A DNA stretch of 64,000 nucleotides from positions 1 to 64,000 of the forward strand of contig JAFXSG010000001.1 of assembly GCA_017525875.1 (NCBI GenBank), read 5' to 3'. The position numbers and the translations under genes were made by a program. This DNA comes from Clostridia bacterium (lineage in GTDB: Bacteria; Bacillota; Clostridia; Christensenellales; CAG-138). Within the stretch, counting starts at the first letter, position 1. Every line of letters begins with the position of its first letter. The notes under the pieces are model-generated. The model was not told the origin of the DNA and made no database searches. It saw nothing but the letters and a program-made list of their open reading frames with translations. Shown in pieces: positions 1 through 64,000 of the stretch.

Positions 1-77
1 GAACACAGAAGTTAAGCCCACATACACCGAAAGTACTGTGCTGGAGACGGCATGGGAGGATAGGCAGCCGCCGGGAT
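1..77 (+). rRNA. rrf: 5S ribosomal RNA, 3' part (5' end outside window)
   Basis: The window opens inside a 5S rRNA at the conserved GAACACAGAAGTTAAGCCC segment of loop B/helix III. It runs through the helix IV/V region to about position 77. Roughly the first 40 bases of the gene are missing. A perfect terminator hairpin follows at once, so this is the end of an rRNA operon with no tRNA gene behind it. The exact 3' end is estimated. Confidence 0.93.
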
Positions 78-86
78 CCCAAAAGA

Positions 87-120
87 CAAAGAGGACGACT
101 CAGGTCGTCCTCTTTGCTTT
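87..120 (+). terminator. rRNA operon terminator
   Basis: A perfect 13-bp inverted repeat (87-99 with 104-116, loop TCAG) is followed by a short T-rich tail. It sits ten bases after the 5S rRNA end, as expected of an intrinsic terminator of an rRNA operon. Its right arm is also the start of the first 78-bp repeat unit. Confidence 0.85.
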
Positions 121-310
121 ATGAAGAACGACCCTCTGCGGAGCTTTCGTCTGTACTTATTAAAAGCGAGTTTGATTCTTGATCGTCCTCTTTGCTTTAG
201 AAGAACGACCCTCAAAGGGCCGTTCTTCTGTTATACGCAGAACCGAAGGCTGATCGACGATCGTCCTCTTTGCTTTATGAAGAACGACTCTTTGCGAAGT
301 GTTTTTCCGC
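105..310 (+). repeat. Degenerate 78-bp tandem repeat with hairpins, three units
   Basis: The string TCGTCCTCTTTGCTTTA recurs at 105, 183 and 261, exactly 78 bases apart each time. Each copy is followed by a form of GAAGAACGAC. A small hairpin follows in every unit with different but pairing bases: CTC-TGCG-GAG (unit 1), AGAAGAACG..CGTTCTTCT with inner CCCT/AGGG (unit 2, 199-229), and CTT-TGCG-AAG followed by GTGTTTTTC (unit 3). The compensatory changes suggest the hairpins, and not only the sequence, were retained. The units look like duplicated terminator-region DNA. Confidence 0.7.
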
Positions 311-391
311 TCTTTGTAAACGAACATCTAATTCGCAAAGCTTGTTTCACACACTTTGCAATTCTTGTTTCAATTTATATATTCAACCCCA

Positions 392-420
392 TTGCAGGAA
401 TGCAGGATTCGGTGTATAAT
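392..420 (+). promoter_or_regulatory. Sigma-A-type promoter for the decarboxylase operon
   Basis: TTGCAG (392-397), 17-bp spacer, TATAAT (415-420). It lies 87 bases upstream of the gamma-subunit start. No later promoter is evident before 3990, so it probably drives all four subunit genes. Confidence 0.7.
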
Positions 421-507
421 AAAGATAAGTTGGGAAGGAAAAAGGATCGAAGTCTTTTTACCGTTTTCCGCTCTCAACCAACATAGTTTGATAAGGAAAT
501 TGTTATT

Positions 508-855
508 ATGAACTCTATTCTGATGGAAACCGCTGAGACCACAGCCAAGTCGATGGATCCGTTCGTTGTTATGATCGTCGGCATGGCCGTTGTTTTTCTC
601 GGGCTGATCATCCTGATCGGTATCGTAAAGCTCGTCAGCTTTTTCTGCAAACTGGTATTCGGAGAAAGGAAAAAGTCCGAAAGCCCCGCCCCGGCAGTCG
701 CTCCTTCGAGGTCGACGTCATCACCGGTCGCGGCAAGCAATCTGACCGAAGCACAGCGCGGCGAGCTGATCGCAGCAATCTCCGCGGCGATCGCCGAGAG
801 CATGGGCAGGCCCGTTTCCGGTATCCGCATCCGTTCAATCCGCAAGGTCGGCTGA
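508..855 (+). CDS. oadG: Na+-translocating decarboxylase gamma subunit (OadG family)
   Basis: This 115-aa protein is the small membrane subunit that holds together Na+-pumping biotin decarboxylases of the oxaloacetate/methylmalonyl-CoA type. A single hydrophobic helix (about residues 19-45, containing GMAVVFLGLIILIG) is followed by a Ser/Pro/Ala-rich linker. A C-terminal helix then ends in GIRIRSIRK, the layout usual for this family. Start ATG 508 has an AAGGA box about 10 bases upstream; a second in-frame ATG lies at 520. It is the first gene of a four-gene cluster with the biotin carrier, beta and alpha subunits. Whether the complex decarboxylates oxaloacetate or another acid cannot be decided from this subunit. 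Confidence 0.85.
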   Translation: MNSILMETAETTAKSMDPFVVMIVGMAVVFLGLIILIGIVKLVSFFCKLVFGERKKSESPAPAVAPSRSTSSPVAASNLTEAQRGELIAAISAAIAESMGRPVSGIRIRSIRKVG

Positions 856-902
856 TCAAAACAGAGTATAAGCGAATGCTTAAAGCATGAAAGGAATCAA
901 AT

Positions 903-1304
903 ATGCGCAAGTACATCGTTAAAGTAAACGGATCCGTCTATGAAGTCGAAGTCGAGGAGCTCTCCGCAGGCGATGCGGCGATAGCCTCCGCAAACGCACC
1001 CGCACAGCAGACTGCACCCGCGCAGCCCAAGGAGGAGCCCAAGCCCGCAGAGCAGGCGCCCGTTCAGCAGGCAGCACCCGTTGCTGCCGGTGCAAAAACG
1101 ATCACCGCTCCTATGCCCGGCTCCATCATCTCCGTAAGCGTAAAACCCGGCGACAGCTTCCGCAGCGGGCAGGTGCTTCTCGTGCTCGAAGCGATGAAGA
1201 TGGAAAACGAGATCATGGCACCCCATGACGGCAAAGTCATATCCGTAAACGTAAACGCGGGCAGTTCGGTCAATTCCGGCGACGTTCTGATATCCTACGA
1301 ATAA
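903..1304 (+). CDS. Biotin carboxyl carrier protein of the decarboxylase
   Basis: A 133-aa biotin carrier. The short N-terminal segment (1-22) is followed by an Ala/Pro/Gln-rich flexible linker (about 23-63) and a biotinyl/lipoyl domain (about 66-133). The biotinylation motif EAMKMEN contains Lys99. The protein shuttles the carboxyl group from the alpha subunit (carboxyltransferase) to the membrane beta subunit, where decarboxylation drives Na+ export. In several bacteria this domain is fused to the alpha subunit; here it is a separate protein, and the alpha subunit at 2548 correspondingly ends without one. GAAAGGA precedes ATG 903. Symbols such as oadC, gcdC or mmdC are used in different organisms, so none is assigned. 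Confidence 0.92.
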   Translation: MRKYIVKVNGSVYEVEVEELSAGDAAIASANAPAQQTAPAQPKEEPKPAEQAPVQQAAPVAAGAKTITAPMPGSIISVSVKPGDSFRSGQVLLVLEAMKMENEIMAPHDGKVISVNVNAGSSVNSGDVLISYE

Positions 1305-1310
1305 TACCGT

Positions 1311-1327
1311 CGGCCGGCAGCCGGCCG
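1311..1327 (+). other. Intercistronic hairpin
   Basis: CGGCCGG / CCGGCCG with a three-base loop, between the biotin carrier and beta-subunit genes. There is no T-run, so it is unlikely to terminate. It may affect mRNA stability or the relative output of the subunits. Confidence 0.5.
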
Positions 1328-1341
1328 GGATTGGGTAAACT

Positions 1342-2529
1342 ATGGAAGGAATAATCAACGTATTCAGAGATTTTGCAAGCTCGAGCGGTATCGCTGCATT
1401 CTTCTCTCAGGAAAGCTCCTGGAAGTTTGCCGTGATGATCCTCATCGCTTGCTTCCTGCTTTACCTTGCCATCGTCCGCAAGTTCGAACCTTTACTTCTG
1501 CTTCCGATAGCATTCGGCATGCTGCTCACGAACCTGCCCGGCGCAGGGCTTTTCCACGAAACTATATTCGAGGGAGGGCACGTGCATTGGGATCTTCTGA
1601 CGCAGGACGGCGGGCTGATCGACTACCTGTATCTCGGCGTCAAGCTCGGCATCTACCCTTCCCTGATCTTCCTCGGCGTCGGCGCGATGACGGATTTCGG
1701 TCCCCTCATCGCCAACCCGAAGAGCTTACTTCTCGGTGCGGCGGCTCAGTTCGGCATCTTCCTCGCATTTCTCGGCGCAAAGCTGATCTTCGGCTTCTCT
1801 GACGGTGTTGCTGCATCCATCGGCATCATCGGCGGTGCTGACGGCCCGACTGCGATCTACGTCACGAGCATGCTCGCTCCCGAAAAACTCGGTTCAATCG
1901 CGATCGCCGCGTATTCATACATGGCGCTCGTCCCGGTCATCCAGCCCCCGTTCATGAAGCTGCTGACCACCAAGAAGGAGCGTGCGATCGTTATGAAGCA
2001 GCTCCGCCCCGTGTCCAAGACTGAGAGGATAATCTTCCCGATCGTCGTCACCATCGCCGTTGCGCTCCTCGTTCCCTCCGCAGCAGCTCTCGTCGGCATG
2101 CTGATGCTCGGCAACCTGATCCGCGAAAGCGGCGTGACCGAAAGGCTTTCGAAGACTGCTCAGAACGAGCTCTGCAATATCGTCACCATCTTCCTCGGCG
2201 TCAGCGTCGGCGCGACGGCGACCGCGCAGTCATTCCTCAGCATCGAAACGCTCGGCATCCTCATCATGGGTATCTGCGCGTTCATCTTCGGAACGATCGG
2301 CGGTCTGCTGCTTGCAAAACTCATGAACCTGCTCTCGGGCGGCAAGATCAACCCGCTGATCGGTTCCGCGGGCGTTTCCGCTGTTCCTATGGCGGCAAGG
2401 GTATCGCAGGTCGTGGGCCAGAAGGAAAACCCCGGCAACTTCCTGCTGATGCACGCGATGGGCCCGAACGTAGCCGGCGTCATCGGCTCGGCGATCGCCG
2501 CAGGTATATTTTTGTCATTGTTCAGATAA
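1342..2529 (+). CDS. oadB: Na+-translocating decarboxylase beta subunit (OadB family)
   Basis: A 395-aa polytopic membrane protein, the usual length for OadB/MmdB/GcdB. It forms the Na+ channel and decarboxylates carboxybiotin, coupling this to Na+ export. The family signature [10 protein letters not shown] lies near residues 164-173 and carries the conserved acidic residue implicated in Na+ binding. A second conserved patch is [17 protein letters not shown] near the C-terminus. The protein is almost entirely hydrophobic helices, with one charged loop around residues 210-230. It is the third gene of the cluster; the alpha subunit follows 18 bases downstream. Confidence 0.93.
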
Positions 2530-2547
2530 CAACAGAAAGGAATTTTT

Positions 2548-3990
2548 ATGGGCAAGCTCTATATTACAGATACGATCCTGCGCGACGCGCATCAGTCCCA
2601 GGCGGCGACCCGCATGAAGACCGAGGAGATGCTCCCGGCGTGCGAGATCCTGGACAGCATGGGTTATTGGTCCCTCGAATGCTGGGGCGGCGCAACGTTC
2701 GACAGCTGCCTCCGCTTCCTCAATGAGGATCCGTGGGAGAGGCTCCGCACCCTCAAAAAAGCGCTTCCGCACACCCGCCTGCAGATGCTGTTCCGCGGGC
2801 AGAACATCCTCGGCTACAAGCACTACGCAGACGACGTCGTGGAACAGTTTTGTCGCAAGGCCATAGAAAACGGCATCGACGTCATCCGTATCTTCGACGC
2901 GCTGAACGACGTCCGCAACCTCGAAGCCGCAATCAAATTCACCAAGAAATACGGCGGTCACTGCGAGCCTGCCCTCAGCTACACGATCAGTCCCGTTCAT
3001 AACGAGGACTATTTCGTGAAGCTCGCAAAGGAGCTCGTCCAGATGGGTGCGGACTCCATCTGCATCAAGGATATGGCAAACCTGCTGCTGCCCATGCCCG
3101 CGTTCAACCTCGTTCGCAGGCTCAAGCAGGAGATCGAAGTTCCGATCCATCTGCACACCCACAACACCACAGGCACCGGCGACATGACGCTGCTGCTCGC
3201 CACCTTTGCGGGCGTAGATATCGTCGACACCGCGCTCTCGCCGCTCGGCAACGGTACCAGCCAGCCCGCGACCGAGAGCCTCGTTGCGACCCTGCAGGGC
3301 ACCAAATACGACACCGGTCTCGACCTCACCAAGCTCAGCGAAGCCGCAAAGCATTTCCGCACCGTTGCCGCAAGGCTCAAGGCGGATGGCTATCTCGATA
3401 CAAAGGTGCTTTCCGTCGACACGAACACGCTGATGTATCAGGTGCCCGGCGGTATGCTCTCCAATCTGATCTCCCAGCTCAAGCAGGCTAACGCGGAGGA
3501 TAAATACTATGAAGTGCTCGCAGAGGTCCCGCGCGTGCGTGAGGATTTCGGCTATCCGCCGCTCGTAACGCCCACCAGCCAGATCGTCGGCAGTCAGGCC
3601 GTGCTGAACGTCCTCTCCGGCGAACGCTACAAGATGTTCACCAAGGAATCCAAGGGCCTGCTGCGCGGCGAATACGGCCGCCTTCCCGGCGTTGTGAACG
3701 AAAAAGTCCGCAAAAAGGCGATCGGTGACGAACCCGTGATCACCTGCCGCCCGGCGGATCTCCTGGAGCCGGAACTCGACAAGATCCGCGAAGAAGCGGG
3801 CGAGCTTGCGGAGAGCGAAGAGGACGTCCTCAGCTACGCGCTTTTCCCGCAGGTCGCAAAGAAGTTCTTTGAAGACCGCCTCCGCGCAAACGGCGGCCGC
3901 AAGCAGGACGGCACCGTGCCCCACGTCAAGGCGTTTGACGAGGCGGCCGAGCTGATCGTCGAGGATCTGACCAACGGCTCGACGCTGTAA
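2548..3990 (+). CDS. oadA: Decarboxylase alpha subunit / carboxyltransferase (oxaloacetate decarboxylase type)
   Basis: A 480-aa cytosolic carboxyltransferase that transfers the carboxyl group of the substrate, most likely oxaloacetate, to biotin. The TIM barrel carries LRDAHQS (metal-ligand Asp13), MLFRGQN, the lysine expected to be carbamylated in CIKDMANLL (about Lys174) and the metal-binding pair in HLHTHN (His203/His205). The PYC_OADA-type conserved domain continues to the end (GEYGRLPG, VLSYALFPQVAKKF). The protein stops where other homologues continue into a biotinyl domain, matching the separate carrier at 903. AAAGGAA precedes ATG 2548. A strong terminator follows, closing the operon. 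Pyruvate carboxylase subunit B is very similar and cannot be fully excluded, but the beta/gamma neighbours favour the Na+ pump. Confidence 0.92.
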   Translation: MGKLYITDTILRDAHQSQAATRMKTEEMLPACEILDSMGYWSLECWGGATFDSCLRFLNEDPWERLRTLKKALPHTRLQMLFRGQNILGYKHYADDVVEQFCRKAIENGIDVIRIFDALNDVRNLEAAIKFTKKYGGHCEPALSYTISPVHNEDYFVKLAKELVQMGADSICIKDMANLLLPMPAFNLVRRLKQEIEVPIHLHTHNTTGTGDMTLLLATFAGVDIVDTALSPLGNGTSQPATESLVATLQGTKYDTGLDLTKLSEAAKHFRTVAARLKADGYLDTKVLSVDTNTLMYQVPGGMLSNLISQLKQANAEDKYYEVLAEVPRVREDFGYPPLVTPTSQIVGSQAVLNVLSGERYKMFTKESKGLLRGEYGRLPGVVNEKVRKKAIGDEPVITCRPADLLEPELDKIREEAGELAESEEDVLSYALFPQVAKKFFEDRLRANGGRKQDGTVPHVKAFDEAAELIVEDLTNGSTL

Positions 3991-4006
3991 CGGTTTTTAG
4001 CTAACG

Positions 4007-4033
4007 GGGGAGCCGGCAACGGTTCCCCTTTTT
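4007..4033 (+). terminator. Terminator of the decarboxylase operon
   Basis: GGGGAGCC (4007-4014) pairs with GGTTCCCC (4021-4028) through one G-T wobble. TTTTT follows directly. Confidence 0.85.
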
Positions 4034-4122
4034 ATCAGGTCTCTTTGCTGCGCGCATGTCCTATCCGCCTTTCGTAATTTATGTCAAACCCGGTACTTTT
4101 CGGCGGCATCAGCTGTTTTATA

Positions 4123-4151
4123 TTGAAACCGCACAGGGAAAACGCTATAAT
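4123..4151 (+). promoter_or_regulatory. Promoter of the DUF2500-like gene
   Basis: TTGAAA (4123-4128), 17-bp spacer, TATAAT (4146-4151), 32 bases before the gene start. Confidence 0.75.
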
Positions 4152-4183
4152 GCAAATATAAGGTATTCAATCAGGAGGTGCGC

Positions 4184-4579
4184 ATGTTTGCTTCTTTTGA
4201 TACAGGCTTCAGTTTCCTGAGGATACTGGGCATTCTGATCTTCGCGTTCGTCATCGGGATGTTCGTCTTCATCATCGTCAAAATGATCAGGGATAAGAGA
4301 AAGAACGACGCCTCACCGCGCCTGACGGTGGATGCGTTCGTCGTTTCCAAACACACGAGCACCAGCAGTTCAAGCCAGCCCGTGGCAGGCGATCCGACAG
4401 GCGCCCACGGCTTCCATCACATGACGACCACGGCTTATTTCGTGACCTTCGAGGTGCAGAGCGGCGACCGGATGGCGTTCGAGGTCGACGAAGCAGAGTA
4501 CGCTATGCTCGCAGAGGGCGATACAGGCAGGCTCAGCTTCCAAGGCACCCGCTATCTCGGGTTTGAGAGGGAGGCTTAA
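4184..4579 (+). CDS. DUF2500-like membrane protein
   Basis: A 131-aa protein with one N-terminal membrane helix (about residues 8-33), a short basic stretch and a small beta-rich domain. The domain shows the family pattern SPRLTVDAFVVSKHT, then YFVTFEVQSGDRMAFEV, then GDTGRLSFQGTRYLGFER. These are the landmarks of DUF2500 (YhhM-like) proteins, whose function is unknown. The start is ATG 4184, five bases after a strong AGGAGG. A GTG six bases earlier lies in the Shine-Dalgarno sequence itself and is less likely. The gene has its own promoter and stands alone. Confidence 0.75.
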   Translation: MFASFDTGFSFLRILGILIFAFVIGMFVFIIVKMIRDKRKNDASPRLTVDAFVVSKHTSTSSSSQPVAGDPTGAHGFHHMTTTAYFVTFEVQSGDRMAFEVDEAEYAMLAEGDTGRLSFQGTRYLGFEREA

Positions 4580-4721
4580 TACTTTAATAATAAGATCAAA
4601 ATCTTGGCTTCGGCAACGGCAGGCCTGCGCTGACGCCGAACCTTTACCGTGACAATTCTTTATAAAGCATTCACATAATAACACTTTAGATATTATCACA
4701 ACTGAACAGGGAGGTATTATT

Positions 4722-5585
4722 ATGGCATATTTAGATGGAAGGTGCCCTAATTGCGGAGGTGCGCTTAAGTTTGATTCGAGTTTGCCGACGGCAAAATGCC
4801 CTTATTGCGACTCGGTGATCCCTGCGGGCAATGTGATCATGATACCGGACATGGATGCCCTGAAAAAGGAGCGCCTGCTTAAAAACGCGGTGACCAGGGA
4901 GCGCTATGGGGAAACCAACGTCGCGCTCAGGATCTATTCGCAGGTCGCAGAGGACTACCCCGATGATTACCGCGGTTGGTACGGCATCGCCAGGCTGAGA
5001 TCGAAGGGCTTTACAGAGACCCCCACGAAGAAGGAGTACGAGGATATCGCCGAAAACATGCGCAAGGTCCTGATAGCGGCCGGACCTGCGGACAAGGGCA
5101 GACTGCAGGCGGAATGGGACGGATATGAGCAGAGCTACAAAGCTTTTCTGGACGGCAAGACCCGGGAGCTTTCGAGCATGCAGAGCGCGCACGACGAGCA
5201 GGTAAACAGGCGCGATAACGTCGCCGAAACGCTTAAGGACCACAGGGACGCCATGCAAAGCTTTGCAAGATCGCATTCCAAAAGGGGCAAAAAAGCTAAG
5301 TTTCCAACAGTGTTTTTCTTCGTGCTTGCGGCGGGCCTGATCTGCCTGCTCAACAGCTCGCGTTCGAAAAGCTTCCTGATCTTCGGCTTGCTGCTCGTTG
5401 GCATATTTGCGGAGGCCGTTGTCATAACGGTGCTTGTCAACTCGTCGAGAAAATCGGCCGCGGCACGGTATGAAGCGATGTCAGAGAAGGCCCAAAGGCT
5501 TCAGAGCGAATTGGACCGCATCAAAGCAAACCTCGACTCAGCGGACGATGAGATCGTGCGAATCCGCTATGCATACGGGCTTTGA
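4722..5585 (+). CDS. Zinc-ribbon, coiled-coil membrane protein of unknown function
   Basis: 287 aa. The N-terminus is a zinc ribbon with Cys8, Cys11, Cys26 and Cys29 (RCPNCGG ... KCPYCDS). A helical, TPR-like segment follows (about residues 50-130; ALRIYSQVAEDYPDDYRGWYGIARL), then a charged coiled coil (about 135-190). Two adjacent hydrophobic segments lie at about 195-243 and a second coiled coil extends to the C-terminus. The zinc-ribbon-plus-TPR opening is common in Firmicute proteins of unknown role, and no function can be assigned. GGGAGG precedes ATG 4722. The preceding 142 bases show no clear promoter. A terminator follows at 5631. Confidence 0.75.
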   Translation: MAYLDGRCPNCGGALKFDSSLPTAKCPYCDSVIPAGNVIMIPDMDALKKERLLKNAVTRERYGETNVALRIYSQVAEDYPDDYRGWYGIARLRSKGFTETPTKKEYEDIAENMRKVLIAAGPADKGRLQAEWDGYEQSYKAFLDGKTRELSSMQSAHDEQVNRRDNVAETLKDHRDAMQSFARSHSKRGKKAKFPTVFFFVLAAGLICLLNSSRSKSFLIFGLLLVGIFAEAVVITVLVNSSRKSAAARYEAMSEKAQRLQSELDRIKANLDSADDEIVRIRYAYGL

Positions 5586-5630
5586 CAGCGCCCGGCATTC
5601 CCCGGATGCTCCGCAAACGGTGATCGATAC

Positions 5631-5665
5631 AAAAAAGCGTCAGGACAGAGCTCGTGACGCTTTTT
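5631..5665 (+). terminator. Terminator after the zinc-ribbon gene
   Basis: AAAAAAGCGTCA (5631-5642) and TGACGCTTTTT (5655-5665) form a stem closed by a 12-base loop, with a T-run on the plus strand. Confidence 0.8.
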
Positions 5666-5667
5666 AT

Positions 5668-5696
5668 TTGCGTTCCGCATCCATATTTGGTATAAT
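5668..5696 (+). promoter_or_regulatory. Promoter of the surE operon
   Basis: TTGCGT (5668-5673), 17-bp spacer, TATAAT (5691-5696), 30 bases before surE. Confidence 0.75.
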
Positions 5697-5725
5697 AAAA
5701 TTTAAGAGATTTTCGGAGATGGCCT

Positions 5726-6490
5726 ATGAAGATTCTAATCACAAACGACGACGGTTTCGACGCGGAGGGCATCCGTGAGCTTGTCAAAGCGCTGTCAAAA
5801 GAGCATGACGTCACTGTCGTCGCGCCGAAATACAACCAAAGCTGCGTCGGTCACGGGCTGACGCTCAAGACCCCGCTGTACGTTGAAGAGGCGGAGATCG
5901 AAGGGGCGGACGTTCCGGCTTACTGCATCAACGGCACCCCGGCGGACTGCGTTCGCTTTGCACTCTCAATGATGGGCATCGCGCCGGACGCCGTCGTTTC
6001 CGGCATCAACCGGGCGGGCAACATCGGCACGGACGTGCTCTATTCGGGCACGGTCTCCGCGGCGGAGGAGGCGGCGATGCTCGGCTTCCGCGCGATTGCA
6101 GTTTCAAAGGAGACCACCTCGCACGATTTCTTCCCGGACGCCGCTTCGCATTTCGCGGAGAACTTCGGGCTGTTTTTCGGCTGCACCACGGCGGAAAAAC
6201 GCCTGCTGAACGTGAACTATCCGAACCTCCCCCGCGAGGGATATCGCGGCGTGCGTGCGGCGTATCTTGCAGAACAGGTCTATTCCTGCGATTACAAAAA
6301 GCTGGACGGCGAGGACGGCAGGACCGGTTACATCACCCCGAGCGACAAGATCACCGTATGCGCCGAGACCGACACCTGCGATGAAAAATACATTCGCGAC
6401 GGGTTCATCACCGTCACGCCCCTCAAATACGACGTTACGGATTACGAGCAGCTTGCCCGTATCTCCGCGTTCGTCGAAAAGAACTATTGA
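5726..6490 (+). CDS. surE: 5'/3'-nucleotidase SurE
   Basis: 254 aa, the normal length for SurE, a metal-dependent nucleoside-monophosphate phosphatase. The N-terminus MKILITNDDG supplies the metal-binding Asn7-Asp8-Asp9 triad. Further family landmarks are AYCINGTPADCVRFAL, VVSGINRAGNIGTDVLYSGTVSAAEEAAMLG (metal-site Asn and the substrate loop) and LLNVNYPN. GGAGA precedes ATG 5726. It is the first gene of a run of five same-strand genes (to 11486) with short gaps, probably co-transcribed from the promoter just upstream. Confidence 0.95.
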   Translation: MKILITNDDGFDAEGIRELVKALSKEHDVTVVAPKYNQSCVGHGLTLKTPLYVEEAEIEGADVPAYCINGTPADCVRFALSMMGIAPDAVVSGINRAGNIGTDVLYSGTVSAAEEAAMLGFRAIAVSKETTSHDFFPDAASHFAENFGLFFGCTTAEKRLLNVNYPNLPREGYRGVRAAYLAEQVYSCDYKKLDGEDGRTGYITPSDKITVCAETDTCDEKYIRDGFITVTPLKYDVTDYEQLARISAFVEKNY

Positions 6491-6505
6491 AGAAAGGAGA
6501 ACGCC

Positions 6506-7765
6506 ATGAACGTTGCCGTTATCGGCGCGGGCCCCGCGGGGCTCATCGCAGGAGCAATCGGCGCAAAGAACGGCGCCAGGGTGGAGATCATCGACCGCAA
6601 CGAGCGCGCCGGCAGAAAGCTGTACCTCACCGGCAAGGGCAGGTGCAATATCACGAATTCCGCCGATTTGGACGGCTTTATGAAGAACACCGTGCATAAC
6701 GGACGCTTCCTTTTCAGCGCGTTCTCCGGCTTTTTCTCAAACGATATCCTCGACATCCTTCAAAAAGAGGGCGTTCCCGTCAAGCTGGAGCGCGGCGGAA
6801 GGTATTTCCCGGAGAGCGACAAATCCAGCGACGTCATACGCGCGCTCGTGGCGTACGCCTCCCACTGCGGCGCAAGGTTCCTGCTCGGAACGGAAGTAAA
6901 GTCCGTCGAAAAAACCGACGCGGGCTTTACCGTTAAAACGAGCGGCGCATACGGCGGCACCAGGCAGTACGACCGCGTGATCCTCGCAACGGGCGGCATG
7001 AGCTATTCCTCGACCGGCTCCACCGGCGACGGGTATCGTTTCGCGGAGCATTTTTCCCACACGGTGCTCGCGCCGAAGCCCTCGCTCATCCCGTTTGAAA
7101 CGGCGGAAGACTGGCCGACGGAGCTGATGGGCCTTTCGCTCAAAAACGTCACGCTCAAGGCATATAAGCCAGAAAAAGACGGCGGCGCAAAGAAAAAACG
7201 CAAGCCCGTCTATGAAGAACTGGGCGAAATGCTGTTCACGCATTTCGGCGTCAGCGGGCCGCTCGTGCTCAGCGCTTCGAGCTATCTTGCGGACGAGCCA
7301 GCAGGCGCAAAGCTCACCGTCGACCTCAAACCCGCCCTCACAGAGGCCCAGCTCGACGCGAGGCTGTTGCGCGATTTCGACAAATACCGCCATAAGCAGG
7401 TCCACAACGCGATGCAGGAGGTGCTCCCGCAGAGGCTGATCGGGACCGTGCTCATGCTTTCCGGCGTTTCACCCGAGACCACGATCGACGAGCTCACCCG
7501 CGAGGAGCGCGGCGCGATCGTCAAGGCGCTCAAATGCATGGAGATGACCGTCAAACGGCCCAGGCCTATCGACGAGGCGATCATTACCCGCGGCGGCGTT
7601 TCCGTGAAGGAGATCGACCCGAAAACGATGGAGTCAAAGCTCGTTCCCGGGCTGTATTTCGCCGGTGAGCTCATCGATGCGGACGCGTGCACCGGAGGTT
7701 TCAATCTCCAGATCGCATGGTCGACCGGCGCCGCAGCCGGCGCTGCCTGCGCGGAAGAATACTGA
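6506..7765 (+). CDS. FAD-dependent oxidoreductase, HI0933/BaiN family
   Basis: 419 aa. The N-terminal dinucleotide-binding motif GAGPAG (8-13) and the signature GRKLYLTGKGRCNITN are typical of the HI0933/YhiN/BaiN flavoproteins. A conserved C-terminal segment reads GLYFAGELIDADACTGGFNLQIAWSTG and completes the FAD site. Some relatives act in bile-acid dehydroxylation, but most have no defined substrate, so the reaction is not assigned. AAAGGAG precedes ATG 6506, which is 15 bases after surE and 25 before the cmk start. Confidence 0.9.
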   Translation: MNVAVIGAGPAGLIAGAIGAKNGARVEIIDRNERAGRKLYLTGKGRCNITNSADLDGFMKNTVHNGRFLFSAFSGFFSNDILDILQKEGVPVKLERGGRYFPESDKSSDVIRALVAYASHCGARFLLGTEVKSVEKTDAGFTVKTSGAYGGTRQYDRVILATGGMSYSSTGSTGDGYRFAEHFSHTVLAPKPSLIPFETAEDWPTELMGLSLKNVTLKAYKPEKDGGAKKKRKPVYEELGEMLFTHFGVSGPLVLSASSYLADEPAGAKLTVDLKPALTEAQLDARLLRDFDKYRHKQVHNAMQEVLPQRLIGTVLMLSGVSPETTIDELTREERGAIVKALKCMEMTVKRPRPIDEAIITRGGVSVKEIDPKTMESKLVPGLYFAGELIDADACTGGFNLQIAWSTGAAAGAACAEEY

Positions 7766-7790
7766 TTTTAACCCGAAAGGTAAAAATATT

Positions 7791-8540
7791 ATGGAAAACG
7801 AACTGAAAAACGAGCTTGAGACCGCCCTTTCCGAGTATACGGACGAGGACTTCTGCGGCGCGGAGGATAAGGAGATCTTCGCCGTCGCGATCGACGGGCC
7901 TTCCGGCGCAGGCAAGAGCACTGTGGCGAAGATCATCGCAAAGAGGCTCGCGATCGTCTACGTCGATACCGGCGCGATGTACCGCGCGCTCGGCCTCAAA
8001 GCCCTCCGCATGGGAATAGATCCCGCGGTCCGCGAAGCAGTGCTGCCGATGCTGCCGGATGCCGAGGTCACGATCGGCTACGTCGATGAAGCGCAGCATA
8101 TCTTCCTGGACGGCGAGGACGTGACTTCGCTCATCCGAACGGAGGAGGTCTCCCAGGCGGCGTCGAAGATCAGCGCCATCGCCGAGGTCCGCGAAAAGCT
8201 CATGGAGCTGCAGCGTGCGCTTGCAAAAAAGGAAAGCATCGTGATGGACGGGCGCGATATCGGCACCGTGGTACTTCCCGACGCTAAGTATAAGTTCTAT
8301 ATCACCGCATCGAGCGAGGTCCGCGCCGAGAGGCGTTATCTCGAATACGAACAGAAGGGCAAGCTGGACGGCAGGAGCTACGAGGACATCCTTGCTGAGA
8401 TCATCGAGCGCGACGAGCGCGATATGAACCGCGAGGTCGCGCCGCTTCGCCCTGCGGAAGGCGCCGTCATCGTGGACACGAGCGAGCTCGGCATCGAAGA
8501 GGTCGTCTCACAGGTGCTCGGCATCATGAATATCAACTGA
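7791..8540 (+). CDS. cmk: Cytidylate kinase
   Basis: 249 aa. It phosphorylates CMP/dCMP with ATP. The P-loop GPSGAGKS lies at residues 36-43. YVDTGAMYRALGL, VMDGRDIGTVVLPDA and the ERDERDMNREVAPLRPAEGAVIVDTS lid/C-terminal segment follow in family order. ATG 7791, after GAAAGG, gives an N-terminal extension of about 27 acidic residues before the first beta strand. The open frame runs further upstream through the end of the previous gene without a better start. cmk followed by plsC and ispH-rpsA is a common order in Clostridia. Confidence 0.95.
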   Translation: MENELKNELETALSEYTDEDFCGAEDKEIFAVAIDGPSGAGKSTVAKIIAKRLAIVYVDTGAMYRALGLKALRMGIDPAVREAVLPMLPDAEVTIGYVDEAQHIFLDGEDVTSLIRTEEVSQAASKISAIAEVREKLMELQRALAKKESIVMDGRDIGTVVLPDAKYKFYITASSEVRAERRYLEYEQKGKLDGRSYEDILAEIIERDERDMNREVAPLRPAEGAVIVDTSELGIEEVVSQVLGIMNIN

Positions 8541-8566
8541 CCGCTCCTGCGGCATGAGGCTAAAAA

Positions 8567-9190
8567 ATGCTTTACATCATCGTAATGATCCTGTTCCGTG
8601 TGTGGGTATGGCTTTATAAGCGCCCCGTGGTCTACGGCAACAAGAAAAACCTGCGGACGAAGGGCGGCGTGATCTTCATCGCCAACCACCGCAAGCTTTC
8701 GGACCCCGTCATGCTCGCGATAACCATCCCGCGCTGCGTGCATTTCATGGCGAAAAAGGAGCTGTTCGAGAGCAAGCTCGGCAACGCCGTTTTCCGTTCG
8801 CTGCTCGTTTTTCCGGTAAACCGCAAAACGGCCGATATGAAGTCCATGAAGCAAGCGCTGGCGCTGCTTGAAAAGGGCAAGGCGTTCGGCATCTTTCCCG
8901 AAGGCCGCCGCGCCGTTGCGGACGAGATGGACGATTTCGAGAAGGGAACCGCGCTCATCGCGGCAAGGACCGAAGCGCCGATCGTTCCGATCTATATCAG
9001 CCCCACGACCTACACCGGCTCCCACCGTCTGCGCATGATCGTCGGCGAAAAGATCTACGCAAAGGACGTCAAGGCAAAGGCGGGCAACAGGCGCATTGTA
9101 GACGCGCTGACCGAGCGCATGCAGAGCGACATGGAGGAGCTCAAAGAGCGTATGGAGGAGATCGTCGCCTTGAAAAAGGCGAAAGCATAG
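8567..9190 (+). CDS. plsC: 1-acyl-sn-glycerol-3-phosphate acyltransferase
   Basis: 207 aa. It acylates lysophosphatidate in phospholipid synthesis. The acyltransferase motif I NHRKLSD gives His41 and Asp46, motif III is FPEGRR (about 110-115), and PIVPIYIS supplies motif IV. One N-terminal hydrophobic helix anchors the enzyme to the membrane. The gene lies 26 bases after cmk and is followed by ispH-rpsA with a 13-base gap, so it is probably within the surE operon. A second glycerolipid gene, plsY, is found at 28514. Confidence 0.93.
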   Translation: MLYIIVMILFRVWVWLYKRPVVYGNKKNLRTKGGVIFIANHRKLSDPVMLAITIPRCVHFMAKKELFESKLGNAVFRSLLVFPVNRKTADMKSMKQALALLEKGKAFGIFPEGRRAVADEMDDFEKGTALIAARTEAPIVPIYISPTTYTGSHRLRMIVGEKIYAKDVKAKAGNRRIVDALTERMQSDMEELKERMEEIVALKKAKA

Positions 9191-9203
9191 TTTGGGAGAC
9201 AGT

Positions 9204-11486
9204 ATGGAGATCAGGCTTGCAAAGCACGCGGGCTTCTGCTTCGGCGTGCGCAGGGCGGTGGAACTTGCACGCGAGACCGCAGAAAAAGTTTATAAAGAAG
9301 AGCGCGGGGAAGGCACTCCCCGCGTGTTCACGTACGGCGAACTGATCCACAACAAGACCGTTGTGGATGAGCTGGCCGCGATCGGCGTCACGGCGATCGA
9401 AAGCCCGGGCGAGGCCGGGGCGGGGGACTTCGTCATCATCCGCTCTCACGGCGTGCCGGAAAGCGTCGGGCAGGAGCTCGTCTCGCGCGGGATCAAATGT
9501 ATCGACGCGACCTGCCCGTTCGTCGCGCATATCCACGAGATAGTTTCCGCGGCGCACGCCGCAGGTGAGAACGTGTTCATCGTGGGTGAACCGACGCACC
9601 CGGAGGTCATAGGCATCAACGGTCACTGCGGCAACTCGGCAAGGTTCATTCGCACCGAGGAGGATGCGCAGAGCCTTCGCTCGGAGACGGGCTGCCTCGT
9701 AGTCCAGACCACTTTTGACTATGACAAATTTACAAAGCTGGCGGGGATAATCGCGGATATCGCGCCCGGGATCACCGTACACACGACCGTCTGCCCGACC
9801 ACGCGCGAGCGCCAGGCAGAAGCGGAGGAACTTAGCCGCAGCTGCGACATTATGCTTGTTTTGGGCGACAAAACCAGCAGCAACACGCAGAAGCTCAAAA
9901 AAATTTGCGAAAAAAACTGCAGCAGGACCCAAAATGCAGCAAAACCGAGTGAAATTTCTCTTGATTTATTTGAAAAACGTGATATAATAGTCGGAGTTGT
10001 TGCCGGTGCATCCACACCGGATTCGATCATCAGGGAGGTTATTAACACAATGAACGAACAAGGTATGGCTGAAATCAACGAAGCCACCGAAAACGTGACC
10101 GCGGAAGCGGCACAGACCATCGAAGAGAACGTCGTATTTGATGACAATGCGATCGATCAGACTCTGCGTCAGCCCCATTGCGGCCAGATCCTGAGCGGTA
10201 AAGTCATTCAGATCTCGGCAGACGGCGAAGTCAGCGTTAACGTCAGCTACAAGTATGACGGCTACATCCCCCGCGAAGAGTTCTCCAACGATCCCGAGCT
10301 CGATCCTGCAACCGTTTGCAAGGTCGGCGATACCATCGATGTTGAGGTTCTCAAAGTGAACGACGGCGAAAACAGAGTTCTGCTTTCCCGCAAGGATGTT
10401 GAGCGCCAGAAGGCATGGGACGAATTTGCAAAGGATCCCGATGTCAGCGAAAAAGTATTTGACGGCGTCTGCAAGGAAGTCATCAAGGGCGGCGTGCTCG
10501 TAGCACTCGATAACGGTGCGGCTATGGCATTCGTTCCCGCATCTCAGGTTTCCACCAGGTTCGTTCAGGATCTGAAGCAGTTTGTCGGCAAGCCCATGAG
10601 GCTCAAGGTCCTCGAAGTGGACACCAAGCGCCGCCGCGTCGTCGGCTCCTGCAAGGCTGTTCTCGTCAAGGAAGCTGAAGAAGCCGAAAAGGCCATCTGG
10701 GATAAGCTCGAAGTCGGCATGAAGACCACCGGTACGGTCCGCCGTCTCACCAACTTCGGCGCATTCGTAGACATCGGCGGTGTCGACGGTCTCGTCCACA
10801 TCACCCAGTGCGCATGGGGCAAGATCAAGGATCCGTCCGAGGTATTCACCCCCAACCAGAAGATCGACGTCATCATCCGTGAGCTCGACAAGGAGAACAA
10901 GAAGATCTCCCTCGGCTACCGTGAGCTTCTTCCCAAGCCCTGGACCACCGCAGACGAAAGGTACCCCGTCGGTTCCTTCGTCGAGGGCAAGGTCGTTCGC
11001 ATCGTTCCCTTCGGCGCATTCGTTTCCCTCGAGCCCACCATCGACGGCCTGATCCACATTTCCCAGGTCGGCCTGAAGAGGGTCTCCAAGGTTGAAGACG
11101 AGATCAACGTCGGCGACCGCGTACGCTGCAAAGTCATCGAGATCGACACCGCGAAGAGGCGCATCAGCCTGAGCCGCCGTGACGCTCTGATCGACGAGAA
11201 CCCCGAAGAGGCTGCCGAGATCATCGCCCGCGAGCGCGAACAGCGCGAGCGTGAGCGTGCGGAGCGCCAGGAAAAGCGCGTCCAGGAGGAGCAGGCCCGC
11301 AGAGAAAACCAGGCCGCTGCCCGTGAGGAGCGCCGCCGTGAGCGCGGTGAGCGCCAGGAGCGCCGCCGCCGTGAGGAAGACTATGAGCTGCCTCCGGTAG
11401 AATCCGCCACCACCTCTCTTGCTTCCCTGCTTGGCAACATCGTTGTCGAGGAGAACGGCGAGAACAACGAGGGCGGCGAGAACTGA
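9204..11486 (+). CDS. ispH: Fused 4-hydroxy-3-methylbut-2-enyl diphosphate reductase / ribosomal protein S1
   Basis: A 760-aa bifunctional protein known from Clostridia. Residues 1-282 are IspH, the [4Fe-4S] reductase at the last step of the MEP isoprenoid pathway. The cluster cysteines are Cys12 (GFCFGV), Cys104 (DATCPFV) and Cys197 (TVCPTT). Residues about 325-660 contain four S1 RNA-binding repeats (starting near 328, 417, 505 and 590), as in ribosomal protein S1. The tail is rich in Arg and Glu. ATG 9204 is chosen because GGGAG lies six bases upstream; a TTG at 9192 is in frame. The S1 part starts cleanly at Met283, which has its own SD and a promoter-like sequence, so S1 may also be made alone. 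Confidence 0.95.
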   Translation: MEIRLAKHAGFCFGVRRAVELARETAEKVYKEERGEGTPRVFTYGELIHNKTVVDELAAIGVTAIESPGEAGAGDFVIIRSHGVPESVGQELVSRGIKCIDATCPFVAHIHEIVSAAHAAGENVFIVGEPTHPEVIGINGHCGNSARFIRTEEDAQSLRSETGCLVVQTTFDYDKFTKLAGIIADIAPGITVHTTVCPTTRERQAEAEELSRSCDIMLVLGDKTSSNTQKLKKICEKNCSRTQNAAKPSEISLDLFEKRDIIVGVVAGASTPDSIIREVINTMNEQGMAEINEATENVTAEAAQTIEENVVFDDNAIDQTLRQPHCGQILSGKVIQISADGEVSVNVSYKYDGYIPREEFSNDPELDPATVCKVGDTIDVEVLKVNDGENRVLLSRKDVERQKAWDEFAKDPDVSEKVFDGVCKEVIKGGVLVALDNGAAMAFVPASQVSTRFVQDLKQFVGKPMRLKVLEVDTKRRRVVGSCKAVLVKEAEEAEKAIWDKLEVGMKTTGTVRRLTNFGAFVDIGGVDGLVHITQCAWGKIKDPSEVFTPNQKIDVIIRELDKENKKISLGYRELLPKPWTTADERYPVGSFVEGKVVRIVPFGAFVSLEPTIDGLIHISQVGLKRVSKVEDEINVGDRVRCKVIEIDTAKRRISLSRRDALIDENPEEAAEIIAREREQRERERAERQEKRVQEEQARRENQAAAREERRRERGERQERRRREEDYELPPVESATTSLASLLGNIVVEENGENNEGGEN
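9961..10052 (+). promoter_or_regulatory. Promoter and SD inside ispH-rpsA, for separate S1
   Basis: Inside the coding region an AT-rich stretch (about 9890-9990) contains TTGATT (9961-9966), a 16-bp spacer and TATAAT (9983-9988). AGGGAGG (10032-10038) then lies 11 bases before an in-frame ATG at 10050 (Met283), exactly at the IspH/S1 border. Promoter, SD and start together are unlikely to occur by chance at a domain border. This is inference; expression from it has not been shown. Confidence 0.6.
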
Positions 11487-11500
11487 TCGCTGTGAATCAA

Positions 11501-11525
11501 GGGCATCCTTCGGGATGCCCTTTTT
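11501..11525 (+). terminator. Terminator of ispH-rpsA
   Basis: GGGCATCC (11501-11508), loop TTCG, GGATGCCC (11513-11520), then TTTTT. The stable UUCG tetraloop makes it a strong intrinsic terminator. Confidence 0.92.
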
Positions 11526-11533
11526 CGATGAAT

Positions 11534-11565
11534 AAAAAACAGGATGGTTTGCCATCCTGTTTTTT
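11534..11565 (-). terminator. Bidirectional terminator between convergent genes
   Basis: AAAAAACAGGATGG (11534-11547) and CCATCCTGTTTTTT (11552-11565) pair around a four-base loop, with A/T runs on both sides. It sits 10 bases beyond the M18 peptidase stop and would end minus-strand transcripts, while also backing up the preceding plus-strand terminator. Confidence 0.9.
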
Positions 11566-11575
11566 GCTGTTCCTT

Positions 11576-12868
11576 TTATTCCTCGGCGAAGTACTTTTCA
11601 CAAAGCCTGTTCAGTGCGTCCTGATCCTTCGCGCCCATCGTCTCACGGCAGGAGTGCATCGCAAGCATCGGAACGCCCACGTCCGCCGTGCTCATGCCAA
11701 GCTGGCTCGCGGCGTAGCTGCCGAGCGTGCCGCCGCCGCGCAGGTCAGGGCGGTTCATATAGCGCTGCATCGGGATCTCGTACTTCTTGCAGATGCTCTC
11801 GATGATGCCGATGCCGCCAGCCTCGGTCGCGTAGCGCTGCTCGTAGTTCATCTTGAGGGAAAGGCCCTTGTTCATCTCGCTGAAGCATGCGCCGTCCGCC
11901 ATTTCGGCGTGGTTCGGATGCTTTGCGTGAGCAACGTCGCAGCTGAGCATGAACCCGCCGGTCAGCGCGTCTATGTATTCGCTCCTCACGGAACCGAGTG
12001 CGAGCGCGATCTTTTCAAGCATCATGCCGAGGGTCGCGCTGTCCGCGCCCTGCTTCGTGCCGGAACCGACCTCTTCGTTGTCGAAAAGGATCGCCGCGGA
12101 GACGCCGTGCTTGCGTTCGCACTTCGCAATGCCGTACAGCACCGCGTAGGTGGAGGTTATGTTGTCAAGGCGGGGCGAGGTCAGTATGTCCTCGTCAAAG
12201 CCGCAGAGCAGGGGCTTTTCGTAGTTGTAGAGCAGCATGTCATAGCTCAGGATGTCTTCGGGTGCGACGCCCATGTGCTCCGCGAGCATCTTGAGGAAGA
12301 AGCCGTCCTTATTGAATTCGCCTTCGATGGTCTTTGCGATGGGCAGCATGTCCTTGTTCGCGTTCATCGCAACGCCCTTGTTGACCTCGCGATTCAGGTG
12401 GATAGCAAGGTTCGGGATCGTGAGGATCGGTTTTCCAAAATCCACCAGCCTGCGCTCGGGTTCGAGCACGTTTTCGCTCTTCACGGTGACCATACCCGCG
12501 CAGGAAAGCGGACGGTCGAGCCAGGTCGCGTGGATCATGCCGCCGTAGGGCTCCACGGAGAGCTTGAGACAGCCGCCGGCGGTCTGCTCCGGGTTAGGCT
12601 TGATGTAATAGCAGGGCCAGTCAATATGGCTGGCGGCAAGGCGGAAGCCTTCGCCGGGCGCGTATTCGGAACCAACGTGGAAAGCGATGAGCATCGTGCC
12701 GAAGCACTTGACGTAGTAATTCCCGCCTTTTTCAAGCTTCCACGCGCCGTTCTGAGGGAGAGCTTTAAAACCCTCTTCATCGAGGATGCGCATCGCTTCC
12801 GCTGCGGTGTGATAGGGCGAAACGGAGCGTTCGAGCAATGAGATAAGTCCGTTGATCTCGTTTTTCAT
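11576..12868 (-). CDS. apeB: M18 family aminopeptidase (aspartyl aminopeptidase type)
   Basis: 430 aa. A cytosolic dinuclear zinc aminopeptidase. Metal-ligand motifs are ASHIDWPCYYIKP (the family usually has HxDSP; here Trp follows Asp), LFDNEEVGSGTKQGA with the catalytic and ligand acidic residues, and HAKHPNHAEM near the end with LGMSTADVGVPMLAMHS. GGAGGAAAT precedes ATG 12868. The carboxypeptidase gene lies 39 bases upstream on the same strand, so the two are probably transcribed together from the promoter at 14852-14880 and end at the terminator at 11534. The substrate is assumed to be acidic N-termini from family membership only. Confidence 0.92.
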   Translation of the reverse strand: MKNEINGLISLLERSVSPYHTAAEAMRILDEEGFKALPQNGAWKLEKGGNYYVKCFGTMLIAFHVGSEYAPGEGFRLAASHIDWPCYYIKPNPEQTAGGCLKLSVEPYGGMIHATWLDRPLSCAGMVTVKSENVLEPERRLVDFGKPILTIPNLAIHLNREVNKGVAMNANKDMLPIAKTIEGEFNKDGFFLKMLAEHMGVAPEDILSYDMLLYNYEKPLLCGFDEDILTSPRLDNITSTYAVLYGIAKCERKHGVSAAILFDNEEVGSGTKQGADSATLGMMLEKIALALGSVRSEYIDALTGGFMLSCDVAHAKHPNHAEMADGACFSEMNKGLSLKMNYEQRYATEAGGIGIIESICKKYEIPMQRYMNRPDLRGGGTLGSYAASQLGMSTADVGVPMLAMHSCRETMGAKDQDALNRLCEKYFAEE

Positions 12869-12907
12869 GATATTTCCTCCAATATAGTTTATCGGTTAAG
12901 TTCTGCT

Positions 12908-14791
12908 TCAGCGCCAACTGCTGCGGTAAGGGCTGCGCCGCCTGCCGCGCCTCGACCTGCGGTTCCTGCGAAGGGCGATCAGCCGGATAATGATCAGCGC
13001 GATCAGCACGAGCACGACGATAAGCACCCAGAACAGCACTCCGCTGCCGGCGCTGCGGCAAAGGTACCTGGAACCGTTCGTGATGTGGTAGCCGTTGCTG
13101 TGGCTCGTGAAGCGCCAGATCATGCTGTCGTCCACGCCGCCGGTGATGATGCCGTCGCCGCTGACGTCCACCGCTGCGCCTGAGAGAGTGCCTTCACGCG
13201 TGTCGGTCGTCAGCGCGCGGCCGTCAACGGTGATCACGTATTCCTGCCCGTCCGCAATGTAATCGACCGGGACGTAATAGGCGTTCGAGAGGCTGTCGAA
13301 ATACCTCCGGTAGAGCACTATCTTCGCCTCGGTATCTGCGGCAGCCGCCGCACGGAACACATCGTCGGCAAGGTAGAGATAATGCCACTCCGTGCTGTTC
13401 ATCGTGTATAGCGTGTTGTCGTAATAGATCCAGACGAAGTACTGATCCGCACCCGCGCTGCGCTGGATGCTGAGGTTGGAGTTCTTGCCGCTGCCGGGCG
13501 GGGGAGTGGTGGAGATGAACGCGGTCTCATGCGGCTCCGGCGTGGAATCGGAGGCGGAGGCAACGTCCCTCGTGGAGACGAGCTGAGCGCGCACCGCGGA
13601 CCCTTCGTAGAAATAGTAATCGACGTAGCCCACAACGTCGCCACGGCGGATCGGCGCGATGGCGTACTCTGTGGAAAGATCCATGCGGATGCTGGACGGG
13701 TCGTCAAAATACTTCTGCAGGCTGGACAGCGCGCCCGTGACGGAAAGCCCGTCGATCTGCGCTTGCGCCGTGAAGCGGCCGCCCTGCTCGTCTATCGGGG
13801 AGCAGTTCTCCGCGTGGAGCTCAAACTCGGTCTGCAGGCCGAATTCCGAAAGCGAGAAAGCGCGATAGTTTTTGAAGCCCCATTCATAGAGCCTCTTCGC
13901 GACCTGATAGCGGTAGACGGAGGAACCGGTCTGATTATCGTCGCCGAACTGGATGAGGATCAGCCTCGTCTCGGCGTTTTGCGCGGCGCTCACAAGGCAG
14001 TAGCCCGCGGCGTTCGTTTCACCGGTCTTGCCCGCAAAGCATTTGTCGTAGATATAGCTCTCGGTATCGGCTTCCTTTTTGCAGATGAGCTTGTTGGAGT
14101 TCTCAAGGTAGAATCCGTCGGGGTGCATATTGGTCGGCTGCACGCGGTAGGTCGCTGTGCCCATGATCTGGACGAGCATACGGTTCTTGATGACTTCGCG
14201 CATCAGGATGCCGAAGTCCTCCGCGGTGGTGTAGTGGTCCTCCTCATGCCGCCCGTCGACGGTAGTAAAATGCGTATGCGTCATGCCAAGCCGGGCGGCG
14301 CGCTCGTTCATAAGGCCAACGAACATATCCACAGCCTTTGCCGGGTCGATATCCTCACCGTAGTGCTCAAAAGCACACTCCATCGCGAGCGCCTTCGCCG
14401 CGTCGTTGCCGGAGCGCATAAGCATACCGTAGAGCATGTCCAGCAGGCTGATCTCCTCGTTTGCTTCAAGCCCCATCAGCGAGCTCGAAGGCCCGAAGCC
14501 GACGACCGGACGCCAGCCGAGCGTAACAACCTTGTTGAGATCAGGCAGGATCTCAACGCAGAGCAGCGCTGTCATGACCTTTGTCGTGCTTGCCGGGAAC
14601 GCCTTTTCATCAGCCGCGCGCGAATAGAGCACGGCGCCGCTCTCCGCTTCGATCAAAAGCAGATGCGGTGTCGTAACGTCCGCAAACGGGTCGTCCCGGG
14701 AGGTCGTCCCGGTCGTCTCGGCACGCGAAGCCGCGGGCAGCAGCGATATCAGCATTACAAAACAAAGGAAAAAATATAAGAAGCGTTTCAT
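12908..14791 (-). CDS. D-alanyl-D-alanine carboxypeptidase (penicillin-binding protein, S11) with C-terminal membrane anchor
   Basis: 627 aa from ATG 14791 (GGGGG nine bases upstream; ATG 14797 is an alternative). An N-terminal signal peptide is followed by an S11 domain with Ser68-x-x-Lys71 (STTK), Ser127-Gly-Asn and Lys255-Thr-Gly, all three active-site motifs. It trims the terminal D-Ala from peptidoglycan stem peptides outside the membrane. After the usual PBP5-like C-terminal domain comes an extra region of about 150 residues without a recognised family. A transmembrane helix (VLFWVLIVVLVLIALIIIRL) and an Arg-rich tail end the protein. Most family members end in an amphipathic anchor, so this tail is unusual. 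Confidence 0.88.
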   Translation of the reverse strand: MKRFLYFFLCFVMLISLLPAASRAETTGTTSRDDPFADVTTPHLLLIEAESGAVLYSRAADEKAFPASTTKVMTALLCVEILPDLNKVVTLGWRPVVGFGPSSSLMGLEANEEISLLDMLYGMLMRSGNDAAKALAMECAFEHYGEDIDPAKAVDMFVGLMNERAARLGMTHTHFTTVDGRHEEDHYTTAEDFGILMREVIKNRMLVQIMGTATYRVQPTNMHPDGFYLENSNKLICKKEADTESYIYDKCFAGKTGETNAAGYCLVSAAQNAETRLILIQFGDDNQTGSSVYRYQVAKRLYEWGFKNYRAFSLSEFGLQTEFELHAENCSPIDEQGGRFTAQAQIDGLSVTGALSSLQKYFDDPSSIRMDLSTEYAIAPIRRGDVVGYVDYYFYEGSAVRAQLVSTRDVASASDSTPEPHETAFISTTPPPGSGKNSNLSIQRSAGADQYFVWIYYDNTLYTMNSTEWHYLYLADDVFRAAAAADTEAKIVLYRRYFDSLSNAYYVPVDYIADGQEYVITVDGRALTTDTREGTLSGAAVDVSGDGIITGGVDDSMIWRFTSHSNGYHITNGSRYLCRSAGSGVLFWVLIVVLVLIALIIIRLIALRRNRRSRRGRRRSPYRSSWR

Positions 14792-14851
14792 ACGCATGAT
14801 CCCCCGAAAAGCTCGTGCAGGAGTGGTTTCACCCCGTCACTATTTGATGTT

Positions 14852-14880
14852 ATTATACCATCCGAAGGCCGCCTTGTGAA
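14852..14880 (-). promoter_or_regulatory. Promoter of the carboxypeptidase/M18 operon
   Basis: On the minus strand: TTCACA (14880-14875), 17-bp spacer, TATAAT (14857-14852). Confidence 0.75.
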
Positions 14881-14938
14881 GTCGGGAATCGATATTTTTC
14901 GCGTATGAAAATGCTCGGAGGTTCAAAAACGATCATGC

Positions 14939-14967
14939 TTTTCACAATGCAAAAAAAGTGATATAAT
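14939..14967 (+). promoter_or_regulatory. Promoter of the lipoprotein gene
   Basis: TATAAT (14962-14967) is clear. The -35 is weaker: TTTTCA (14939-14944) at 17 bp or TTCACA (14941-14946) at 15 bp. It is divergent from the carboxypeptidase promoter. Confidence 0.6.
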
Positions 14968-15053
14968 AGTACTATCGGATAGTGTGCGCGGGCTTGACCG
15001 CGCCGACCAAATACGAAAAACCGCCCGTGAGGGCGAGAGGATAACTGAACGAC

Positions 15054-16274
15054 ATGAGAACCGAAAAAACAAAGACGCCGCGCACCGGGCTTGCCGCTTT
15101 CTGCGCGCTGATCCTCATCTTCTGCATGCTGCTTACGGGCTGCACTCAGATAAAGGACTTTTTCAAAAAAACCATCAGCGGGAACACGCCTGAACCGGTC
15201 GTGACCGCGAGTCCCGTGACCGAAGCTCCGGCGACCGAAGTCCCCGCAACCGACGAACCGGCCGTGACCGAAGTCCCGGTCACGGAGCCCCCGACTTCCA
15301 GACCGATATCCGACGGTCCGTTTGCGGGCGCCGTGCTTCCCGGCGGAGTGCGGCTAAACTATTTTGCCATCCCCCAAAAGATCCTTGACCTTATGACCGA
15401 TGGCGATATCGAGATGTATAAACGCGTCGTAACTGCCTATTTTGCGGGCGAGACCAGCGCCGAGATACCTGAAGGCAAGGGCGATTACCCGAACCTGTGG
15501 AGGCTCGTGGACATGTACTGCCCCGTCTTCTTTGCGGACGTGGACGATACAACCGTGACGGAGAGCAAAACGGAGATCGCCTGGAGCTATAATACCGACC
15601 GCGGCATGACGCACGACGAGGTGATAGAAGCCTTCGAGAACACCGTGCTCGGGCTGCTTGAAAACGTCGATATGAACGACCCGCTGATCGTCCGTGTCCT
15701 CTCGCTCTACCATGCGTACACGTTCACGATCGAATACTGCGGCGATACGGTCATACCGAAGGACGATTCGTCGCCCTACGTCTACCGCCATTCCGTGAAC
15801 GCGATCCTCGACCATACCGGCGTTTGCTGGTGCTTCGGCAGGTCGTTCAACTTCCTGCTCTGCCAGTCCGGCGTCGAGAGCGCGACCGTCCACGGCCTGC
15901 GCTCGGGCGATCGCGCGATCCATGAATGGACCGTGTTCTTCGACGGCGAGAAGTGGCGCTACTGCGACCCTACATGGGATATCGGCGGCGGAACGCTCAG
16001 CTATTTCGGCTTTACCGCGGCCGTCCGGGCGCGCCAGGGTTATCCCGAGGCCGACGTTACCGTGCTCGAGGGCAGGGCTCACCCCGCTTCGGAGGTCTTC
16101 GGCGTCAACGATACCTTTTTCCGCCCGCTCTACACCTGCATCGTCTGCGGCATGGATTATGACCTGGTCAAGGAAGATGACCGGATAAACTATTTCTACT
16201 ACAGCTCTTACGATGGCAGCAGGGTCTACACCACCTGGTTCAACTATGTGACCGGCGAGTACGGCGAATTCTGA
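15054..16274 (+). CDS. Lipoprotein with transglutaminase-like domain
   Basis: 406 aa. A signal peptide ends in the lipobox LLTGC (Cys30). A Thr/Pro/Glu/Val-rich spacer of repeated PVTE/ATE units (about 45-85) then lifts the domain off the membrane. The C-terminal half has the transglutaminase-like pattern GVCWCFGRSFNFLLCQSG (catalytic-position Cys258), HEWTVFFDGEKWRYCDPTWD (His290, Asp305) and a Tyr-rich tail. Bacterial members of this fold are often cysteine proteases or peptidoglycan/protein cross-linking enzymes; the activity here is not known. The SD is weak (GAGGAT, 13 bases upstream). The next gene, ylmH, starts two bases after the stop, so they share a transcript. Confidence 0.82.
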   Translation: MRTEKTKTPRTGLAAFCALILIFCMLLTGCTQIKDFFKKTISGNTPEPVVTASPVTEAPATEVPATDEPAVTEVPVTEPPTSRPISDGPFAGAVLPGGVRLNYFAIPQKILDLMTDGDIEMYKRVVTAYFAGETSAEIPEGKGDYPNLWRLVDMYCPVFFADVDDTTVTESKTEIAWSYNTDRGMTHDEVIEAFENTVLGLLENVDMNDPLIVRVLSLYHAYTFTIEYCGDTVIPKDDSSPYVYRHSVNAILDHTGVCWCFGRSFNFLLCQSGVESATVHGLRSGDRAIHEWTVFFDGEKWRYCDPTWDIGGGTLSYFGFTAAVRARQGYPEADVTVLEGRAHPASEVFGVNDTFFRPLYTCIVCGMDYDLVKEDDRINYFYYSSYDGSRVYTTWFNYVTGEYGEF

Positions 16275-16276
16275 TC

Positions 16277-17032
16277 ATGGAACAGGACCAGCTGCTCATC
16301 AGAAAACGCTTTGCGGAGCTTGCAAAAAGGGCCGACGCTTCCGGCGTTTTCACCTACACGCCTTTTCTCGGCCTTGCGGAGCAGGATATCCTCGGCAGAA
16401 TGAAGCGCGATCTCCCGCTGCCGTATGCTCTTTTCGGCGGCGCGGAGGGCTGCGAAAGGGTGATCGCCCGTTTCGGCACGCCGGAGCTCTTAGGCTATGA
16501 CGAACCATACCCGATCCGCCTGCTCGAAGCCGGTCCGCTGAGCAGGAAGTTTGCCGATAAACTGACCCACAGGGACGTGCTCGGCGCACTCATGGGGCTC
16601 GGCATCGAGCGCAGCAGTATCGGCGATATAGTCCTTCGGGACAACCACGCGTTCATCTTCTGCTCGGATAAGATGGCGGATTACGTCAAAGAGAATCTCT
16701 CCGCCGCCAAACACACGCCGCTTGCGGTCTCGGACTGCGCCGAACTGCCCGAAGGGGAACTCTACAAACTTGAGCGGCAGGAGCTGACTGTCGCCTCCGC
16801 TCGCCTCGACGCGGTCGCCGCCGCGTGGGCGAAGCTCTCACGCGGGGATATGCAGGAACTGATCTCGAAGGGGCTCGTGTTCATAAACGGCAGGCAGACG
16901 GAGCGAAGCGCAGACGAGCTTCCGGAAAACGCGGTGGTCTCCGTTCGCGGCTGCGGACGGTTCATTTTCCGCGGGGAACTGCGGCAGACGAAAAAGGGGC
17001 GTCAGGTCGTTTCGATCGACCGATTTATCTGA
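16277..17032 (+). CDS. ylmH: YlmH-like S4-domain RNA-binding protein
   Basis: 251 aa. The N-terminal two thirds match the YlmH family (FTYTPFLGLAEQDILGRM; GLGIERSSIGDIVL; FICSDKMADYV). The last 75 residues form an S4 RNA-binding domain (SRGDMQELISKGLVFINGR ... VSVRGCGRFIF). In Gram-positive bacteria relatives bind the ribosome and help rescue stalled large subunits; ylmH usually sits near division genes, which is not the case here. ATG 16277 is two bases after the lipoprotein stop, with no strong SD of its own, pointing to translational coupling. Confidence 0.88.
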   Translation: MEQDQLLIRKRFAELAKRADASGVFTYTPFLGLAEQDILGRMKRDLPLPYALFGGAEGCERVIARFGTPELLGYDEPYPIRLLEAGPLSRKFADKLTHRDVLGALMGLGIERSSIGDIVLRDNHAFIFCSDKMADYVKENLSAAKHTPLAVSDCAELPEGELYKLERQELTVASARLDAVAAAWAKLSRGDMQELISKGLVFINGRQTERSADELPENAVVSVRGCGRFIFRGELRQTKKGRQVVSIDRFI

Positions 17033-17057
17033 TAATGATTTCTTTAAGGAGGACAAT

Positions 17058-17258
17058 ATGAAGTACGCTATCACCACAAAGGGCATGGGCTGCCCGCACT
17101 GCATCAAGCGCGTCACCAAGGCCATGACGGAGCTCGGCGCCGAGATCGGCAAGGTCGAGCTGAACGATATCGTCGTCACGACCGACAGGAGCGAAGCGGA
17201 GCTCCGCGAAGCGATCGAAAAGCTCGGCTTCGAGGTGCTTTCCGTCAAAGCTGAATAA
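17058..17258 (+). CDS. Heavy-metal-associated (HMA) domain protein
   Basis: 66 aa, a single ferredoxin-like HMA fold. The metal-binding loop is GMGCPHC (Cys13, Cys16), the CxxC pattern of CopZ/MerP-like chaperones with Pro-His between the cysteines. Copper or another soft metal is likely from the family, but no metal ATPase or metal regulator lies nearby. A strong AAGGAGG is five bases before ATG 17058. mnmA starts three bases after its stop, suggesting coupled translation. Confidence 0.88.
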   Translation: MKYAITTKGMGCPHCIKRVTKAMTELGAEIGKVELNDIVVTTDRSEAELREAIEKLGFEVLSVKAE

Positions 17259-18398
<1,140 letters not shown>

Positions 18399-18427
18399 CA
18401 ATGATCAATAACAATACGGAGGCAATT

Positions 18428-19072
18428 ATGGAAAACATCAACAAGCTGATCGACCACACTCTGCTCAAGCCCGATGCGAGCGCGGAGCAGATCAAACGCA
18501 TCTGCGCGGAAGCCCGCGAGTACGGCTTCATGAGCGTTTGCGTCAACCCGGCAAGGGTCAAGCTCGTCGCCGATGAGCTCAAGGGCAGCGGCGTACGCAC
18601 CTGCTGCGTCATCGGCTTCCCTCTCGGCGCAACGCTCAGCGCGGTGAAGGCGTTTGAGACCATGCAGGCGGTCGCCGCGGGCGCGGACGAAGTCGATATG
18701 GTCATCAATATCGGCGCCGCAAAGGACGGAAACTGGGACCTGGTCGAGAGCGATATCCGCGCCGTCGTTTCCGCTGCAAACGGTTATGCGCTCGTAAAGG
18801 TCATAATCGAGACCTGCCTGCTGACCGATGAGGAAAAGGTCAGGGCCTGCGAGGCCGCAATGAGAGCGGGCGCGGATTTCGTAAAGACCTCCACCGGCTT
18901 CTCCACCGGCGGCGCGAACGCGCACGACGTTGCGCTCATGCGCTCCGTTGTCGGAGATAAGCTCGGCGTCAAGGCTTCCGGCGGCGTCCGTACCCCGGAG
19001 GACGCGGAGACCATGATCGCCGCAGGAGCAAACCGTCTCGGAACGAGCAACGGCGTCAAACTGCTCGGCTGA
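18428..19072 (+). CDS. deoC: Deoxyribose-phosphate aldolase
   Basis: 214 aa. It cleaves 2-deoxyribose-5-phosphate to acetaldehyde and glyceraldehyde-3-phosphate in deoxynucleoside breakdown. The Schiff-base Lys153 is in [13 protein letters not shown]. The proton-relay residues are Asp90 ([11 protein letters not shown]) and Lys182 (VKASGGVRT). IDHTLLKP is the N-terminal signature. ATG 18428 is preferred over ATG 18401 because GGAGG lies five bases before it and homology starts there. The next gene, a GNAT, begins one base after the stop. Confidence 0.95.
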
Positions 19073-19073
19073 C

Positions 19074-19934
19074 TTGAACGGGAATACAAAAAACATCATA
19101 ACGCTCCGCAGCCTCACGGAGGATGATCTTCCGCGGGCGGCGGAGCTTTGGCTCGCCTGCTTTCCGGAGGACGACGCTGAGTTCGTCAGCTATTATTTTT
19201 CGCGCCGCACCAAGCCCTCGAACTTGCTCGGCCTGTTCGAGGACGGTTCGCTCGTCAGCATGCTCTCGTTCGAGGAGATGAAGATGTACGCTTGCGGCGC
19301 GCCGGACGGCGTACAGGTAAGCTTCGTCGCCGGCGTCTGCACGGAGCCGGGAAAGCGCAGGCGAGGCTATGTCCGCCGCCTGTTCGCAAGGCTCGAAGAA
19401 CTGCTCAAAGAACGCGGCGTGCAGGCCCTGCTGCTCGTGCCGTTCGACTTCGGCTTTTATGAAAAGCTCGGCTTTGCTCCCTATGCGGTGCGTGAGGTCA
19501 TCGAATACAACGCCTCCGAAGCGCCGGCCGGATACGAAGAAATACCCGTTTCGCCCGAGCTCCTCTCGCGGGTCTACGGCGCATATATGGCAGGCCGCGA
19601 AGGCGCGCTCTTAAGGCCTGCGGCCTATTCCGAAGCGCTCCTGGAGGAATACCGCCTGCCGGGCGCGCACGCCGCCGCAGTCAGGACCGAGGACGCCGAA
19701 GCCTATTGCCTGTTCTGGGACGGTGCGGACGGCGAAGCGGACGAGTTTGCGTTTACCAGCCGGAGCGCTGCCTCCGCGCTTGCAGCATTGGCAGCAGAGC
19801 GGTTCGGCATTTCGCGCTTCCCGATCCCCGCCGTCGGCGCGGGAGAGCGCTTCAACATGATAAAACTGCTCGATCAGGCCTGCGGTTTTCTGCTGGATCC
19901 GGAAAGAAAACCGTTCGATTTCCGCAAATATTGA
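19074..19934 (+). CDS. GNAT family N-acetyltransferase
   Basis: 286 aa, with an N-terminal GNAT domain: LRSLTEDDLPRAAELW (strand 1/helix 1), VSFVAGVCTEPGKRRRGYVRRLF (acetyl-CoA binding R/Q-x-x-G-x-G/A, here RRRGYV) and LLVPFDFGFYEKLGF (the usual YxKLGF strand). The C-terminal 130 residues form a second domain, as in Eis-like two-domain acetyltransferases. The substrate is unknown. The start is TTG 19074, one base after the deoC stop; the first in-frame ATG would remove the conserved first strand. No SD is seen, so translation probably depends on deoC. Confidence 0.82.
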   Translation: MNGNTKNIITLRSLTEDDLPRAAELWLACFPEDDAEFVSYYFSRRTKPSNLLGLFEDGSLVSMLSFEEMKMYACGAPDGVQVSFVAGVCTEPGKRRRGYVRRLFARLEELLKERGVQALLLVPFDFGFYEKLGFAPYAVREVIEYNASEAPAGYEEIPVSPELLSRVYGAYMAGREGALLRPAAYSEALLEEYRLPGAHAAAVRTEDAEAYCLFWDGADGEADEFAFTSRSAASALAALAAERFGISRFPIPAVGAGERFNMIKLLDQACGFLLDPERKPFDFRKY

Positions 19935-20037
19935 ACCTGCGGTATTTATCCGCGCTTATCGGGCATAATTTAGAACGGGCGAATGCAGGTTTGATTGTAT
20001 TTTTTCTGTTTTTTTCGTGTTTTTTACAAAAAGACTA

Positions 20038-20066
20038 TTGCATTCGCGGGAATTATGTGATATCCT
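20038..20066 (+). promoter_or_regulatory. Candidate promoter of the rimP-nusA-infB cluster
   Basis: TTGCAT (20038-20043), 17-bp spacer, TATCCT (20061-20066), in an otherwise AT-rich stretch with T-runs (19990-20035). The -10 matches consensus at four of six bases. It is the only likely promoter in the 269-base gap between the GNAT gene and rimP. Confidence 0.45.
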
Positions 20067-20079
20067 TATCGGGTAATGC

Positions 20080-20179
20080 AGGAGGACTGTGTTATTTCCG
20101 ATGCAGAAATTCCTCATTTGTTGCGCGGCGCAAGCCGGTGGTTGAGTGTAAGAGTGGGCAAAACCCGCTCTTTCGTTTT
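20080..20179 (+). promoter_or_regulatory. rimP leader with attenuator-like hairpin
   Basis: After the candidate promoter, AGGAGGA (20080-20086) precedes a 14-codon frame from ATG 20101 to TGA 20143-20145. Five bases later AAGAGTGGG (20150-20158) pairs with CCCGCTCTT (20164-20172) around a CAAAA loop, followed by TCGTTTT. The hairpin plus U-rich tail resembles the intrinsic-terminator leaders known before rimP operons in other bacteria. The short frame may be chance: its SD spacing (14 bases) is long. Confidence 0.5.
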
Positions 20180-20203
20180 GAAAAAGGTTTTTCGGAGGAC
20201 GAT

Positions 20204-20656
20204 TTGAAACTGACTGACAAGATCTGCGAGCTTCTCGAGCCCACAATTCGGAGCCTCGGTTACGAGCTGTATGACGTTGAGTACGAAAAGGAATACGATA
20301 ACTGGGTCCTCACTCTGTTTATCGACCGTCCGGAGGGCGTCAGCCTCGATGACTGCGAGCTCGTAAGCAACACCGTCGACCCGATCCTCGACGAAGCGGA
20401 TCCGATCGAGCAGGCGTACTACCTTTCCGTCAGCTCCGTCGGTCTCGACCGCCCGCTCAAAAAGGACAAGGACTTCAACCGCAATCTCGGCAAAAAGGTA
20501 GACGTCCGCCTCTACGCACCCGTGGACGGCAAGAAGGAACTCACGGGGACTCTCGTTTCCTTCACGGCGGACGAACTCACCGTTGTCCTTGCAAAAGGCG
20601 AAAAGACACTTGCCCGCAAAGCCTGCGCTCTCATCCGCCCGCATATCGATTTCTGA
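20204..20656 (+). CDS. rimP: Ribosome maturation factor RimP
   Basis: 150 aa from TTG 20204, which has CGGAGGA seven bases upstream. The open frame extends much further upstream but through non-coding leader. RimP assists 30S subunit assembly. Landmarks are LGYELYDVEYEKE, LTLFIDRPEGVSLDDCELVSNTVDPILDEADPI and YYLSVSSVGLDRPLKKDKDF, covering the N-terminal alpha/beta domain, with a C-terminal SH3-like barrel after about residue 90. It is the first gene of the classical rimP-nusA-ylxR-ylxQ-infB-rbfA order. Confidence 0.93.
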   Translation: MKLTDKICELLEPTIRSLGYELYDVEYEKEYDNWVLTLFIDRPEGVSLDDCELVSNTVDPILDEADPIEQAYYLSVSSVGLDRPLKKDKDFNRNLGKKVDVRLYAPVDGKKELTGTLVSFTADELTVVLAKGEKTLARKACALIRPHIDF

Positions 20657-20701
20657 TCGCGGGAACCAACAAAGATCAATATTTTAAGGAGTATTTTGAT
20701 A

Positions 20702-21826
20702 ATGAATTCCGAACTCATCACCGCCCTGAAGCTCATCAGCAAGGAAAGGGGCATCAAGGTCGAGGTCCTGGCGGACGCGATCGAAGCGGCGCTCATCAAC
20801 GCTTATAAAAAGAACTACAACACCAACTGCAACGTTCGTGCAAATCTGGATCGCGAGACCGGCAACATCGAGATCTGGGCAAGCAAGACCGTTGTGGAAA
20901 CGGTTGAAGACCCCCTTTCCGAGATCTCCCTCGAGAACGCGAAGAAAGTAAACCCGCTCTTCCAGGTGGGCGACGTCGTCGAGGAAGAAGCAAACACCAA
21001 GGAGTTCGGCCGCATTGCCGCGCAGACCGCCAAGCAGGTGGTCATGCAGCGCATCCGCGAAGCAGAGCAGGGCGCTATTTTCGAGGAATATGCCGAGAAG
21101 GAGAACGAGGTCCTGACAGCGATCGTTCAGCGCGTTGAAAAGAACGGCGTTTACGTCGAGCTCGGCAAGACCGACGGCATGATCCCCTTCAGCGAGATCA
21201 TTAACGGCGAAAACTATAACCACAACGATCGCCTGAAGGTCTACGTCCTCAAGGTCAATAAAGATACAAAGGGTCCCCAGATCATCGTCTCAAGAACGCA
21301 TCCCGGCCTTGTCAAGCGCCTGTTCGAGCTCGAGATCCCGGAGATCCAGTCCGGCATCGTCCAGATCAAGTCCATCGCCAGGGAAGCCGGCGCGCGCACC
21401 AAGATCGCCGTCGCCAGCACCGATCCCCAGGTGGACGCCGTCGGCGCGTGCGTGGGTCAGCGCGGCGTTCGCGTGGAACGCATCGTTGAGGAGCTGCATA
21501 ACGAGAAAATGGATATCATCGAGTGGGATCCCGACATCGCCGTCTATATCGCAAAGGCGCTCGGGCCCGCAAAGGTCGTTATGGTCTTCATCAACGAAGC
21601 GGAGAAGGCCGCAAGGGTCATAGTTCCCGACGGGCAGCTTTCCCTCGCCATCGGCAAGGAAGGACAGAACGCAAGGCTCGCCGCCAAGCTGACGGGCTGG
21701 AAGATCGATATCAAGTCCCAGAGCCAGGCCAACCAGGAGATCGCCGAGAGCGAAGGCTCCGGTGAAGAAGCCGTTCCGGACGGCGAGGAAGACCCCTTCT
21801 CCGATCTCGGTGAGGGCGAAGAATAA
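20702..21826 (+). CDS. nusA: Transcription termination/antitermination factor NusA
   Basis: 374 aa. It binds RNA polymerase and nascent RNA and modulates pausing, termination and rRNA antitermination. Order of domains: N-terminal polymerase-binding domain (1-125), S1 domain (about 130-200; RVEKNGVYVELGKTDGMIPFSE), KH1 (about 205-275; the GACVGQRGVRVERIVEELHNEKMDI region) and KH2 (about 280-345; LAIGKEGQNARLAAKLTGWKIDI). The tail is short and acidic, as in Gram-positive NusA, with no extra acidic repeats. ATG 20702 has TAAGGAG ten bases upstream. Confidence 0.95.
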   Translation: MNSELITALKLISKERGIKVEVLADAIEAALINAYKKNYNTNCNVRANLDRETGNIEIWASKTVVETVEDPLSEISLENAKKVNPLFQVGDVVEEEANTKEFGRIAAQTAKQVVMQRIREAEQGAIFEEYAEKENEVLTAIVQRVEKNGVYVELGKTDGMIPFSEIINGENYNHNDRLKVYVLKVNKDTKGPQIIVSRTHPGLVKRLFELEIPEIQSGIVQIKSIAREAGARTKIAVASTDPQVDAVGACVGQRGVRVERIVEELHNEKMDIIEWDPDIAVYIAKALGPAKVVMVFINEAEKAARVIVPDGQLSLAIGKEGQNARLAAKLTGWKIDIKSQSQANQEIAESEGSGEEAVPDGEEDPFSDLGEGEE

Positions 21827-21846
21827 AAGTTTTTCGGAGGTCCCGA

Positions 21847-22134
21847 TTGCAAAAGAAACTGCCAATGCGAATGTGCGTGGGCTGCCGCGAGATGAAGCCG
21901 AAGCGTGAGCTCGTCCGGATCTGCTGCAGCAAGGATGGCGACGTTGCCGTCGACAGGACTGGCAAGCTGCCCGGAAGAGGCGCGTATGTCTGCCCGAGCC
22001 GCGAATGCCTGCAGCGTGCCGTGAAGTCCAAAGCGCTCGAAAGAGCGTTCTCACGGAAGATAGAGGATGAGGTCTTCGAGGCGCTTTCCGCAAGGATCGA
22101 AGAAGCTGCCGGCGAAGGAGGAAGCGAAGCTTGA
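21847..22134 (+). CDS. ylxR: YlxR family RNA-binding protein (DUF448)
   Basis: 95 aa. The family signature MRMCVGCREMKPKRELVRI is at the N-terminus, followed by GKLPGRGAYVCPSRECLQRA. The protein is basic and is thought to bind RNA or RNase P in other Firmicutes. The start is TTG 21847 with CGGAGG seven bases upstream. Its stop overlaps the TTG start of the next gene (22131). Confidence 0.92.
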   Translation: MQKKLPMRMCVGCREMKPKRELVRICCSKDGDVAVDRTGKLPGRGAYVCPSRECLQRAVKSKALERAFSRKIEDEVFEALSARIEEAAGEGGSEA

Positions 22135-22547
22135 ACGACAAAAACTCCAAACTGTCGTCGGCGCTGGGCTTTGCAATGAAAGCGGGCAAGCTGGCCGTGG
22201 GCGAATTCGCGGCTGAGCGCGCGGTGAAAGCCGGCAAGGCGTTCCTCATGGTCGTAGATGAAGCGGCGTCAGACAACACTCAAAAGCAATGGCGGGACGC
22301 AGCGGAGTTCCGGGATCTCGCGCTCGTGACCGTGCCCGACATGGGCAAAGCGATCGGCAGACCCGGGAGGATGGCGGCAGCCGTCACCGATGAAACCTTT
22401 GCGAAAATGATAATAAAAGCCGCAAACGAAAGCGGCTGTGCGAATAGATCGGAGCCCGATGAAGACAGCGGGCAAAACGCTCCGCCGGGCGGAAAAATGC
22501 CGGATGGGGAGAAAAACACGAGAACGGAGGCTGTGACTGATGAGTAA
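22131..22547 (+). CDS. ylxQ: L7Ae-like ribosomal protein YlxQ
   Basis: 138 aa. Residues 1-100 form an L7Ae/L30e-type RNA-binding fold ([39 protein letters not shown] ... [26 protein letters not shown] in separate stretches). This family binds kink-turn RNA. The C-terminal 35 residues are hydrophilic and unlike the usual compact form. TTG 22131 has AAGGAGG nine bases upstream and overlaps the ylxR stop by four bases. The gene's end overlaps the infB start by eight bases. Confidence 0.9.
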
Positions 22548-25209
22548 ATCCGAATTATTAGCAAAAACATCAAAAATACAGGAAAGTGCGAAGGCGCTGC
22601 TTGAAAGGGCGGCAAGCCTGCGGACCGAGGCGGGCAATATGCTCCAGGCGGCGAAGCGCAGTGAGAGCGCGCTCATCACGAAAGCCAGGGAGGAAGAACT
22701 GAAGCGCCTGGAGGCAGAGAAGGCGGCGAGGCTGCGCGAGTATCTCGATTCCGAGGAGCAGCGCGGCGTTTACGTAAGCGATTACAACGGCGCAAGCGAA
22801 GAGCCTGAGGCCAAGCCGGAGCCCGTGAAGGAGCCGGAGACCGAGGTCAAGCCCGAGCCCGAAGCCAAGCCCGAGCCCGAGACCGAGGTCAAACCCGAGC
22901 CCGAAGTCAAATCCGAGGCCAGGCCCGAACCCGTCAAGGAGCCTGAAGCCGCGGCGCAGTCCGGGAGGGATGAGGACAGGCGCAGGGAGCGCGGCGACAG
23001 GCAGGACGAGCGCCGCAATCATGGCGACCGTCCGCAGCGGACCGACGGCAGGACCGACCGCCCGCAGAGGCCTGACTGCAGGACCGACAGGCAGCAGCGG
23101 ACCGACGGCAAGCCCGGCTTCGATCAGCGTCAGGGCAATCAGAAGCCCGGAGATAAGGACAAGGACGCGCGCGGTCAGCGCCAGGACGGCAGGCCACAGC
23201 GCCCCGGCGGGAAGCAGGTCCACGAAGCGCCGCCTACCCCGCAGAAGGAAACGAGAACTCCGGACAAAGGCACTTACGTAAGAACGTTCGACACCGAAAA
23301 GAAAGCAAAGAACAAGAAGACCATCATGAAGGAAAACGGACCCTCCGCAAGGAACTGGGAGGATGAAGGCGGCAACTACGGCAGCCGCAAAAAGAAAGCT
23401 TCAAAGCAGCAGGAGCCCCAGCGCAGGCCGGAGCCCGTCGTGATCGACAAAGCGGTCATCACGACCGAAATGATCACCGTTCGCGAATTCTCCGAAAAGA
23501 TCGGCAAGCCCGCTTCGGAGATCCTCAAGAAGCTGTTCATGATGGGCATCCTCGCCAACATCAATCAGGACATCGATTTCGAGACCTGCGAGCTCGTCGC
23601 GATGGACTATAACATCGAGCTCGAGCATCAGGTCGCCAAGAGCTATGAAGAGGCCATGCAGGAGGACGTTGAGATCGTCGATACCGAGGAGGATCTCCGT
23701 CCCCGTCCGCCTGTCGTCACCATCATGGGCCACGTCGACCACGGCAAGACCTCGCTGCTCGATGCGATCCGCAACAGCTCCGTCACCGCGGGCGAAGCGG
23801 GCGGCATCACGCAGCACATCGGTGCGTACACCGTCAGCTGCAAGGATCCGAACACCGGTGAAGACAGCATGATCACCTTCATCGACACCCCCGGTCACGA
23901 AGCGTTCACAAGCATGCGCGCAAGGGGCGCTCAGGTCACGGACGTCGTTATCCTCGTCGTTGCGGCGGATGACGGCATCATGCCCCAGACCGTCGAGGCG
24001 ATCAACCACTCCAAGGCCGCGGGCGTTCCGATCATCGTTGCCATCAACAAGATCGACAAGCCCACCGCCGATCCGGACCGCGTGAAGCAGCAGCTCACCG
24101 AGTACGGCCTCGTCTGCGAGGATTGGGGCGGCGACACAATCTGCGTCAACGTTTCCGCAAAGAAGCAGATCAATCTTGACGGTCTGCTCGAGATGGTCCT
24201 GCTGCAAGCGGATATGCTCAACCTCCGCGCCAATCCGAACCGCGCCGCGAAGGGTACGATCATCGAGGCTCAGCTCGACAAGGGCCGCGGACCCGTCGCG
24301 ACCGTCCTCGTTCAGAACGGCACGCTGAAGGTCGGCGACCCGATCGTTGCCGGCGTTGCATACGGCAGGGTCCGCGCCATGATGGACGACAAGGGCAGGA
24401 GCGTCAAGGCGGCCGGCCCCAGCCAGCCCGTCGAGGTGCTCGGCTTCAACGAGGTCCCCTCCGCAGGCGACGTAATGAATGTGGCGGAGATCTCCAAGAA
24501 GGTCGCGGATGAGCGCAGGAACAAGATCAAGGCGGAGCAGATCAAGGCCCGCGAGAAGGTCAGCCTCGAGGATCTGTTCAGCCATATCGCCGAGGGCGAG
24601 ATAAAGACGTTGAACGTCGTCATCAAGGCGGACGTGCACGGTTCCGTCGAGGCGGTGCGTTCCGCTCTCGAGAAGCTCTCAAACGAAGAAGTGCACGTCA
24701 AGTGCATCCACGGCGCCGTCGGCGCGATCACCGAGTCGGACGTCATGTTCGCCTCCGCGTCGAACGCCATCGTCATCGGCTTCAACGTCCGCCCGGACAG
24801 CGGCGCGAGGAACCTTGCCGCCGCCGAGAACGTGGACGTTCGCACCTACCGCATCATCTACCAGGCCATTGAAGACGTTGAGAACGCAATGAAGGGCCTG
24901 TTCAAGCCCGTATTCCAGGAAGTCCACATGGGCACAATAAGCGTCAGGAGCACCTTCAAGGTCAGCTCCGTCGGCACCATCGCCGGCGCATACGTCCAGG
25001 AGGGCAAGGTCGTCCGCAGCGCGCTCGTTCGCGTCGTTCGCGACGGCGTCGTGATCCACGAGGGCAAGATCGGTTCTCTGCGCCGCTTCAAGGACGACGT
25101 CAAAGAGGTCGCCGCCGGCTACGAGTGCGGTATCAGCATCGAGGACTTCAACGATATCCATGAGGAGGACGTCATCGAGGCGTACGTCATGGAGGAAGTC
25201 AAACGCTAA
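22540..25209 (+). CDS. infB: Translation initiation factor IF-2
   Basis: 889 aa. This GTPase brings initiator tRNA to the 30S subunit. A short helical N-terminus precedes a long low-complexity region (about 85-290) made of Pro-Glu-Lys repeats, then Arg/Asp/Gln-rich repeats. The IF2_N domain begins with [20 protein letters not shown] (about 312). The G domain has GHVDHGKT (about 397-404), DTPGHEAF and NKIDKP, followed by domains II, III and the fMet-tRNA-binding C2 domain ([19 protein letters not shown] ... IEDFNDI). ATG 22540 overlaps the ylxQ end. It is the central gene of the translation cluster. Confidence 0.97.
22800..23125 (+). repeat. Short tandem repeats inside infB
   Basis: Two repeat tracts in the linker-coding part. 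The first (about 22800-22935) is built from GAGCCCGA / GAGGTCAAGCCC units coding for PEPE-, AKPE- and EVKP-type peptides. The second (about 23025-23110) is built from CGGACCGACGGCAGGACC-like units coding [11 protein letters not shown]. Such tracts can vary in copy number between strains. Confidence 0.7.
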
Positions 25210-25218
25210 ATACTTATT

Positions 25219-25241
25219 CGGGGAGCGTCTGTCGCTCCCCG
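25219..25241 (+). other. Hairpin between infB and rbfA
   Basis: CGGGGAGCG (25219-25227) pairs perfectly with CGCTCCCCG (25233-25241), loop TCTGT. There is no T-run and the SD of rbfA follows, so it is more likely an mRNA-stability or processing element than a terminator. Confidence 0.6.
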
Positions 25242-25254
25242 GTCAGGAGAAACA

Positions 25255-25662
25255 ATGCCTCGGATAAGGTATGACAGAATAAACGAAGAGATCAAAAAGG
25301 CGCTTTCGGAGATCGTTCGCGATATGAAGGATCCCCGCATCTCGCCCATGACCACGATCGTCCTTGCGGAAGCCACGAACGATCTCAAACTCTGCAAGGT
25401 CAAGGTCAGCGTATATGATAAGGATGACGAAGTGCGCCGCGAGACCGTTGCGCAGCTCAACCGTGCAGAGGGCTTCATCGCAAGGCAGCTCGGGCAGAAG
25501 ATCGATATCCGCAGGATACCGACCCTCAAGTTCACGCTCGACGATTCGATCGAATATGCCGTCCACATCGCGGAGATAATCGATAAGCTCCAGCAGGAAC
25601 GCGCACAGCACGAGACCAAGCAGGCGCAGGATACCGAAAACGCCGAAAGCGAAGAGGAATAA
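25255..25662 (+). CDS. rbfA: Ribosome-binding factor A
   Basis: 135 aa, one KH-like domain of the RbfA family. It binds the 30S subunit late in maturation. Landmarks are RINEEIKKALSEIVRDMKDPRI, SPMTTIVLAEATNDLKLCKVKVSVY, LNRAEGFIARQLGQKIDIRRIPTLKFTLDDSIEYAVHI (given here as the conserved order, in the usual positions). The C-terminal tail is acidic. AGGAGA precedes ATG 25255. The next gene starts two bases after the stop, the common rbfA-nrnA pairing. Confidence 0.95.
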   Translation: MPRIRYDRINEEIKKALSEIVRDMKDPRISPMTTIVLAEATNDLKLCKVKVSVYDKDDEVRRETVAQLNRAEGFIARQLGQKIDIRRIPTLKFTLDDSIEYAVHIAEIIDKLQQERAQHETKQAQDTENAESEEE

Positions 25663-25664
25663 AA

Positions 25665-26657
25665 ATGGCCGGAAAAGCCGCTGACTTAGACAGCATTATC
25701 AGCTTCATAAAGGAAGGGGAGCGCTTCACGCTGCTCTCCCATCTTTCACCGGACGGGGACACGCTCGGTTCGGCCCTTGCCCTAATGCACCTCCTTAAAA
25801 GGCTGGGCAAAACCTGCGAGGTTATTTGCCCGAACCCGGTACCGAAGATCTATGCCTTCCTGCCGGGCAGCGAAGCAGTGCTTCTCCCGGAGGACGCCGG
25901 AGGCTATGACAGGGTCATTAGCGTGGACTGTGCGGATACGCCGCGCTTTGGCCGCGCGATCCGCTTTTTTACCGGCGCACAGGCAACAGCGGCGATCGAC
26001 CATCACGTTACCAACCCAAGGTTTGCCGGGATCAATCTCGTTGAGCCGGAAGCTTCCGCCACCGCGGAAGTCATCTTCGAGCTCTATAATCGTATGGACA
26101 TGCCCATCGACAGCACCGTCGCGGTCTGCCTTTACACGGGCATCGTGACGGATACCGGCAACCTTTCATACAGCAACACAACGCCGAACGCGCTGCGCAT
26201 CATAGCCGACTTCGTGGAGCAGGGGCTCGTCGATATCTCCGATCTTAACCGCAGGATCTATCGCACCGTACCCTACGCGAAGACCAGGGTGCAGGGCTTC
26301 GTGACCTCACGCATCCGCCTCGAGTGCGGCGGCGCAGTCGGCATCGGAACGCTCACCCAGGCGCAGATGCATGATTTCAACGCCACCAATGAGGATTGCG
26401 AGGGCATCGTGGACTGCGTTCGCGATATCGATTGCGTCAAGATAGCAGTGTTCATCCGCGAAAGTGCGGACGGCACCTACAAGGTCAGCTTACGCAGCAA
26501 GTTCATCGGCGACGTTGGCCGCATCGCAGGCCTCCACGGGGGCGGCGGCCACGAACGCGCCGCGGGCTACACCGCGCACGAATCCCTCTCGACCGTCGTT
26601 GCGGATATCATCGCGCAGGCGGCGGCGGAGCTTGAACGCGCGGAAGCGGAGCAGTGA
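25665..26657 (+). CDS. nrnA: DHH-family phosphoesterase, NrnA-like nanoRNase / pAp phosphatase
   Basis: 330 aa. Landmarks are HLSPDGDTLGSALAL (residues about 26-40), VDCADTPRFG, the DHH triad in IDHHVTNP (about 112) and YTGIVTDTGNLSYSNTTP in the catalytic domain. The DHHA1 substrate-binding domain ends with GGGGHERAAGY. NrnA degrades 2-5-nt RNAs from the 5' end and dephosphorylates 3'-phosphoadenosine 5'-phosphate. Its place between rbfA and truB is the usual one in Firmicutes. GAGG lies about nine bases before ATG 25665. Confidence 0.93.
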   Translation: MAGKAADLDSIISFIKEGERFTLLSHLSPDGDTLGSALALMHLLKRLGKTCEVICPNPVPKIYAFLPGSEAVLLPEDAGGYDRVISVDCADTPRFGRAIRFFTGAQATAAIDHHVTNPRFAGINLVEPEASATAEVIFELYNRMDMPIDSTVAVCLYTGIVTDTGNLSYSNTTPNALRIIADFVEQGLVDISDLNRRIYRTVPYAKTRVQGFVTSRIRLECGGAVGIGTLTQAQMHDFNATNEDCEGIVDCVRDIDCVKIAVFIRESADGTYKVSLRSKFIGDVGRIAGLHGGGGHERAAGYTAHESLSTVVADIIAQAAAELERAEAEQ

Positions 26658-26671
26658 TACAGGGAAAGATA

Positions 26672-27607
26672 ATGCCGTTTGAAGGTATAGTCAGCGTTTT
26701 GAAACCGCCGGGAATGACGTCAAGCGACGTGGTGGTCGATATCCGCAAGATATTCCGCGAAAAACGCGTGGGGCACACGGGGACTCTCGACCCCGCTGCA
26801 GCGGGCGTGCTGCCGATCTGCATAGGCCGGGCGACCCGCCTTTTCGACTATCTTGTTGATAAAGAAAAGGAGTACCTCGCGGAGATCCGCTTTGGCACCG
26901 CGACCGATACCGGCGACGCGTTCGGGAAGATCACGGAGAGTGAGGACTGCTCGGTCAGCGCGGATGAACTCTCGGACGTACTGCCCGCTTTCATCGGCGA
27001 GCAGGACCAGATCCCGCCCATCTATTCCTCATTGAGCGTCAACGGCGTGAAGCTCTACAAGCTCGCAAGGCAGGGGCAGGTCACTCAGCCGCTCGAGGAC
27101 AGAAAACGCAGGATCAGCATCTACAGCCTCGGGCTTGAAAAACAGCTCGGCAAAAACAGCTTCCTGCTCCGCGTGCGCTGCTCCAAGGGCACCTATATCC
27201 GCACCCTCGTAGGAGACATCGGGCAAAAGCTCGGTCTCCCCGCGTACATGCCGTTCCTGCTGCGCACCCGTTCGGGCAAGTTCGGCCTTGAAGACAGCTT
27301 TACCATTGCGGAGCTTCGCACGCTCGCGGAGGAAGGTGGGCTTGAAAAAACGATAGTTCCGATGGATAAAGCGGCGGATCATATCCCGGCGCTCAGGCTC
27401 ACAGATCTGACAGCCAGGCAGCGCCGCCTTCTCATTAACGGCGCCCCGATACCGTTCGAAGGCATCCCCGCAGGACAGGCGCACAGGCTCTACATAGACG
27501 AAGAGTTCATGGGCCTTGCGGAGCTTTCCGGGGAAGGGCTCCACGTCACCGTCTGGCTCGGGAACGAAGACCTGCAGCACGGCGGCAAAACCTCCACGGA
27601 GGAGTAA
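26672..27607 (+). CDS. truB: tRNA pseudouridine-55 synthase TruB
   Basis: 311 aa from ATG 26672. A GTG at 26654 overlapping nrnA is also in frame, but AGGGAAAG lies directly before the ATG. It makes pseudouridine-55 in the T loop of tRNAs. Catalytic Asp40 is in GHTGTLDPAAAGVLP. KEYLAEIRFGTATDTGDAFG, PPIYSSLSVNGVKLYKLAR and SKGTYIRTLVGDIGQKLG are the other family motifs. The C-terminal domain (about 235-311) is PUA-like. ribF starts one base after the stop. Confidence 0.95.
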   Translation: MPFEGIVSVLKPPGMTSSDVVVDIRKIFREKRVGHTGTLDPAAAGVLPICIGRATRLFDYLVDKEKEYLAEIRFGTATDTGDAFGKITESEDCSVSADELSDVLPAFIGEQDQIPPIYSSLSVNGVKLYKLARQGQVTQPLEDRKRRISIYSLGLEKQLGKNSFLLRVRCSKGTYIRTLVGDIGQKLGLPAYMPFLLRTRSGKFGLEDSFTIAELRTLAEEGGLEKTIVPMDKAADHIPALRLTDLTARQRRLLINGAPIPFEGIPAGQAHRLYIDEEFMGLAELSGEGLHVTVWLGNEDLQHGGKTSTEE

Positions 27608-27608
27608 A

Positions 27609-28487
27609 ATGGCAAAAACCGTACTCACCCTCGGCATGTTCGACGGAATGCACCTCGGGCATAAGAAACTCATCGACACGGCGGTCCTGCTTGCAAAGCA
27701 CAACAAGCTTCAGCCCGCCTGTTTCACGTTCTCAAACCACCCGCAGGAGCTCTTCGGGGGAAAGGTCGCAAGGCTGATAACCAACGAAGAACGCGCAAAG
27801 ATAATGAAAAGGCTCGGCGTCGAGCGCATCGAAGAGGTCGAATTCACAAGGGAGATCGCGGGTCTCTCGCCGGAACGCTTCCTCGATATGCTCAGGGACA
27901 GGTTCGATCCCCAGATCATCGTCGCCGGGTACAACTACACCTTCGGCAAGGGCAAGAAGGGCAATGCTGAGCTGCTTTCAAAGCTTGCGCCCAAAAAGGA
28001 CGTCGGCGTTGCGATCGTTCCCGCCGTCACGGTGGGCAAACAGCCCGTTTCAAGCACGCGCATACGCGAACTGCTTGAAAAGGGAGACGTCTCTTCTGTC
28101 CAGCTCCTGCTCGGCCGTACCTACACGCTTGAAGGGACGGTCGTTGAGGACAGGCGTATCGGCCGCACGATCGGCTTCCCGACCGCGAATATAGAGCCGG
28201 ACCTCTCCCGTGCCATTCCCATGGACGGCGTTTACGTCAGCATGGCGGAGCTCGGCGGCGAAGTGCTGCCGGCCGTCACGAACATCGGCACGAACCCGAC
28301 CGTCGGCGGTACGGAGCGCACGATCGAAACAAATATCTTCGATTTCGACGGCGATATCTACGGCAAAGAGCTTCGCGTGCATTTCGTGAAGCGGCTGCGC
28401 CCGGTAATGACCTTCGCGGGTCTTGACGAGCTCAAGGCGCAGATCGCGAAGGACAGCGCACAGGCGAGGAAATACCTTGGCTGCTGA
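27609..28487 (+). CDS. ribF: Bifunctional riboflavin kinase / FAD synthetase
   Basis: 292 aa. The N-terminal FAD synthetase (nucleotidyltransferase) has LGMFDGMHLGHKKLI, GYNYTFGKGKKG and SSTRIRELLEKGD. The C-terminal riboflavin kinase has GRTIGFPTANI, YVSMAEL and VTNIGTNPTVGG-ERTIETNIFDF in order. Together they convert riboflavin to FMN and FAD. GGAGG lies six bases before ATG 27609. No FMN riboswitch is present in front of it; it is transcribed as part of the truB cluster. Confidence 0.95.
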   Translation: MAKTVLTLGMFDGMHLGHKKLIDTAVLLAKHNKLQPACFTFSNHPQELFGGKVARLITNEERAKIMKRLGVERIEEVEFTREIAGLSPERFLDMLRDRFDPQIIVAGYNYTFGKGKKGNAELLSKLAPKKDVGVAIVPAVTVGKQPVSSTRIRELLEKGDVSSVQLLLGRTYTLEGTVVEDRRIGRTIGFPTANIEPDLSRAIPMDGVYVSMAELGGEVLPAVTNIGTNPTVGGTERTIETNIFDFDGDIYGKELRVHFVKRLRPVMTFAGLDELKAQIAKDSAQARKYLGC

Positions 28488-28513
28488 TTTCTGTTTGTAA
28501 AGGATCAAGCCCT

Positions 28514-29227
28514 ATGATGACGGCAATTCTTTCGATAATAACGCTGGCGATAGGTTATCTGATCGGCAGCATAATGTCCGCGGTGAAGATCGCCAAGGCA
28601 AGGAGCAGGGATATCCGCGAATGCGGAAGCGGCAATGCCGGCTCCACAAACGTGCTGCGCACTTTCGGCTGGAAATGGGGCCTTTTATGCCTGTTTTTCG
28701 ACAGCCTCAAAGGGGCGGTCAGCGTCTTTATCGGCATGGGCGTCGGCTATGCCGCGCTCAGGCTTTTCCCGAATGCGAAGTTCGTTTCCGATCTCAGCCT
28801 GTTCCTCGGCTGCGTCGGCCTGCTCGGCGCGGTGCTTGGGCATCTTCTTCCGCTTTTCTACCAGTTCCGCGGCGGCAAATGCGTTGCCGTAGCGCTCGGC
28901 GGCTTCCTCGTGCTGTCGCCGGTGCAGCTTCTGATCGCGCTCGCTGTCGCCATAGTGCTGATCGCGATAACCCGAATGGTCTCCGTCGGCTCCGTCGTCG
29001 GCACGCTCACCGTTGCCACACTCGTGATCATTAAGAACTGGCTGAACATACCGTTGACGGCCGTCTCTGTGATCGTAGCCGCGATAATAGTGATCGCCCA
29101 CCTGCCGAACATCCAGCGCATTATGGCGGGCCGCGAACGCCGGCTCGACCGGATCGAATGGGAAAAACGGGAAGAAGCGAAACGGGAAGACGGGAGCAAG
29201 CCCGCGGACAGCGAAAACGAAAACTGA
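28514..29227 (+). CDS. plsY: Acyl-phosphate glycerol-3-phosphate acyltransferase PlsY
   Basis: 237 aa. An integral membrane enzyme transferring acyl groups from acyl phosphate to glycerol-3-phosphate, the first step of phospholipid synthesis. The three conserved cytosolic loops are visible: GSGNAGSTNVLRTFG, GHLLPLFYQFRGGKCVA and HLPNIQRIMAGRE. About six membrane helices are evident. The basic, charged C-terminal tail (about 30 residues) is longer than in many homologues. A terminator follows, closing the rimP-to-plsY run. Confidence 0.93.
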   Translation: MMTAILSIITLAIGYLIGSIMSAVKIAKARSRDIRECGSGNAGSTNVLRTFGWKWGLLCLFFDSLKGAVSVFIGMGVGYAALRLFPNAKFVSDLSLFLGCVGLLGAVLGHLLPLFYQFRGGKCVAVALGGFLVLSPVQLLIALAVAIVLIAITRMVSVGSVVGTLTVATLVIIKNWLNIPLTAVSVIVAAIIVIAHLPNIQRIMAGRERRLDRIEWEKREEAKREDGSKPADSENEN

Positions 29228-29236
29228 ATGAAAACC

Positions 29237-29272
29237 ACAGCTGCGGATGCGCCGTTCCGCAGCTGTTTTATT
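29237..29272 (+). terminator. Terminator after plsY
   Basis: ACAGCTGCGGA (29237-29247) pairs with TCCGCAGCTGT (29256-29266), then TTTATT. Confidence 0.9.
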
Positions 29273-29330
29273 CCAAACCGCATATCCGCCCGCTCATTTA
29301 TAAATATTTTCCCAATCGGAGGGAAACATA

Positions 29331-29359
29331 TTGATTATATTGACAAATTGTGTTATAAT
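29331..29359 (+). promoter_or_regulatory. Promoter of the PHP phosphatase gene
   Basis: TTGATT (29331-29336), 17-bp spacer, TATAAT (29354-29359) with an extended -10 (TG at 29351-29352). A TTGACA at 29340 is only 8 bp from the -10 and cannot serve as its -35. Confidence 0.75.
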
Positions 29360-29383
29360 ACCCTTTCCGACGGAGGTAACAGA

Positions 29384-30223
29384 ATGATCGACTATCACGT
29401 TCACACAAAGTACTCAGGCGATTCTTCTGCGGAGATCGGCGGGCAGCTTGCTGCGGCCGCCGCGAGGGGCATTGCGGACATTTGCTTCACGGACCACGTT
29501 GATTTCGACAACCCGGGCGGAAACTTCGAGCCCGCGGATCTTGCGGCGCGCCACGAGGAACTGAAAAAATACGGCGGAACGTACAGCGTTGCGCTGAAAA
29601 CAGCGGGCGGGCTCGTCACCCGCGGCCCGGTGATCATCCGCGAAGGCGCGGAGATCAGCATGGCGAGGGATCCCTTCTGCCTCAAAAAAACGCTTGCCTA
29701 TCTCGCGCCGCACGAGCTCGATTTCATCATCGGTTCCGTCCACTGCGTGGACAGGAACGATGTGTACTATCCCGAATACCACGCCGGCAAGACCAAGGCG
29801 GAGGCATATCTGCCCTATCTTGAGACCATCGCCGACTGTCTGCCCAAATATGATTTCATCAGCGTGCTCGGGCACTACGATTTCGTCGCCAAGTGCGCTC
29901 CGTATGAGGACAGGAGCATGAGCGCCGATCTCTCGCCCGCGATCCGCGATGCGTTCGAGCGCATTTTCAAAACCGTCGTTTCGATGGGCAAGGGTATCGA
30001 GATCAACACCGCCGCCTGGCGCAGCGCCCCGCACTGGGGGCTGGACGTGCTCTCCCTCTACAGGCGCTGCGGGGGCGAGTTTATCACCTTCGGATCCGAT
30101 GCGCACCGCGATTCCGCAGTTGCGAACCGTCTTGACGAAGCCCGCGAGCTCGCGCTCGAAGCCGGCATACCGTACTATGCAACTTTTGAAAGAATGAAGC
30201 CCACCCTCCACAGGATAAAATAA
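29384..30223 (+). CDS. PHP-domain phosphatase, histidinol-phosphatase (HisJ) type
   Basis: 279 aa from ATG 29384, after CGGAGG; the open frame upstream of it is leader. The PHP fold is recognised by YHVHTKYSGDSS (metal ligands His5, His7), FTDHVDFDNPGG, FIIGSVHCVD and FITFGSDAHRDSAVA. The family hydrolyses histidinol phosphate in histidine synthesis, but other phosphoesters are used by relatives and no his gene is nearby, so the substrate is uncertain. The helicase-like gene starts 49 bases downstream on the same strand. Confidence 0.85.
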   Translation: MIDYHVHTKYSGDSSAEIGGQLAAAAARGIADICFTDHVDFDNPGGNFEPADLAARHEELKKYGGTYSVALKTAGGLVTRGPVIIREGAEISMARDPFCLKKTLAYLAPHELDFIIGSVHCVDRNDVYYPEYHAGKTKAEAYLPYLETIADCLPKYDFISVLGHYDFVAKCAPYEDRSMSADLSPAIRDAFERIFKTVVSMGKGIEINTAAWRSAPHWGLDVLSLYRRCGGEFITFGSDAHRDSAVANRLDEARELALEAGIPYYATFERMKPTLHRIK

Positions 30224-30272
30224 AATCGACCGCGTTCCTCTTTCCATAGAACAGCAAAGAAAGGTCAATGCC

Positions 30273-33200
30273 TTGTTTGAAAACGAACAGCAACCGAATA
30301 TCGACAATACCGAGACTATGACCGTCCATGCCGCCCTGGAGCGCTGCGTGGATCTCGTCGGCAAGGTCGACCTTAAGATCGTCTGCAGCCTCGCGAAGGT
30401 CTCGGAGGAGGAAGCGCTCGCGTCGCTTTCCGGCGCGGTTTATTACGATCCGCAGCAGGAAGCGCTCGTGACGGCGGAGGAGTATCTTTCGGGAAACATC
30501 CTGCGCAAGCTGAATTATCTGAGAACCATCCGCGAGGAGGGCGATGAGCGCGATTTTTCGGAGAATATCAAAGCGCTCGAGACCATCCTGCCGCCGGAGA
30601 TCAAGCCCAACCAGATCAAAGCGACGCTCGGCAGCCCGTGGATCCCCACCTGGGTCTACCGCGATTTCATCATCGCTCTGCTCGGCATAAGATCCGCGAA
30701 CGGCAAGGTCCCCCTCTCCGTCGAATACATCCGCGAAGCGAATCACTATATAATCCACGGCAAAAAGCCCTTTCTCGAATTCACAAGGGTAAAGCTGACC
30801 TACGGCACGGAACGCATGAACGCTTTCGAGATCATCGAGCGCATGCTCAACTCCCGCGAGATCGCAGTGTACGACAGCATCGAGCAGGAGGGCAAGGACC
30901 AGCTCGTCCGCAGGCTCAACAAGCCGGAGACCCTGCTTGCTCAGGAGCGCTCAAGGCAGATATCCGAGCGTTTCCAGTTCTGGCTCTTCAAGGACGAACC
31001 GCGAAGGAGCATACTGCTATCGCTCTATAACGAGAGCTTCTGCGCGATCCGTCCCCGCCGCTTCGACGGCAGCCGTATGCTCCTGCCCGGGAAAAACCCG
31101 GAGATCAAGCTGCAGAAGCACCAGCTCGACGCTGTCATGCGCATCATCCACTCCCAAAACGTGCTTATCGCGCACCAGGTCGGCGCCGGCAAGACCTACG
31201 TCCTCGCCGCCGCCGCGATGGAGCTGCGCCGCCTCGGCATCTCCCGCCGCAACCTGATCGTCGTCCCGAACAACATCCTCGAGCAGTGGCACTACGAGTT
31301 CCTGCAGCTCTACCCCGATGCGAACATCCTCATGGTGGAGCCGAGGAGCTTCACTCCGGCGGGGCGCAGCAGGGTGCTGAGCAATATCAAAAACAACGAT
31401 TACGACGCGATCCTCATGGGCTACGGCAGCTTCTCTCTGATCCCGCTTTCGAGGGATGAGCGCGAGCGCGAGCTTGTGAGCGCCCTTGCGGAGATCTCCG
31501 AAAGCATGAAGAACGCCGTTTATAACGACGCTTATACCGTGCTGAACCGCTATGCCTCAAGGCTCGAGCACCGCCTCTCAAAGCTCTGGAAGGAGGAGGA
31601 AGCCGTTCCGAAGAACGCGGTCTTTTTCGACGAGCTCGGCATCGATACGATCTTCGTGGACGAGGCGCACAACTTCAAAAACATCAGCATCGAGACCAAG
31701 CACGGCTCGCTTCCCGGCCTCAACACCAAGGGCTCCCGCCGCTGCGACGATCTGATGGCCAAGCTGCGCTTCATACAGCGCACGCACGGCGGGCGCGGCG
31801 CGGTGTTTGCCACCGGCACGCCGATCACGAACTCCGTTTCCGATATGTACACGATGCAGCGCTACCTCGGCTATGCCCACATGGACGAGCTAAACCTGCT
31901 CGAGTTCGATAACTGGGTCAAGATGTTCTCCGAAGTCACGGAGGAATTCGAGGTCGAGGCGAACGGCGTCGGCTATCGCCTGAGGCGCAGGCTCTCAAGG
32001 TACTACAACCTCCCGGAACTCTCACTGCTGTTCTCCGATATCGCCGATCTCTATTTCAACGCGCCTGATGAAGAAAAAAAGCTGCCGCAGACAGTTAGCT
32101 GCGTCAACTGCACCGTCCCCGCGAGCGAAAGCCTCCGCAGCTACATCGCGGAACTCGCCTCCCGCGCGGAGCTCGTCAAGCAGGGCGCTGTCCCCCGCAC
32201 GGAGGACAACATGCTCAAGATCACCACGGACGGCCGCAAAGCCGCGCTCGATATGCGCCTTGTGGATGAAAACGCGCCGGATGATCCGAAATCCAAGCTC
32301 AACACCTGCGTTGAAAACGTCTTCCGCATCTGGAGCGAGCACGACAAGCTGACCCAGCTCGTCTTCCTCGATCAAAGCACCCCGAAGGACGGCTTCAACC
32401 TGTATGACGACATCAAGCAAAAGCTCGTCTCCCGCGGCGTTCCGCCGGAGGAGATCGCCTTCGTGCACGACGCGCTGAACGACGCGATGCGCACTTCGCT
32501 CTTCAATAAGGTCAGAAAGGGCCGCATCCGCGTGCTGATAGGTTCCACCTTCAAGTTGGGCCTCGGCGCAAACGTTCAGAACAACCTGCTCGCCGTCCAC
32601 CACCTCGATATCCCGTGGCGCCCGTCAGACGTTACGCAGCGCGAAGGACGCATGCTGCGCCAGGGCAACCGCAACGAGGAGGTCATGATCTACCGCTATA
32701 TCACGAACGGCAGCTTCGACGCGTATTCATGGCAGCTGCTTGAAAACAAACAGCGCTTCATCTCGCAGATCGTCAACGGCGACTATTCGAGCCGCAGCGG
32801 CGATGAGGTGGACGAGATCGTCCTCACCTACAGCGAGGTCAAGGCCTTCGCCGTCGGCAACCCGCTCATCAAGCGCAAGATCGAGCTTGAGACCGAGCTC
32901 CAGCGCAAGCAGATGCTCAAGTCCCGCCACGAAAGGGCGAAGGTGGAGGCGAAGGAGCAGCTCATGCAGCTGCCCGCAAAGCGCAGGGAGCTTGAACGCC
33001 TGATCCGCATCTATTCAGGCGATATCGAGCTTGCGGAGAAGAACACCTCCTCCTCGTTCTCGATGTTCCTTTGGGACGAGACCTATTTAAAGCGCAGGGA
33101 GGCTGGCGAAAGGCTGATCGAGCTGATCGCCGAATTCGCATTCATCCGCGAGGAGAAGCGGATCGGCACCTACCGCGGCTTTGAACTCTATCTTGCGAAC

Positions 33201-33476
33201 GACGCCACCGGCGCAAGGCGCGTGTTCATGCTGAAGGGCATGGGCAGCTACCAGTCCGATATCTCGGAGAGCGCGATGGGCATCGTCGCAAGGCTCGACA
33301 ACGTCGTGAACGGCCTCGCCGGCAAGCGCGACGGGTTCCGCACTTCGCTTGACAACCTCGCCGAGGAGGAGACGGAACTCACTCTCGCGGCCGAAAAGCC
33401 CTTCAAGTTCGAAGCGGAGCTGGCTCAGCTCAAGCTCGAGCTTCGGGACGTCAACCGCGAGCTCGGCATGATTTAA
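30273..33476 (+). CDS. SNF2-type DEAH helicase related to mobile-element methylase-helicases, without methylase
   Basis: 1067 aa. Residues 1-270 resemble the linker segment (VTAEEYLSGNILRKL ... LGSPWIPTWVYRDFI) found between methyltransferase and helicase in very large proteins of integrative conjugative elements. The SNF2 core follows: Walker A HQVGAGKT (301-308), DEAH (463-466), GTPITNS (515-521) and motif VI QREGRMLRQGN (789-799). The C-terminal 250 residues are coiled-coil-like. There is no methyltransferase domain, and no conjugation genes lie nearby. The start is uncertain: TTG 30273 is the first standard start, but the frame reads convincingly for 16 codons further back without ATG, GTG or TTG. 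DNA or chromatin remodelling is inferred only. Confidence 0.78.
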   Translation: MFENEQQPNIDNTETMTVHAALERCVDLVGKVDLKIVCSLAKVSEEEALASLSGAVYYDPQQEALVTAEEYLSGNILRKLNYLRTIREEGDERDFSENIKALETILPPEIKPNQIKATLGSPWIPTWVYRDFIIALLGIRSANGKVPLSVEYIREANHYIIHGKKPFLEFTRVKLTYGTERMNAFEIIERMLNSREIAVYDSIEQEGKDQLVRRLNKPETLLAQERSRQISERFQFWLFKDEPRRSILLSLYNESFCAIRPRRFDGSRMLLPGKNPEIKLQKHQLDAVMRIIHSQNVLIAHQVGAGKTYVLAAAAMELRRLGISRRNLIVVPNNILEQWHYEFLQLYPDANILMVEPRSFTPAGRSRVLSNIKNNDYDAILMGYGSFSLIPLSRDERERELVSALAEISESMKNAVYNDAYTVLNRYASRLEHRLSKLWKEEEAVPKNAVFFDELGIDTIFVDEAHNFKNISIETKHGSLPGLNTKGSRRCDDLMAKLRFIQRTHGGRGAVFATGTPITNSVSDMYTMQRYLGYAHMDELNLLEFDNWVKMFSEVTEEFEVEANGVGYRLRRRLSRYYNLPELSLLFSDIADLYFNAPDEEKKLPQTVSCVNCTVPASESLRSYIAELASRAELVKQGAVPRTEDNMLKITTDGRKAALDMRLVDENAPDDPKSKLNTCVENVFRIWSEHDKLTQLVFLDQSTPKDGFNLYDDIKQKLVSRGVPPEEIAFVHDALNDAMRTSLFNKVRKGRIRVLIGSTFKLGLGANVQNNLLAVHHLDIPWRPSDVTQREGRMLRQGNRNEEVMIYRYITNGSFDAYSWQLLENKQRFISQIVNGDYSSRSGDEVDEIVLTYSEVKAFAVGNPLIKRKIELETELQRKQMLKSRHERAKVEAKEQLMQLPAKRRELERLIRIYSGDIELAEKNTSSSFSMFLWDETYLKRREAGERLIELIAEFAFIREEKRIGTYRGFELYLANDATGARRVFMLKGMGSYQSDISESAMGIVARLDNVVNGLAGKRDGFRTSLDNLAEEETELTLAAEKPFKFEAELAQLKLELRDVNRELGMI

Positions 33477-33482
33477 ACCGTA

Positions 33483-33509
33483 ACGGGGTTGCGAAGCAGC
33501 CCCGTTTTA
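33483..33509 (+). terminator. Terminator after the helicase gene
   Basis: ACGGGG-T-TGC (33483-33492), loop GAA, GCA-G-CCCCGT (33496-33505), then TTTATT. It overlaps the following promoter. Confidence 0.82.
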
Positions 33510-33518
33510 TTGTATAAT
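33489..33518 (+). promoter_or_regulatory. Promoter of gyrB
   Basis: TTGCGA (33489-33494), 18-bp spacer, TATAAT (33513-33518). The -35 lies inside the upstream terminator stem. Confidence 0.65.
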
Positions 33519-33552
33519 AATAAAGGAATTTCAACAAAGGCTTCCGCGCAGG

Positions 33553-33576
33553 GCGGGGGAAACAGCCCCGCTTTTT
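33553..33576 (+). terminator. Terminator-like hairpin in the gyrB leader
   Basis: GCGGGG (33553-33558) pairs with CCCCGC (33566-33571), followed by TTTTT. It lies between the gyrB promoter and the gyrB start (33595), so a transcript from that promoter must read through it. It may be an attenuator. Confidence 0.6.
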
Positions 33577-33594
33577 GCCGGAAAAGACAGGCAC

Positions 33595-35568
33595 ATGAGC
33601 AAAGAGAACGGTTATTCAGTTGATGATATAAAAGTATTGGAGGGCCTTGAGGCCGTCCGCGCCCGCCCCGGCATGTATATCGGCAGCACAGGCAGCCGCG
33701 GTCTGCATCACATGCTTTGGGAGATAGTCGACAACGCGGTGGACGAAGCGGCGAACGGTTTTGCCACCGAGGTCTCCGTAACTATCAATAAAGACAACTC
33801 CGCCACCGTGGAGGACAACGGCCGCGGCATCCCCGTCGGCATCCATGAAAAGCTCCACGTTTCCGGCGTCGAGGTCGTCTACACCCAGCTCCATGCGGGC
33901 GGCAAATTCGATAACGATTCCTACGGCTTCTCGGGCGGCCTTCACGGCGTCGGCGCGAGCGTCGTCAACGCGCTTTCGGAATACGTCGAGGTCGAGGTCG
34001 CAACGGCGGGCAAGCTCTATTCGATGCGCTTCCACAGCTATGCGGATGCAGATGGCAAGATCCATTCCGGCGTTCCCGAAAAGCCGCTCACAGAGCTCGG
34101 CAGAACGCGCAGGCAGGGCACGAAGGTCACCTTCATGCCGGACAGCCGTGTTTTCGAGACCGTCGAATTCAATTCCGAGATCGTCGCAAAGCGCCTCAGA
34201 GAGCTTGCATACCTCAACAAGGGCGTGCTGTTCCGCTTCACGGACAACCGCGTAAAGGGCGACAACAAGTACCGCGAGTATAAATACGACGGCGGCATCG
34301 TCGATTTCGTGACCTACCTCAACGGCGACAAAACGCCGCTTTATGCCTCTCCGATCTATTTCAGCGGCACCAGGAGCACCGAAAAGGGCATGATCGTGTG
34401 CGAGATCGCGATCCAGCACAACGACGGCTATACCGAGAGCCTTTTCTCCTACGTCAACAACATTCCCACCACCGAGGGCGGCACGCACGAAACGGGCTTC
34501 AAGTCCGCTTACACCAAGGTCATGAACGACTACTGCCGCAAGATCGGCGCTCTCAAGGAAAAGGACGCGTCGCTCACCGGCGAGGATTTCCGCGAGGGCA
34601 TTACGGCGGTCATATCCCTCAAGATGAACTCTATCCAGTTCGAGGGGCAGACCAAGACCAGGCTCGGCAATACCGAAGCACGTACGGCCGTCGAGTCGAT
34701 CGTGCAGGAAGAGCTCATGCCCATCCTCGAAAACCTCAAGAACGCGGAGCTCGCAAACGCCATCGCGGATAAAGCGCTAAAGGCGAATAAGGCCAGGGAG
34801 GCCGCGCGCCGCGCCAAGAATATGGCGAGGGAAAAATCCAAGCTCGAAAACGCTCCGCTCGTCGGCAAGCTTTCAAGCTGCACCGGCAGGGATCCGGAGC
34901 AGAACGAGCTGTTCATCGTGGAGGGCGATTCCGCGGGCGGCAGCGCAAAGCAGGGGCGCGACAGGCGCTTCCAGGCGATACTGCCCCTCCGCGGCAAGCC
35001 GCTCAACGTCGAAAAACGCCGCATCGAGCAGGTGCTCGAAAACGACGAATGCCGCTCGATAATCACCGCGCTCGGAACGGGCATCGGCGAGGATTTCGAG
35101 CTGAAAAACCTTAAATACAACAAGGTCATCATCCTTTCGGATGCCGACCAGGACGGCGCGCATATCCGTGCGCTTCTGCTCACCTTCTTCTATCGCTACA
35201 CGAAGGAGCTCATCACGAGCGGGCACGTATATATGGGCATGCCGCCGCTCTACAAGGTGCAGAAGGGCTCGGAAGTACGCTACGCCTACGACGACGCGGA
35301 GCTTGCGAAGATCACCAAGGGGCTCAAGGGCTACACGCTCCAGCGCTACAAGGGCCTCGGCGAGATGAATCCGGAGCAGCTTTGGGAGACCACACTGAAC
35401 CCTGAGAACCGCTCCCTCGTGCGCGTCAACATCGATGACGCGGCGTACGTTGAGCACCTCGTGACGCTGCTGATGGGCGACAAGGTCGCAAACCGCAAGG
35501 AATACATCATGGAACACGCGGATTTCAACAAGGTGGATACCTTTGAGGATAAGGTGAAAATAGACTGA
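33595..35568 (+). CDS. gyrB: DNA gyrase / topoisomerase IV subunit B
   Basis: 657 aa. The ATPase and TOPRIM subunit of a type IIA topoisomerase. GHKL ATPase motifs are EIVDNAVDEA, VEDNGRGIPVG and GGLHGVGASVVNALS; TOPRIM motifs are VEGDSAGGSAKQGRDRRFQAILPLRG (in order) and ILSDADQDGAHIRALLLTFFYRY. The end QRYKGLGEMNPEQLWETT is typical of GyrB. Length and motifs fit GyrB without the proteobacterial insert. No gyrA or parC is adjacent, so ParE or a second GyrB copy remains possible. malQ starts one base after the stop. Confidence 0.92.
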   Translation: MSKENGYSVDDIKVLEGLEAVRARPGMYIGSTGSRGLHHMLWEIVDNAVDEAANGFATEVSVTINKDNSATVEDNGRGIPVGIHEKLHVSGVEVVYTQLHAGGKFDNDSYGFSGGLHGVGASVVNALSEYVEVEVATAGKLYSMRFHSYADADGKIHSGVPEKPLTELGRTRRQGTKVTFMPDSRVFETVEFNSEIVAKRLRELAYLNKGVLFRFTDNRVKGDNKYREYKYDGGIVDFVTYLNGDKTPLYASPIYFSGTRSTEKGMIVCEIAIQHNDGYTESLFSYVNNIPTTEGGTHETGFKSAYTKVMNDYCRKIGALKEKDASLTGEDFREGITAVISLKMNSIQFEGQTKTRLGNTEARTAVESIVQEELMPILENLKNAELANAIADKALKANKAREAARRAKNMAREKSKLENAPLVGKLSSCTGRDPEQNELFIVEGDSAGGSAKQGRDRRFQAILPLRGKPLNVEKRRIEQVLENDECRSIITALGTGIGEDFELKNLKYNKVIILSDADQDGAHIRALLLTFFYRYTKELITSGHVYMGMPPLYKVQKGSEVRYAYDDAELAKITKGLKGYTLQRYKGLGEMNPEQLWETTLNPENRSLVRVNIDDAAYVEHLVTLLMGDKVANRKEYIMEHADFNKVDTFEDKVKID

Positions 35569-35569
35569 T

Positions 35570-37087
35570 ATGGAACAGAGATCAACAAGAAAAAGCTCGA
35601 TCCTGGCGGAGCGCGCCGCCGGCATACTGCTCCCCGTTTTTTCACTCCCGTCGCCGCACGGCATAGGCACGATGGGCAAGGCGGCGTATGAGTTTGCGGA
35701 CTTTCTCGCCGCTGCCGGCCAGAAGATCTGGCAGGTGCTGCCTCTCAGCCCCACGAGCTACGGCGATTCACCGTACGCCAGCTTCTCCGTTTTCGCGGGG
35801 AACCCGTATCTTATCGATCTCGATATGCTCGCAGAAGAGGGGCTGCTGACGGCAGAAGAAGTCGCCGCGTGCGATTTCGGTTCCGACCCGCGCCACGTGG
35901 ACTACGGCAGGCTCTATCAGGAGCGCCTGCCGCTGCTGCACAAGGCCTTCGAGCGCGACGATTATCTCGAACGGGCGGACTACAAGCGCTTCTCGGATGA
36001 AAACGACGACTGGCTGCCGGATTACGCGCTGTTCACGGCGCTCAAGTCGGAGTTTTCAGGCATGCCCTGGCTGGACTGGCCGGATAAAGGCGCGAGGGAC
36101 CGCAAGAGCAGCACTCTTTTGAAGTACAGGAAAAAGCTTTCAAAGGAGATCGCGTTCTGCGAATACGTGCAGTACCTGTTCTTCAAACAGTGGAAAAAAC
36201 TCAAGGCGTACTGCAATTCGCTCAATATCAGCATCGTAGGCGATATCCCGATCTACTGTGCGCTCGATTCCTCCGATGCGTGGAGCGACCACAAGCAGTT
36301 CATGCTCGGCGCGGACAGGAGGCCGACGCTCGTTGCCGGCGTACCGCCCGACGCATTCACCGAGGACGGCCAGCTGTGGGGCAACCCGCTCTATGACTGG
36401 GACTATATGAAAAAGGATGGCTACGGTTGGTGGATCCGCCGTTTCCGCTGTGCAAAACGCCTGTATGACGTCATCCGAATCGACCATTTCCGCGGTCTTG
36501 AAAGCTTCTGGGCGGTACCTGCGGGGGATACGACCGCGCGCAACGGCAGTTGGCTCCCGGGTCCCGGCATGAGCTTCATCAGCGCTGTCAAGAAGGCGAT
36601 CCCTAGGCTGTCGCTGATAGCGGAGGATCTTGGCTATATCACGCCGGAGGTCGCAAAGCTGCTCAAGGACTCCCGCTGCCCCGGCATGAAGGTGCTCGAG
36701 TTCGCGTTCCAGCCCGGCGCAAAGAGCGATTACTGCCCGTTCAGGATCGGGAAAAACTCCGTCTGCTATATCGGAACGCACGACAACAGCCCCGTGCTCC
36801 TTTGGCAGTACGAGATGGACCCGGGCGATATCGAGTTCGCGAAAAAGTACCTTGGCTATACTAAGAAAGAAGGCCTGCCGTACATGATGCTGCGCGGCGG
36901 TATGGAATGCAATGCAAACACCTTTATCGCTCAGATGCAGGATTATCTTGAGCTTGGCGAGGGCAGCAGGATCAATTCCCCCGGCACGAGCGAGGGCAAC
37001 TGGCAGTGGCGCATGCTTGAAGGCGAAGCGAGCACAAAGCTCGCCGCAAGGATACGCGATTTGACCGAGACGTACGGAAGGCTGTAA
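35570..37087 (+). CDS. malQ: 4-alpha-glucanotransferase (GH77)
   Basis: 505 aa, normal for bacterial amylomaltase. It transfers alpha-1,4-glucan segments during glycogen or maltodextrin use. Landmarks are RAAGILLPVFSLPSPHGIGTMG, WQVLPLSPTSYGDSPYAS, the nucleophile Asp near 305 in IRIDHFRGLESFWAVP, the acid/base Glu near 351 in IAEDLGYITPEV, and GTHDN. It is translated directly after gyrB, an unusual neighbour; no other glycogen genes are seen. An intrinsic terminator lies inside the end of the convergent gene. Confidence 0.95.
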   Translation: MEQRSTRKSSILAERAAGILLPVFSLPSPHGIGTMGKAAYEFADFLAAAGQKIWQVLPLSPTSYGDSPYASFSVFAGNPYLIDLDMLAEEGLLTAEEVAACDFGSDPRHVDYGRLYQERLPLLHKAFERDDYLERADYKRFSDENDDWLPDYALFTALKSEFSGMPWLDWPDKGARDRKSSTLLKYRKKLSKEIAFCEYVQYLFFKQWKKLKAYCNSLNISIVGDIPIYCALDSSDAWSDHKQFMLGADRRPTLVAGVPPDAFTEDGQLWGNPLYDWDYMKKDGYGWWIRRFRCAKRLYDVIRIDHFRGLESFWAVPAGDTTARNGSWLPGPGMSFISAVKKAIPRLSLIAEDLGYITPEVAKLLKDSRCPGMKVLEFAFQPGAKSDYCPFRIGKNSVCYIGTHDNSPVLLWQYEMDPGDIEFAKKYLGYTKKEGLPYMMLRGGMECNANTFIAQMQDYLELGEGSRINSPGTSEGNWQWRMLEGEASTKLAARIRDLTETYGRL

Positions 37088-37096
37088 ACCGAAAAT

Positions 37097-38473
37097 TCAA
37101 TCGCCCCGTCTGTAAAAAGCAGGCGGGGTCTTTCTTTGCCCTTCCATCGCCGAATAGTCCCTAGCTTCCCGCACAACGACGCCGGAAAGAAGCAGCACTG
37201 CAAGCATGTTCGGGCAGGCCATCAGGTAGTTCAGGCATTCCCCGAGCCGCCATACGGCGTCCGTGCGCACGAACACGCCGACCGCGCATAGCGCCGTTGT
37301 GACCGCGCAGACCGCCGGTGCGGTGCGTTCGCCGAAAAGATACCGTGCGCAGCTCAGCCCGTAGAACGACCAGCCGAGGATGGAAGTGTATGCAAAAAGA
37401 AACAGCGACGCCGCGAGGAAAACGCCCGCGGCTTTTGCTCCGAGCAGAGCGGAGAACGCCGCGTGCGCGATTGCCATGCCGCTGCCCTCGAGCGGAACGC
37501 CCGACGACAGCACCGTGAGCGCCGTCAGCGTGCACATCACCAGCGTGTCGGTGAACACTTCAAAAATGCCGAAGAGCCCCTGCCTGACAGGGTCGTCCGT
37601 GTCCGCGCATGCATGCGCCATCGGTGCGGAGCCCACGCCCGCTTCATTGGAGTAAACGCCCCTTGCGGTTCCGACGCGCATCGCGGCGAGCATCGCTCCG
37701 CCCGCAAACCCGCCCGCAGCCGGCCGAAGCCCGAACGCAGAGCCGATGACAGCCCGCAGCGCGGGCAGTATGCCGCTCCGGAACCGAATTAGCGCGGCAG
37801 CGCAGCAGCCGATATAGAGCACCGCCATGAACGGCACGACGCGGCTGCTGATCCGACCGATGCGCTTTGCCCCGCCCATTAGCGCCGCGCCGACCAGCAG
37901 CGCGATCAGGCCGCCGGAAAAGAGCTTTGCCGCCGTTCCGCCTGCTTTCGGGAGGAAGACCGCAAACAGTGCCCCGATGCTCTCGCCGACGGTGTTCGCC
38001 TGCACGAGCGGTGTGGAAACAGTGCTGCACAGCAGCGCGAACGCGGCAAAAAGCATTGCAGGCCATTTGGAAAACCGGCCGTTACCGAGTCCCTTTTCGA
38101 TATAGAGCATCGGCCCGCCGATCCATTTTCCCCCGCGCTTTTCCCTGAAGCGCAGCGCAAGCACGATCTCCGAGAACTTCACCGCCATACCGATAAGTCC
38201 GGCGATCCACATCCAGAACACCGCCCCCGGTCCTCCCAGCGCGATCGCTCCGGCTGTTCCTGCGATGTTCGCAGTTCCGACGGAGCCTCCGAGTGCGGAC
38301 GCCATTGCCTCAAACGGCGTAAGCCCGCCGCCTTTTTGAGCGCTTTTGCCGGGGAAAAGCACGGCCTTGAGCGATCTGCCGAGATGCGTGAACTGGAACC
38401 CGCACAGACGGACGGTCATAAACAGCCCGGAGGCGAGCATCAGTACCGCAAAAACCGAAGAAAAAGCATCCAT
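37097..38473 (-). CDS. Sodium:alanine symporter family (AGCS) transporter
   Basis: 458 aa with about 10-11 membrane helices. AGCS landmarks are GLTPFEAMASALGGSVGTANIAGTAGAIALGGPGAVFWMW (in order from residue 48), ANTVGESIGALF, YSNEAGVGSAPMAHACADTDDPVRQGLFGIFEVFTDTLVMC and ILGWSFYGLSCARYLFG. The family takes up alanine or glycine with Na+, which fits a cell that exports Na+ through the decarboxylase at 508-3990. The SD before ATG 38473 is poor; AGGAAG lies about 20 bases upstream. The 3' end overlaps the malQ terminator. Confidence 0.92.
   Translation of the reverse strand: MDAFSSVFAVLMLASGLFMTVRLCGFQFTHLGRSLKAVLFPGKSAQKGGGLTPFEAMASALGGSVGTANIAGTAGAIALGGPGAVFWMWIAGLIGMAVKFSEIVLALRFREKRGGKWIGGPMLYIEKGLGNGRFSKWPAMLFAAFALLCSTVSTPLVQANTVGESIGALFAVFLPKAGGTAAKLFSGGLIALLVGAALMGGAKRIGRISSRVVPFMAVLYIGCCAAALIRFRSGILPALRAVIGSAFGLRPAAGGFAGGAMLAAMRVGTARGVYSNEAGVGSAPMAHACADTDDPVRQGLFGIFEVFTDTLVMCTLTALTVLSSGVPLEGSGMAIAHAAFSALLGAKAAGVFLAASLFLFAYTSILGWSFYGLSCARYLFGERTAPAVCAVTTALCAVGVFVRTDAVWRLGECLNYLMACPNMLAVLLLSGVVVREARDYSAMEGQRKTPPAFYRRGD
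37104..37136 (+). terminator. Terminator after malQ
   Basis: CCCCGTCTG (37104-37112) pairs with CAGGCGGGG (37120-37128) through one wobble, then TCTTTCTTT. It overlaps the 3' coding end of the convergent symporter gene. Confidence 0.75.
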
Positions 38474-38531
38474 GGGGAAGGATATGTGCTTCCTGTGAGA
38501 AATAAAACACGATAAAACCGAAAATCAGTGC

Positions 38532-38560
38532 TTGACAAAACCAATCCCGAGTGCTAAAAT
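38532..38560 (+). promoter_or_regulatory. Promoter of leuS
   Basis: TTGACA (38532-38537), 17-bp spacer, TAAAAT (38555-38560) with an extended -10 TG at 38552-38553. It is one of the strongest-looking promoters in the window. Confidence 0.88.
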
Positions 38561-38569
38561 CCCAATTTA

Positions 38570-38842
38570 TAAAGGCTGTGAAGCGGACAATGCTTCCATG
38601 GTTTCCGGCATAGCGAGCCGCGCAGGGTGTAAGGCGGCATGGAAACGGAAGAAACTCACCGCGGAGCCGCTGCAGTGAAACGGTATCGAACCGGTCAGCT
38701 GCGGCCGCATGACTGCGTTAAAGGTCTCAAGTGGTCGTTCCGCGGCTGTGAGCGGAGCGGCAACCGGAGTGGTACCGCGCGGGTACAGTCGATTTTCCTG
38801 CGTCTCCGGAAACGGGCAGCCGTTTCCGGAGCGTTTTTTATT
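38570..38842 (+). promoter_or_regulatory. T-box riboswitch of leuS
   Basis: The leader between promoter and leuS carries the T-box sequence GGAGTGGTACCGCG (38766-38779). A terminator follows: CTCCGGAAACGG (38804-38815) and CCGTTTCCGGAG (38820-38831), then TTTTTT. In stem I, GAAA precedes CTC (38655-38657) followed by A, the expected Leu specifier codon. Uncharged leucyl-tRNA should stabilise the antiterminator and allow leuS transcription. The leader fills the 397-base gap between the symporter and leuS; the stem I boundaries are approximate. Confidence 0.9.
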
Positions 38843-38870
38843 CCGCACAAAACCGAAAGGAGTCATCATA

Positions 38871-41282
38871 ATGAGCGAACACTATGTCCATCTGCCGATC
38901 GAAGAAAAATGGCAGAAGATCTGGGACGACGCGCATTGCTTTGAGGCAAAGGACGATTACACCATGCCCAAATACTATGCGCTGATCGAGTTCCCGTTCC
39001 CCAGCGGCGCCGGCCTGCACGTCGGCCATCCGAGGAGCAACACGGCGCTCGATATCATCAGCCGCAAACGCAGGATGGAGGGCTATAACGTCCTCTTCCC
39101 GATCGGGTACGACAGCTTCGGCCTTCCCACCGAAAACTACGCGATCCGCACGGGCATCCACCCAGCAAAGGTCACGGAGCATAATATGCAGGTCTTCCAC
39201 AAGCAGCTCAAAATGCTCGGTTTCTCCTTCGATTATTCGAGAGAGATCTATACCTCCGATCCCGAGTATTACCGCTGGACGCAGTGGATCTTCCTGAAAC
39301 TGTTTGAAAAAGGCCTCGCGTACAAAGCGGAGCTGCCGATCAACTTCTGCACCGGCTGCAAGGTGGGCCTTGCGAATGAAGAGGTCGTGGACGGCTGCTG
39401 CGAGCGCTGCGGGTCGCCCGTCGTGCGCATCGTGCGCAGCCAGTGGATGCTGAAGATCACCGAGTATGCCGACCGTCTGATCGACGATCTCGATACCGTC
39501 GATTTCATCGACCGCGTCAAGACCTCCCAGAAAAACTGGATCGGCCGCAGCACCGGCGCGGAGGTCACCTTTAAGATCGAGGGCTGGCCCGAGGGCCTGC
39601 GCATCTATACCACCCGTCCTGACACTCTGTTCGGCGCGACCTATATGGTCATCGCGCCCGAGCATCCGCTCGTTGAGGCGATGGCGGACAGGATCAAAAA
39701 TATCGACGCAGTGCGCGACTACCGCGCCAAGGCCGCGAGAAAGAGCGATTTCGAGCGCAGCGAGCTTGCAAAGGACAAAACCGGCGTCATGCTCGAGGGC
39801 GTTACCGCGATCAACCCGGCCAACGGCAAACCCATCCCCATCTGGATCAGCGACTACGTCCTGATGGGCTACGGTACCGGCGCGATCATGGCCGTTCCCG
39901 CGCACGATACGAGGGACTATGAATTCGCCAAGACCATGGGCATGCCCATCGTGGAAGTCGTCGCCGGCGGCGATATCGAAAAAGAGGCGTTCACCGACTG
40001 CGAGACCGGCGTGCTGGTCAATTCCGGCTTCCTGAACGGGATGCAGGTCGAGGACGCGAAAAAGGCGATGATCGAGTGGCTCGAAAAAGAGGGCATCGGT
40101 CAGAAGAAGACCAACTTCAAGCTGCGTGACTGGCTGTTCAGCCGCCAGAGGTACTGGGGCGAGCCCATCCCGCTGGTCTACTGCGAGCACTGCGGCTGGG
40201 TCCCGATCCCGGAGGATCAGCTGCCCCTGAGGCTGCCGGATATCGAGGATTTCCGCCCGGCGGACGACGGCTCCTCCGCTCTTGCCCGCGCGACCGACTG
40301 GATCCACACCACCTGCCCCAAGTGCGGCGGTCCCGCCGAGCGCGAGATAGACACCATGCCCAACTGGGCCGGTTCGAGCTGGTACTATATGCGCTACTGC
40401 GATCCGCATAACGACAAGTGTCTGGCGGACCGCAAGAAGCTCGATTACTGGCTGCCCGTCGACTGGTACAACGGCGGCATGGAGCACACCACGCTGCACC
40501 TGCTTTACAGCCGCTTCTGGCATAAATTCCTCTATGATATCGGCGTCGTCGGCTGCCCGGAGCCCTACATGAAACGCACCAGCCACGGCATGATCCTCGC
40601 GGAGGACGGCCGCAAGATGAGCAAATCCTTCGGCAACGTCATCAATCCGGACGATCTCGTGAGGGAATACGGCGCCGACACCGTCCGTGCGTATGAAATG
40701 TTCATCGGCGCGTTCGATCAGACCATCCCATGGAGCACCGCCGGCGTGAAGGGCTGCCGCCGCTTCCTCGAAAGGGTGTGGCGCCTGCAGGATATGCTGA
40801 ATGACGGGCAGGGCGTCCGCAAGGAAATGGCCGCTTCGGTCCACGGCTGCATCAAGAAGGTCGGCGAGGACTACGAGCGCATGAAGTTCAACACCGCGAT
40901 CGCCGCGATGATGAGCCTTGTCAACGATTTCTATCAGAACGGCAGCGTCACGAAGGATGAGCTGAGAACGCTGCTGATCCTGATGAACCCCGTCTGCCCG
41001 CATATCACGGAGGAAATGAACGAGCTCATCGGCTTCACAACCCCGATCTATGCCTCGAAGTGGCCTCAGTACGACGAATCCGCTCTCGTGAAGGACGAGA
41101 TCGAGGTCGCCGTTCAGGTCAACGGCAAGATCCGCGCCAAGATGATGCTGCCCGTTGGAATGGAGCAGGACGCCGTGCGTGAGCTCGTGCTCGATAACCC
41201 GGAGGTCAAGCCCTGGATCGAGGGCAAGACCGTGATAAAGTTCATCGCGATCCGCAACATCGTAAACGTGGTCGTGAAGTAA
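38871..41282 (+). CDS. leuS: Leucyl-tRNA synthetase
   Basis: 803 aa. A class I synthetase charging tRNA-Leu. The HIGH motif is HVGH (50-53), the KMSKS motif is KMSKS (about 582-586, MSKSFGN). The editing (CP1) domain includes IYTTRPDTLFGATYMVIAPEH, and the zinc-binding segment CTGCKVGLANEEVVDGCCERCG lies before it. ATG 38871 has AAAGGAG eleven bases upstream; the open frame further upstream is T-box leader. The gene stands alone and ends at the terminator at 41367. Confidence 0.97.
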   Translation: MSEHYVHLPIEEKWQKIWDDAHCFEAKDDYTMPKYYALIEFPFPSGAGLHVGHPRSNTALDIISRKRRMEGYNVLFPIGYDSFGLPTENYAIRTGIHPAKVTEHNMQVFHKQLKMLGFSFDYSREIYTSDPEYYRWTQWIFLKLFEKGLAYKAELPINFCTGCKVGLANEEVVDGCCERCGSPVVRIVRSQWMLKITEYADRLIDDLDTVDFIDRVKTSQKNWIGRSTGAEVTFKIEGWPEGLRIYTTRPDTLFGATYMVIAPEHPLVEAMADRIKNIDAVRDYRAKAARKSDFERSELAKDKTGVMLEGVTAINPANGKPIPIWISDYVLMGYGTGAIMAVPAHDTRDYEFAKTMGMPIVEVVAGGDIEKEAFTDCETGVLVNSGFLNGMQVEDAKKAMIEWLEKEGIGQKKTNFKLRDWLFSRQRYWGEPIPLVYCEHCGWVPIPEDQLPLRLPDIEDFRPADDGSSALARATDWIHTTCPKCGGPAEREIDTMPNWAGSSWYYMRYCDPHNDKCLADRKKLDYWLPVDWYNGGMEHTTLHLLYSRFWHKFLYDIGVVGCPEPYMKRTSHGMILAEDGRKMSKSFGNVINPDDLVREYGADTVRAYEMFIGAFDQTIPWSTAGVKGCRRFLERVWRLQDMLNDGQGVRKEMAASVHGCIKKVGEDYERMKFNTAIAAMMSLVNDFYQNGSVTKDELRTLLILMNPVCPHITEEMNELIGFTTPIYASKWPQYDESALVKDEIEVAVQVNGKIRAKMMLPVGMEQDAVRELVLDNPEVKPWIEGKTVIKFIAIRNIVNVVVK

Positions 41283-41366
41283 GCAAGCCGAAACGGCTGC
41301 GCCGCGCTGTGGGGAGGGGCGCCTCCCGCGGAAAACGCGGCGCGCTCGGAAAATGTGCATGATAAA

Positions 41367-41400
41367 AGCCGGGAGCTTCTTGCTCCCGGCTCCGTTTTTA
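41367..41400 (+). terminator. Terminator after leuS
   Basis: AGCCGGGAGC (41367-41376) and GCTCCCGGCT (41382-41391) with a five-base loop, then CCGTTTTTA. Confidence 0.87.
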
Positions 41401-41427
41401 TCGGTTCATGCCTTCGGCGCCCGATCA

Positions 41428-41511
41428 ATCGGGCAGCTCGTAATCACGCGGTTCGCCGATGCTGCTGTAAAAATGCAGCCCGCCGTCCGCCAGGGAAAGT
41501 TGCGGATGCAT
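41428..41511 (-). CDS. Possible 27-aa ORF at the end of the accessory operon
   Basis: ATG 41511 lies two bases after the stop of the 177-aa gene and gives 27 codons ending in EPRDYELPD. The composition is protein-like. The stop codon falls in the loop of a 7-bp hairpin (GCCCGAT/ATCGGGC). No clear SD is present apart from possible coupling to the previous stop. It may be a real short peptide, a remnant of a longer gene, or chance. Confidence 0.3.
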
Positions 41512-41513
41512 GA

Positions 41514-42047
41514 TCATAGCACTGCAGCAAGTATCGCGTTCGCAAGATCAATGTTTGGAATGAACATCGCGCGGACATAGGGAAACCGCTCGTTTATGAA
41601 GCAGTACTGCTTCTCGTTCCGGGTGAAATAGGCGTTCCCGGGATAGCCCTTAGTCGATTTGAGCTCGCAAAGCGTCATTCGGACGGCGGCACCGTTATCC
41701 GCGCGTTTGAACTTGAGCGTTTCGAGCCTTTCGATATCGCTCTCCTTAACGAAATTGGGCGCCTTGTCGAGGCCCGTGAGAGCGCCGCTGCCGGTGAACG
41801 CGAAGGGAACGTCCCTCTTTTCGGTCCCTGAAGTAACGGTAATGCTGTCCGAGCACATCACGTTGTCGTAGATCGCAAGGTTCTTTTCGGTACGTGTGTT
41901 CCAAAGCATCCAGCAGAGGAATATGGACACCGCCACGAAACAGATGATGGGCAGCACGGACTTGCGCTTATTCTTCGTGACTATTAATATCACTATGAAT
42001 ACGGCCGCAAGCAAGCCCGCTGCAATAAATGCGTCGTAAAAATGCAT
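41514..42047 (-). CDS. Two-TM membrane protein of unknown function
   Basis: 177 aa. Two N-terminal hydrophobic helices (about residues 4-24 and 31-50) are separated by a short basic turn (TKNKRKS). An extracytoplasmic domain of about 125 residues follows, with charged segments and YPGNAYFTRNEKQYCFINE. No family was recognised. AGGAGG lies before ATG 42047, 12 bases after the 303-aa gene stop, so it is the last clear gene of the minus-strand operon starting at 43266. Base composition is closer to the chromosome than that of the preceding gene. An accessory or immunity-like role for its secreted neighbour is speculation. Confidence 0.7.
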   Translation of the reverse strand: MHFYDAFIAAGLLAAVFIVILIVTKNKRKSVLPIICFVAVSIFLCWMLWNTRTEKNLAIYDNVMCSDSITVTSGTEKRDVPFAFTGSGALTGLDKAPNFVKESDIERLETLKFKRADNGAAVRMTLCELKSTKGYPGNAYFTRNEKQYCFINERFPYVRAMFIPNIDLANAILAAVL

Positions 42048-42059
42048 ATGTACCTCCTA

Positions 42060-42971
42060 TCAATATGGCGGGATATACCCATCTCGATGGTTACAGTATG
42101 CTATGTAGGCGATGTAGTTGTCATTGTTGTAATACTGATCACATACACCGGAGTCATAGCTGAGTGTTGCTCCGATGTCACCAAGCGTGGCTAACCAAGT
42201 TAGGTTCTCCCAAGAATTATTGTAAACTACATTGGAAATATAAGCATTTTTAATATAATGCGCAATAACATTATAGCGCTTAAACTTTACCGTTTGTACT
42301 AATTCATACAATCCATTCAATGCTAAAGCAAAGCTTGCTATTGCAAGTGCATCGCCACTTGATAATCCAAGCACGGCACATACGACAGATAATACGGTAT
42401 TAATCACCATGGTTGTACAGCTAGAATAATTGTAATCATAAGATAACGAATCACGCAAAACCACTGAAATACCACTCACTACTATTACTCTGGTATTATG
42501 GTCAGTGTATTCATTGGGCATGCCGCCGGAGACCATTGCATTATGTATTTTGTTGTAGTCAGCAGTTGGAATTGATTTGGGATTGCTGATTGAAGACTCG
42601 AAAATTACACTGCGTACTGGTACCTTTGCAAATTCTTGAGCACTTAATTCATTGGCAAACGTTTTTATGCTGTCAGTATCTATGCGTTCGCATGTTACAC
42701 CAGATGTATAGGTGAAACTATCAGAACCAATATAATACTTAGCAAAATCAAAGGTGTGAGTTTGAGCATTATAAGTTGCGCATATGCGAAGGACATCATT
42801 TGAATAGTAGTATACTACTGTGTTCTCAAAAATGCTTATGTCCTCAACAACTGTATTGGGATCCATATAGGAGCAATCCCTTCCTCTCAAATCCTTTACA
42901 TCGGCAAACGAGGGGGCTGAGGTCAGCAGCAAGAGAAGCATCGAAATAATAACACAAATAATCTTTTTCAT
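42060..42971 (-). CDS. AT-rich gene for a secreted protein of unknown function
   Basis: 303 aa. A clear signal peptide (MKKIICVIISMLLLLLTSAPSFA, cleavage near residue 23, given here in outline) precedes a soluble part. A long hydrophobic segment rich in Ala, Leu and Ser (about 187-222, SVVCAVLGLSSGDALAIASF) is followed by a Tyr/Asn-rich C-terminus with YDSGVCDQYYNNDNYIAYIAY. Six or more cysteines are present. The internal hydrophobic stretch in a secreted protein recalls membrane-active or pore-forming proteins, but no family was recognised. Codon and base use are clearly more AT-rich than in all flanking genes, suggesting recent acquisition. AAGGAGG lies seven bases before ATG 42971. Confidence 0.75.
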   Translation of the reverse strand: MKKIICVIISMLLLLLTSAPSFADVKDLRGRDCSYMDPNTVVEDISIFENTVVYYYSNDVLRICATYNAQTHTFDFAKYYIGSDSFTYTSGVTCERIDTDSIKTFANELSAQEFAKVPVRSVIFESSISNPKSIPTADYNKIHNAMVSGGMPNEYTDHNTRVIVVSGISVVLRDSLSYDYNYSSCTTMVINTVLSVVCAVLGLSSGDALAIASFALALNGLYELVQTVKFKRYNVIAHYIKNAYISNVVYNNSWENLTWLATLGDIGATLSYDSGVCDQYYNNDNYIAYIAYCNHRDGYIPPY

Positions 42972-42991
42972 ATATACCTCCTTCTGTTATT

Positions 42992-43210
42992 TCAGAAGCT
43001 CAATTTTGAACGTTTTCTTATAGATCTGTTATGCAAGCAGTGCAGAAGCAAATCAAACCAAACGACCAAAGCCATAAGATACAGCAGAACATCGGTTGTG
43101 TATATACTTGTCCATCTCCGACATATTGCCATAAACAATTGATAGTGTAATTTTCTCGATTGAATCACGTAACACGTGATCACTGTAACACAACATAATA
43201 TTGTCGTCAA
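42992..43210 (-). CDS. Small two-TM protein, translationally coupled
   Basis: 72 aa from TTG 43210. Two hydrophobic segments (about 3-16 and 43-58) are separated by a basic linker, ending in a strongly basic tail (NRSIRKRSKLSF). Its TTG overlaps the TGA of the preceding 19-aa ORF (TTGA), and its stop lies just before the SD of the 303-aa gene, so the three are arranged as one tight operon. AT-rich like its neighbour. No family was recognised. A competing frame (+1) over 43010-43205 also has a protein-like composition but has no start codon. Confidence 0.45.
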   Translation of the reverse strand: MTTILCCVTVITCYVIQSRKLHYQLFMAICRRWTSIYTTDVLLYLMALVVWFDLLLHCLHNRSIRKRSKLSF

Positions 43211-43266
43211 GCTCGCTCCAAGACGTCCACTTCTTCGTTCCTACCGGAACGGACTATGACGCGCAT
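43207..43266 (-). CDS. 19-aa leader peptide ORF
   Basis: ATG 43266 has the strongest SD of the region, GGAGGAGGG (43281-43273), six bases upstream. The 19 codons (MRVIVRSGRNEEVDVLERA) end in TGA 43209-43207, which overlaps the TTG start of the 72-aa gene. It lies directly behind the conserved promoter block. It may be a coupling leader that delivers ribosomes to a weak TTG start, or a functional small peptide. Confidence 0.5.
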   Translation of the reverse strand: MRVIVRSGRNEEVDVLERA

Positions 43267-43282
43267 TCTTTTCCCTCCTCCT

Positions 43283-43340
43283 ACTATATAAACAATCGAA
43301 ACACCGTTTGGGGGACAGCCGTTCTGAAAATATATTATTT
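43283..43340 (-). promoter_or_regulatory. Conserved promoter block, copy 1 (minus-strand operon)
   Basis: Read on the minus strand: AAATAATATATTTT (43340-43327), nine bases, TGTCCCC (43317-43311), twelve bases, CGATTGTT, then TATAGT (43288-43283). It lies 17 bases before the 19-aa ORF. The same blocks in the same order and orientation precede the 145-aa secreted protein gene and the ECF sigma gene. If TATAGT were the -10, the start would fall in the SD, so CGATTG may act as the -10. Confidence 0.8.
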
Positions 43341-43372
43341 TTTACGCCTATTGCGAGCATAAAGTCTGCTGC

Positions 43373-43429
43373 AAATAATATATTTTGATTTTCTTGTCCC
43401 CCTTTTGGATTCTCGTTTGTTAATATTAT
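43373..43429 (+). promoter_or_regulatory. Conserved promoter block, copy 2 (145-aa secreted protein)
   Basis: AAATAATATATTTT (43373-43386), eight bases, TGTCCCC (43395-43401), then CTTTTGGATTCT, CGTTTGTTAATATTAT. It is nearly identical to the copy before the ECF sigma gene. It is divergent from copy 1, the two AT-rich boxes being 32 bases apart. Confidence 0.82.
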
Positions 43430-43433
43430 ATGG

Positions 43434-43445
43434 TCGATATATCGA
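43434..43445. promoter_or_regulatory. Perfect 12-bp palindrome in the leader of the 145-aa gene
   Basis: TCGATATATCGA lies just after the promoter block and 36 bases before the gene start. It could be a binding site for a dimeric repressor, but there is no second copy near the other two promoters. Confidence 0.35.
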
Positions 43446-43481
43446 TGCGCGCGATAAATCCTTATCGGCCGGAGGTAACAA

Positions 43482-43919
43482 ATGAAAACTTCTATCAAAC
43501 GCTGCTCTGTCCTTCTCCTCACCATGCTGCTGCTTGTTATGAGTATAGCCGTGCCGCTCTATAAGGCTTCGGCGGCGATTACTTACAACAATACCGTGAG
43601 CGCTGATCTCGGCTGTACCGTCAACTCGAGCGGCCGTCTGAGCGCCGCAATGGTTGTTTTGGGTTATGCCGGAACGACGAAAAAGATACAGGTCGAACTT
43701 TACATTGAAAAGCGGTTCCTGCTTGTCTTCTGGTCGCGCGTCGACATCGGTTGTCCGAACAACATTTGGACCGATTCGAAAACCGGATACAGCTATTCCA
43801 ACACGTTTGATTTTGATCTGCCCTCCACCGGCACCTACCGTACGACGGTCACTTACACGGTGTCCGGTACGGGCGGCACTGACGATGTTATAACAAAGAC
43901 CGATACGGTAACATACTGA
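43482..43919 (+). CDS. Small secreted protein of unknown function
   Basis: 145 aa. A signal peptide with a long Leu/Met-rich core ends near residue 31 (YKASA/AITYN). The mature part of about 114 residues is Thr/Ser/Tyr-rich with alternating hydrophobic residues, suggesting a beta-sandwich: VSADLGCTVNSSGRLSAAMVVLG, KKIQVELYIEKR, FDFDLPSTGTYRTTVTYTVSGTG (in order). Two cysteines could form a disulphide. No family was recognised. GGAGG lies seven bases before ATG 43482. The gene is driven by the same promoter type as the ECF sigma gene and the divergent operon, so its product is likely made under the same signal. Confidence 0.75.
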   Translation: MKTSIKRCSVLLLTMLLLVMSIAVPLYKASAAITYNNTVSADLGCTVNSSGRLSAAMVVLGYAGTTKKIQVELYIEKRFLLVFWSRVDIGCPNNIWTDSKTGYSYSNTFDFDLPSTGTYRTTVTYTVSGTGGTDDVITKTDTVTY

Positions 43920-43926
43920 TCGTAAA

Positions 43927-43957
43927 AAGGGGCCCGTCTGCAAGAGGCGGGCCCCTT
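43927..43957. terminator. Bidirectional terminator between the 145-aa and anti-sigma genes
   Basis: AAGGGGCCCG (43927-43936) and CGGGCCCCTT (43948-43957) pair perfectly. The T-run is better on the minus strand (AAAAA at 43924-43928), so it ends the sigma/anti-sigma transcript and probably also the 145-aa mRNA. Confidence 0.82.
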
Positions 43958-43960
43958 AAA

Positions 43961-44632
43961 TCATTTGACGGCAACGGATGAAATGTAATCTATGATTTGA
44001 TCGAGATCGACCTGAGAAACCGACGTGTAAGCGAGGGAGAAATAATAACCGTCTTCTGTCCATGCGGCATGTGCCGTTGTTTCGGTCAAATAGATGAGCA
44101 CGGTTTTTCCGTTTATCCCGTATTCTTCAAACACACCGTGTTCATTGTCCACAGATTCCGATACGTTGCTGCTGGCTCTCTGCTTTAAACAGAGCATCGT
44201 GTTTTCGCCCTTGACATAAAAGATACATATGTAATCTTCGGTTTTTATCGTTTTGTATTCCACAAACCCCTCCGGCACGGGTACGAGACCGTACTCCTCT
44301 TCGATAGCCATTTTGGTTATCTCGGGATCGGAATACTCCACGTGATCCCCGAAGACCTGCACAAGGAACCCGGCGACGGACGAGCGGATCCTTTTCGATG
44401 TGAAGGCGAGCGAGCAGAGCACGAGCACCGCGGCAGCGGCGATCCACAGTATGCGGCGGATGGGGACGCTGCGCTTTGCGGCGGGGCGGCCGCTTTGCAG
44501 CAGGGCCTGCATCCTCTCTTCAAAGCGCGGGGAAAACCGGTATGGCTCGGCTTCGGCGGCTGCGATCGCTTCCGCGAACTCGGCGTCGAGCCTTTTGCCG
44601 TATACTTCCAAAAACAAAGCTTCGATGTTCAT
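43961..44632 (-). CDS. Putative anti-sigma factor with DUF4367-like domain
   Basis: 223 aa. The cytoplasmic N-terminus (1-58) is helical. One transmembrane helix (about 60-80, ILWIAAAAVLVLCSLAF) is followed by an extracytoplasmic domain ending in ETTAHAAWTEDGYYFSLAYTSVSQVDLDQIIDYI (in order), which resembles DUF4367 domains of Firmicute membrane proteins coupled to sigma factors. The gene overlaps the ECF sigma gene by four bases, with GGGAGG before ATG 44632. By position and topology it should hold the sigma factor at the membrane until an external signal is sensed. There is no zinc-finger (ZAS) motif in the N-terminus. Confidence 0.72.
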   Translation of the reverse strand: MNIEALFLEVYGKRLDAEFAEAIAAAEAEPYRFSPRFEERMQALLQSGRPAAKRSVPIRRILWIAAAAVLVLCSLAFTSKRIRSSVAGFLVQVFGDHVEYSDPEITKMAIEEEYGLVPVPEGFVEYKTIKTEDYICIFYVKGENTMLCLKQRASSNVSESVDNEHGVFEEYGINGKTVLIYLTETTAHAAWTEDGYYFSLAYTSVSQVDLDQIIDYISSVAVK

Positions 44633-45183
44633 TCTTCCGTTCCTCCCTGCTCTGTTATCGCGCCGCGCAGCAGCTTCCTTGCGCGGTGCAGTCGTTTTTT
44701 GATCGTTTCCGGCTTTTCGCCAAGGAGCCTCGCGATCTCCTTCACGGATGCGCCTTCAAGCTGCAGGAAAAGCGCGTCCGAATACAGCGGATCCATCCCG
44801 TCTAACGCTCCGAGGAGCTTCCTCACCAGAGCCCTGTCGTCCATGCGTTCGGCAAGCTCATCGTCCGCGTGAACGAACGCCTTGGAAAGCATGGGACTTG
44901 GGACGGGAACGATCCGTGACTGACGGCTTGAAAAGCTGATCGCCCGGTTTTTCGCACATACCAGCAGAAAGCGCAGGCGGGCTTCGTCGTCCTTATCCCT
45001 CAGCGCGGGAATGAACGATTCCGCAAGAGCGGAGAATACGTCGTGCACAACGTCCTCCGCGTCCGCATCGTTTTGCACGTACCTGCGGGCCGCGCGGAAC
45101 ATCGCGCCGCCGAACCGTTCGTAAAAGCCGTTCAGCAAGGCGAGATCCTCTCCGGGGATCGCCGCTGTAAGAAATAAAAGCAT
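44629..45183 (-). CDS. ECF-type RNA polymerase sigma factor
   Basis: 184 aa from ATG 45183, which has AGGAGT five bases upstream. A start at 45216 would lie only a few bases after the -10 and is rejected. Sigma region 2 has YERFGGAMFRAARRYVQNDADAEDVVHDVFSAL (core- and -10-binding; DAEDVVHDVF is typical). Region 4 has LDGMDPLYSDALFLQLEGASVKEIARLLGEKPETIKKRLHRARKLL (in order) with its HTH. The anti-sigma gene overlaps its 3' end. Its promoter (45225-45281) matches two others in the neighbourhood, suggesting positive autoregulation and a small local regulon. Confidence 0.85.
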   Translation of the reverse strand: MLLFLTAAIPGEDLALLNGFYERFGGAMFRAARRYVQNDADAEDVVHDVFSALAESFIPALRDKDDEARLRFLLVCAKNRAISFSSRQSRIVPVPSPMLSKAFVHADDELAERMDDRALVRKLLGALDGMDPLYSDALFLQLEGASVKEIARLLGEKPETIKKRLHRARKLLRGAITEQGGTEE

Positions 45184-45224
45184 CGTTACTCCTCTTTGGG
45201 GATGCGCCTTTCTCATTCCCTTAC

Positions 45225-45281
45225 ACTATATTAACAAACGAAAAGCCAAAATGGGGACAACAATTTGAAAATATATTATTT
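45225..45281 (-). promoter_or_regulatory. Conserved promoter block, copy 3 (ECF sigma operon)
   Basis: Minus strand: AAATAATATATTTT (45281-45268), eight bases, TGTCCCC (45259-45253), ATTTTGGCTTTT, CGTTTGTTAA, TATAGT (45230-45225). Apart from three or four bases it equals the block before the 145-aa gene. Confidence 0.82.
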
Positions 45282-45340
45282 TTACAGGCGAAAAAGCCGT
45301 AAATTCAACTTTAATTAGAATTATTTCAATTTTCGCGTTA

Positions 45341-45369
45341 TTTACAAGCCGCACGAATGCCCCTATAAT
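45341..45369 (+). promoter_or_regulatory. Promoter of the XRE regulator
   Basis: TTTACA (45341-45346), 17-bp spacer, TATAAT (45364-45369), 45 bases before the gene. Divergent from the ECF sigma promoter. Confidence 0.75.
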
Positions 45370-45413
45370 ATGAGCCGTACCCGGGAACAAAACAAAGAAA
45401 GGAAACTAAGAAA

Positions 45414-45938
45414 ATGGATAATCTTAAAATAGGAAACTACATCCAGAACCTCCGCAAAAAAGCCGGCCTCACCCAGAAGGACCTTGCGGACAAACTGAAC
45501 ATATCGTTCCAGGCGGTCTCCAAGTGGGAGACGGGGGAGAGCCTCCCCGATACCGGAATACTGCTCGACCTTGCCGACATCCTCGGCACCTCGGTGGATA
45601 AGCTGCTCTGCGGCGGCGCTGTCGTCGCAGGCGAGCGCGGGCTCATGAAGCTTGAGGACGTTAAGACCGGCTTTGCCCACCTTGAGGACATAGGCCGTCT
45701 CTTCGGCGCCAACTGCACCTTCTTCACCGGCATGATCGAGGGCATCAACGAGAAGATGAATATCGACATCCTGGGCTATCTCAAAGAGCCCCGTACCCGC
45801 GAGGTCATGTACGCCGAGGTCCTGATCCAGGGCATCCTCGAGGGCAGGACCGTGGATATTGACGAGATCGAAGCCGAGTTCACGAACAAGAAGATGGTGG
45901 AGACCATACGCAAGTACCTGATGAAAACAGGTGAATAA
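45414..45938 (+). CDS. XRE-family transcriptional regulator
   Basis: 174 aa. Residues about 6-60 form a lambda-repressor-like HTH (IGNYIQNLRKKAGLTQKDLADKLNISFQAVSKWETGESLPD, in order). The C-terminal 110 residues are helical, without a recognised ligand or protease domain. AAAGGAAA precedes ATG 45414. It is transcribed away from the ECF sigma gene from its own promoter. Whether it controls the accessory genes to its left is not known; no paired operator was found. Confidence 0.85.
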   Translation: MDNLKIGNYIQNLRKKAGLTQKDLADKLNISFQAVSKWETGESLPDTGILLDLADILGTSVDKLLCGGAVVAGERGLMKLEDVKTGFAHLEDIGRLFGANCTFFTGMIEGINEKMNIDILGYLKEPRTREVMYAEVLIQGILEGRTVDIDEIEAEFTNKKMVETIRKYLMKTGE

Positions 45939-46030
45939 GATGCTTTTAAGCCAACAAAAGCGGACGCTTTCGGGGCACACTTCGCAAGGAAGTTGCTCGG
46001 AGGCAGCAATTATCGGCTCAGAAGAAAAAG

Positions 46031-46064
46031 AAATCGGCGTAACCGCAATGGTCACGCCGATTTT
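46031..46064 (+). terminator. Terminator after the XRE gene
   Basis: AAATCGGCGTAACC (46031-46044) pairs with GGTCACGCCGATTTT (46050-46064) apart from one mismatch, with a T-run at the end. The 212 bases between the XRE gene and the convergent kinase hold nothing else recognisable. Confidence 0.75.
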
Positions 46065-46150
46065 GTCTCTTGGATTTTGAGGCGCACAATCCGTTGCTCG
46101 TTATACCCATGGACAAGAAAGATCATCTCACCAAACTGAATTGTGTAAAG

Positions 46151-47044
46151 CTAAATCAGTTTTTTTGCCAGCTTTTCTGCCAGGTTCAGATAATACCCGT
46201 ATCTTTCATCGTCGCGGGAATCGTAACGGTTGCCAAGCATGATCCATTCACAATACTCATAAAACAGGAAATAGTCCAGCGTTCGACGAAACTCCTCCTG
46301 TGAGATTCCGTGCTGTTTTGCCACCGCATCATAATAGTACGCTATGGCAAATTCACGGTCCTCAGCCGACATATAGAAATAGTAATCTCTGTTTTCTCTA
46401 CCGTGAGCTATCAGGCGTGCAAAAGCACCCATGTAAGGGAGGACACCGCCGTACTCCCAATCAATAAAGACTGCACGCTCGTTGTTAACAAGTACGTTGA
46501 TCGGCAACAGATCATCATGACAAAGCGAACGCGGTGTTTCGCGGAATACTCGTTCAAACTTACGGTATACCTTTTCAAGCAGTTCCGATCCGAGGTATTT
46601 GCCGCGGTTTTCTATCCCTTCCAGTGCTTTTTCCATAGTCACACAGGCGTCGTAAAGCTCTGTGCGCTCCCAGAATTCGTTCTGCATTTCAGCCAGAGCA
46701 TCGAGCACAAGTTTCAGTCGCCTTCTGTCACAGACACGCAGATCAGTTCCCGCAAAAAACTCTGTAATGAAATACTCCTGCCCGTTATAATGGCAGGCGC
46801 CGAAAAAAGATGGAATGTATGGCTGCCTGTCGCTGAAGAAACAGCGATAAGCATCGATCTCATAGGCTTTTGCCTGTTTCAGAACATATTTCGTGCATCC
46901 GTTATCAACCAACCAGACCAAATATTCGTTCCCGCCTTCTTCTGAAACGAACGCCTTGACGGATGAATCACACATTCCCGGAATCTCGAATTGGGTCAGT
47001 ATCGCTTTAATTTCAGATAATGATGGTCGCTGTTTTTCTTCCAT
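46151..47044 (-). CDS. Aminoglycoside-phosphotransferase-like kinase
   Basis: 297 aa from ATG 47044, with GAGGG just upstream and the promoter -10 only 39 bases away; an upstream TTG (47083) would precede the transcription start. The fold is APH/choline-kinase type: KYVLKQAKAYEIDAYR (ATP-binding Lys), YFITEFFAGTDL (hinge), the catalytic Brenner motif CHDDLLPINVLV and the metal-binding IDWEYGG. Substrates in this superfamily range from antibiotics to choline and sugars; the substrate here is unknown, and resistance should not be assumed. Confidence 0.82.
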   Translation of the reverse strand: MEEKQRPSLSEIKAILTQFEIPGMCDSSVKAFVSEEGGNEYLVWLVDNGCTKYVLKQAKAYEIDAYRCFFSDRQPYIPSFFGACHYNGQEYFITEFFAGTDLRVCDRRRLKLVLDALAEMQNEFWERTELYDACVTMEKALEGIENRGKYLGSELLEKVYRKFERVFRETPRSLCHDDLLPINVLVNNERAVFIDWEYGGVLPYMGAFARLIAHGRENRDYYFYMSAEDREFAIAYYYDAVAKQHGISQEEFRRTLDYFLFYEYCEWIMLGNRYDSRDDERYGYYLNLAEKLAKKLI

Positions 47045-47082
47045 ACCCTCAGTCCCTCTGTAAAAATGCGGTTGTTGAGACA

Positions 47083-47111
47083 ATTATACCATCCCTTTTC
47101 GGCAAATTCAA
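47083..47111 (-). promoter_or_regulatory. Promoter of the APH-like kinase
   Basis: Minus strand: TTGAAT (47111-47106), 17-bp spacer, TATAAT (47088-47083). Confidence 0.72.
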
Positions 47112-47146
47112 TTTCATCTGAAAATCAATCGTTAGGATCAAAACAT

Positions 47147-47186
47147 CCCGAGGGAGGCAGCTTCCATACGAAGTGCCTCCCTCGGG
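47147..47186 (-). terminator. Terminator of the second sigma/anti-sigma operon
   Basis: CCCGAGGGAGGCA (47147-47159) pairs perfectly with TGCCTCCCTCGGG (47174-47186); an inner CTTC/GAAG continues the stem. On the minus strand ATGTTTTG follows. Confidence 0.8.
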
Positions 47187-47210
47187 GCGTCCGCTTTGCT
47201 GTTTTATCGA

Positions 47211-48407
47211 TCATTCGGCTGCGCCGTTGTTGAACATGGATACGATGCCGCTGAGCCCGGTGAGCCTTTCCGCATCCGCTTTATCGGCGCAGATCATGAA
47301 GCCGTAGATCTCAAAGCCGTTCGCTTCGACCTTCTGCGCCGCTTCCCTGAGCTCCGCCGCAATGCCTTCGGCGCCGGACAGCATCGTGATCCCTTCATTC
47401 TTTTCCGCCGCATAGCTGAGCATGCTGACAAGATGCTGTTTAACGTCATTTTCGCCGTAGCTCAGGGAGAACTCGCTGCTTCGCTTTGCAAGCATATCCG
47501 CGGCTGTGAGGAGGGGATAGTCTTTGTCGATGGGCTCGTCGGAAACGCCCACGAATGCGACCGGAGCACAGGCGAGGAAGCCGCAGGGGTTGGGCATCAG
47601 CAGCTTGCCGCCTGAGCAGACCGCGCACCAGTAGGGCTCGACTCCGTTCTGCCTGCACCACGCTTCAAACTCTGTATAGCTCATCGCGTGATCGAGCGTC
47701 ACGTAGACGCAGCGCTGCCCGTTCTCGGGGTAGTAATCGATGAACTCCTTTGCGTTGAAATCCCAGTTGCTTTCATAAAGGTTTTCGCCGCTGAGCCCCG
47801 CTTTCATGGGTTCAAGGCAGTTGACCGGGGGCATCTTGAGCAGGCTCGGGTCGTAGAGCGAAATCATGCCCTTCTTGATGAAGCCCGCCGTGTCGCGGAA
47901 ATTGCCGGAAATGCTCTGCACCTGCGGGATGAAAACGGAGTAGTTGCCGTAGCCCTCGCCGTTTGCGGTTGACTGCTGACGGATCCTCTCGGGCACGAAC
48001 AGCTCCGTGTAGACGGCAAGGTCGACGTCCAGCCGCGAAACGGTAATGCCCGAATCATAGCTCTTGACCACCTCGGTTGGGTCGTAGTACGCCTTTGAAA
48101 CGAGGCCGGGCAGCGCAAACATGATGAATAGCGCAGCCGCAAGCACGATCGCCCCGGTGATGAGCCCCGCCTTGAGGAACGAACGCCTGATCTGGCGGCG
48201 GATCTTCTTCGTGAAGTCCTGCGCTTCGGCCTTTTCATCACCGATCGGATCGCTGCCAAGGGTCAGGTCATGAAGGCCGATATCGTCGCGCTCGGCGATA
48301 TAGTCCGCGATAGCCTCATGCTTTTCGATATCGCTCTCCAAAGCCGCCGCTTCCTCTCCGGAAAGCTTGCCCTGCTTGTATTCTTCGATCATTTCAGAGA
48401 ATTTCAT
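47211..48407 (-). CDS. Anti-sigma factor with Sigma_reg_N/Sigma_reg_C-type domains
   Basis: 398 aa. The cytoplasmic N-terminus (1-80; MIEEYKQGKLSGEEAAALESDIEKHEAIADYI, in order) resembles the sigma-regulator N-terminal domain. One transmembrane helix (about 82-104) is followed by a large extracytoplasmic domain with YWCAVCSGGKLLMPNPCGF and a C-terminal Sigma_reg_C-like part. The gene overlaps the ECF sigma gene by 14 bases on the same strand. It should sequester that sigma factor and sense an envelope signal. This is a different type from the anti-sigma at 43961. Confidence 0.82.
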   Translation of the reverse strand: MKFSEMIEEYKQGKLSGEEAAALESDIEKHEAIADYIAERDDIGLHDLTLGSDPIGDEKAEAQDFTKKIRRQIRRSFLKAGLITGAIVLAAALFIMFALPGLVSKAYYDPTEVVKSYDSGITVSRLDVDLAVYTELFVPERIRQQSTANGEGYGNYSVFIPQVQSISGNFRDTAGFIKKGMISLYDPSLLKMPPVNCLEPMKAGLSGENLYESNWDFNAKEFIDYYPENGQRCVYVTLDHAMSYTEFEAWCRQNGVEPYWCAVCSGGKLLMPNPCGFLACAPVAFVGVSDEPIDKDYPLLTAADMLAKRSSEFSLSYGENDVKQHLVSMLSYAAEKNEGITMLSGAEGIAAELREAAQKVEANGFEIYGFMICADKADAERLTGLSGIVSMFNNGAAE

Positions 48408-48894
48408 CGTTGTTTTCCTCCAACATTGTCTTTAATTCTTTCTTTGCCCTGTGGGACAGCACCCGAACGTTCGCGGGGCTGAGGTTCAGCATTTCGGCGG
48501 CCTGCGCAAGCGGGAAACCGGAGAAGTACTGCAGGATGATCACCTCGCGCTTCTGCCTGTCCAGCCGGAGGATCGCTTCGTAGAGCTTCCTCGAACGCAG
48601 CTTTTCAAACAGGATCGTCTCCGCTTCTCCTTCGCTGCCGGGCAGTTCGCCGATCGCGTCGATATCGACCGCCGCCCCGCGGCTGCGAAAGTGGTTGATA
48701 AAGAGGTTCCTCGCCACTTTGTAGAGCCATGCGCGGATGTTCGCGTGCCCATCCGGGAGGGAGAGCAGCGCCTTCACGAAGGTCTCCTGCGTGAGGTCTT
48801 CGGCAAGCTGCCGATCCCGTGAAAGCGAATAGAGATAGACGAGTATCTCGCGGCTGTACTTCCCGTAGACCTGCTGTAAAAGATCGCCGTTCAT
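48394..48894 (-). CDS. ECF-type RNA polymerase sigma factor (second)
   Basis: 166 aa from ATG 48894, with AGGAGG six bases upstream; an in-frame ATG at 48924 is less likely. Region 2: YGKYSREILVYLYSLSRDRQLAEDLTQETFVKALLSL, including the typical AEDLTQETF. Region 4: LDRQKREVIILQYFSGFPLAQAAEMLNLSPANVRVLSHRAKKEL (both in order). It overlaps its anti-sigma gene. The upstream DNA has TGTAACA (48956-48950), not the TGTCCCC block found with the other ECF factor, so the two systems are probably insulated. Confidence 0.9.
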   Translation of the reverse strand: MNGDLLQQVYGKYSREILVYLYSLSRDRQLAEDLTQETFVKALLSLPDGHANIRAWLYKVARNLFINHFRSRGAAVDIDAIGELPGSEGEAETILFEKLRSRKLYEAILRLDRQKREVIILQYFSGFPLAQAAEMLNLSPANVRVLSHRAKKELKTMLEENNDEIL

Positions 48895-48927
48895 GCTGCA
48901 CCTCCTTTCCTCATCGGCTTTCACAAA

Positions 48928-48956
48928 TAAAACAAATCTCGGAGCAAAATGTTACA
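48928..48956 (-). promoter_or_regulatory. Candidate ECF promoter of the second sigma operon
   Basis: Minus strand: TGTAACA (48956-48950), then a 16-base spacer and GTTTTA (48933-48928). TGTAACA-like -35 elements are common before autoregulated ECF genes. The -10 is poorly defined. Confidence 0.3.
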
Positions 48957-49006
48957 ACAAATCGCGAATATATTTGTATGTCATAATAAAAACACTGCAA
49001 CTGCAA

Positions 49007-49030
49007 GAAAAAAACGGAGCAGAAGCTCCG
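49007..49030 (-). terminator. Terminator of aroE
   Basis: Minus strand: CGGAGC (49030-49025), loop TTCT, GCTCCG (49020-49015), then eight T. It starts three bases after the aroE stop. Confidence 0.88.
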
Positions 49031-49032
49031 CC

Positions 49033-49866
49033 TTATTCCTTGTAGTCAAGCCCCGTCCACAGTTTGAACGCGAGCAGCCCCTGATGATAAAGCAGCCGAT
49101 CGCCGCCGACTGTTCTGAGCCCGGCCTCTTTGGCCGCCGAGATCAGGCCGGTATCGCTCCCGTCTTTACGGTAGACGAAATCGAACACGCAGCACGAGGC
49201 TTTGAGTTTTTTGACGAATGAGAAATCGTAAAAATCGCCGATCCCCTCCATACCGAGCGGAGTCGCGTTGATGACGATATCCGCAAAGCTCATGCAGCCG
49301 GTAATGCGCTCTGCTATTGCGATGCAGTTTTCAAGTATGCGAAGATCGAGAAAACCATCCTGCACTGAACTCTCGGGACCCGGCTCATGCCGCCGTGAGA
49401 TATTCAGCACGCCGCAGCCCTCGCTCCGAAGCGCCGCAGCAGCCGCTTTTGCCGCACCGCCGCTGCCGAGGATGACTGCCTGCATGCCTCGCCCGGGGAA
49501 AACTCCCGCCTCGCGAAGCGCGTTCACAGCGCCTTCTCCGTCCGTATTGAAGCAGCGGAACACGCCCTCGCTGATCGTGACTATATTGCCGCAGCCCGCG
49601 CGGGCAGCGGAGCCGTCAACAGCGTCGCAGTATTCAAGGATCGCCCGCTTATGCGGCATCGTGACCGCAAACCCGTCGAGCGCGTATCCCGCGGCGATGT
49701 CGCGGATGCGGGGAAGCTCCTCCCGCGTGACGCGTAAGCGCAAAAAATCCGCGTCGATATTTGCCTGTTCAAACATTGGCGCGTAAAGCTCCGGCGAACG
49801 GCTGTGCGCGATCGGGTCCCCGATCACGGCGTATGTACGTTTATTCTGCTTTGATTCGTCAGTCAT
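49033..49866 (-). CDS. aroE: Shikimate dehydrogenase
   Basis: 277 aa. It reduces 3-dehydroshikimate to shikimate with NADPH. Landmarks are IGDPIAHSRSPELY (shikimate binding), DGFAVTMPHKRAIL (catalytic Lys), CFNTDGEGA (catalytic Asp; the usual form is NTDGxG), GSGGAAKAAAAAL (nucleotide-binding glycine loop) and INATPLGM. It overlaps aroQ by eight bases, so the two consecutive shikimate-pathway steps (dehydroquinate to dehydroshikimate to shikimate) are coupled. It is the last gene of the operon that begins with the flippase-like gene. Confidence 0.94.
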   Translation of the reverse strand: MTDESKQNKRTYAVIGDPIAHSRSPELYAPMFEQANIDADFLRLRVTREELPRIRDIAAGYALDGFAVTMPHKRAILEYCDAVDGSAARAGCGNIVTISEGVFRCFNTDGEGAVNALREAGVFPGRGMQAVILGSGGAAKAAAAALRSEGCGVLNISRRHEPGPESSVQDGFLDLRILENCIAIAERITGCMSFADIVINATPLGMEGIGDFYDFSFVKKLKASCCVFDFVYRKDGSDTGLISAAKEAGLRTVGGDRLLYHQGLLAFKLWTGLDYKE

Positions 49867-50299
49867 TGTTTTGAAGCTTTGCGAGCAGTATCTCCGCTCC
49901 CACGAAATAGCTTTGGCGGCCGAGCGCAGAGACCTGCGCGATGCAGACGGGCTCGATAACGCTCACCGCGCGGAAGGGCTCGCGGCTGTGGATATCCGAA
50001 AGATGCACCTCCACGGTCGGTATGCCCACCGCCTCTATCGCGTCGCGGATCGCGTAGGAATAATGCGTATACGCCCCGGCGTTGACGATGATGCCGTCAG
50101 CCGTGCCGATCGCCGCGTGGATGCGGTCGATGATCGCGCCTTCGTGGTTGGATTGGAAAAACTCGGCCTCACAGCCCTTCTCAGTGAGGAATTTGTCGAG
50201 ATCGGTCATGATCTCATCGAGCGTTTCGCTCCCGTAGATCGCGGGATCGCGCCTGCCGAGCAGGTTCAGATTGGGGCCGTTTATAACAAGAACGTTCAT
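49859..50299 (-). CDS. aroQ: 3-Dehydroquinate dehydratase, type II
   Basis: 146 aa, the typical size of the dodecameric type II enzyme. Landmarks are VLVINGPNLNLLGRRDPAIYG (catalytic Tyr near 22), FFQSNHEGAIIDRIH, IIVNAGAYTHYSYAIRDA and VEVHLSDIHSREPFR (catalytic His). Its 5' end overlaps the dGTPase gene by four bases and its 3' end overlaps aroE. Confidence 0.95.
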   Translation of the reverse strand: MNVLVINGPNLNLLGRRDPAIYGSETLDEIMTDLDKFLTEKGCEAEFFQSNHEGAIIDRIHAAIGTADGIIVNAGAYTHYSYAIRDAIEAVGIPTVEVHLSDIHSREPFRAVSVIEPVCIAQVSALGRQSYFVGAEILLAKLQNND

Positions 50300-51294
50300 A
50301 CCCAGTCCTTCGGGACGAACAGCCGTTCGTATTCGCGCACGGCGTAGCGGTCGGTCATGCAGGCGATGTAGTCCGCCGCGATGCGCTCCGGCCCGTCCTC
50401 TTCGATGTATTTGGTGAATTCCTCGGGCAGCAGCTCGATGTGCTCAAGATAGTATTTATACAGCGTTTCCACAACGCCCTCCGCCTTGCCCTCCTCGGCC
50501 TTTGCGGTGGAATTGTGGTAGAGATGCGCAAAGAGGAAATCCCTCAGCTTATCGAACTCCGCGCTCATCCCGTCGCTCATGCGGACGTAGGGCTTGCCGG
50601 AGCTGACCGAAAGAATGTCGAGGATGAGAGAATTGATCCTTTGCCCGTGCGTCGCGCCGATGGTCTCAATGCAGCTTTGAGGCAGCATGGCGTTCGTTAA
50701 AAGCCCCGCCCGGATCGCGTCGTCGATATCGTGGTTGACGTACGCCACGCGGTCGGCAAGGCTCACGCAAACGCCTTCGAGCGTTGCGGGATGCCCGCTC
50801 TTCTTATGGTTGAGGATGCCGTCACGCACTTCAAACGTAAGGTTGAGCCCGACGCCGTTTTCAAGCTTTTCCACGATGCGCAGGCTCTGCACGTTGTGCT
50901 CGAACCCGCCTGGAACGAGCTTGTTAAGCACGTTTTCACCCGAATGTCCGAACGGCGTATGCCCGAGGTCGTGCCCCATCGCGATCGCTTCGGTCAGGTC
51001 CTCGTTGAGACAAAGCCCGCGCGCGATCGTCCTTGCGATTTGCGATACCTCGAGCGTGTGCGTCAGGCGCGTGCGGTAGTGGTCGCCGACGGGAGAGAGA
51101 AAGACCTGAGTCTTGTGCTTGAGGCGGCGGAAGCTCTTGCAGTGGATGATGCGGTCGCGGTCGCGCACGAACTCCGTGCGGACGGGGCAGGGCTCGATCG
51201 GCTTTTCGCGTCCGAGCGTTTCCGAAGAGAGCTTTGCGTAGGGCGAAAGCTGCTCCCGTTCGCGCTGCTCGACGATTTCGCGGTAGGTACTCAT
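50296..51294 (-). CDS. dgt: dGTPase-like HD-domain triphosphohydrolase
   Basis: 332 aa. HD-domain landmarks are DRDRIIHCKSFRRLKHKTQVFLSPVGDHYRTRLTHTLEVSQIAR (in order; metal-ligand His in LTHTLEV), AIAMGHDLGHTPFGHSGE (HD ligand pair) and LADRVAYVNHDIDDAIRAG. It is the short, DNA-independent type of deoxyguanosinetriphosphate triphosphohydrolase, which converts dNTPs to deoxynucleosides and triphosphate. It sits between the transporter (8-base gap) and aroQ (overlap). Confidence 0.92.
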   Translation of the reverse strand: MSTYREIVEQREREQLSPYAKLSSETLGREKPIEPCPVRTEFVRDRDRIIHCKSFRRLKHKTQVFLSPVGDHYRTRLTHTLEVSQIARTIARGLCLNEDLTEAIAMGHDLGHTPFGHSGENVLNKLVPGGFEHNVQSLRIVEKLENGVGLNLTFEVRDGILNHKKSGHPATLEGVCVSLADRVAYVNHDIDDAIRAGLLTNAMLPQSCIETIGATHGQRINSLILDILSVSSGKPYVRMSDGMSAEFDKLRDFLFAHLYHNSTAKAEEGKAEGVVETLYKYYLEHIELLPEEFTKYIEEDGPERIAADYIACMTDRYAVREYERLFVPKDWV

Positions 51295-51302
51295 AATTCT
51301 CC

Positions 51303-52967
51303 TTACTTGATGCCGAAGATCCTGGCAAACAGCCTGCTCTTGGGCAGGAACTCAAGGTCGCTCGCGCTGAACGGGCGGAGCAGGATCATCAGGACGAGAT
51401 AGACGACAACGCCGGCAGCGATCGCAAACAGCGTGCCGATCGAGGGATGACCGAGCAGGCCGAATATGCGGTACACGAGGAACACGACGAGCGCCATAAC
51501 AAGGCTTGAAAGCAGGGGCTTGACGAACGTGTCGGAATAGCTGAGGCTCATGCCGGTCTTTTTGATCACGTAGATCGTGTCGCCGATGCCCGCCACGGCG
51601 TAGCAGAGCACGGTGGAGATCGCCGCACCGAGGATGCCGAGGTTCGTGAATTTCATCAGTATGATCATGCTGATGATCTTGACCGCACCGCCGATGGCGA
51701 GAAAATACACGGGAACACGCGGCTTGCCGATGCCCTGGATGATGCCGGTCAGCGTCTGCACCAGGGAGAGGAACAGCACGCCGATCGCAGCGAAGAACAT
51801 CACCTGCTGCGCCTGGATGAAGCGCTCGCTGTTGTTGCGGACGGCGGAGTAGAGCATGCTCATGATCGGTCCGCCGAGGATGAACAGACCGGCAGCGCAA
51901 GGCGCGCCGATGAACATCGCGAGCTTGATACCGGTGCGGCTTGCGGAGTTTACGATCCTTCTCTCGCCGCGCGTCGCCGCGTGGGAGATAGCGGGAACGA
52001 GGCTCATGGAGAGCGCCAGCGTCAGCACCGCGGGCATATTGATCAGCGGCGTTACGTAGCTGCGGAGTACGGTGTAGGCAACCCTTGCCGCATGGTTTGC
52101 GGATTCGGCGTCAAGCCCGGAGGCAACGCCGCGGCCTTCGAGAATATTGATTATGAAAACTGAGTCGGCAATGCCGGTGACGGGCATGATCGAAGCGCCG
52201 ATGGTGATCGGGATCGCGATAAGAAGCAGCTTTTTGGTGATATCCTGAACGGTCTCGGAGGCGCGCTTCACAGCACCGGGATCCGCGCAGACCGGCAGCG
52301 TTCCGCGCTTCATGCGGATCATATAATAGAAGTGTATTACGATGAGAGCGACGAGCTCCGAAACGCTGACGCCGATCAGCGCACCCATCGCGGCAAGCTC
52401 CGGCCGGTCGGGGCGGGTTTTGACGAAGAAATAGGCAAGCGAGAATCCGACGGCAAGCTTGATCACCTGTTCCACGACCTGGCTGATCGCGGTGCCGGTC
52501 ATGCACTGCATGCCCTGCAGATAGCCGCGATAGGCGCACATGATGGAGACGAAGAACAGGGCGGGGGAAAGCGCCATCAGCGAAAACCTTGCCGGAGCCG
52601 CTCCGGAGAGCTTCGCGATCCCGCCGCTCGCGGCAAACAACAGCACCGTCGTGACGACGCCGATGAAGAACAGCAGCCGCATCGCGGAGTTGAACACCTT
52701 CTTCGCACCGGCGACGTTGCCCATTGCGATGCGCTCCGAAACGAGCTTCGATATCGCCGTCGGGAGGCCGGCTGAGGAAATGACCAGCAGCCATGAATAA
52801 TACGGGTATGCAACTTCGTAATACGCCATGCCCGATTCGCCCACGATATTCGCGAGCGGGATGCGGTACACCGCGCCGATCACCTTCACCAAAAGGCCCG
52901 CCATGCCGAGGATGGCAGCCCCCTGCACGAATGAGGTCTTTCTTGTATTTGCTTTGGATTTTTCCAT
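51303..52967 (-). CDS. Polysaccharide/lipid flippase-like transporter (MATE/MVF superfamily)
   Basis: 554 aa from ATG 52967, with about 14 membrane helices. SFVQGAAILGMAGLLVKVIGAVYRIPLANIVG is the typical N-terminal pattern of the SpoVB/YtgP group of the polysaccharide-transporter family (in order). PFSASDLEFLPKSRLFARIFG ends it. Members flip lipid-linked precursors of peptidoglycan or other polymers. The start is uncertain: the frame stays open to ATG 53060, and ATG 53000 has an AAAGGAG at an unusual distance. The promoter at 53081-53109 would begin the mRNA near 53074. First gene of the operon with dgt, aroQ and aroE. Confidence 0.85.
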   Translation of the reverse strand: MEKSKANTRKTSFVQGAAILGMAGLLVKVIGAVYRIPLANIVGESGMAYYEVAYPYYSWLLVISSAGLPTAISKLVSERIAMGNVAGAKKVFNSAMRLLFFIGVVTTVLLFAASGGIAKLSGAAPARFSLMALSPALFFVSIMCAYRGYLQGMQCMTGTAISQVVEQVIKLAVGFSLAYFFVKTRPDRPELAAMGALIGVSVSELVALIVIHFYYMIRMKRGTLPVCADPGAVKRASETVQDITKKLLLIAIPITIGASIMPVTGIADSVFIINILEGRGVASGLDAESANHAARVAYTVLRSYVTPLINMPAVLTLALSMSLVPAISHAATRGERRIVNSASRTGIKLAMFIGAPCAAGLFILGGPIMSMLYSAVRNNSERFIQAQQVMFFAAIGVLFLSLVQTLTGIIQGIGKPRVPVYFLAIGGAVKIISMIILMKFTNLGILGAAISTVLCYAVAGIGDTIYVIKKTGMSLSYSDTFVKPLLSSLVMALVVFLVYRIFGLLGHPSIGTLFAIAAGVVVYLVLMILLRPFSASDLEFLPKSRLFARIFGIK

Positions 52968-53080
52968 ATAAGTTCTCTTGCGCGCCTTTCCGGCGGTCAT
53001 CCGCCTTAACTCAGGCGCTCCTTTCAGAAAAATCATTCTGTCTGCGTTCTTCGAACGCATGGACTCACATTTACAACCAT

Positions 53081-53109
53081 ATTATAACATATAAAAGAGG
53101 ATTATGCCA
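53081..53109 (-). promoter_or_regulatory. Promoter of the flippase-dgt-aroQ-aroE operon
   Basis: Minus strand: TATAAT (53086-53081) with a weak -35 TGGCAT (53109-53104) at 17 bp. Confidence 0.55.
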
Positions 53110-53243
53110 CATCGGAGTGCAGATTGACCGAAACGCATCCGAAGGTCCTCTCGCCCGGAATGCAAAGTAAAGCTATTTTGCGGGATCCGGGCAAAAGCAG
53201 AAAAACTCTTGCGAATTTCTGCAGCTAAAAGCATGAAAAACTA

Positions 53244-53272
53244 TTGAATAGACCGCAATATTATAGTATAAT
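53244..53272 (+). promoter_or_regulatory. Promoter of the 792-aa dockerin protein gene
   Basis: TTGAAT (53244-53249), 17-bp spacer, TATAAT (53267-53272). Confidence 0.78.
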
Positions 53273-53323
53273 GTATACATTATACGGGAAGATACCCGCA
53301 ATTATTCAAGGAGGAAATACCTA

Positions 53324-55702
53324 ATGACCAAAAAACTCTTAAGTCTCCTCGTCGCGGCACTGATGGTGCTCACGCTCCTGCCCGCGGCTGCTTTTGCAAA
53401 GACCACGGTCCGCACCGAGATCGACCGCGTCGAAGGCGTCGAGCTTGGCCGCAGGGAAAAACGCACCCTCTCCGGCGTCGAGTCCGCCAAAGCCCCCACT
53501 AAAGACGACGTCGTCCTCACCAACCTCCTCCTTGAGGAAAACTGGGACGGCGACTCGCTCAACAACGAAGGCTGGTGGATGTACAATGCCGACGGCAACA
53601 GCTTCACTTACAACAACTCCACCTCATATAATAACTGGGTATGGTCCGGCGGTCTCGGCGATCTGGCCTACAGCGGAGATAACGGCATGATCTCCTACTC
53701 CTGGATCGGCAACACTGCTCGCAATCAGGATAACTGGCTCTGCACTCCCGATCTCGCGATACCTGCAACCGGCTACTTCCTCAGCTACTATGCAAGGTCC
53801 GCAAACGCAAACTATATGGATCATCTCCAGATCATGGTCGGTGTTTACGGAACCGCATATGACGATGAGACCATCACCACGTCCGCGTGGGATTCCGTGG
53901 TCGATCTCTATCAGGTACCTGCTGAATACTCTCAGATGCTCGTCGACCTCTCCGCATACGCAGGTCAGACGATCTCCATCGCATTCCGCCATGTCGATTA
54001 TGATGAAGTCGCAGTTATTCTCGACGACGTTGCGGTCGGTCTTGGCGACTCCAGCTCGATCGTCAACGACACCGGCGTCACCATCAGCGACGCGACCGCC
54101 GCTCTTGGCCTCACCGAAGGCAAGCAGCTCACCGCAGCCGTTGTCCCGGCCGACGCGACCTTCCAGGATATCACCTGGTCCACCAGCGACTCCTCGATCG
54201 TGGCAGTCAACAACATTGGCGGCATCATCGCCATGGGCGTCGGCACCGCGACCGTCACCGCGACCAGCCACAGCGGCTATACCGCGACCTGCACCGTCAC
54301 CGTCTCCGAGGGTGATTACGAGTTCATGGATGACTACATGATGGCCTACACCATCTTCGACGTCGATAACAGCGCCGAGACCAATAACCTCTACGGCATG
54401 GATCGCTTCGGTACCGCCACGCTCGATTCCTCTGTCGGCCAGGATATCCTCGTTTCCGAATACTGCTTTGACGGCAAGCTCTACGGCTATGTCGGCGGCA
54501 ATACCGACAGCAGCGGTTCCTACACCGATTACAAATTCGTCAGCATCGATATCGCGAACGACAACGCTGTGACGGTCATCGCAGAAGGCCTTGCAGTCAT
54601 GCCCGAGTGGATGGCCTACAACTATGAAGACGACGTGATGTACGGCGCGTTCTATTATGAAGACTCCAGCGAGACGATCCATTTCGATATTGCGGAACTC
54701 GATCTCACCACCGGCCTTGAGGGCACGCTCATCAAGGATATCTACAACGAGCCCTATGATGACTCCTCGAACTGGGAGCTCACCCCCACCCTCGGCACCT
54801 ACTACGGCAACGGTATGTTCCTCATCTACTATGCCAACATGGTAGTGCTGATGGTCCCCGATTATAACGGCTCACTCGCGCTGGGTTACGTTGCGGACGA
54901 CCAGGCCACCATTAGGGACCAGATCGGCACAGTTGCCAACTACTACCAGAAGATGTGGTTCAACCCCTTTGACGGTATGCTCTACTGGGCGACCATCTTC
55001 GGCACCAACTGCACCATGGTCGTTACCGATCTTGAAAGCGGCATCTCCGTTGCCACCGGCGTCACCGGCGTTTCCGGCGCTTCCTCCGGTATGGAAGTCA
55101 CCGGTCTCTTCGTACCCTACGTTGCTCCCACGACCCACACCGTAACCTTCGTTGACGGTCTTACCAACGAGCCGATCGCGACCGTCGAGGTCGAGGACGG
55201 CGCTGCTGCGACCGCTCCCGATGCTCCCGTGCACGAGGGCTACACCTTCACCGGCTGGGACGTCGACTTCTCGAACGTCACCGCAGACCTCACCGTCACC
55301 GCGCAGTACACGATCAATCAGTACCTTGTCACCTTCGTGGACGGCTTGACCGGCGAAATCATCTTCAAGGACCACGTCAACCACGGCGCAGCCGCGACCG
55401 CTCCCGATGCCCCCGTGCATGAGGGCTATACCTTCACCGGCTGGGACGTTGACTTCTCCAACATCACCGCAGACCTCACCGTCACAGCGCAGTATCAGCA
55501 GAACGGTCCCTCCGTCACTCTCCTCGGCGACGTCGACCTCGACGGCGAAGTCACCGCGACGGACGCGCTGCTCGCAATGCGTCATGCGATGAGTATCATC
55601 ACGATCGAGGGCCAGGGTTTTGTCAACGGCGATATGGACGGCGACGGCGCAATCACTGCGTCCGATGCTATCCTCATCATGCGTGCAGTCATGGCGATCT
55701 GA
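53324..55702 (+). CDS. Secreted multidomain protein with type I dockerin
   Basis: 792 aa. The signal peptide is cleaved near AFA/KT (25). Residues about 65-245 resemble a cleaved-adhesin/choice-of-anchor module (EENWDGDSLNNEGWWM ... LCTPDLAIPATGYFLSYYAR). A Big_2 Ig-like domain follows (about 249-328), then a region of about 270 residues rich in Tyr and Asp that may be a propeller. Two InlB/Flg_new-type repeats (about 605-665 and 665-728) share DAPVHEGYTFTGWDVDFSN. A dockerin ends the protein (about 736-792; LGDVDLDGEVTATDALLAM and MDGDGAITASDAILIM, two Ca2+ loops). It is presumably attached to a cohesin-bearing scaffold on the cell surface; no cohesin or glycosidase is in the window. AAGGAGG precedes ATG 53324. 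Confidence 0.85.
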   Translation: MTKKLLSLLVAALMVLTLLPAAAFAKTTVRTEIDRVEGVELGRREKRTLSGVESAKAPTKDDVVLTNLLLEENWDGDSLNNEGWWMYNADGNSFTYNNSTSYNNWVWSGGLGDLAYSGDNGMISYSWIGNTARNQDNWLCTPDLAIPATGYFLSYYARSANANYMDHLQIMVGVYGTAYDDETITTSAWDSVVDLYQVPAEYSQMLVDLSAYAGQTISIAFRHVDYDEVAVILDDVAVGLGDSSSIVNDTGVTISDATAALGLTEGKQLTAAVVPADATFQDITWSTSDSSIVAVNNIGGIIAMGVGTATVTATSHSGYTATCTVTVSEGDYEFMDDYMMAYTIFDVDNSAETNNLYGMDRFGTATLDSSVGQDILVSEYCFDGKLYGYVGGNTDSSGSYTDYKFVSIDIANDNAVTVIAEGLAVMPEWMAYNYEDDVMYGAFYYEDSSETIHFDIAELDLTTGLEGTLIKDIYNEPYDDSSNWELTPTLGTYYGNGMFLIYYANMVVLMVPDYNGSLALGYVADDQATIRDQIGTVANYYQKMWFNPFDGMLYWATIFGTNCTMVVTDLESGISVATGVTGVSGASSGMEVTGLFVPYVAPTTHTVTFVDGLTNEPIATVEVEDGAAATAPDAPVHEGYTFTGWDVDFSNVTADLTVTAQYTINQYLVTFVDGLTGEIIFKDHVNHGAAATAPDAPVHEGYTFTGWDVDFSNITADLTVTAQYQQNGPSVTLLGDVDLDGEVTATDALLAMRHAMSIITIEGQGFVNGDMDGDGAITASDAILIMRAVMAI

Positions 55703-55713
55703 ACCTGAACAGC

Positions 55714-55747
55714 AAAACAGCTCTCCGCCTCGCGGAGAGCTGTTTTT
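55714..55747. terminator. Bidirectional terminator between convergent genes
   Basis: CAGCTCTCCGC (55718-55728) and GCGGAGAGCTG (55732-55742) with a three-base loop, flanked by AAAA and TTTTT. It serves both the dockerin gene and the convergent ATPase gene. Confidence 0.92.
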
Positions 55748-55756
55748 ATATCTGCG

Positions 55757-56662
55757 TTATTCGAATAATCGGGAGTGCTTTTTGAAAAACTCGTAGTACA
55801 CACGGGCGTTTTCAAGCTCCCACCAGTTCCTTTCGCGGACCGGGACCGAATCGAGATCATAGATCCTCGCTCCGTCCATCGAAAGCAGGAAGGGTGAATG
55901 CGTGGCGATGATCAGCTGGCAGCCGCAGTACCTTGCGGCGTCGGTCAGCAGGCGCAGCAGCTCGAGCTGCGTCCTTGGCGACATGCTGTTCTCGGGCTCG
56001 TCCAGGCAGTACAGCCCGTCGTTTTCAAGCTTTTCGCTGAAATACGTCAGCGCCGTCTCGCCGTTGCTCTGAAGGCGCACCTGTTCGCCCGCGGTACGGC
56101 GGAGGAACTTGCGCCGCGAGAGCGTCTTCGAACGCGCCATCACCTGAAGGCGGAGCTGCTCGTAATCCTCCATACCGCGGAGCTTCACCGTATCGCCGAA
56201 TTTCAGGCGGGCATGCTCCGCTTTGCCTCGCTCGGTCTCCTCGGCTATCTCCGCGTTGTTCGTGCGGACGGCAAGCATGTAATCGAAAACGTCGTCGCTC
56301 GTGAAGATCGCGCTCTGCTTCGGGACCGTGTACGGCTCGCCCTCGTCGTCGCTGTTCATCAAAACCTCACAGTTCCGCGCATAGGCGTCGAACAGCTCGC
56401 CCGAGTTGTGCGGCGCGAGGCGGTGCAGGGAGAGCTTCTCCGCGATAAGGTTCAAAAGCGTGCTCTTGCCGGAGCCGTTTCCGCCGTAAAGGATCGTGAC
56501 GGGGCTGAAATCGATCGAATACAGCCCCCTCCTGTCGAACATGCAGCAGGGGTAGTAATTGTCGATATAGCCAAAACAACCGCCGTTTTCCTCCATTCGG
56601 CGCATGACCATCTGCTCTTCAAGGTCGATAGGCAGCGTAAAAGCTTTCAGATACAGGCTCAT
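55757..56662 (-). CDS. AAA-family ATPase with ABC/SMC-like nucleotide-binding fold
   Basis: 301 aa. Walker A YGGNGSGKST (about 60-69), a signature-like segment KTLSRRKFLRR/SNGETALTYF, Walker B GLYCLDEPENSMSP and the switch histidine in IIATHSPFLL. It is a soluble, single-domain ATPase of the kind often annotated simply as AAA family ATPase; overcoming-lysogeny and toxin-antitoxin nucleases share this fold, but no nuclease domain or partner is present here. The promoter at 56690-56718 and an AGGAGGAG box support ATG 56662. Function unknown. Confidence 0.82.
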   Translation of the reverse strand: MSLYLKAFTLPIDLEEQMVMRRMEENGGCFGYIDNYYPCCMFDRRGLYSIDFSPVTILYGGNGSGKSTLLNLIAEKLSLHRLAPHNSGELFDAYARNCEVLMNSDDEGEPYTVPKQSAIFTSDDVFDYMLAVRTNNAEIAEETERGKAEHARLKFGDTVKLRGMEDYEQLRLQVMARSKTLSRRKFLRRTAGEQVRLQSNGETALTYFSEKLENDGLYCLDEPENSMSPRTQLELLRLLTDAARYCGCQLIIATHSPFLLSMDGARIYDLDSVPVRERNWWELENARVYYEFFKKHSRLFE

Positions 56663-56689
56663 AGCTCCTCCTGATCGTTTTATAGCCCT

Positions 56690-56718
56690 ATTTTACAGCG
56701 AAAATCAGGTTTTGCCAA
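56690..56718 (-). promoter_or_regulatory. Promoter of the AAA ATPase gene
   Basis: Minus strand: TTGGCA (56718-56713), 17-bp spacer, TAAAAT (56695-56690). Confidence 0.75.
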
Positions 56719-56749
56719 TACATAAAAAGGTACTTCCGCAGATGATCAG

Positions 56750-58180
56750 TCACGGCTCCGCCGGAGCGACCGCGTAAAGCGCGGGGTGCATTGCGTAATA
56801 CGTCTCGTCGATCCGTTCCCTGCGCACCTCCGCGCCGTCTTTCATGAAAGCTCTGTACGTTACCCATCTGCTCCCGGTGATCGCGCTGCGAATAAGAACA
56901 CAGTCCCCGGGCGAAAGCGCAGTGTCCGCTGTGAACTCCGGCTCGCCCGGTTCCAAGGTCTCCGCAAGCTCCGAAAGGATATTTATTTCATCAAACTCAT
57001 CCCCGAAAGCCCCTCCGTAGATCTCCGCATACAGCCTGCATTCGCTTTCGTCCGCCCAAAGATAGATATAGATGCGGGCGTCCGTGCTGTTTTCGATCAC
57101 AAGATCGGAGGTCGGATAGCTTAGCGCCGCATCCCTGCCGCCGGGAACGTAGCTGACCCGCCTCGAATGTCCGTGCCGCTCGGGAACGTTCAGCCCTGCA
57201 AGCAGTGAACAGTTGTAAAGCGTCGTGCTGACCTGGCAGATCCCGCCGCCCGCCTGCTGCTGCGTTTCGGAGCCGCCGTTTGCAAACGCCGTAGCCGGCA
57301 GCCAGCCCAGCTCCTCCGTCCGTTCGCCGAGCACAGCGTTCACGCTGAACCGCTCGCCCGGGGCAAGGGAGAGCCCGTTCAGCATAGAGACCGCCCGGAC
57401 GATGTTTTTGACCCTGTTCGGGGCGGACAGTGAGCCGCTTGCGAAGGAAGTGGAAAAAACCGCGCGGCGAACGGGAAGCTCGGGCGCATTCTCTCCGGCC
57501 GGCACCGCACTCACGGGCAGCTCGATCGAGCGGCGCCCGCTCGCGATCAGTGCGGCCGTAAGCTCCGTATCCACCTCTTTCCCGTCCGCAGGCGCGGTCA
57601 GAGCGAACCTTGCGTTCCCGCTTTCGACCGGGATGCCGTCTCTTTTCGCTTCATATACCGTGATGAGCCTCGCCCCGGCGGGCGCCTCGTCTATCTGCTC
57701 CGCGATCGCATCGACGGCACTGCCGAGTTTTTCATCGTTCAGCGGAGCGACGGAAAGCTCATATTCGCCCCTGCCGCCCTCCATCGCAGCCAGCAGCACC
57801 TCACCGAGATCGGCAGACAGATTGACTTCATCACTTCTCACCGTGAACCGCTTTTCTTCAAAGCGCAGCGTGCATTCGTATTCGCTCATCATTTCACGTG
57901 CGGCGGGAACAAGCTTTTTTGCCGCCTCATATTCGGTCAGCCCGCCGATATCCACGCCCGAAACGATGACGCCGCTGTCGAATACAGGCCCTTTGACCGT
58001 GTCTGCGGCGGGGGAGACCGGCGCCTGCGTGTCCGGTCCGCCCTGCGGAACTTCTCGCGAACAGCTTACGAGTATTATTATCCCAAACCCGAAGATCAAA
58101 AGGAGCAGCATCACCCTGTATGCGATGGAGCGCATCAGCTCCTCCCGCGGGAAAGTCGGTCCCATACCTTTTCCGATCAT
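56750..58180 (-). CDS. VanW-family protein with peptidoglycan-binding-like and G5 domains
   Basis: 476 aa from ATG 58180, preceded by GGAGG at eight bases; the longer open frame upstream covers a promoter region and is rejected. An N-terminal membrane helix (about 23-45, ending in a Cys) is followed by a PG_binding_4-type domain (GVDIGGLTEYEAAKKL). The VanW domain contains LAPGERFSVNAVLGERTEELGW, GGGICQVSTTLYNCSLLAGL and RHGHSRRVSYVPGGRDAA (in order). The C-terminal 90 residues look like a G5 domain. These proteins act at the cell wall, and their biochemical function is not settled; the name does not imply vancomycin resistance. Confidence 0.88.
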   Translation of the reverse strand: MIGKGMGPTFPREELMRSIAYRVMLLLLIFGFGIIILVSCSREVPQGGPDTQAPVSPAADTVKGPVFDSGVIVSGVDIGGLTEYEAAKKLVPAAREMMSEYECTLRFEEKRFTVRSDEVNLSADLGEVLLAAMEGGRGEYELSVAPLNDEKLGSAVDAIAEQIDEAPAGARLITVYEAKRDGIPVESGNARFALTAPADGKEVDTELTAALIASGRRSIELPVSAVPAGENAPELPVRRAVFSTSFASGSLSAPNRVKNIVRAVSMLNGLSLAPGERFSVNAVLGERTEELGWLPATAFANGGSETQQQAGGGICQVSTTLYNCSLLAGLNVPERHGHSRRVSYVPGGRDAALSYPTSDLVIENSTDARIYIYLWADESECRLYAEIYGGAFGDEFDEINILSELAETLEPGEPEFTADTALSPGDCVLIRSAITGSRWVTYRAFMKDGAEVRRERIDETYYAMHPALYAVAPAEP

Positions 58181-58220
58181 TTTTACAGCCTCCAAAACCT
58201 GCGTATATGTTCTTATGATG

Positions 58221-58249
58221 TTGCGTTCGGGCAAATAATATGATACAAT
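58221..58249 (+). promoter_or_regulatory. Promoter of the first S8 protease gene
   Basis: TTGCGT (58221-58226), 17-bp spacer, TACAAT (58244-58249) with extended -10 TGA. The TGATACAAT core recurs in the promoter of the second protease gene. Confidence 0.75.
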
Positions 58250-58334
58250 TTGTCCTGATCGTAACCCCGCAGGGTATAATTCCGGTATCGAATTCCATAG
58301 GGATTGAGATATTACCAAACTACGGAGGTAGAAC

Positions 58335-61300
58335 ATGAAGAAGACCATTTCAAAGCTGATCGCGGCGCTCCTTGCCGCGGCAATGGTGTTCTCGCTGCTT
58401 GGCTTTGCCGCGAGGCTTGCTCCTGCGAAAGCCGCTGTCGAGACGCCGGAGAACACCGAATCAGGCCGTGATCCTCACGAGATCGTGACGATCATGGTAA
58501 AGCTCAAGGACGCTCCCGTTCTTGAAAAGGTCAAGCTCGACGACGCACGTTCGTCCGAAATGACTGCCGCTCTCAAGGCGAAACAGGATAAGCTTATTTC
58601 TCAGATCGAAAGCAAGCTGAACGGGAAAGCTCGTCTCGATATCGCCTATCAGTACACTCTGATCTTTAACGGCTTTTCATTCAAGGGCGAGTACCGCCTC
58701 ATAAACGAGATCAAAAAGCTCGCCGGCGTTGCGAACTGCTATGAGAGCTGGAGCTATGAGCTGCCCGAAGAGGTCGAACCCGACCAGGATCCCACCAGGC
58801 TCTCCACCTCCGTCGGCTGGATAAATGCGGATGATATGTGGTCGCTCGGCTACACCGGCCAGGGCCAGACCATCGCCGTTATCGACACCGGCATTCTGAA
58901 AACTCACAACAACTTTTCTGCAGCGCCCGTGGATCCCCACTTCAACGCGGCAAATCTTCAGACTATCCTCGATAATTACGATCTCTGCGCGGAGCAGCGC
59001 TACACCGGCGGCACTCTGACCGGCAGCGCCCTCTATTACAGCGCGAAGATACCGTATACCTACAACTACTTCAGGGGCAATCTGGACGTTTCCCATAACG
59101 ATGCGGGCAGCGACCACGGCACCCACGTCAGCTCCATCTGCGCGGGCAACGACAACAGCGCCCGCGGCGTTGCGTACAACGCCCAGATCCTGTCGATGCA
59201 GGTGTTCCAGGACGGCGGCGCTGAGTTCGCGGATATCCTCGCAGCCCTCGAGGACTGCGCGTATCTGCACGTCGACGCGCTCAACATGAGCCTCGGTGCT
59301 GACTGCGGCTTCACCCACGATGAGGACCTCAACCCCACCTTCAGGCTGCTCAGCGAGAATGGCGTCAACTGCGCGGTCGCATCCGGCAACAGCGGCTATG
59401 CTGGCTCCGGCAACAATTTCTCCGGCGCAGTCCCGACCTTTAACATCGACGACGGCGTCACCTCCACCCCCGCGAGCATGCCCGAGGCTCTCTGTGTTGC
59501 CGCAAGCAGCGATTCCTCTGCGGCCACGCCCACCAGCTATTCCAGCTGGGGCACCACGTCGGACCTCCGCATCAAGCCTGAGATAATGGCTCCCGGCGAC
59601 AACATCAACGCGGCGATCGGCACCGGCAGTTATGGCACGAAGAGCGGCACCAGCATGGCCACCCCGCATATCGCAGGCGGCATGGTGCTCGTCAACCAGT
59701 ATGTGAACACCGCGTTCCCGGATCTTTCCGAGGAAGCGAAGATGCAGATGGTCAACACCCTGCTCATGTGCACCGCCGTCCCCTCCAAGAGCGGCTCCGT
59801 TCCGTACTCCGTCCGCTGGCAGGGCGCCGGCCAGGCTGACCTCACCGCAGCGATCGGCACCCAGGCCTATATCGAGGTCGCAAACAGTGTCCGCCCCAAG
59901 CTGGAGCTCGGCGATGATGACGAGCGCACCGGCGTCTTCGACCTCACCTTCGATATCGTCAATTTCAGCGGCGCTGCGCTGACCTACACCGTCAACCCCT
60001 ACGTCCTTATGGATAACGCATCCTCGATGACGATCGGCGGCAGGCAGGCATACGTGCTTTCGCACAATATGCTGAATATCACGAACCAGGTGACCGTCAC
60101 AAAGCCGAACACCGTCACCGTTCCTGCAAACGGCAGAACGACCGTCACCGTCACCGTGGACGTCAACCCGATGGCGGCTTCCATCAACCAGAAATTCCCG
60201 CTCGGCGCCTATATCGAGGGCTATATCATGCTGGACGGCGGCGTTGATCTTTCCGTCCCGTTCCTCGGCTTCTACGGCGATTGGGAGGAGGCGGCAGTCT
60301 TCGACCGTGAGTATTATTACGATACCTATCTCCACACCAACGAGTGGCCGGCCGCATGGGGCACCAACACCGCCTCCGCGAACGGCAGCTTGCTTGGCGT
60401 GAACCCCTTCGGCGCCACCACAAACTTCCTGCTCGACCGCGCCTCCATCAGCCCGAACGGCGACGGCAGGATGGACGCCATCGACGACGTGCGCACCTAT
60501 CTGCTTCGCAACGTGGAGAACTTCCGCTATGAGGTCGTCGACGCGGACAGCGGCGAACAGTATTTCGTTCAGGATATACCCTTCTGCATTAAGGGCGTTG
60601 AAAACGGCTGGCTCTCGAGCGTCGAACCCGTCGGCGGAGAGGATTGGAGCAAGATGGACGCGTGGGGCGGCGAGGGCCTTGCAAGCGGCACCCACTGCAT
60701 CCTGCGCATGACCGGCGTCATGCAGAGCGTGGATGAATTCGATCCCGCCGCGAACCAGAATGCCGTTTGGGAGATCCCCGTGACCGTCGACTACGACGAT
60801 CCCGAGGTCATCTATTGGAATATGCACAACGGCGAGCTGAACATCTACGTTAGTGATAACCACTACGTCGCGTTCGTCGGCGTCTACTCCAACGCCGCCT
60901 GCACAAGCCTCATCAGCAGCGAGCTCGTCGAGGAGAACCAGCGCGGCACGATGAGCATGCTCACCTTCGACGTCGGCAATCGTCAGACCGTCTACGTCAA
61001 GGTCGGCGACTATGCCTACAACTTCATCACCGCAACGATCACCGAAGGTGAAGGCGGATCGCTCGATCCCGTCGACCTCGAGGGCATCAGCCTCGATCCC
61101 GCTCAGCTCACCGTATACGAGGGCTTCAGCGGCGAACTCAACCTTGTTCGCAACCCCTCGAACGCCAACAACTACGAGATCACCTGGACCAGCGCGAACG
61201 AGAGCATCGCGACCGTTCGCGGCGCGATGACCAAGGGCATCGTCACCGGCGTGACCGAGGGCACGACCACCGTCACCGCCACTGCGACCGATAAGAACAC

Positions 61301-61976
61301 GGGCGAAGTCTTCACCGCGACAGCAACGATCATCGTCAACGACTATCCCACCATCAGCGAGGCGCTGAACGTGAGCGGCGGCAATATCGCCTTCACCTCC
61401 ACCGGTGCATATCCATGGGTCGTGGAATTCCTCGACAACAGGGTAGTTGCCAAGAGCACCAACCAGGGCGTTGTAAGCTCCTCTTCCACCGTGACCGCGG
61501 AGACCATGACCCTCGAGGCGGGCGACAAGATCTCCTTCAAGTGGATGGTCAGCAGCGAGTCGAACTACGATAAACTCAAATTCTTCGTCAACAACAGCGA
61601 GATCACCAATATCAGCGGTACGGCCGGCGGCTGGACGACCTATGAATACACGGTCACTTCGAACGGGAGCTATACCTTCAAGTGGGAGTACAATAAGGAC
61701 TATTCCGTCAACTACGGCGACGATACCGGCTGGCTCGACGACGTCGAAATGACATACGTCAATCCGCCCGAGCCTCAATTCCTGCGCGGCGACTGCGACC
61801 AAAACGGCATAGTCGACATCTCCGACGCGCTGCTCGCTCTCAGGCATGCGATGGGCCTGATCACCCTCGAAGGCAACGGTCTGCTCGCGGGCGAGATCGA
61901 CGGCGACGGAGTGATCACCATTTCGGATGCGCTGCTCATCATGCGCTATTCGATGGGCCTTATCGACGAGCTCTGA
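58335..61976 (+). CDS. Secreted subtilisin-family (S8) protease with Big_2 domain and dockerin
   Basis: 1213 aa. A signal peptide (to about 34) is followed by an inhibitor-like prodomain (about 47-140). The catalytic domain has Asp184 (VIDTG), His261 (DHGTHVSS), Asn352 (GNSG) and Ser440 (GTSMATPH), so it should be active. A long beta-rich region (about 480-905, similar to Fn3-like/lactocepin regions) leads to a Big_2 domain (about 916-1002), a jelly-roll-like module (about 1006-1142) and a type I dockerin (about 1150-1213; CDQNGIVDISDALLALRH, IDGDGVITISDALLIMR). It probably digests extracellular protein while fixed to a cohesin scaffold. CGGAGG precedes ATG 58335. A paralogue follows directly. 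Confidence 0.92.
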   Translation: MKKTISKLIAALLAAAMVFSLLGFAARLAPAKAAVETPENTESGRDPHEIVTIMVKLKDAPVLEKVKLDDARSSEMTAALKAKQDKLISQIESKLNGKARLDIAYQYTLIFNGFSFKGEYRLINEIKKLAGVANCYESWSYELPEEVEPDQDPTRLSTSVGWINADDMWSLGYTGQGQTIAVIDTGILKTHNNFSAAPVDPHFNAANLQTILDNYDLCAEQRYTGGTLTGSALYYSAKIPYTYNYFRGNLDVSHNDAGSDHGTHVSSICAGNDNSARGVAYNAQILSMQVFQDGGAEFADILAALEDCAYLHVDALNMSLGADCGFTHDEDLNPTFRLLSENGVNCAVASGNSGYAGSGNNFSGAVPTFNIDDGVTSTPASMPEALCVAASSDSSAATPTSYSSWGTTSDLRIKPEIMAPGDNINAAIGTGSYGTKSGTSMATPHIAGGMVLVNQYVNTAFPDLSEEAKMQMVNTLLMCTAVPSKSGSVPYSVRWQGAGQADLTAAIGTQAYIEVANSVRPKLELGDDDERTGVFDLTFDIVNFSGAALTYTVNPYVLMDNASSMTIGGRQAYVLSHNMLNITNQVTVTKPNTVTVPANGRTTVTVTVDVNPMAASINQKFPLGAYIEGYIMLDGGVDLSVPFLGFYGDWEEAAVFDREYYYDTYLHTNEWPAAWGTNTASANGSLLGVNPFGATTNFLLDRASISPNGDGRMDAIDDVRTYLLRNVENFRYEVVDADSGEQYFVQDIPFCIKGVENGWLSSVEPVGGEDWSKMDAWGGEGLASGTHCILRMTGVMQSVDEFDPAANQNAVWEIPVTVDYDDPEVIYWNMHNGELNIYVSDNHYVAFVGVYSNAACTSLISSELVEENQRGTMSMLTFDVGNRQTVYVKVGDYAYNFITATITEGEGGSLDPVDLEGISLDPAQLTVYEGFSGELNLVRNPSNANNYEITWTSANESIATVRGAMTKGIVTGVTEGTTTVTATATDKNTGEVFTATATIIVNDYPTISEALNVSGGNIAFTSTGAYPWVVEFLDNRVVAKSTNQGVVSSSSTVTAETMTLEAGDKISFKWMVSSESNYDKLKFFVNNSEITNISGTAGGWTTYEYTVTSNGSYTFKWEYNKDYSVNYGDDTGWLDDVEMTYVNPPEPQFLRGDCDQNGIVDISDALLALRHAMGLITLEGNGLLAGEIDGDGVITISDALLIMRYSMGLIDEL

Positions 61977-62000
61977 TCTTTTCATAACGCGCCACAGCCA

Positions 62001-62026
62001 AAGCCCCTCCCTGCGGAGGGGCTTTT
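62001..62026 (+). terminator. Terminator between the two S8 protease genes
   Basis: AAGCCCCTCC (62001-62010), loop CTGC, GGAGGGGCTT (62015-62024), then TT. Confidence 0.85.
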
Positions 62027-62029
62027 CGA

Positions 62030-62058
62030 TTGAGTAAAAGCACAAATTGTGATACAAT
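62030..62058 (+). promoter_or_regulatory. Promoter of the second S8 protease gene
   Basis: TTGAGT (62030-62035), 17-bp spacer, TACAAT (62053-62058) with extended -10 TGA, built like the promoter of the first protease gene. Confidence 0.75.
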
Positions 62059-62093
62059 AACATTCGATCAATATTCTCACCCGGAGGTACCTA

Positions 62094-64000
62094 ATGAAAA
62101 AAACACAAAAACTGTTCGCGGCGATCGTTGCCGTGCTGCTCGTGGTTTCTCTTTTCAGCTTTTTGCCGCCGGCCGCACCTGCCGGCGCGGAAGAGGTCGC
62201 CGTAAAGTCGTCCTCCTCTTCAAGAGATCCGCATGAGATCGTGAACGTCATCGTCAAGCTTGAAGACGCGCCGGTGCTTGAGAACGCCGCGCGCGGCAGC
62301 GAAAAAGCGGATCTGGGGAGCAGAGCGCTCCGCGAAAAACAGACTGCCGTCTCGAATGAGATCGCAGAAAAGCTCAACGGCGGGCAGCAGCTCGACGTGC
62401 TCTATAACTACACACTGCTGTTCAACGGCTTTGCCTTCCGCGGCGAATATCGTCTTATAAACGAGATCAAAAAACTCAAAGGCGTCGCGAACTGCTACGA
62501 AAGCTGGACCTACGCCGCACCGGAAACGATCGAAAGCGAGGAGGATACCAGGCTTGGCACCTCCGTAGGCTGGATCGGCGCACCTGAGCTTTGGGCCCTC
62601 GGCTGCACCGGCGCGGGGCAGACCATCGCCGTTATCGACACCGGCATAATGAAAGAGCATCCCGCGTTTGCCGCCGCTCCCGCAAACCCGCACTTTGACG
62701 CGGCCGCGCTCGACGAGGTGCTCGCTTCCGCCGAGCTCTGCGCGGAGCAGCGCTACACCGGCGGCACGCTCACGGGGCAGGACCTCTATTACAGCGCGAA
62801 AATACCTTATACCTTCAACTATTTTGCCGGCAATACGGACGTTTCGCATTCCTGGGCGATGAACGACCACGGAACGCACGTCAGCTCCATCGCTGCGGGC
62901 AACTCCTCCGGCGCAAGGGGCGTCGCGTATGACGCGCAGATCCTCTCCATGCAGATATTCAACGGCGGAAACGCGGATTGGGTCGATATTATGGCCGCGC
63001 TCGAGGACTGCTCGTATCTCGGCGTGGACACGGTCAACATGAGCCTCGGCGCGGACTGCGGCTTCACTTATGACGACGATATCGAACCCTTTTATGCCCT
63101 GCTCGCAGAGAGCGGCGTGAACGTTGCCGTCTCTTCAGGCAATTCCGGAACAGCCGGCGGCGGCGACCTGTTCAACGGCACCACCCCGACCTTCAACGTG
63201 GATAACGGCACCACAGGCACGCCGGGAACGATCCCCGGCTCCATGAGCGTTGCCGCAAGCGATAACGATTCGGAAGGTTTTCCCGCGTATTACTCCGGCT
63301 GGGGCACGACCTCCGACCTTCGCATCAAGCCGGAGCTGATGGCTCCCGGCAACAATATCGAGGCTGCGACCGATCCGGAGTACTCCGGCAGCAGCTACGA
63401 TATCAAGAGCGGGACCAGCATGGCCGCCCCTCATATAGCGGGCAGCATGGCGCTCGTCAGCCAATACGTCAAGGCAAGTTTCCCGGAGCTTACGCCGACC
63501 GAGCGGATGCAGCTGGTGGACACGCTGCTCATGTGCACCGCTGTGCCGAAAACGAACGAAGGCGTGCCCTTCTCGCCCCGCCAGCAAGGCGCAGGACTTG
63601 CGGATCTTGCGGCTGCGATCTCCACAAGGGCCTATATCGAGGTCCCGGGCAGCATCCGCCCGAAGCTCGAGCTCGGCGATGACGATGAAAAGAGCGGCGT
63701 CTTCTCCTTCGAGTTCGACGTCGTGAATTTCGGCGCGGAGCCCCTTTCATACACTCTTCGTCCATACGTTCTGACTGAGCGGACGAATATGTGGCTCGTC
63801 GGCTATCAGCTCGTGACGATCATGGATCATGCCTCGGAGGATATCACCACTTTCGTGAACGTCACTGCGCCCGCATCGATCACCGTCCCCGCGGGAGGGA
63901 GAACGACCGTATCCGTCACGATAGACCTCGGCTCCCATGCCGCCGTGCTCGACGAGAGTTTTCCGATGGGAGTTTACATCGACGGTTTCATAACGCTCGA
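62094..64000 (+). CDS. Secreted subtilisin-family (S8) protease, 5' part (cut by window end)
   Basis: At least 635 aa are encoded before the window ends; the frame is open at 64000. Signal peptide (to about 32), prodomain starting at DPHEIVNVIVKLEDAPVLE (compare DPHEIVTIMVKLKDAPVLE in the neighbour), and catalytic residues Asp182 (VIDTG), His259 (DHGTHVSS) and Ser442 (GTSMAAPH). Similarity to the 58335 protein runs along the whole visible length, including IRPKLELGDDDE after the catalytic domain, so this is a tandem duplicate that has diverged. CCGGAGG precedes ATG 62094. Whether it also ends in a dockerin cannot be seen. Confidence 0.92.
   Translation, partial: MKKTQKLFAAIVAVLLVVSLFSFLPPAAPAGAEEVAVKSSSSSRDPHEIVNVIVKLEDAPVLENAARGSEKADLGSRALREKQTAVSNEIAEKLNGGQQLDVLYNYTLLFNGFAFRGEYRLINEIKKLKGVANCYESWTYAAPETIESEEDTRLGTSVGWIGAPELWALGCTGAGQTIAVIDTGIMKEHPAFAAAPANPHFDAAALDEVLASAELCAEQRYTGGTLTGQDLYYSAKIPYTFNYFAGNTDVSHSWAMNDHGTHVSSIAAGNSSGARGVAYDAQILSMQIFNGGNADWVDIMAALEDCSYLGVDTVNMSLGADCGFTYDDDIEPFYALLAESGVNVAVSSGNSGTAGGGDLFNGTTPTFNVDNGTTGTPGTIPGSMSVAASDNDSEGFPAYYSGWGTTSDLRIKPELMAPGNNIEAATDPEYSGSSYDIKSGTSMAAPHIAGSMALVSQYVKASFPELTPTERMQLVDTLLMCTAVPKTNEGVPFSPRQQGAGLADLAAAISTRAYIEVPGSIRPKLELGDDDEKSGVFSFEFDVVNFGAEPLSYTLRPYVLTERTNMWLVGYQLVTIMDHASEDITTFVNVTAPASITVPAGGRTTVSVTIDLGSHAAVLDESFPMGVYIDGFITL

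Follow-up and report, generated by a model that had tools for sequence, protein, structure and literature searches.

The SigW-RsiW system of B. subtilis is an autoregulated regulon of an ECF sigma factor and a membrane anti-sigma factor, with promoters of the type TGAAAC/CGTA. The consensus of a UP element is an A/T-rich, AAAWWTWTTTT-like box located upstream of the -35 element. According to one study, ECF sigma factors in most cases regulate their own expression, and A/T-rich UP elements strengthen the activity of ECF promoters in E. coli (PMC3817407). Two further sources describe an exported protein that acts on the outer part of the anti-sigma factor in the RpoE-RseA-RseB system (PMC8103513) and the binding of lysozyme by RsiV-type anti-sigma factors (PMC5014341). 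A search of 5.39 million open-licence papers gave no paper that names DUF4367, and the term 'Extracytoplasmic function' occurs together with Christensenellales in no paper of the literature searched.

We analysed a 64,000-nucleotide stretch of DNA from a Clostridia bacterium of the Christensenellales, termed the window, in which a first-pass annotation had placed three promoter blocks around an ECF sigma gene. All three were confirmed at the positions it had reported. In our reading, to which we assign a probability of roughly 75%, RNA polymerase with the neighbouring ECF sigma factor uses the blocks as promoters, including a proposed release from the anti-sigma factor, a UP element and the induction of surface genes. 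The locus contains the following features:

41514..42047, minus strand: 177-aa membrane protein, second gene of a pair, no accepted family (Pfam, NCBIfam)
42060..42971, minus strand: 303-aa secreted protein, no accepted family (Pfam, NCBIfam)
43268..43343, minus strand: block A, exact pattern, profile E 4.2e-12; AT box 43327-43340, TGTCCC 43312-43317, CGATTGT 43292-43298, purine tract next
43369..43444, plus strand: block B, exact pattern, profile E 9.5e-11; AT box 43373-43386, TGTCCC 43395-43400, CGTTTGT 43414-43420, weak purine tract
43482..43919, plus strand: p145, secreted protein of 145 aa, tail-to-tail with the anti-sigma gene
43927..43957, no strand assigned: strong hairpin where the p145 and anti-sigma genes converge, -27.7 kcal/mol, z -4.9
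43961..44632, minus strand: putative membrane anti-sigma factor, DUF4367 (PF14285), 42.6 bits against a gathering cut-off of 22.1
44629..45183, minus strand: ECF sigma factor of 184 aa when read from its likely start (Sigma70_r2, Sigma70_r4_2, TIGR02937)
45210..45285, minus strand: block C, exact pattern, profile E 3.2e-14; AT box 45268-45281, TGTCCC 45254-45259, CGTTTGT 45234-45240, purine tract

Block A lies upstream of the 303/177-aa gene pair, block B upstream of the p145 gene and block C upstream of the ECF sigma gene. The pattern AAATAATATATTTT-N(6-12)-TGTCCCC matches exactly three times in the 2,487,806-base genome, each time in the window (43311-43340, minus; 43373-43401, plus; 45253-45281, minus), and its reversed control gave no match. 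The fixed order of motifs described earlier holds, but its spacer wording is replaced by a distance of exactly 13 nt from TGTCCC to CG in 3/3 blocks. Likewise, the boxes named at that time are present, and the blocks additionally contain a conserved purine tract after the -10 element, which is weak at block B. The first-pass annotation had not noticed the block before any other gene of the window, and in a window scan, TGTCCC-N13-CG[AT]TTGT occurs exactly at blocks A, B and C only. When two mismatches were allowed, six matches were found in the window versus a mean of 2.18 in 100 shuffles, two of which reached six.

The sigma factor matches Sigma70_r2 with 31.1 bits and Sigma70_r4_2 with 44.1 bits, both above the Pfam cut-offs, and the NCBIfam model TIGR02937 with 60.1 bits versus a cut-off of 42.9. 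Pfam returned matches to regions 2 and 4 only, with none to region 1 or region 3, and the predicted protein thus shows the features of a group IV (ECF) sigma factor that were tested. Its start, previously set at 45216, is instead likely the ATG at 45183, which has a good ribosome site and is shared with relatives. The downstream gene overlaps the sigma gene by 4 nt and encodes a short cytoplasmic part, one hydrophobic span (assigned by eye) and an outer DUF4367 domain, which is matched by 8/9 aligned members of this anti-sigma group, the window protein included. We regard it as the candidate cognate anti-sigma factor of the adjacent sigma factor. As in SigW-RsiW, there is a two-domain sigma factor, an overlapping gene for an anti-sigma factor with a membrane span, an own promoter among the targets and a regulon directed at the envelope. 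In contrast to the TGAAAC/CGTA promoters of that system, the regulon in the window uses TGTCCC as -35 and CG[AT]TTGT as -10; moreover, the promoter includes an AT box as a constant element, the outer domain is DUF4367 and nearly all targets are unannotated. With the RsiV type, the window anti-sigma factor shares the layout of a membrane protein with an outer sensing domain (PMC5014341), whereas it matches DUF4367 and shows no RsiV-type domain among its Pfam matches. The window also contains a second ECF sigma gene (SigM-like) with a Sigma_reg_C partner and without a block upstream (47211-48924, minus) and a phosphotransferase-family (APH) gene (46151-47083, minus; 34.5 bits versus a cut-off of 23.2).

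The claim that the regulated products are unrecognised secreted or membrane proteins holds for the 145-, 303- and 177-aa products, for which no family was accepted in Pfam or NCBIfam. For p145, no sequence relative was found in the PDB at E<=1, and a Pfam identity was rejected, as eight families were each matched by 1 of 14 members with a best E of 0.014. Among 103 family genomes the 303-aa protein has a single partial relative, in G097; a search for its viral relatives gave one pattern match and none was confirmed. On contig C23 of the same genome, a relative of the 177-aa protein adjoins this 303-aa relative, and both (L124, about 4217-5291, minus) lie behind an AT box and a TTGACA/TATAAT-type promoter, without a block. 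In the window, the long leader of the 303-aa gene begins with a 19-codon ORF that has a strong ribosome site (43200-43265, minus). The hairpin at 43927..43957 is a probable two-way terminator, which is absent from the list of the terminator scan. No Rfam element was found in 41000-46000 at E<=1.

The first-pass annotation had described the locus as a compact, self-contained island. The wording compact, self-contained was dropped because five more strong sites lie on other contigs of the genome, namely C32, C11 (two sites), C14 and C52, the last of these before another ECF sigma gene. In the 2.49-Mb genome, TGTCCC-N13-CG[AT]TTGT occurs exactly six times (three in the window, one on C32, two on C11). 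The R1 profile yielded eight strong sites (E 3e-14 to 1e-9) and two weak ones on C11 (2e-4, 8e-4), with the next match at 0.23. Outside the window, the strong site on C32 precedes a gene for a 278-aa protein with a signal peptide, those on C11 precede two lipoprotein genes, and that on C14 precedes a gene for a 353-aa secreted protein with dockerin and leucine-rich-repeat matches that are both below the Pfam cut-off. On C52, the site precedes a sigma gene (C52:39645) in which regions 2 and 4 both score above cut-off. As a TTGACA/TATAAT-like promoter follows the block ahead of this gene, a sigma cascade is no more than a possibility here. In the stretch concerned (L085 2664-4370, plus; C52:39663), the block precedes both the sigma gene and a 278-aa protein without Pfam match. 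One weak C11 site precedes a p166-p145 gene pair, and the second is a tandem site ahead of a C11 lipoprotein gene. In this genome the blocks precede genes for proteins with a signal peptide, some of them lipoproteins, or for ECF sigma factors, with the exception of one small cytoplasmic gene that precedes a secreted one. Two more paralogous sigma/anti-sigma/145-aa modules are located on C11 and C52.

Throughout the genus, the exact core TGTCCC-N13-CG[AT]TTGT was found 18 times in 11 genomes and its reversed control not once. In the whole family the core occurs 24 times versus 11 in the reversed control, and none of these 11 lies in the genus. Exact cores in G073, G092 and G109 lack the AT box and purine tract and were set aside, as they look like background. 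Searching 103 family genomes with the R1 profile gave 49 sites at E<=5.4e-5, of which 17 had been in the training set of the profile. These sites are distributed over 15 genomes and 2 of 26 genera; the other 24 genera contain none at this limit, under scan filters that were stricter for the family and lose weak matches. At the loose limit of E<=0.1, matches occur in 36 genomes, and those outside the two genera are for the most part short and weak.

Of the 49 strong sites, 46 are followed within 700 nt by a co-directed ORF of 110 aa or more, and three have no called gene in that range; two pairs of sites share one gene each (G104:C63, G095:C52). The 46 block genes comprise 38 for signal-peptide proteins, 3 for ECF sigma factors, 4 of the p166 family and one fragment (G007:C38) of a lipoprotein gene, which G002 carries at full length. 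By a simple hydrophobicity rule, a signal peptide is thus encoded by 38/46 block genes versus 10/47 window genes, an enrichment whose p-value is weakened by shared descent and whose baseline takes in two regulon genes. The sequence, placement, rarity and conservation of the blocks are direct observations, as is the predominance of secreted targets. Pfam matches were few among 23 distinct target or operon proteins: NlpC/P60 was below cut-off in two, dockerin above cut-off only in the L118 target, whose site is weak (E 0.028), and the remaining matches were Sigma70 in one protein and low-complexity PT repeats. The p166 family consists of small cytoplasmic proteins of about 160-210 aa, encoded often directly upstream of p145 and sometimes alone behind a block (L029 5673-6173, minus; L114, L111, L110, L077, L122), and three scanned members gave no Pfam match.

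Relatives of p145 occur in 11/103 family genomes, confined to the same two genera as the strong blocks, and by profile in 2/248 genomes sampled across the order. The nine named loci with p145 relatives are all metagenome-assembled; four carry labels that name the rumen or omasum of buffalo or sheep, and another is labelled Christensenella sp. UBA1214. In 14/14 full-length relatives the p145 gene lies tail-to-tail with a DUF4367 gene, and so does a 36-residue p145 remnant in G001:C7. The contigs of G010 and G101 end within the anti-sigma gene, which leaves its sigma gene out of view. As to the co-occurrence in other genomes proposed as a check, 9/103 genomes have both block and p145, 6 have the block only and 2 p145 only (86 neither; p 1e-7, overstated by relatedness). 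ECF matches in 33/41 relatives were not used as support, as they show merely that ECFs are common. The constant pairing of p145 with DUF4367 provides a concrete candidate for what DUF4367 anti-sigma factors sense. RpoE-RseA-RseB is a possible parallel (PMC8103513), with the difference that p145 has no detectable family and that its putative role is guessed from gene order.

Each block looks like a -35/-10 promoter that has a UP-element-like AT box, in most cases some 10 or 20 bp upstream, and a run of purines behind the -10. The 17 core-selected genus blocks have in common an upstream AT box (AATATATT) and a purine tract (about TAGAGGGGAAAG). At least 7/8 letters of AATATATT are present within 60 nt in 40/42 inspected blocks, 32 of them at 8-11 nt, six at 18-21 nt and one each at 30 and 48 nt. 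Some of these 42 were found with a pattern demanding an AT box 4-14 nt away, and the 17 core-selected blocks are therefore the fair sample for phasing: from the end of the AT box to TGTCCC they have 8-11 nt in 12 cases and 20-21 nt in four, with one unclear. Such whole-turn spacing suggests that a protein touches the DNA from one side of the helix, for which the alpha subunit bound to a UP element would be the simplest candidate. The blocks carry the A/T-rich box upstream of the -35 that defines the UP-element consensus, and none of blocks A, B and C has a TTGACA-like and a TATAAT-like element 16-18 nt apart, as in a sigma-A promoter. The ECF promoters in PMC3817407 likewise have A/T-rich DNA upstream of the -35; there, the UP elements are a synthetic addition in E. 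coli, whereas the AT box of the blocks is natural, sequence-conserved and placed in whole-turn spacing. In 34/34 blocks the base 37 nt beyond the initial T of TGTCCC is a purine, and the purine tract is located where transcription should start. A role as STAB-SD mRNA stabiliser by pairing with the 16S 3' end was rejected, as 34 boxes gave -8.19 versus -7.33 kcal/mol in shuffles (p=0.21); compared with downstream sequence, the pairing of the 34 boxes gave p=0.013.

The promoter letters appear to follow the sigma lineage in part. Across 13 loci, promoters differ more where the sigma factors differ more, with correlated distances at the -35 (r=0.45, p=0.0006) and at the -10 (r=0.27, p=0.045), with p-values that are weakened by shared descent; the correlation itself may reflect shared descent of linked DNA. 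The letters read TGTCCA...CGTGTGC in G102, TTACCC...CAATTGT in G004 and TGTCC[TC] with TNATGTG or TCAGGTG in G103 and G104:C20. G103 has three blocks laid out as in the window, its divergent block preceding a regulator-like gene and not one for a secreted protein. A block lies upstream of the sigma gene in the window, G001:C7, G103 and G104:C20. By eye, a housekeeping-type promoter seems to serve the sigma gene on C11 and C52 and in G102, G104:C63 and G098, mostly sharing its AT box with the divergent block. We consider this a natural class of ECF promoter with a built-in, helically phased AT box, the code of which would shift with the sigma lineage. A variant block, TGTCAG...GGATTGT, divergent from an ECF sigma gene was seen on C31 of the window's genome (L038 3344, minus) and in G001:C127 (L037 1139, plus).

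Comparative data give good support to the proposal of the first-pass annotation that ECF promoters here mark a regulon, namely the fixed ECF-like spacing of the blocks, their rarity, the sigma/anti-sigma linkage in two genera and the sigma-linked letters. Sigma dependence, alpha contact, the signal and the mode of anti-sigma release are inferred. At rest, the DUF4367 membrane protein would hold the sigma factor, and an envelope signal on its outer domain would free it. The freed sigma factor would recognise TGTCCC (-35) and CG[AT]TTGT (-10), 13 nt apart, assisted by the phased AT box as a UP element touched by the alpha subunit. Output would be more of the sigma operon, p145, the 303/177-aa pair and the unlinked surface-protein genes. 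Counting against this model, G006 and G008 have a strong block but no close relative of the sigma factor (E at best 7e-5 and 8e-6; G008 is 68% complete), and G002 and G007 have sigma and block without p145. The same holds for the sigma genes that seem to use a housekeeping-type promoter, the divergent block of G103 and the three strong sites with no called gene. Several paralogous sigma factors could share blocks. A regulon is now available for testing in uncultured gut Clostridia, with surface proteins that are nearly all unannotated.

The blocks might be ECF promoters read mainly by a paralogous sigma factor of the C11, C52 or C31 type, or by several together, with the window sigma as at most one reader. 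Seven ECF matches to the window sigma at E<=0.001 in the genome, three of them (window, C11, C52) at E<1e-15, fit this version, as do the C11 sites with their own spacer letters (TGTCCCAGTGCATGCAT) and the variation of the C14 and C52 sites at the end of the -35. We nevertheless judge it unlikely, given that the top profile match in the genome is the window sigma's own promoter and that promoter letters tend to follow the linked sigma. Another version, which we consider improbable, takes the blocks as housekeeping promoters with an extended -10 (TGnTATA) and TGTCCCC/TTTTGG as the operator of another transcription factor. Many blocks indeed read TGTTATA after the conserved CGAT, and the conserved AT palindrome could bind a regulator. 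However, the gap from TGTCCC to TATA is 20 nt, which is wrong for a sigma-A -35; 0/9 sigma-70-like matches in 42000-46000 use the -35 and -10 of a block, two overlapping AT boxes only; and the HTH gene neighbouring the locus in the window has just two relatives (L122, L114) in 32 stretches.

Finally, the blocks could belong to a mobile or dispersed repeat, for example as terminal inverted repeats around 43373-45281, since blocks B and C form a 54-nt inverted repeat of 87% that flanks p145, anti-sigma and sigma genes. This orientation arises because the two promoters face inward on convergent genes. The first-pass annotation had named a dispersed repeat, or a block at many unrelated genes, as a finding that would speak against it, and the profile search of the genome ended in a gap after eight strong and two weak sites. 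With just 8-10 sites in the genome, 46/49 family sites upstream of called, co-directed genes and relatives that keep the module with different block letters, a mobile repeat is extremely improbable. Our preferred reading remains that of promoters used by polymerase with the ECF sigma factor encoded next to them.

For some co-regulated surface genes, promoter and signal seem to have been copied and the displayed part exchanged, a pattern seen in three cases. The C11 lipoprotein genes (L083 1297-2238, minus, and 6705-7586, minus) are 93% identical in a DNA segment of 325 bp that starts about 44 nt ahead of TGTCCC and reaches to about residue 47; the proteins encoded beyond it show no mutual match at E<=1e-3. 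In G104, the C63/C40 pair is 91% identical over 499 bp, up to a point near residue 50, while 365 bp are 88% identical in the G009:C172 pair; the remainders are unrelated in both. Shared promoter, leader and signal with unrelated remainders in these three pairs suggest a cassette for regulated surface display. As contrasting pairs, G098 is alike throughout, G101 shares 72 bp and G002:C8 showed no DNA match. If the pattern holds, it would be a means of diversifying a co-regulated surface repertoire. A doubtful extension is a signal-controlled surface display in which ECF promoter, leader, signal peptide and linker are copied and the displayed domain is swapped, with p145 as the extracellular partner that sets the response of the anti-sigma factor in an autocrine or self-monitoring loop; the part given to p145 in anti-sigma control is a guess from gene order. 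Separately, a group of related secreted block proteins of 590-665 aa is encoded in L077 (8670-10439, minus), L110 (151-2145, minus) and L172, with 23-53% identity, and two scanned proteins of this group show NlpC/P60 below cut-off.
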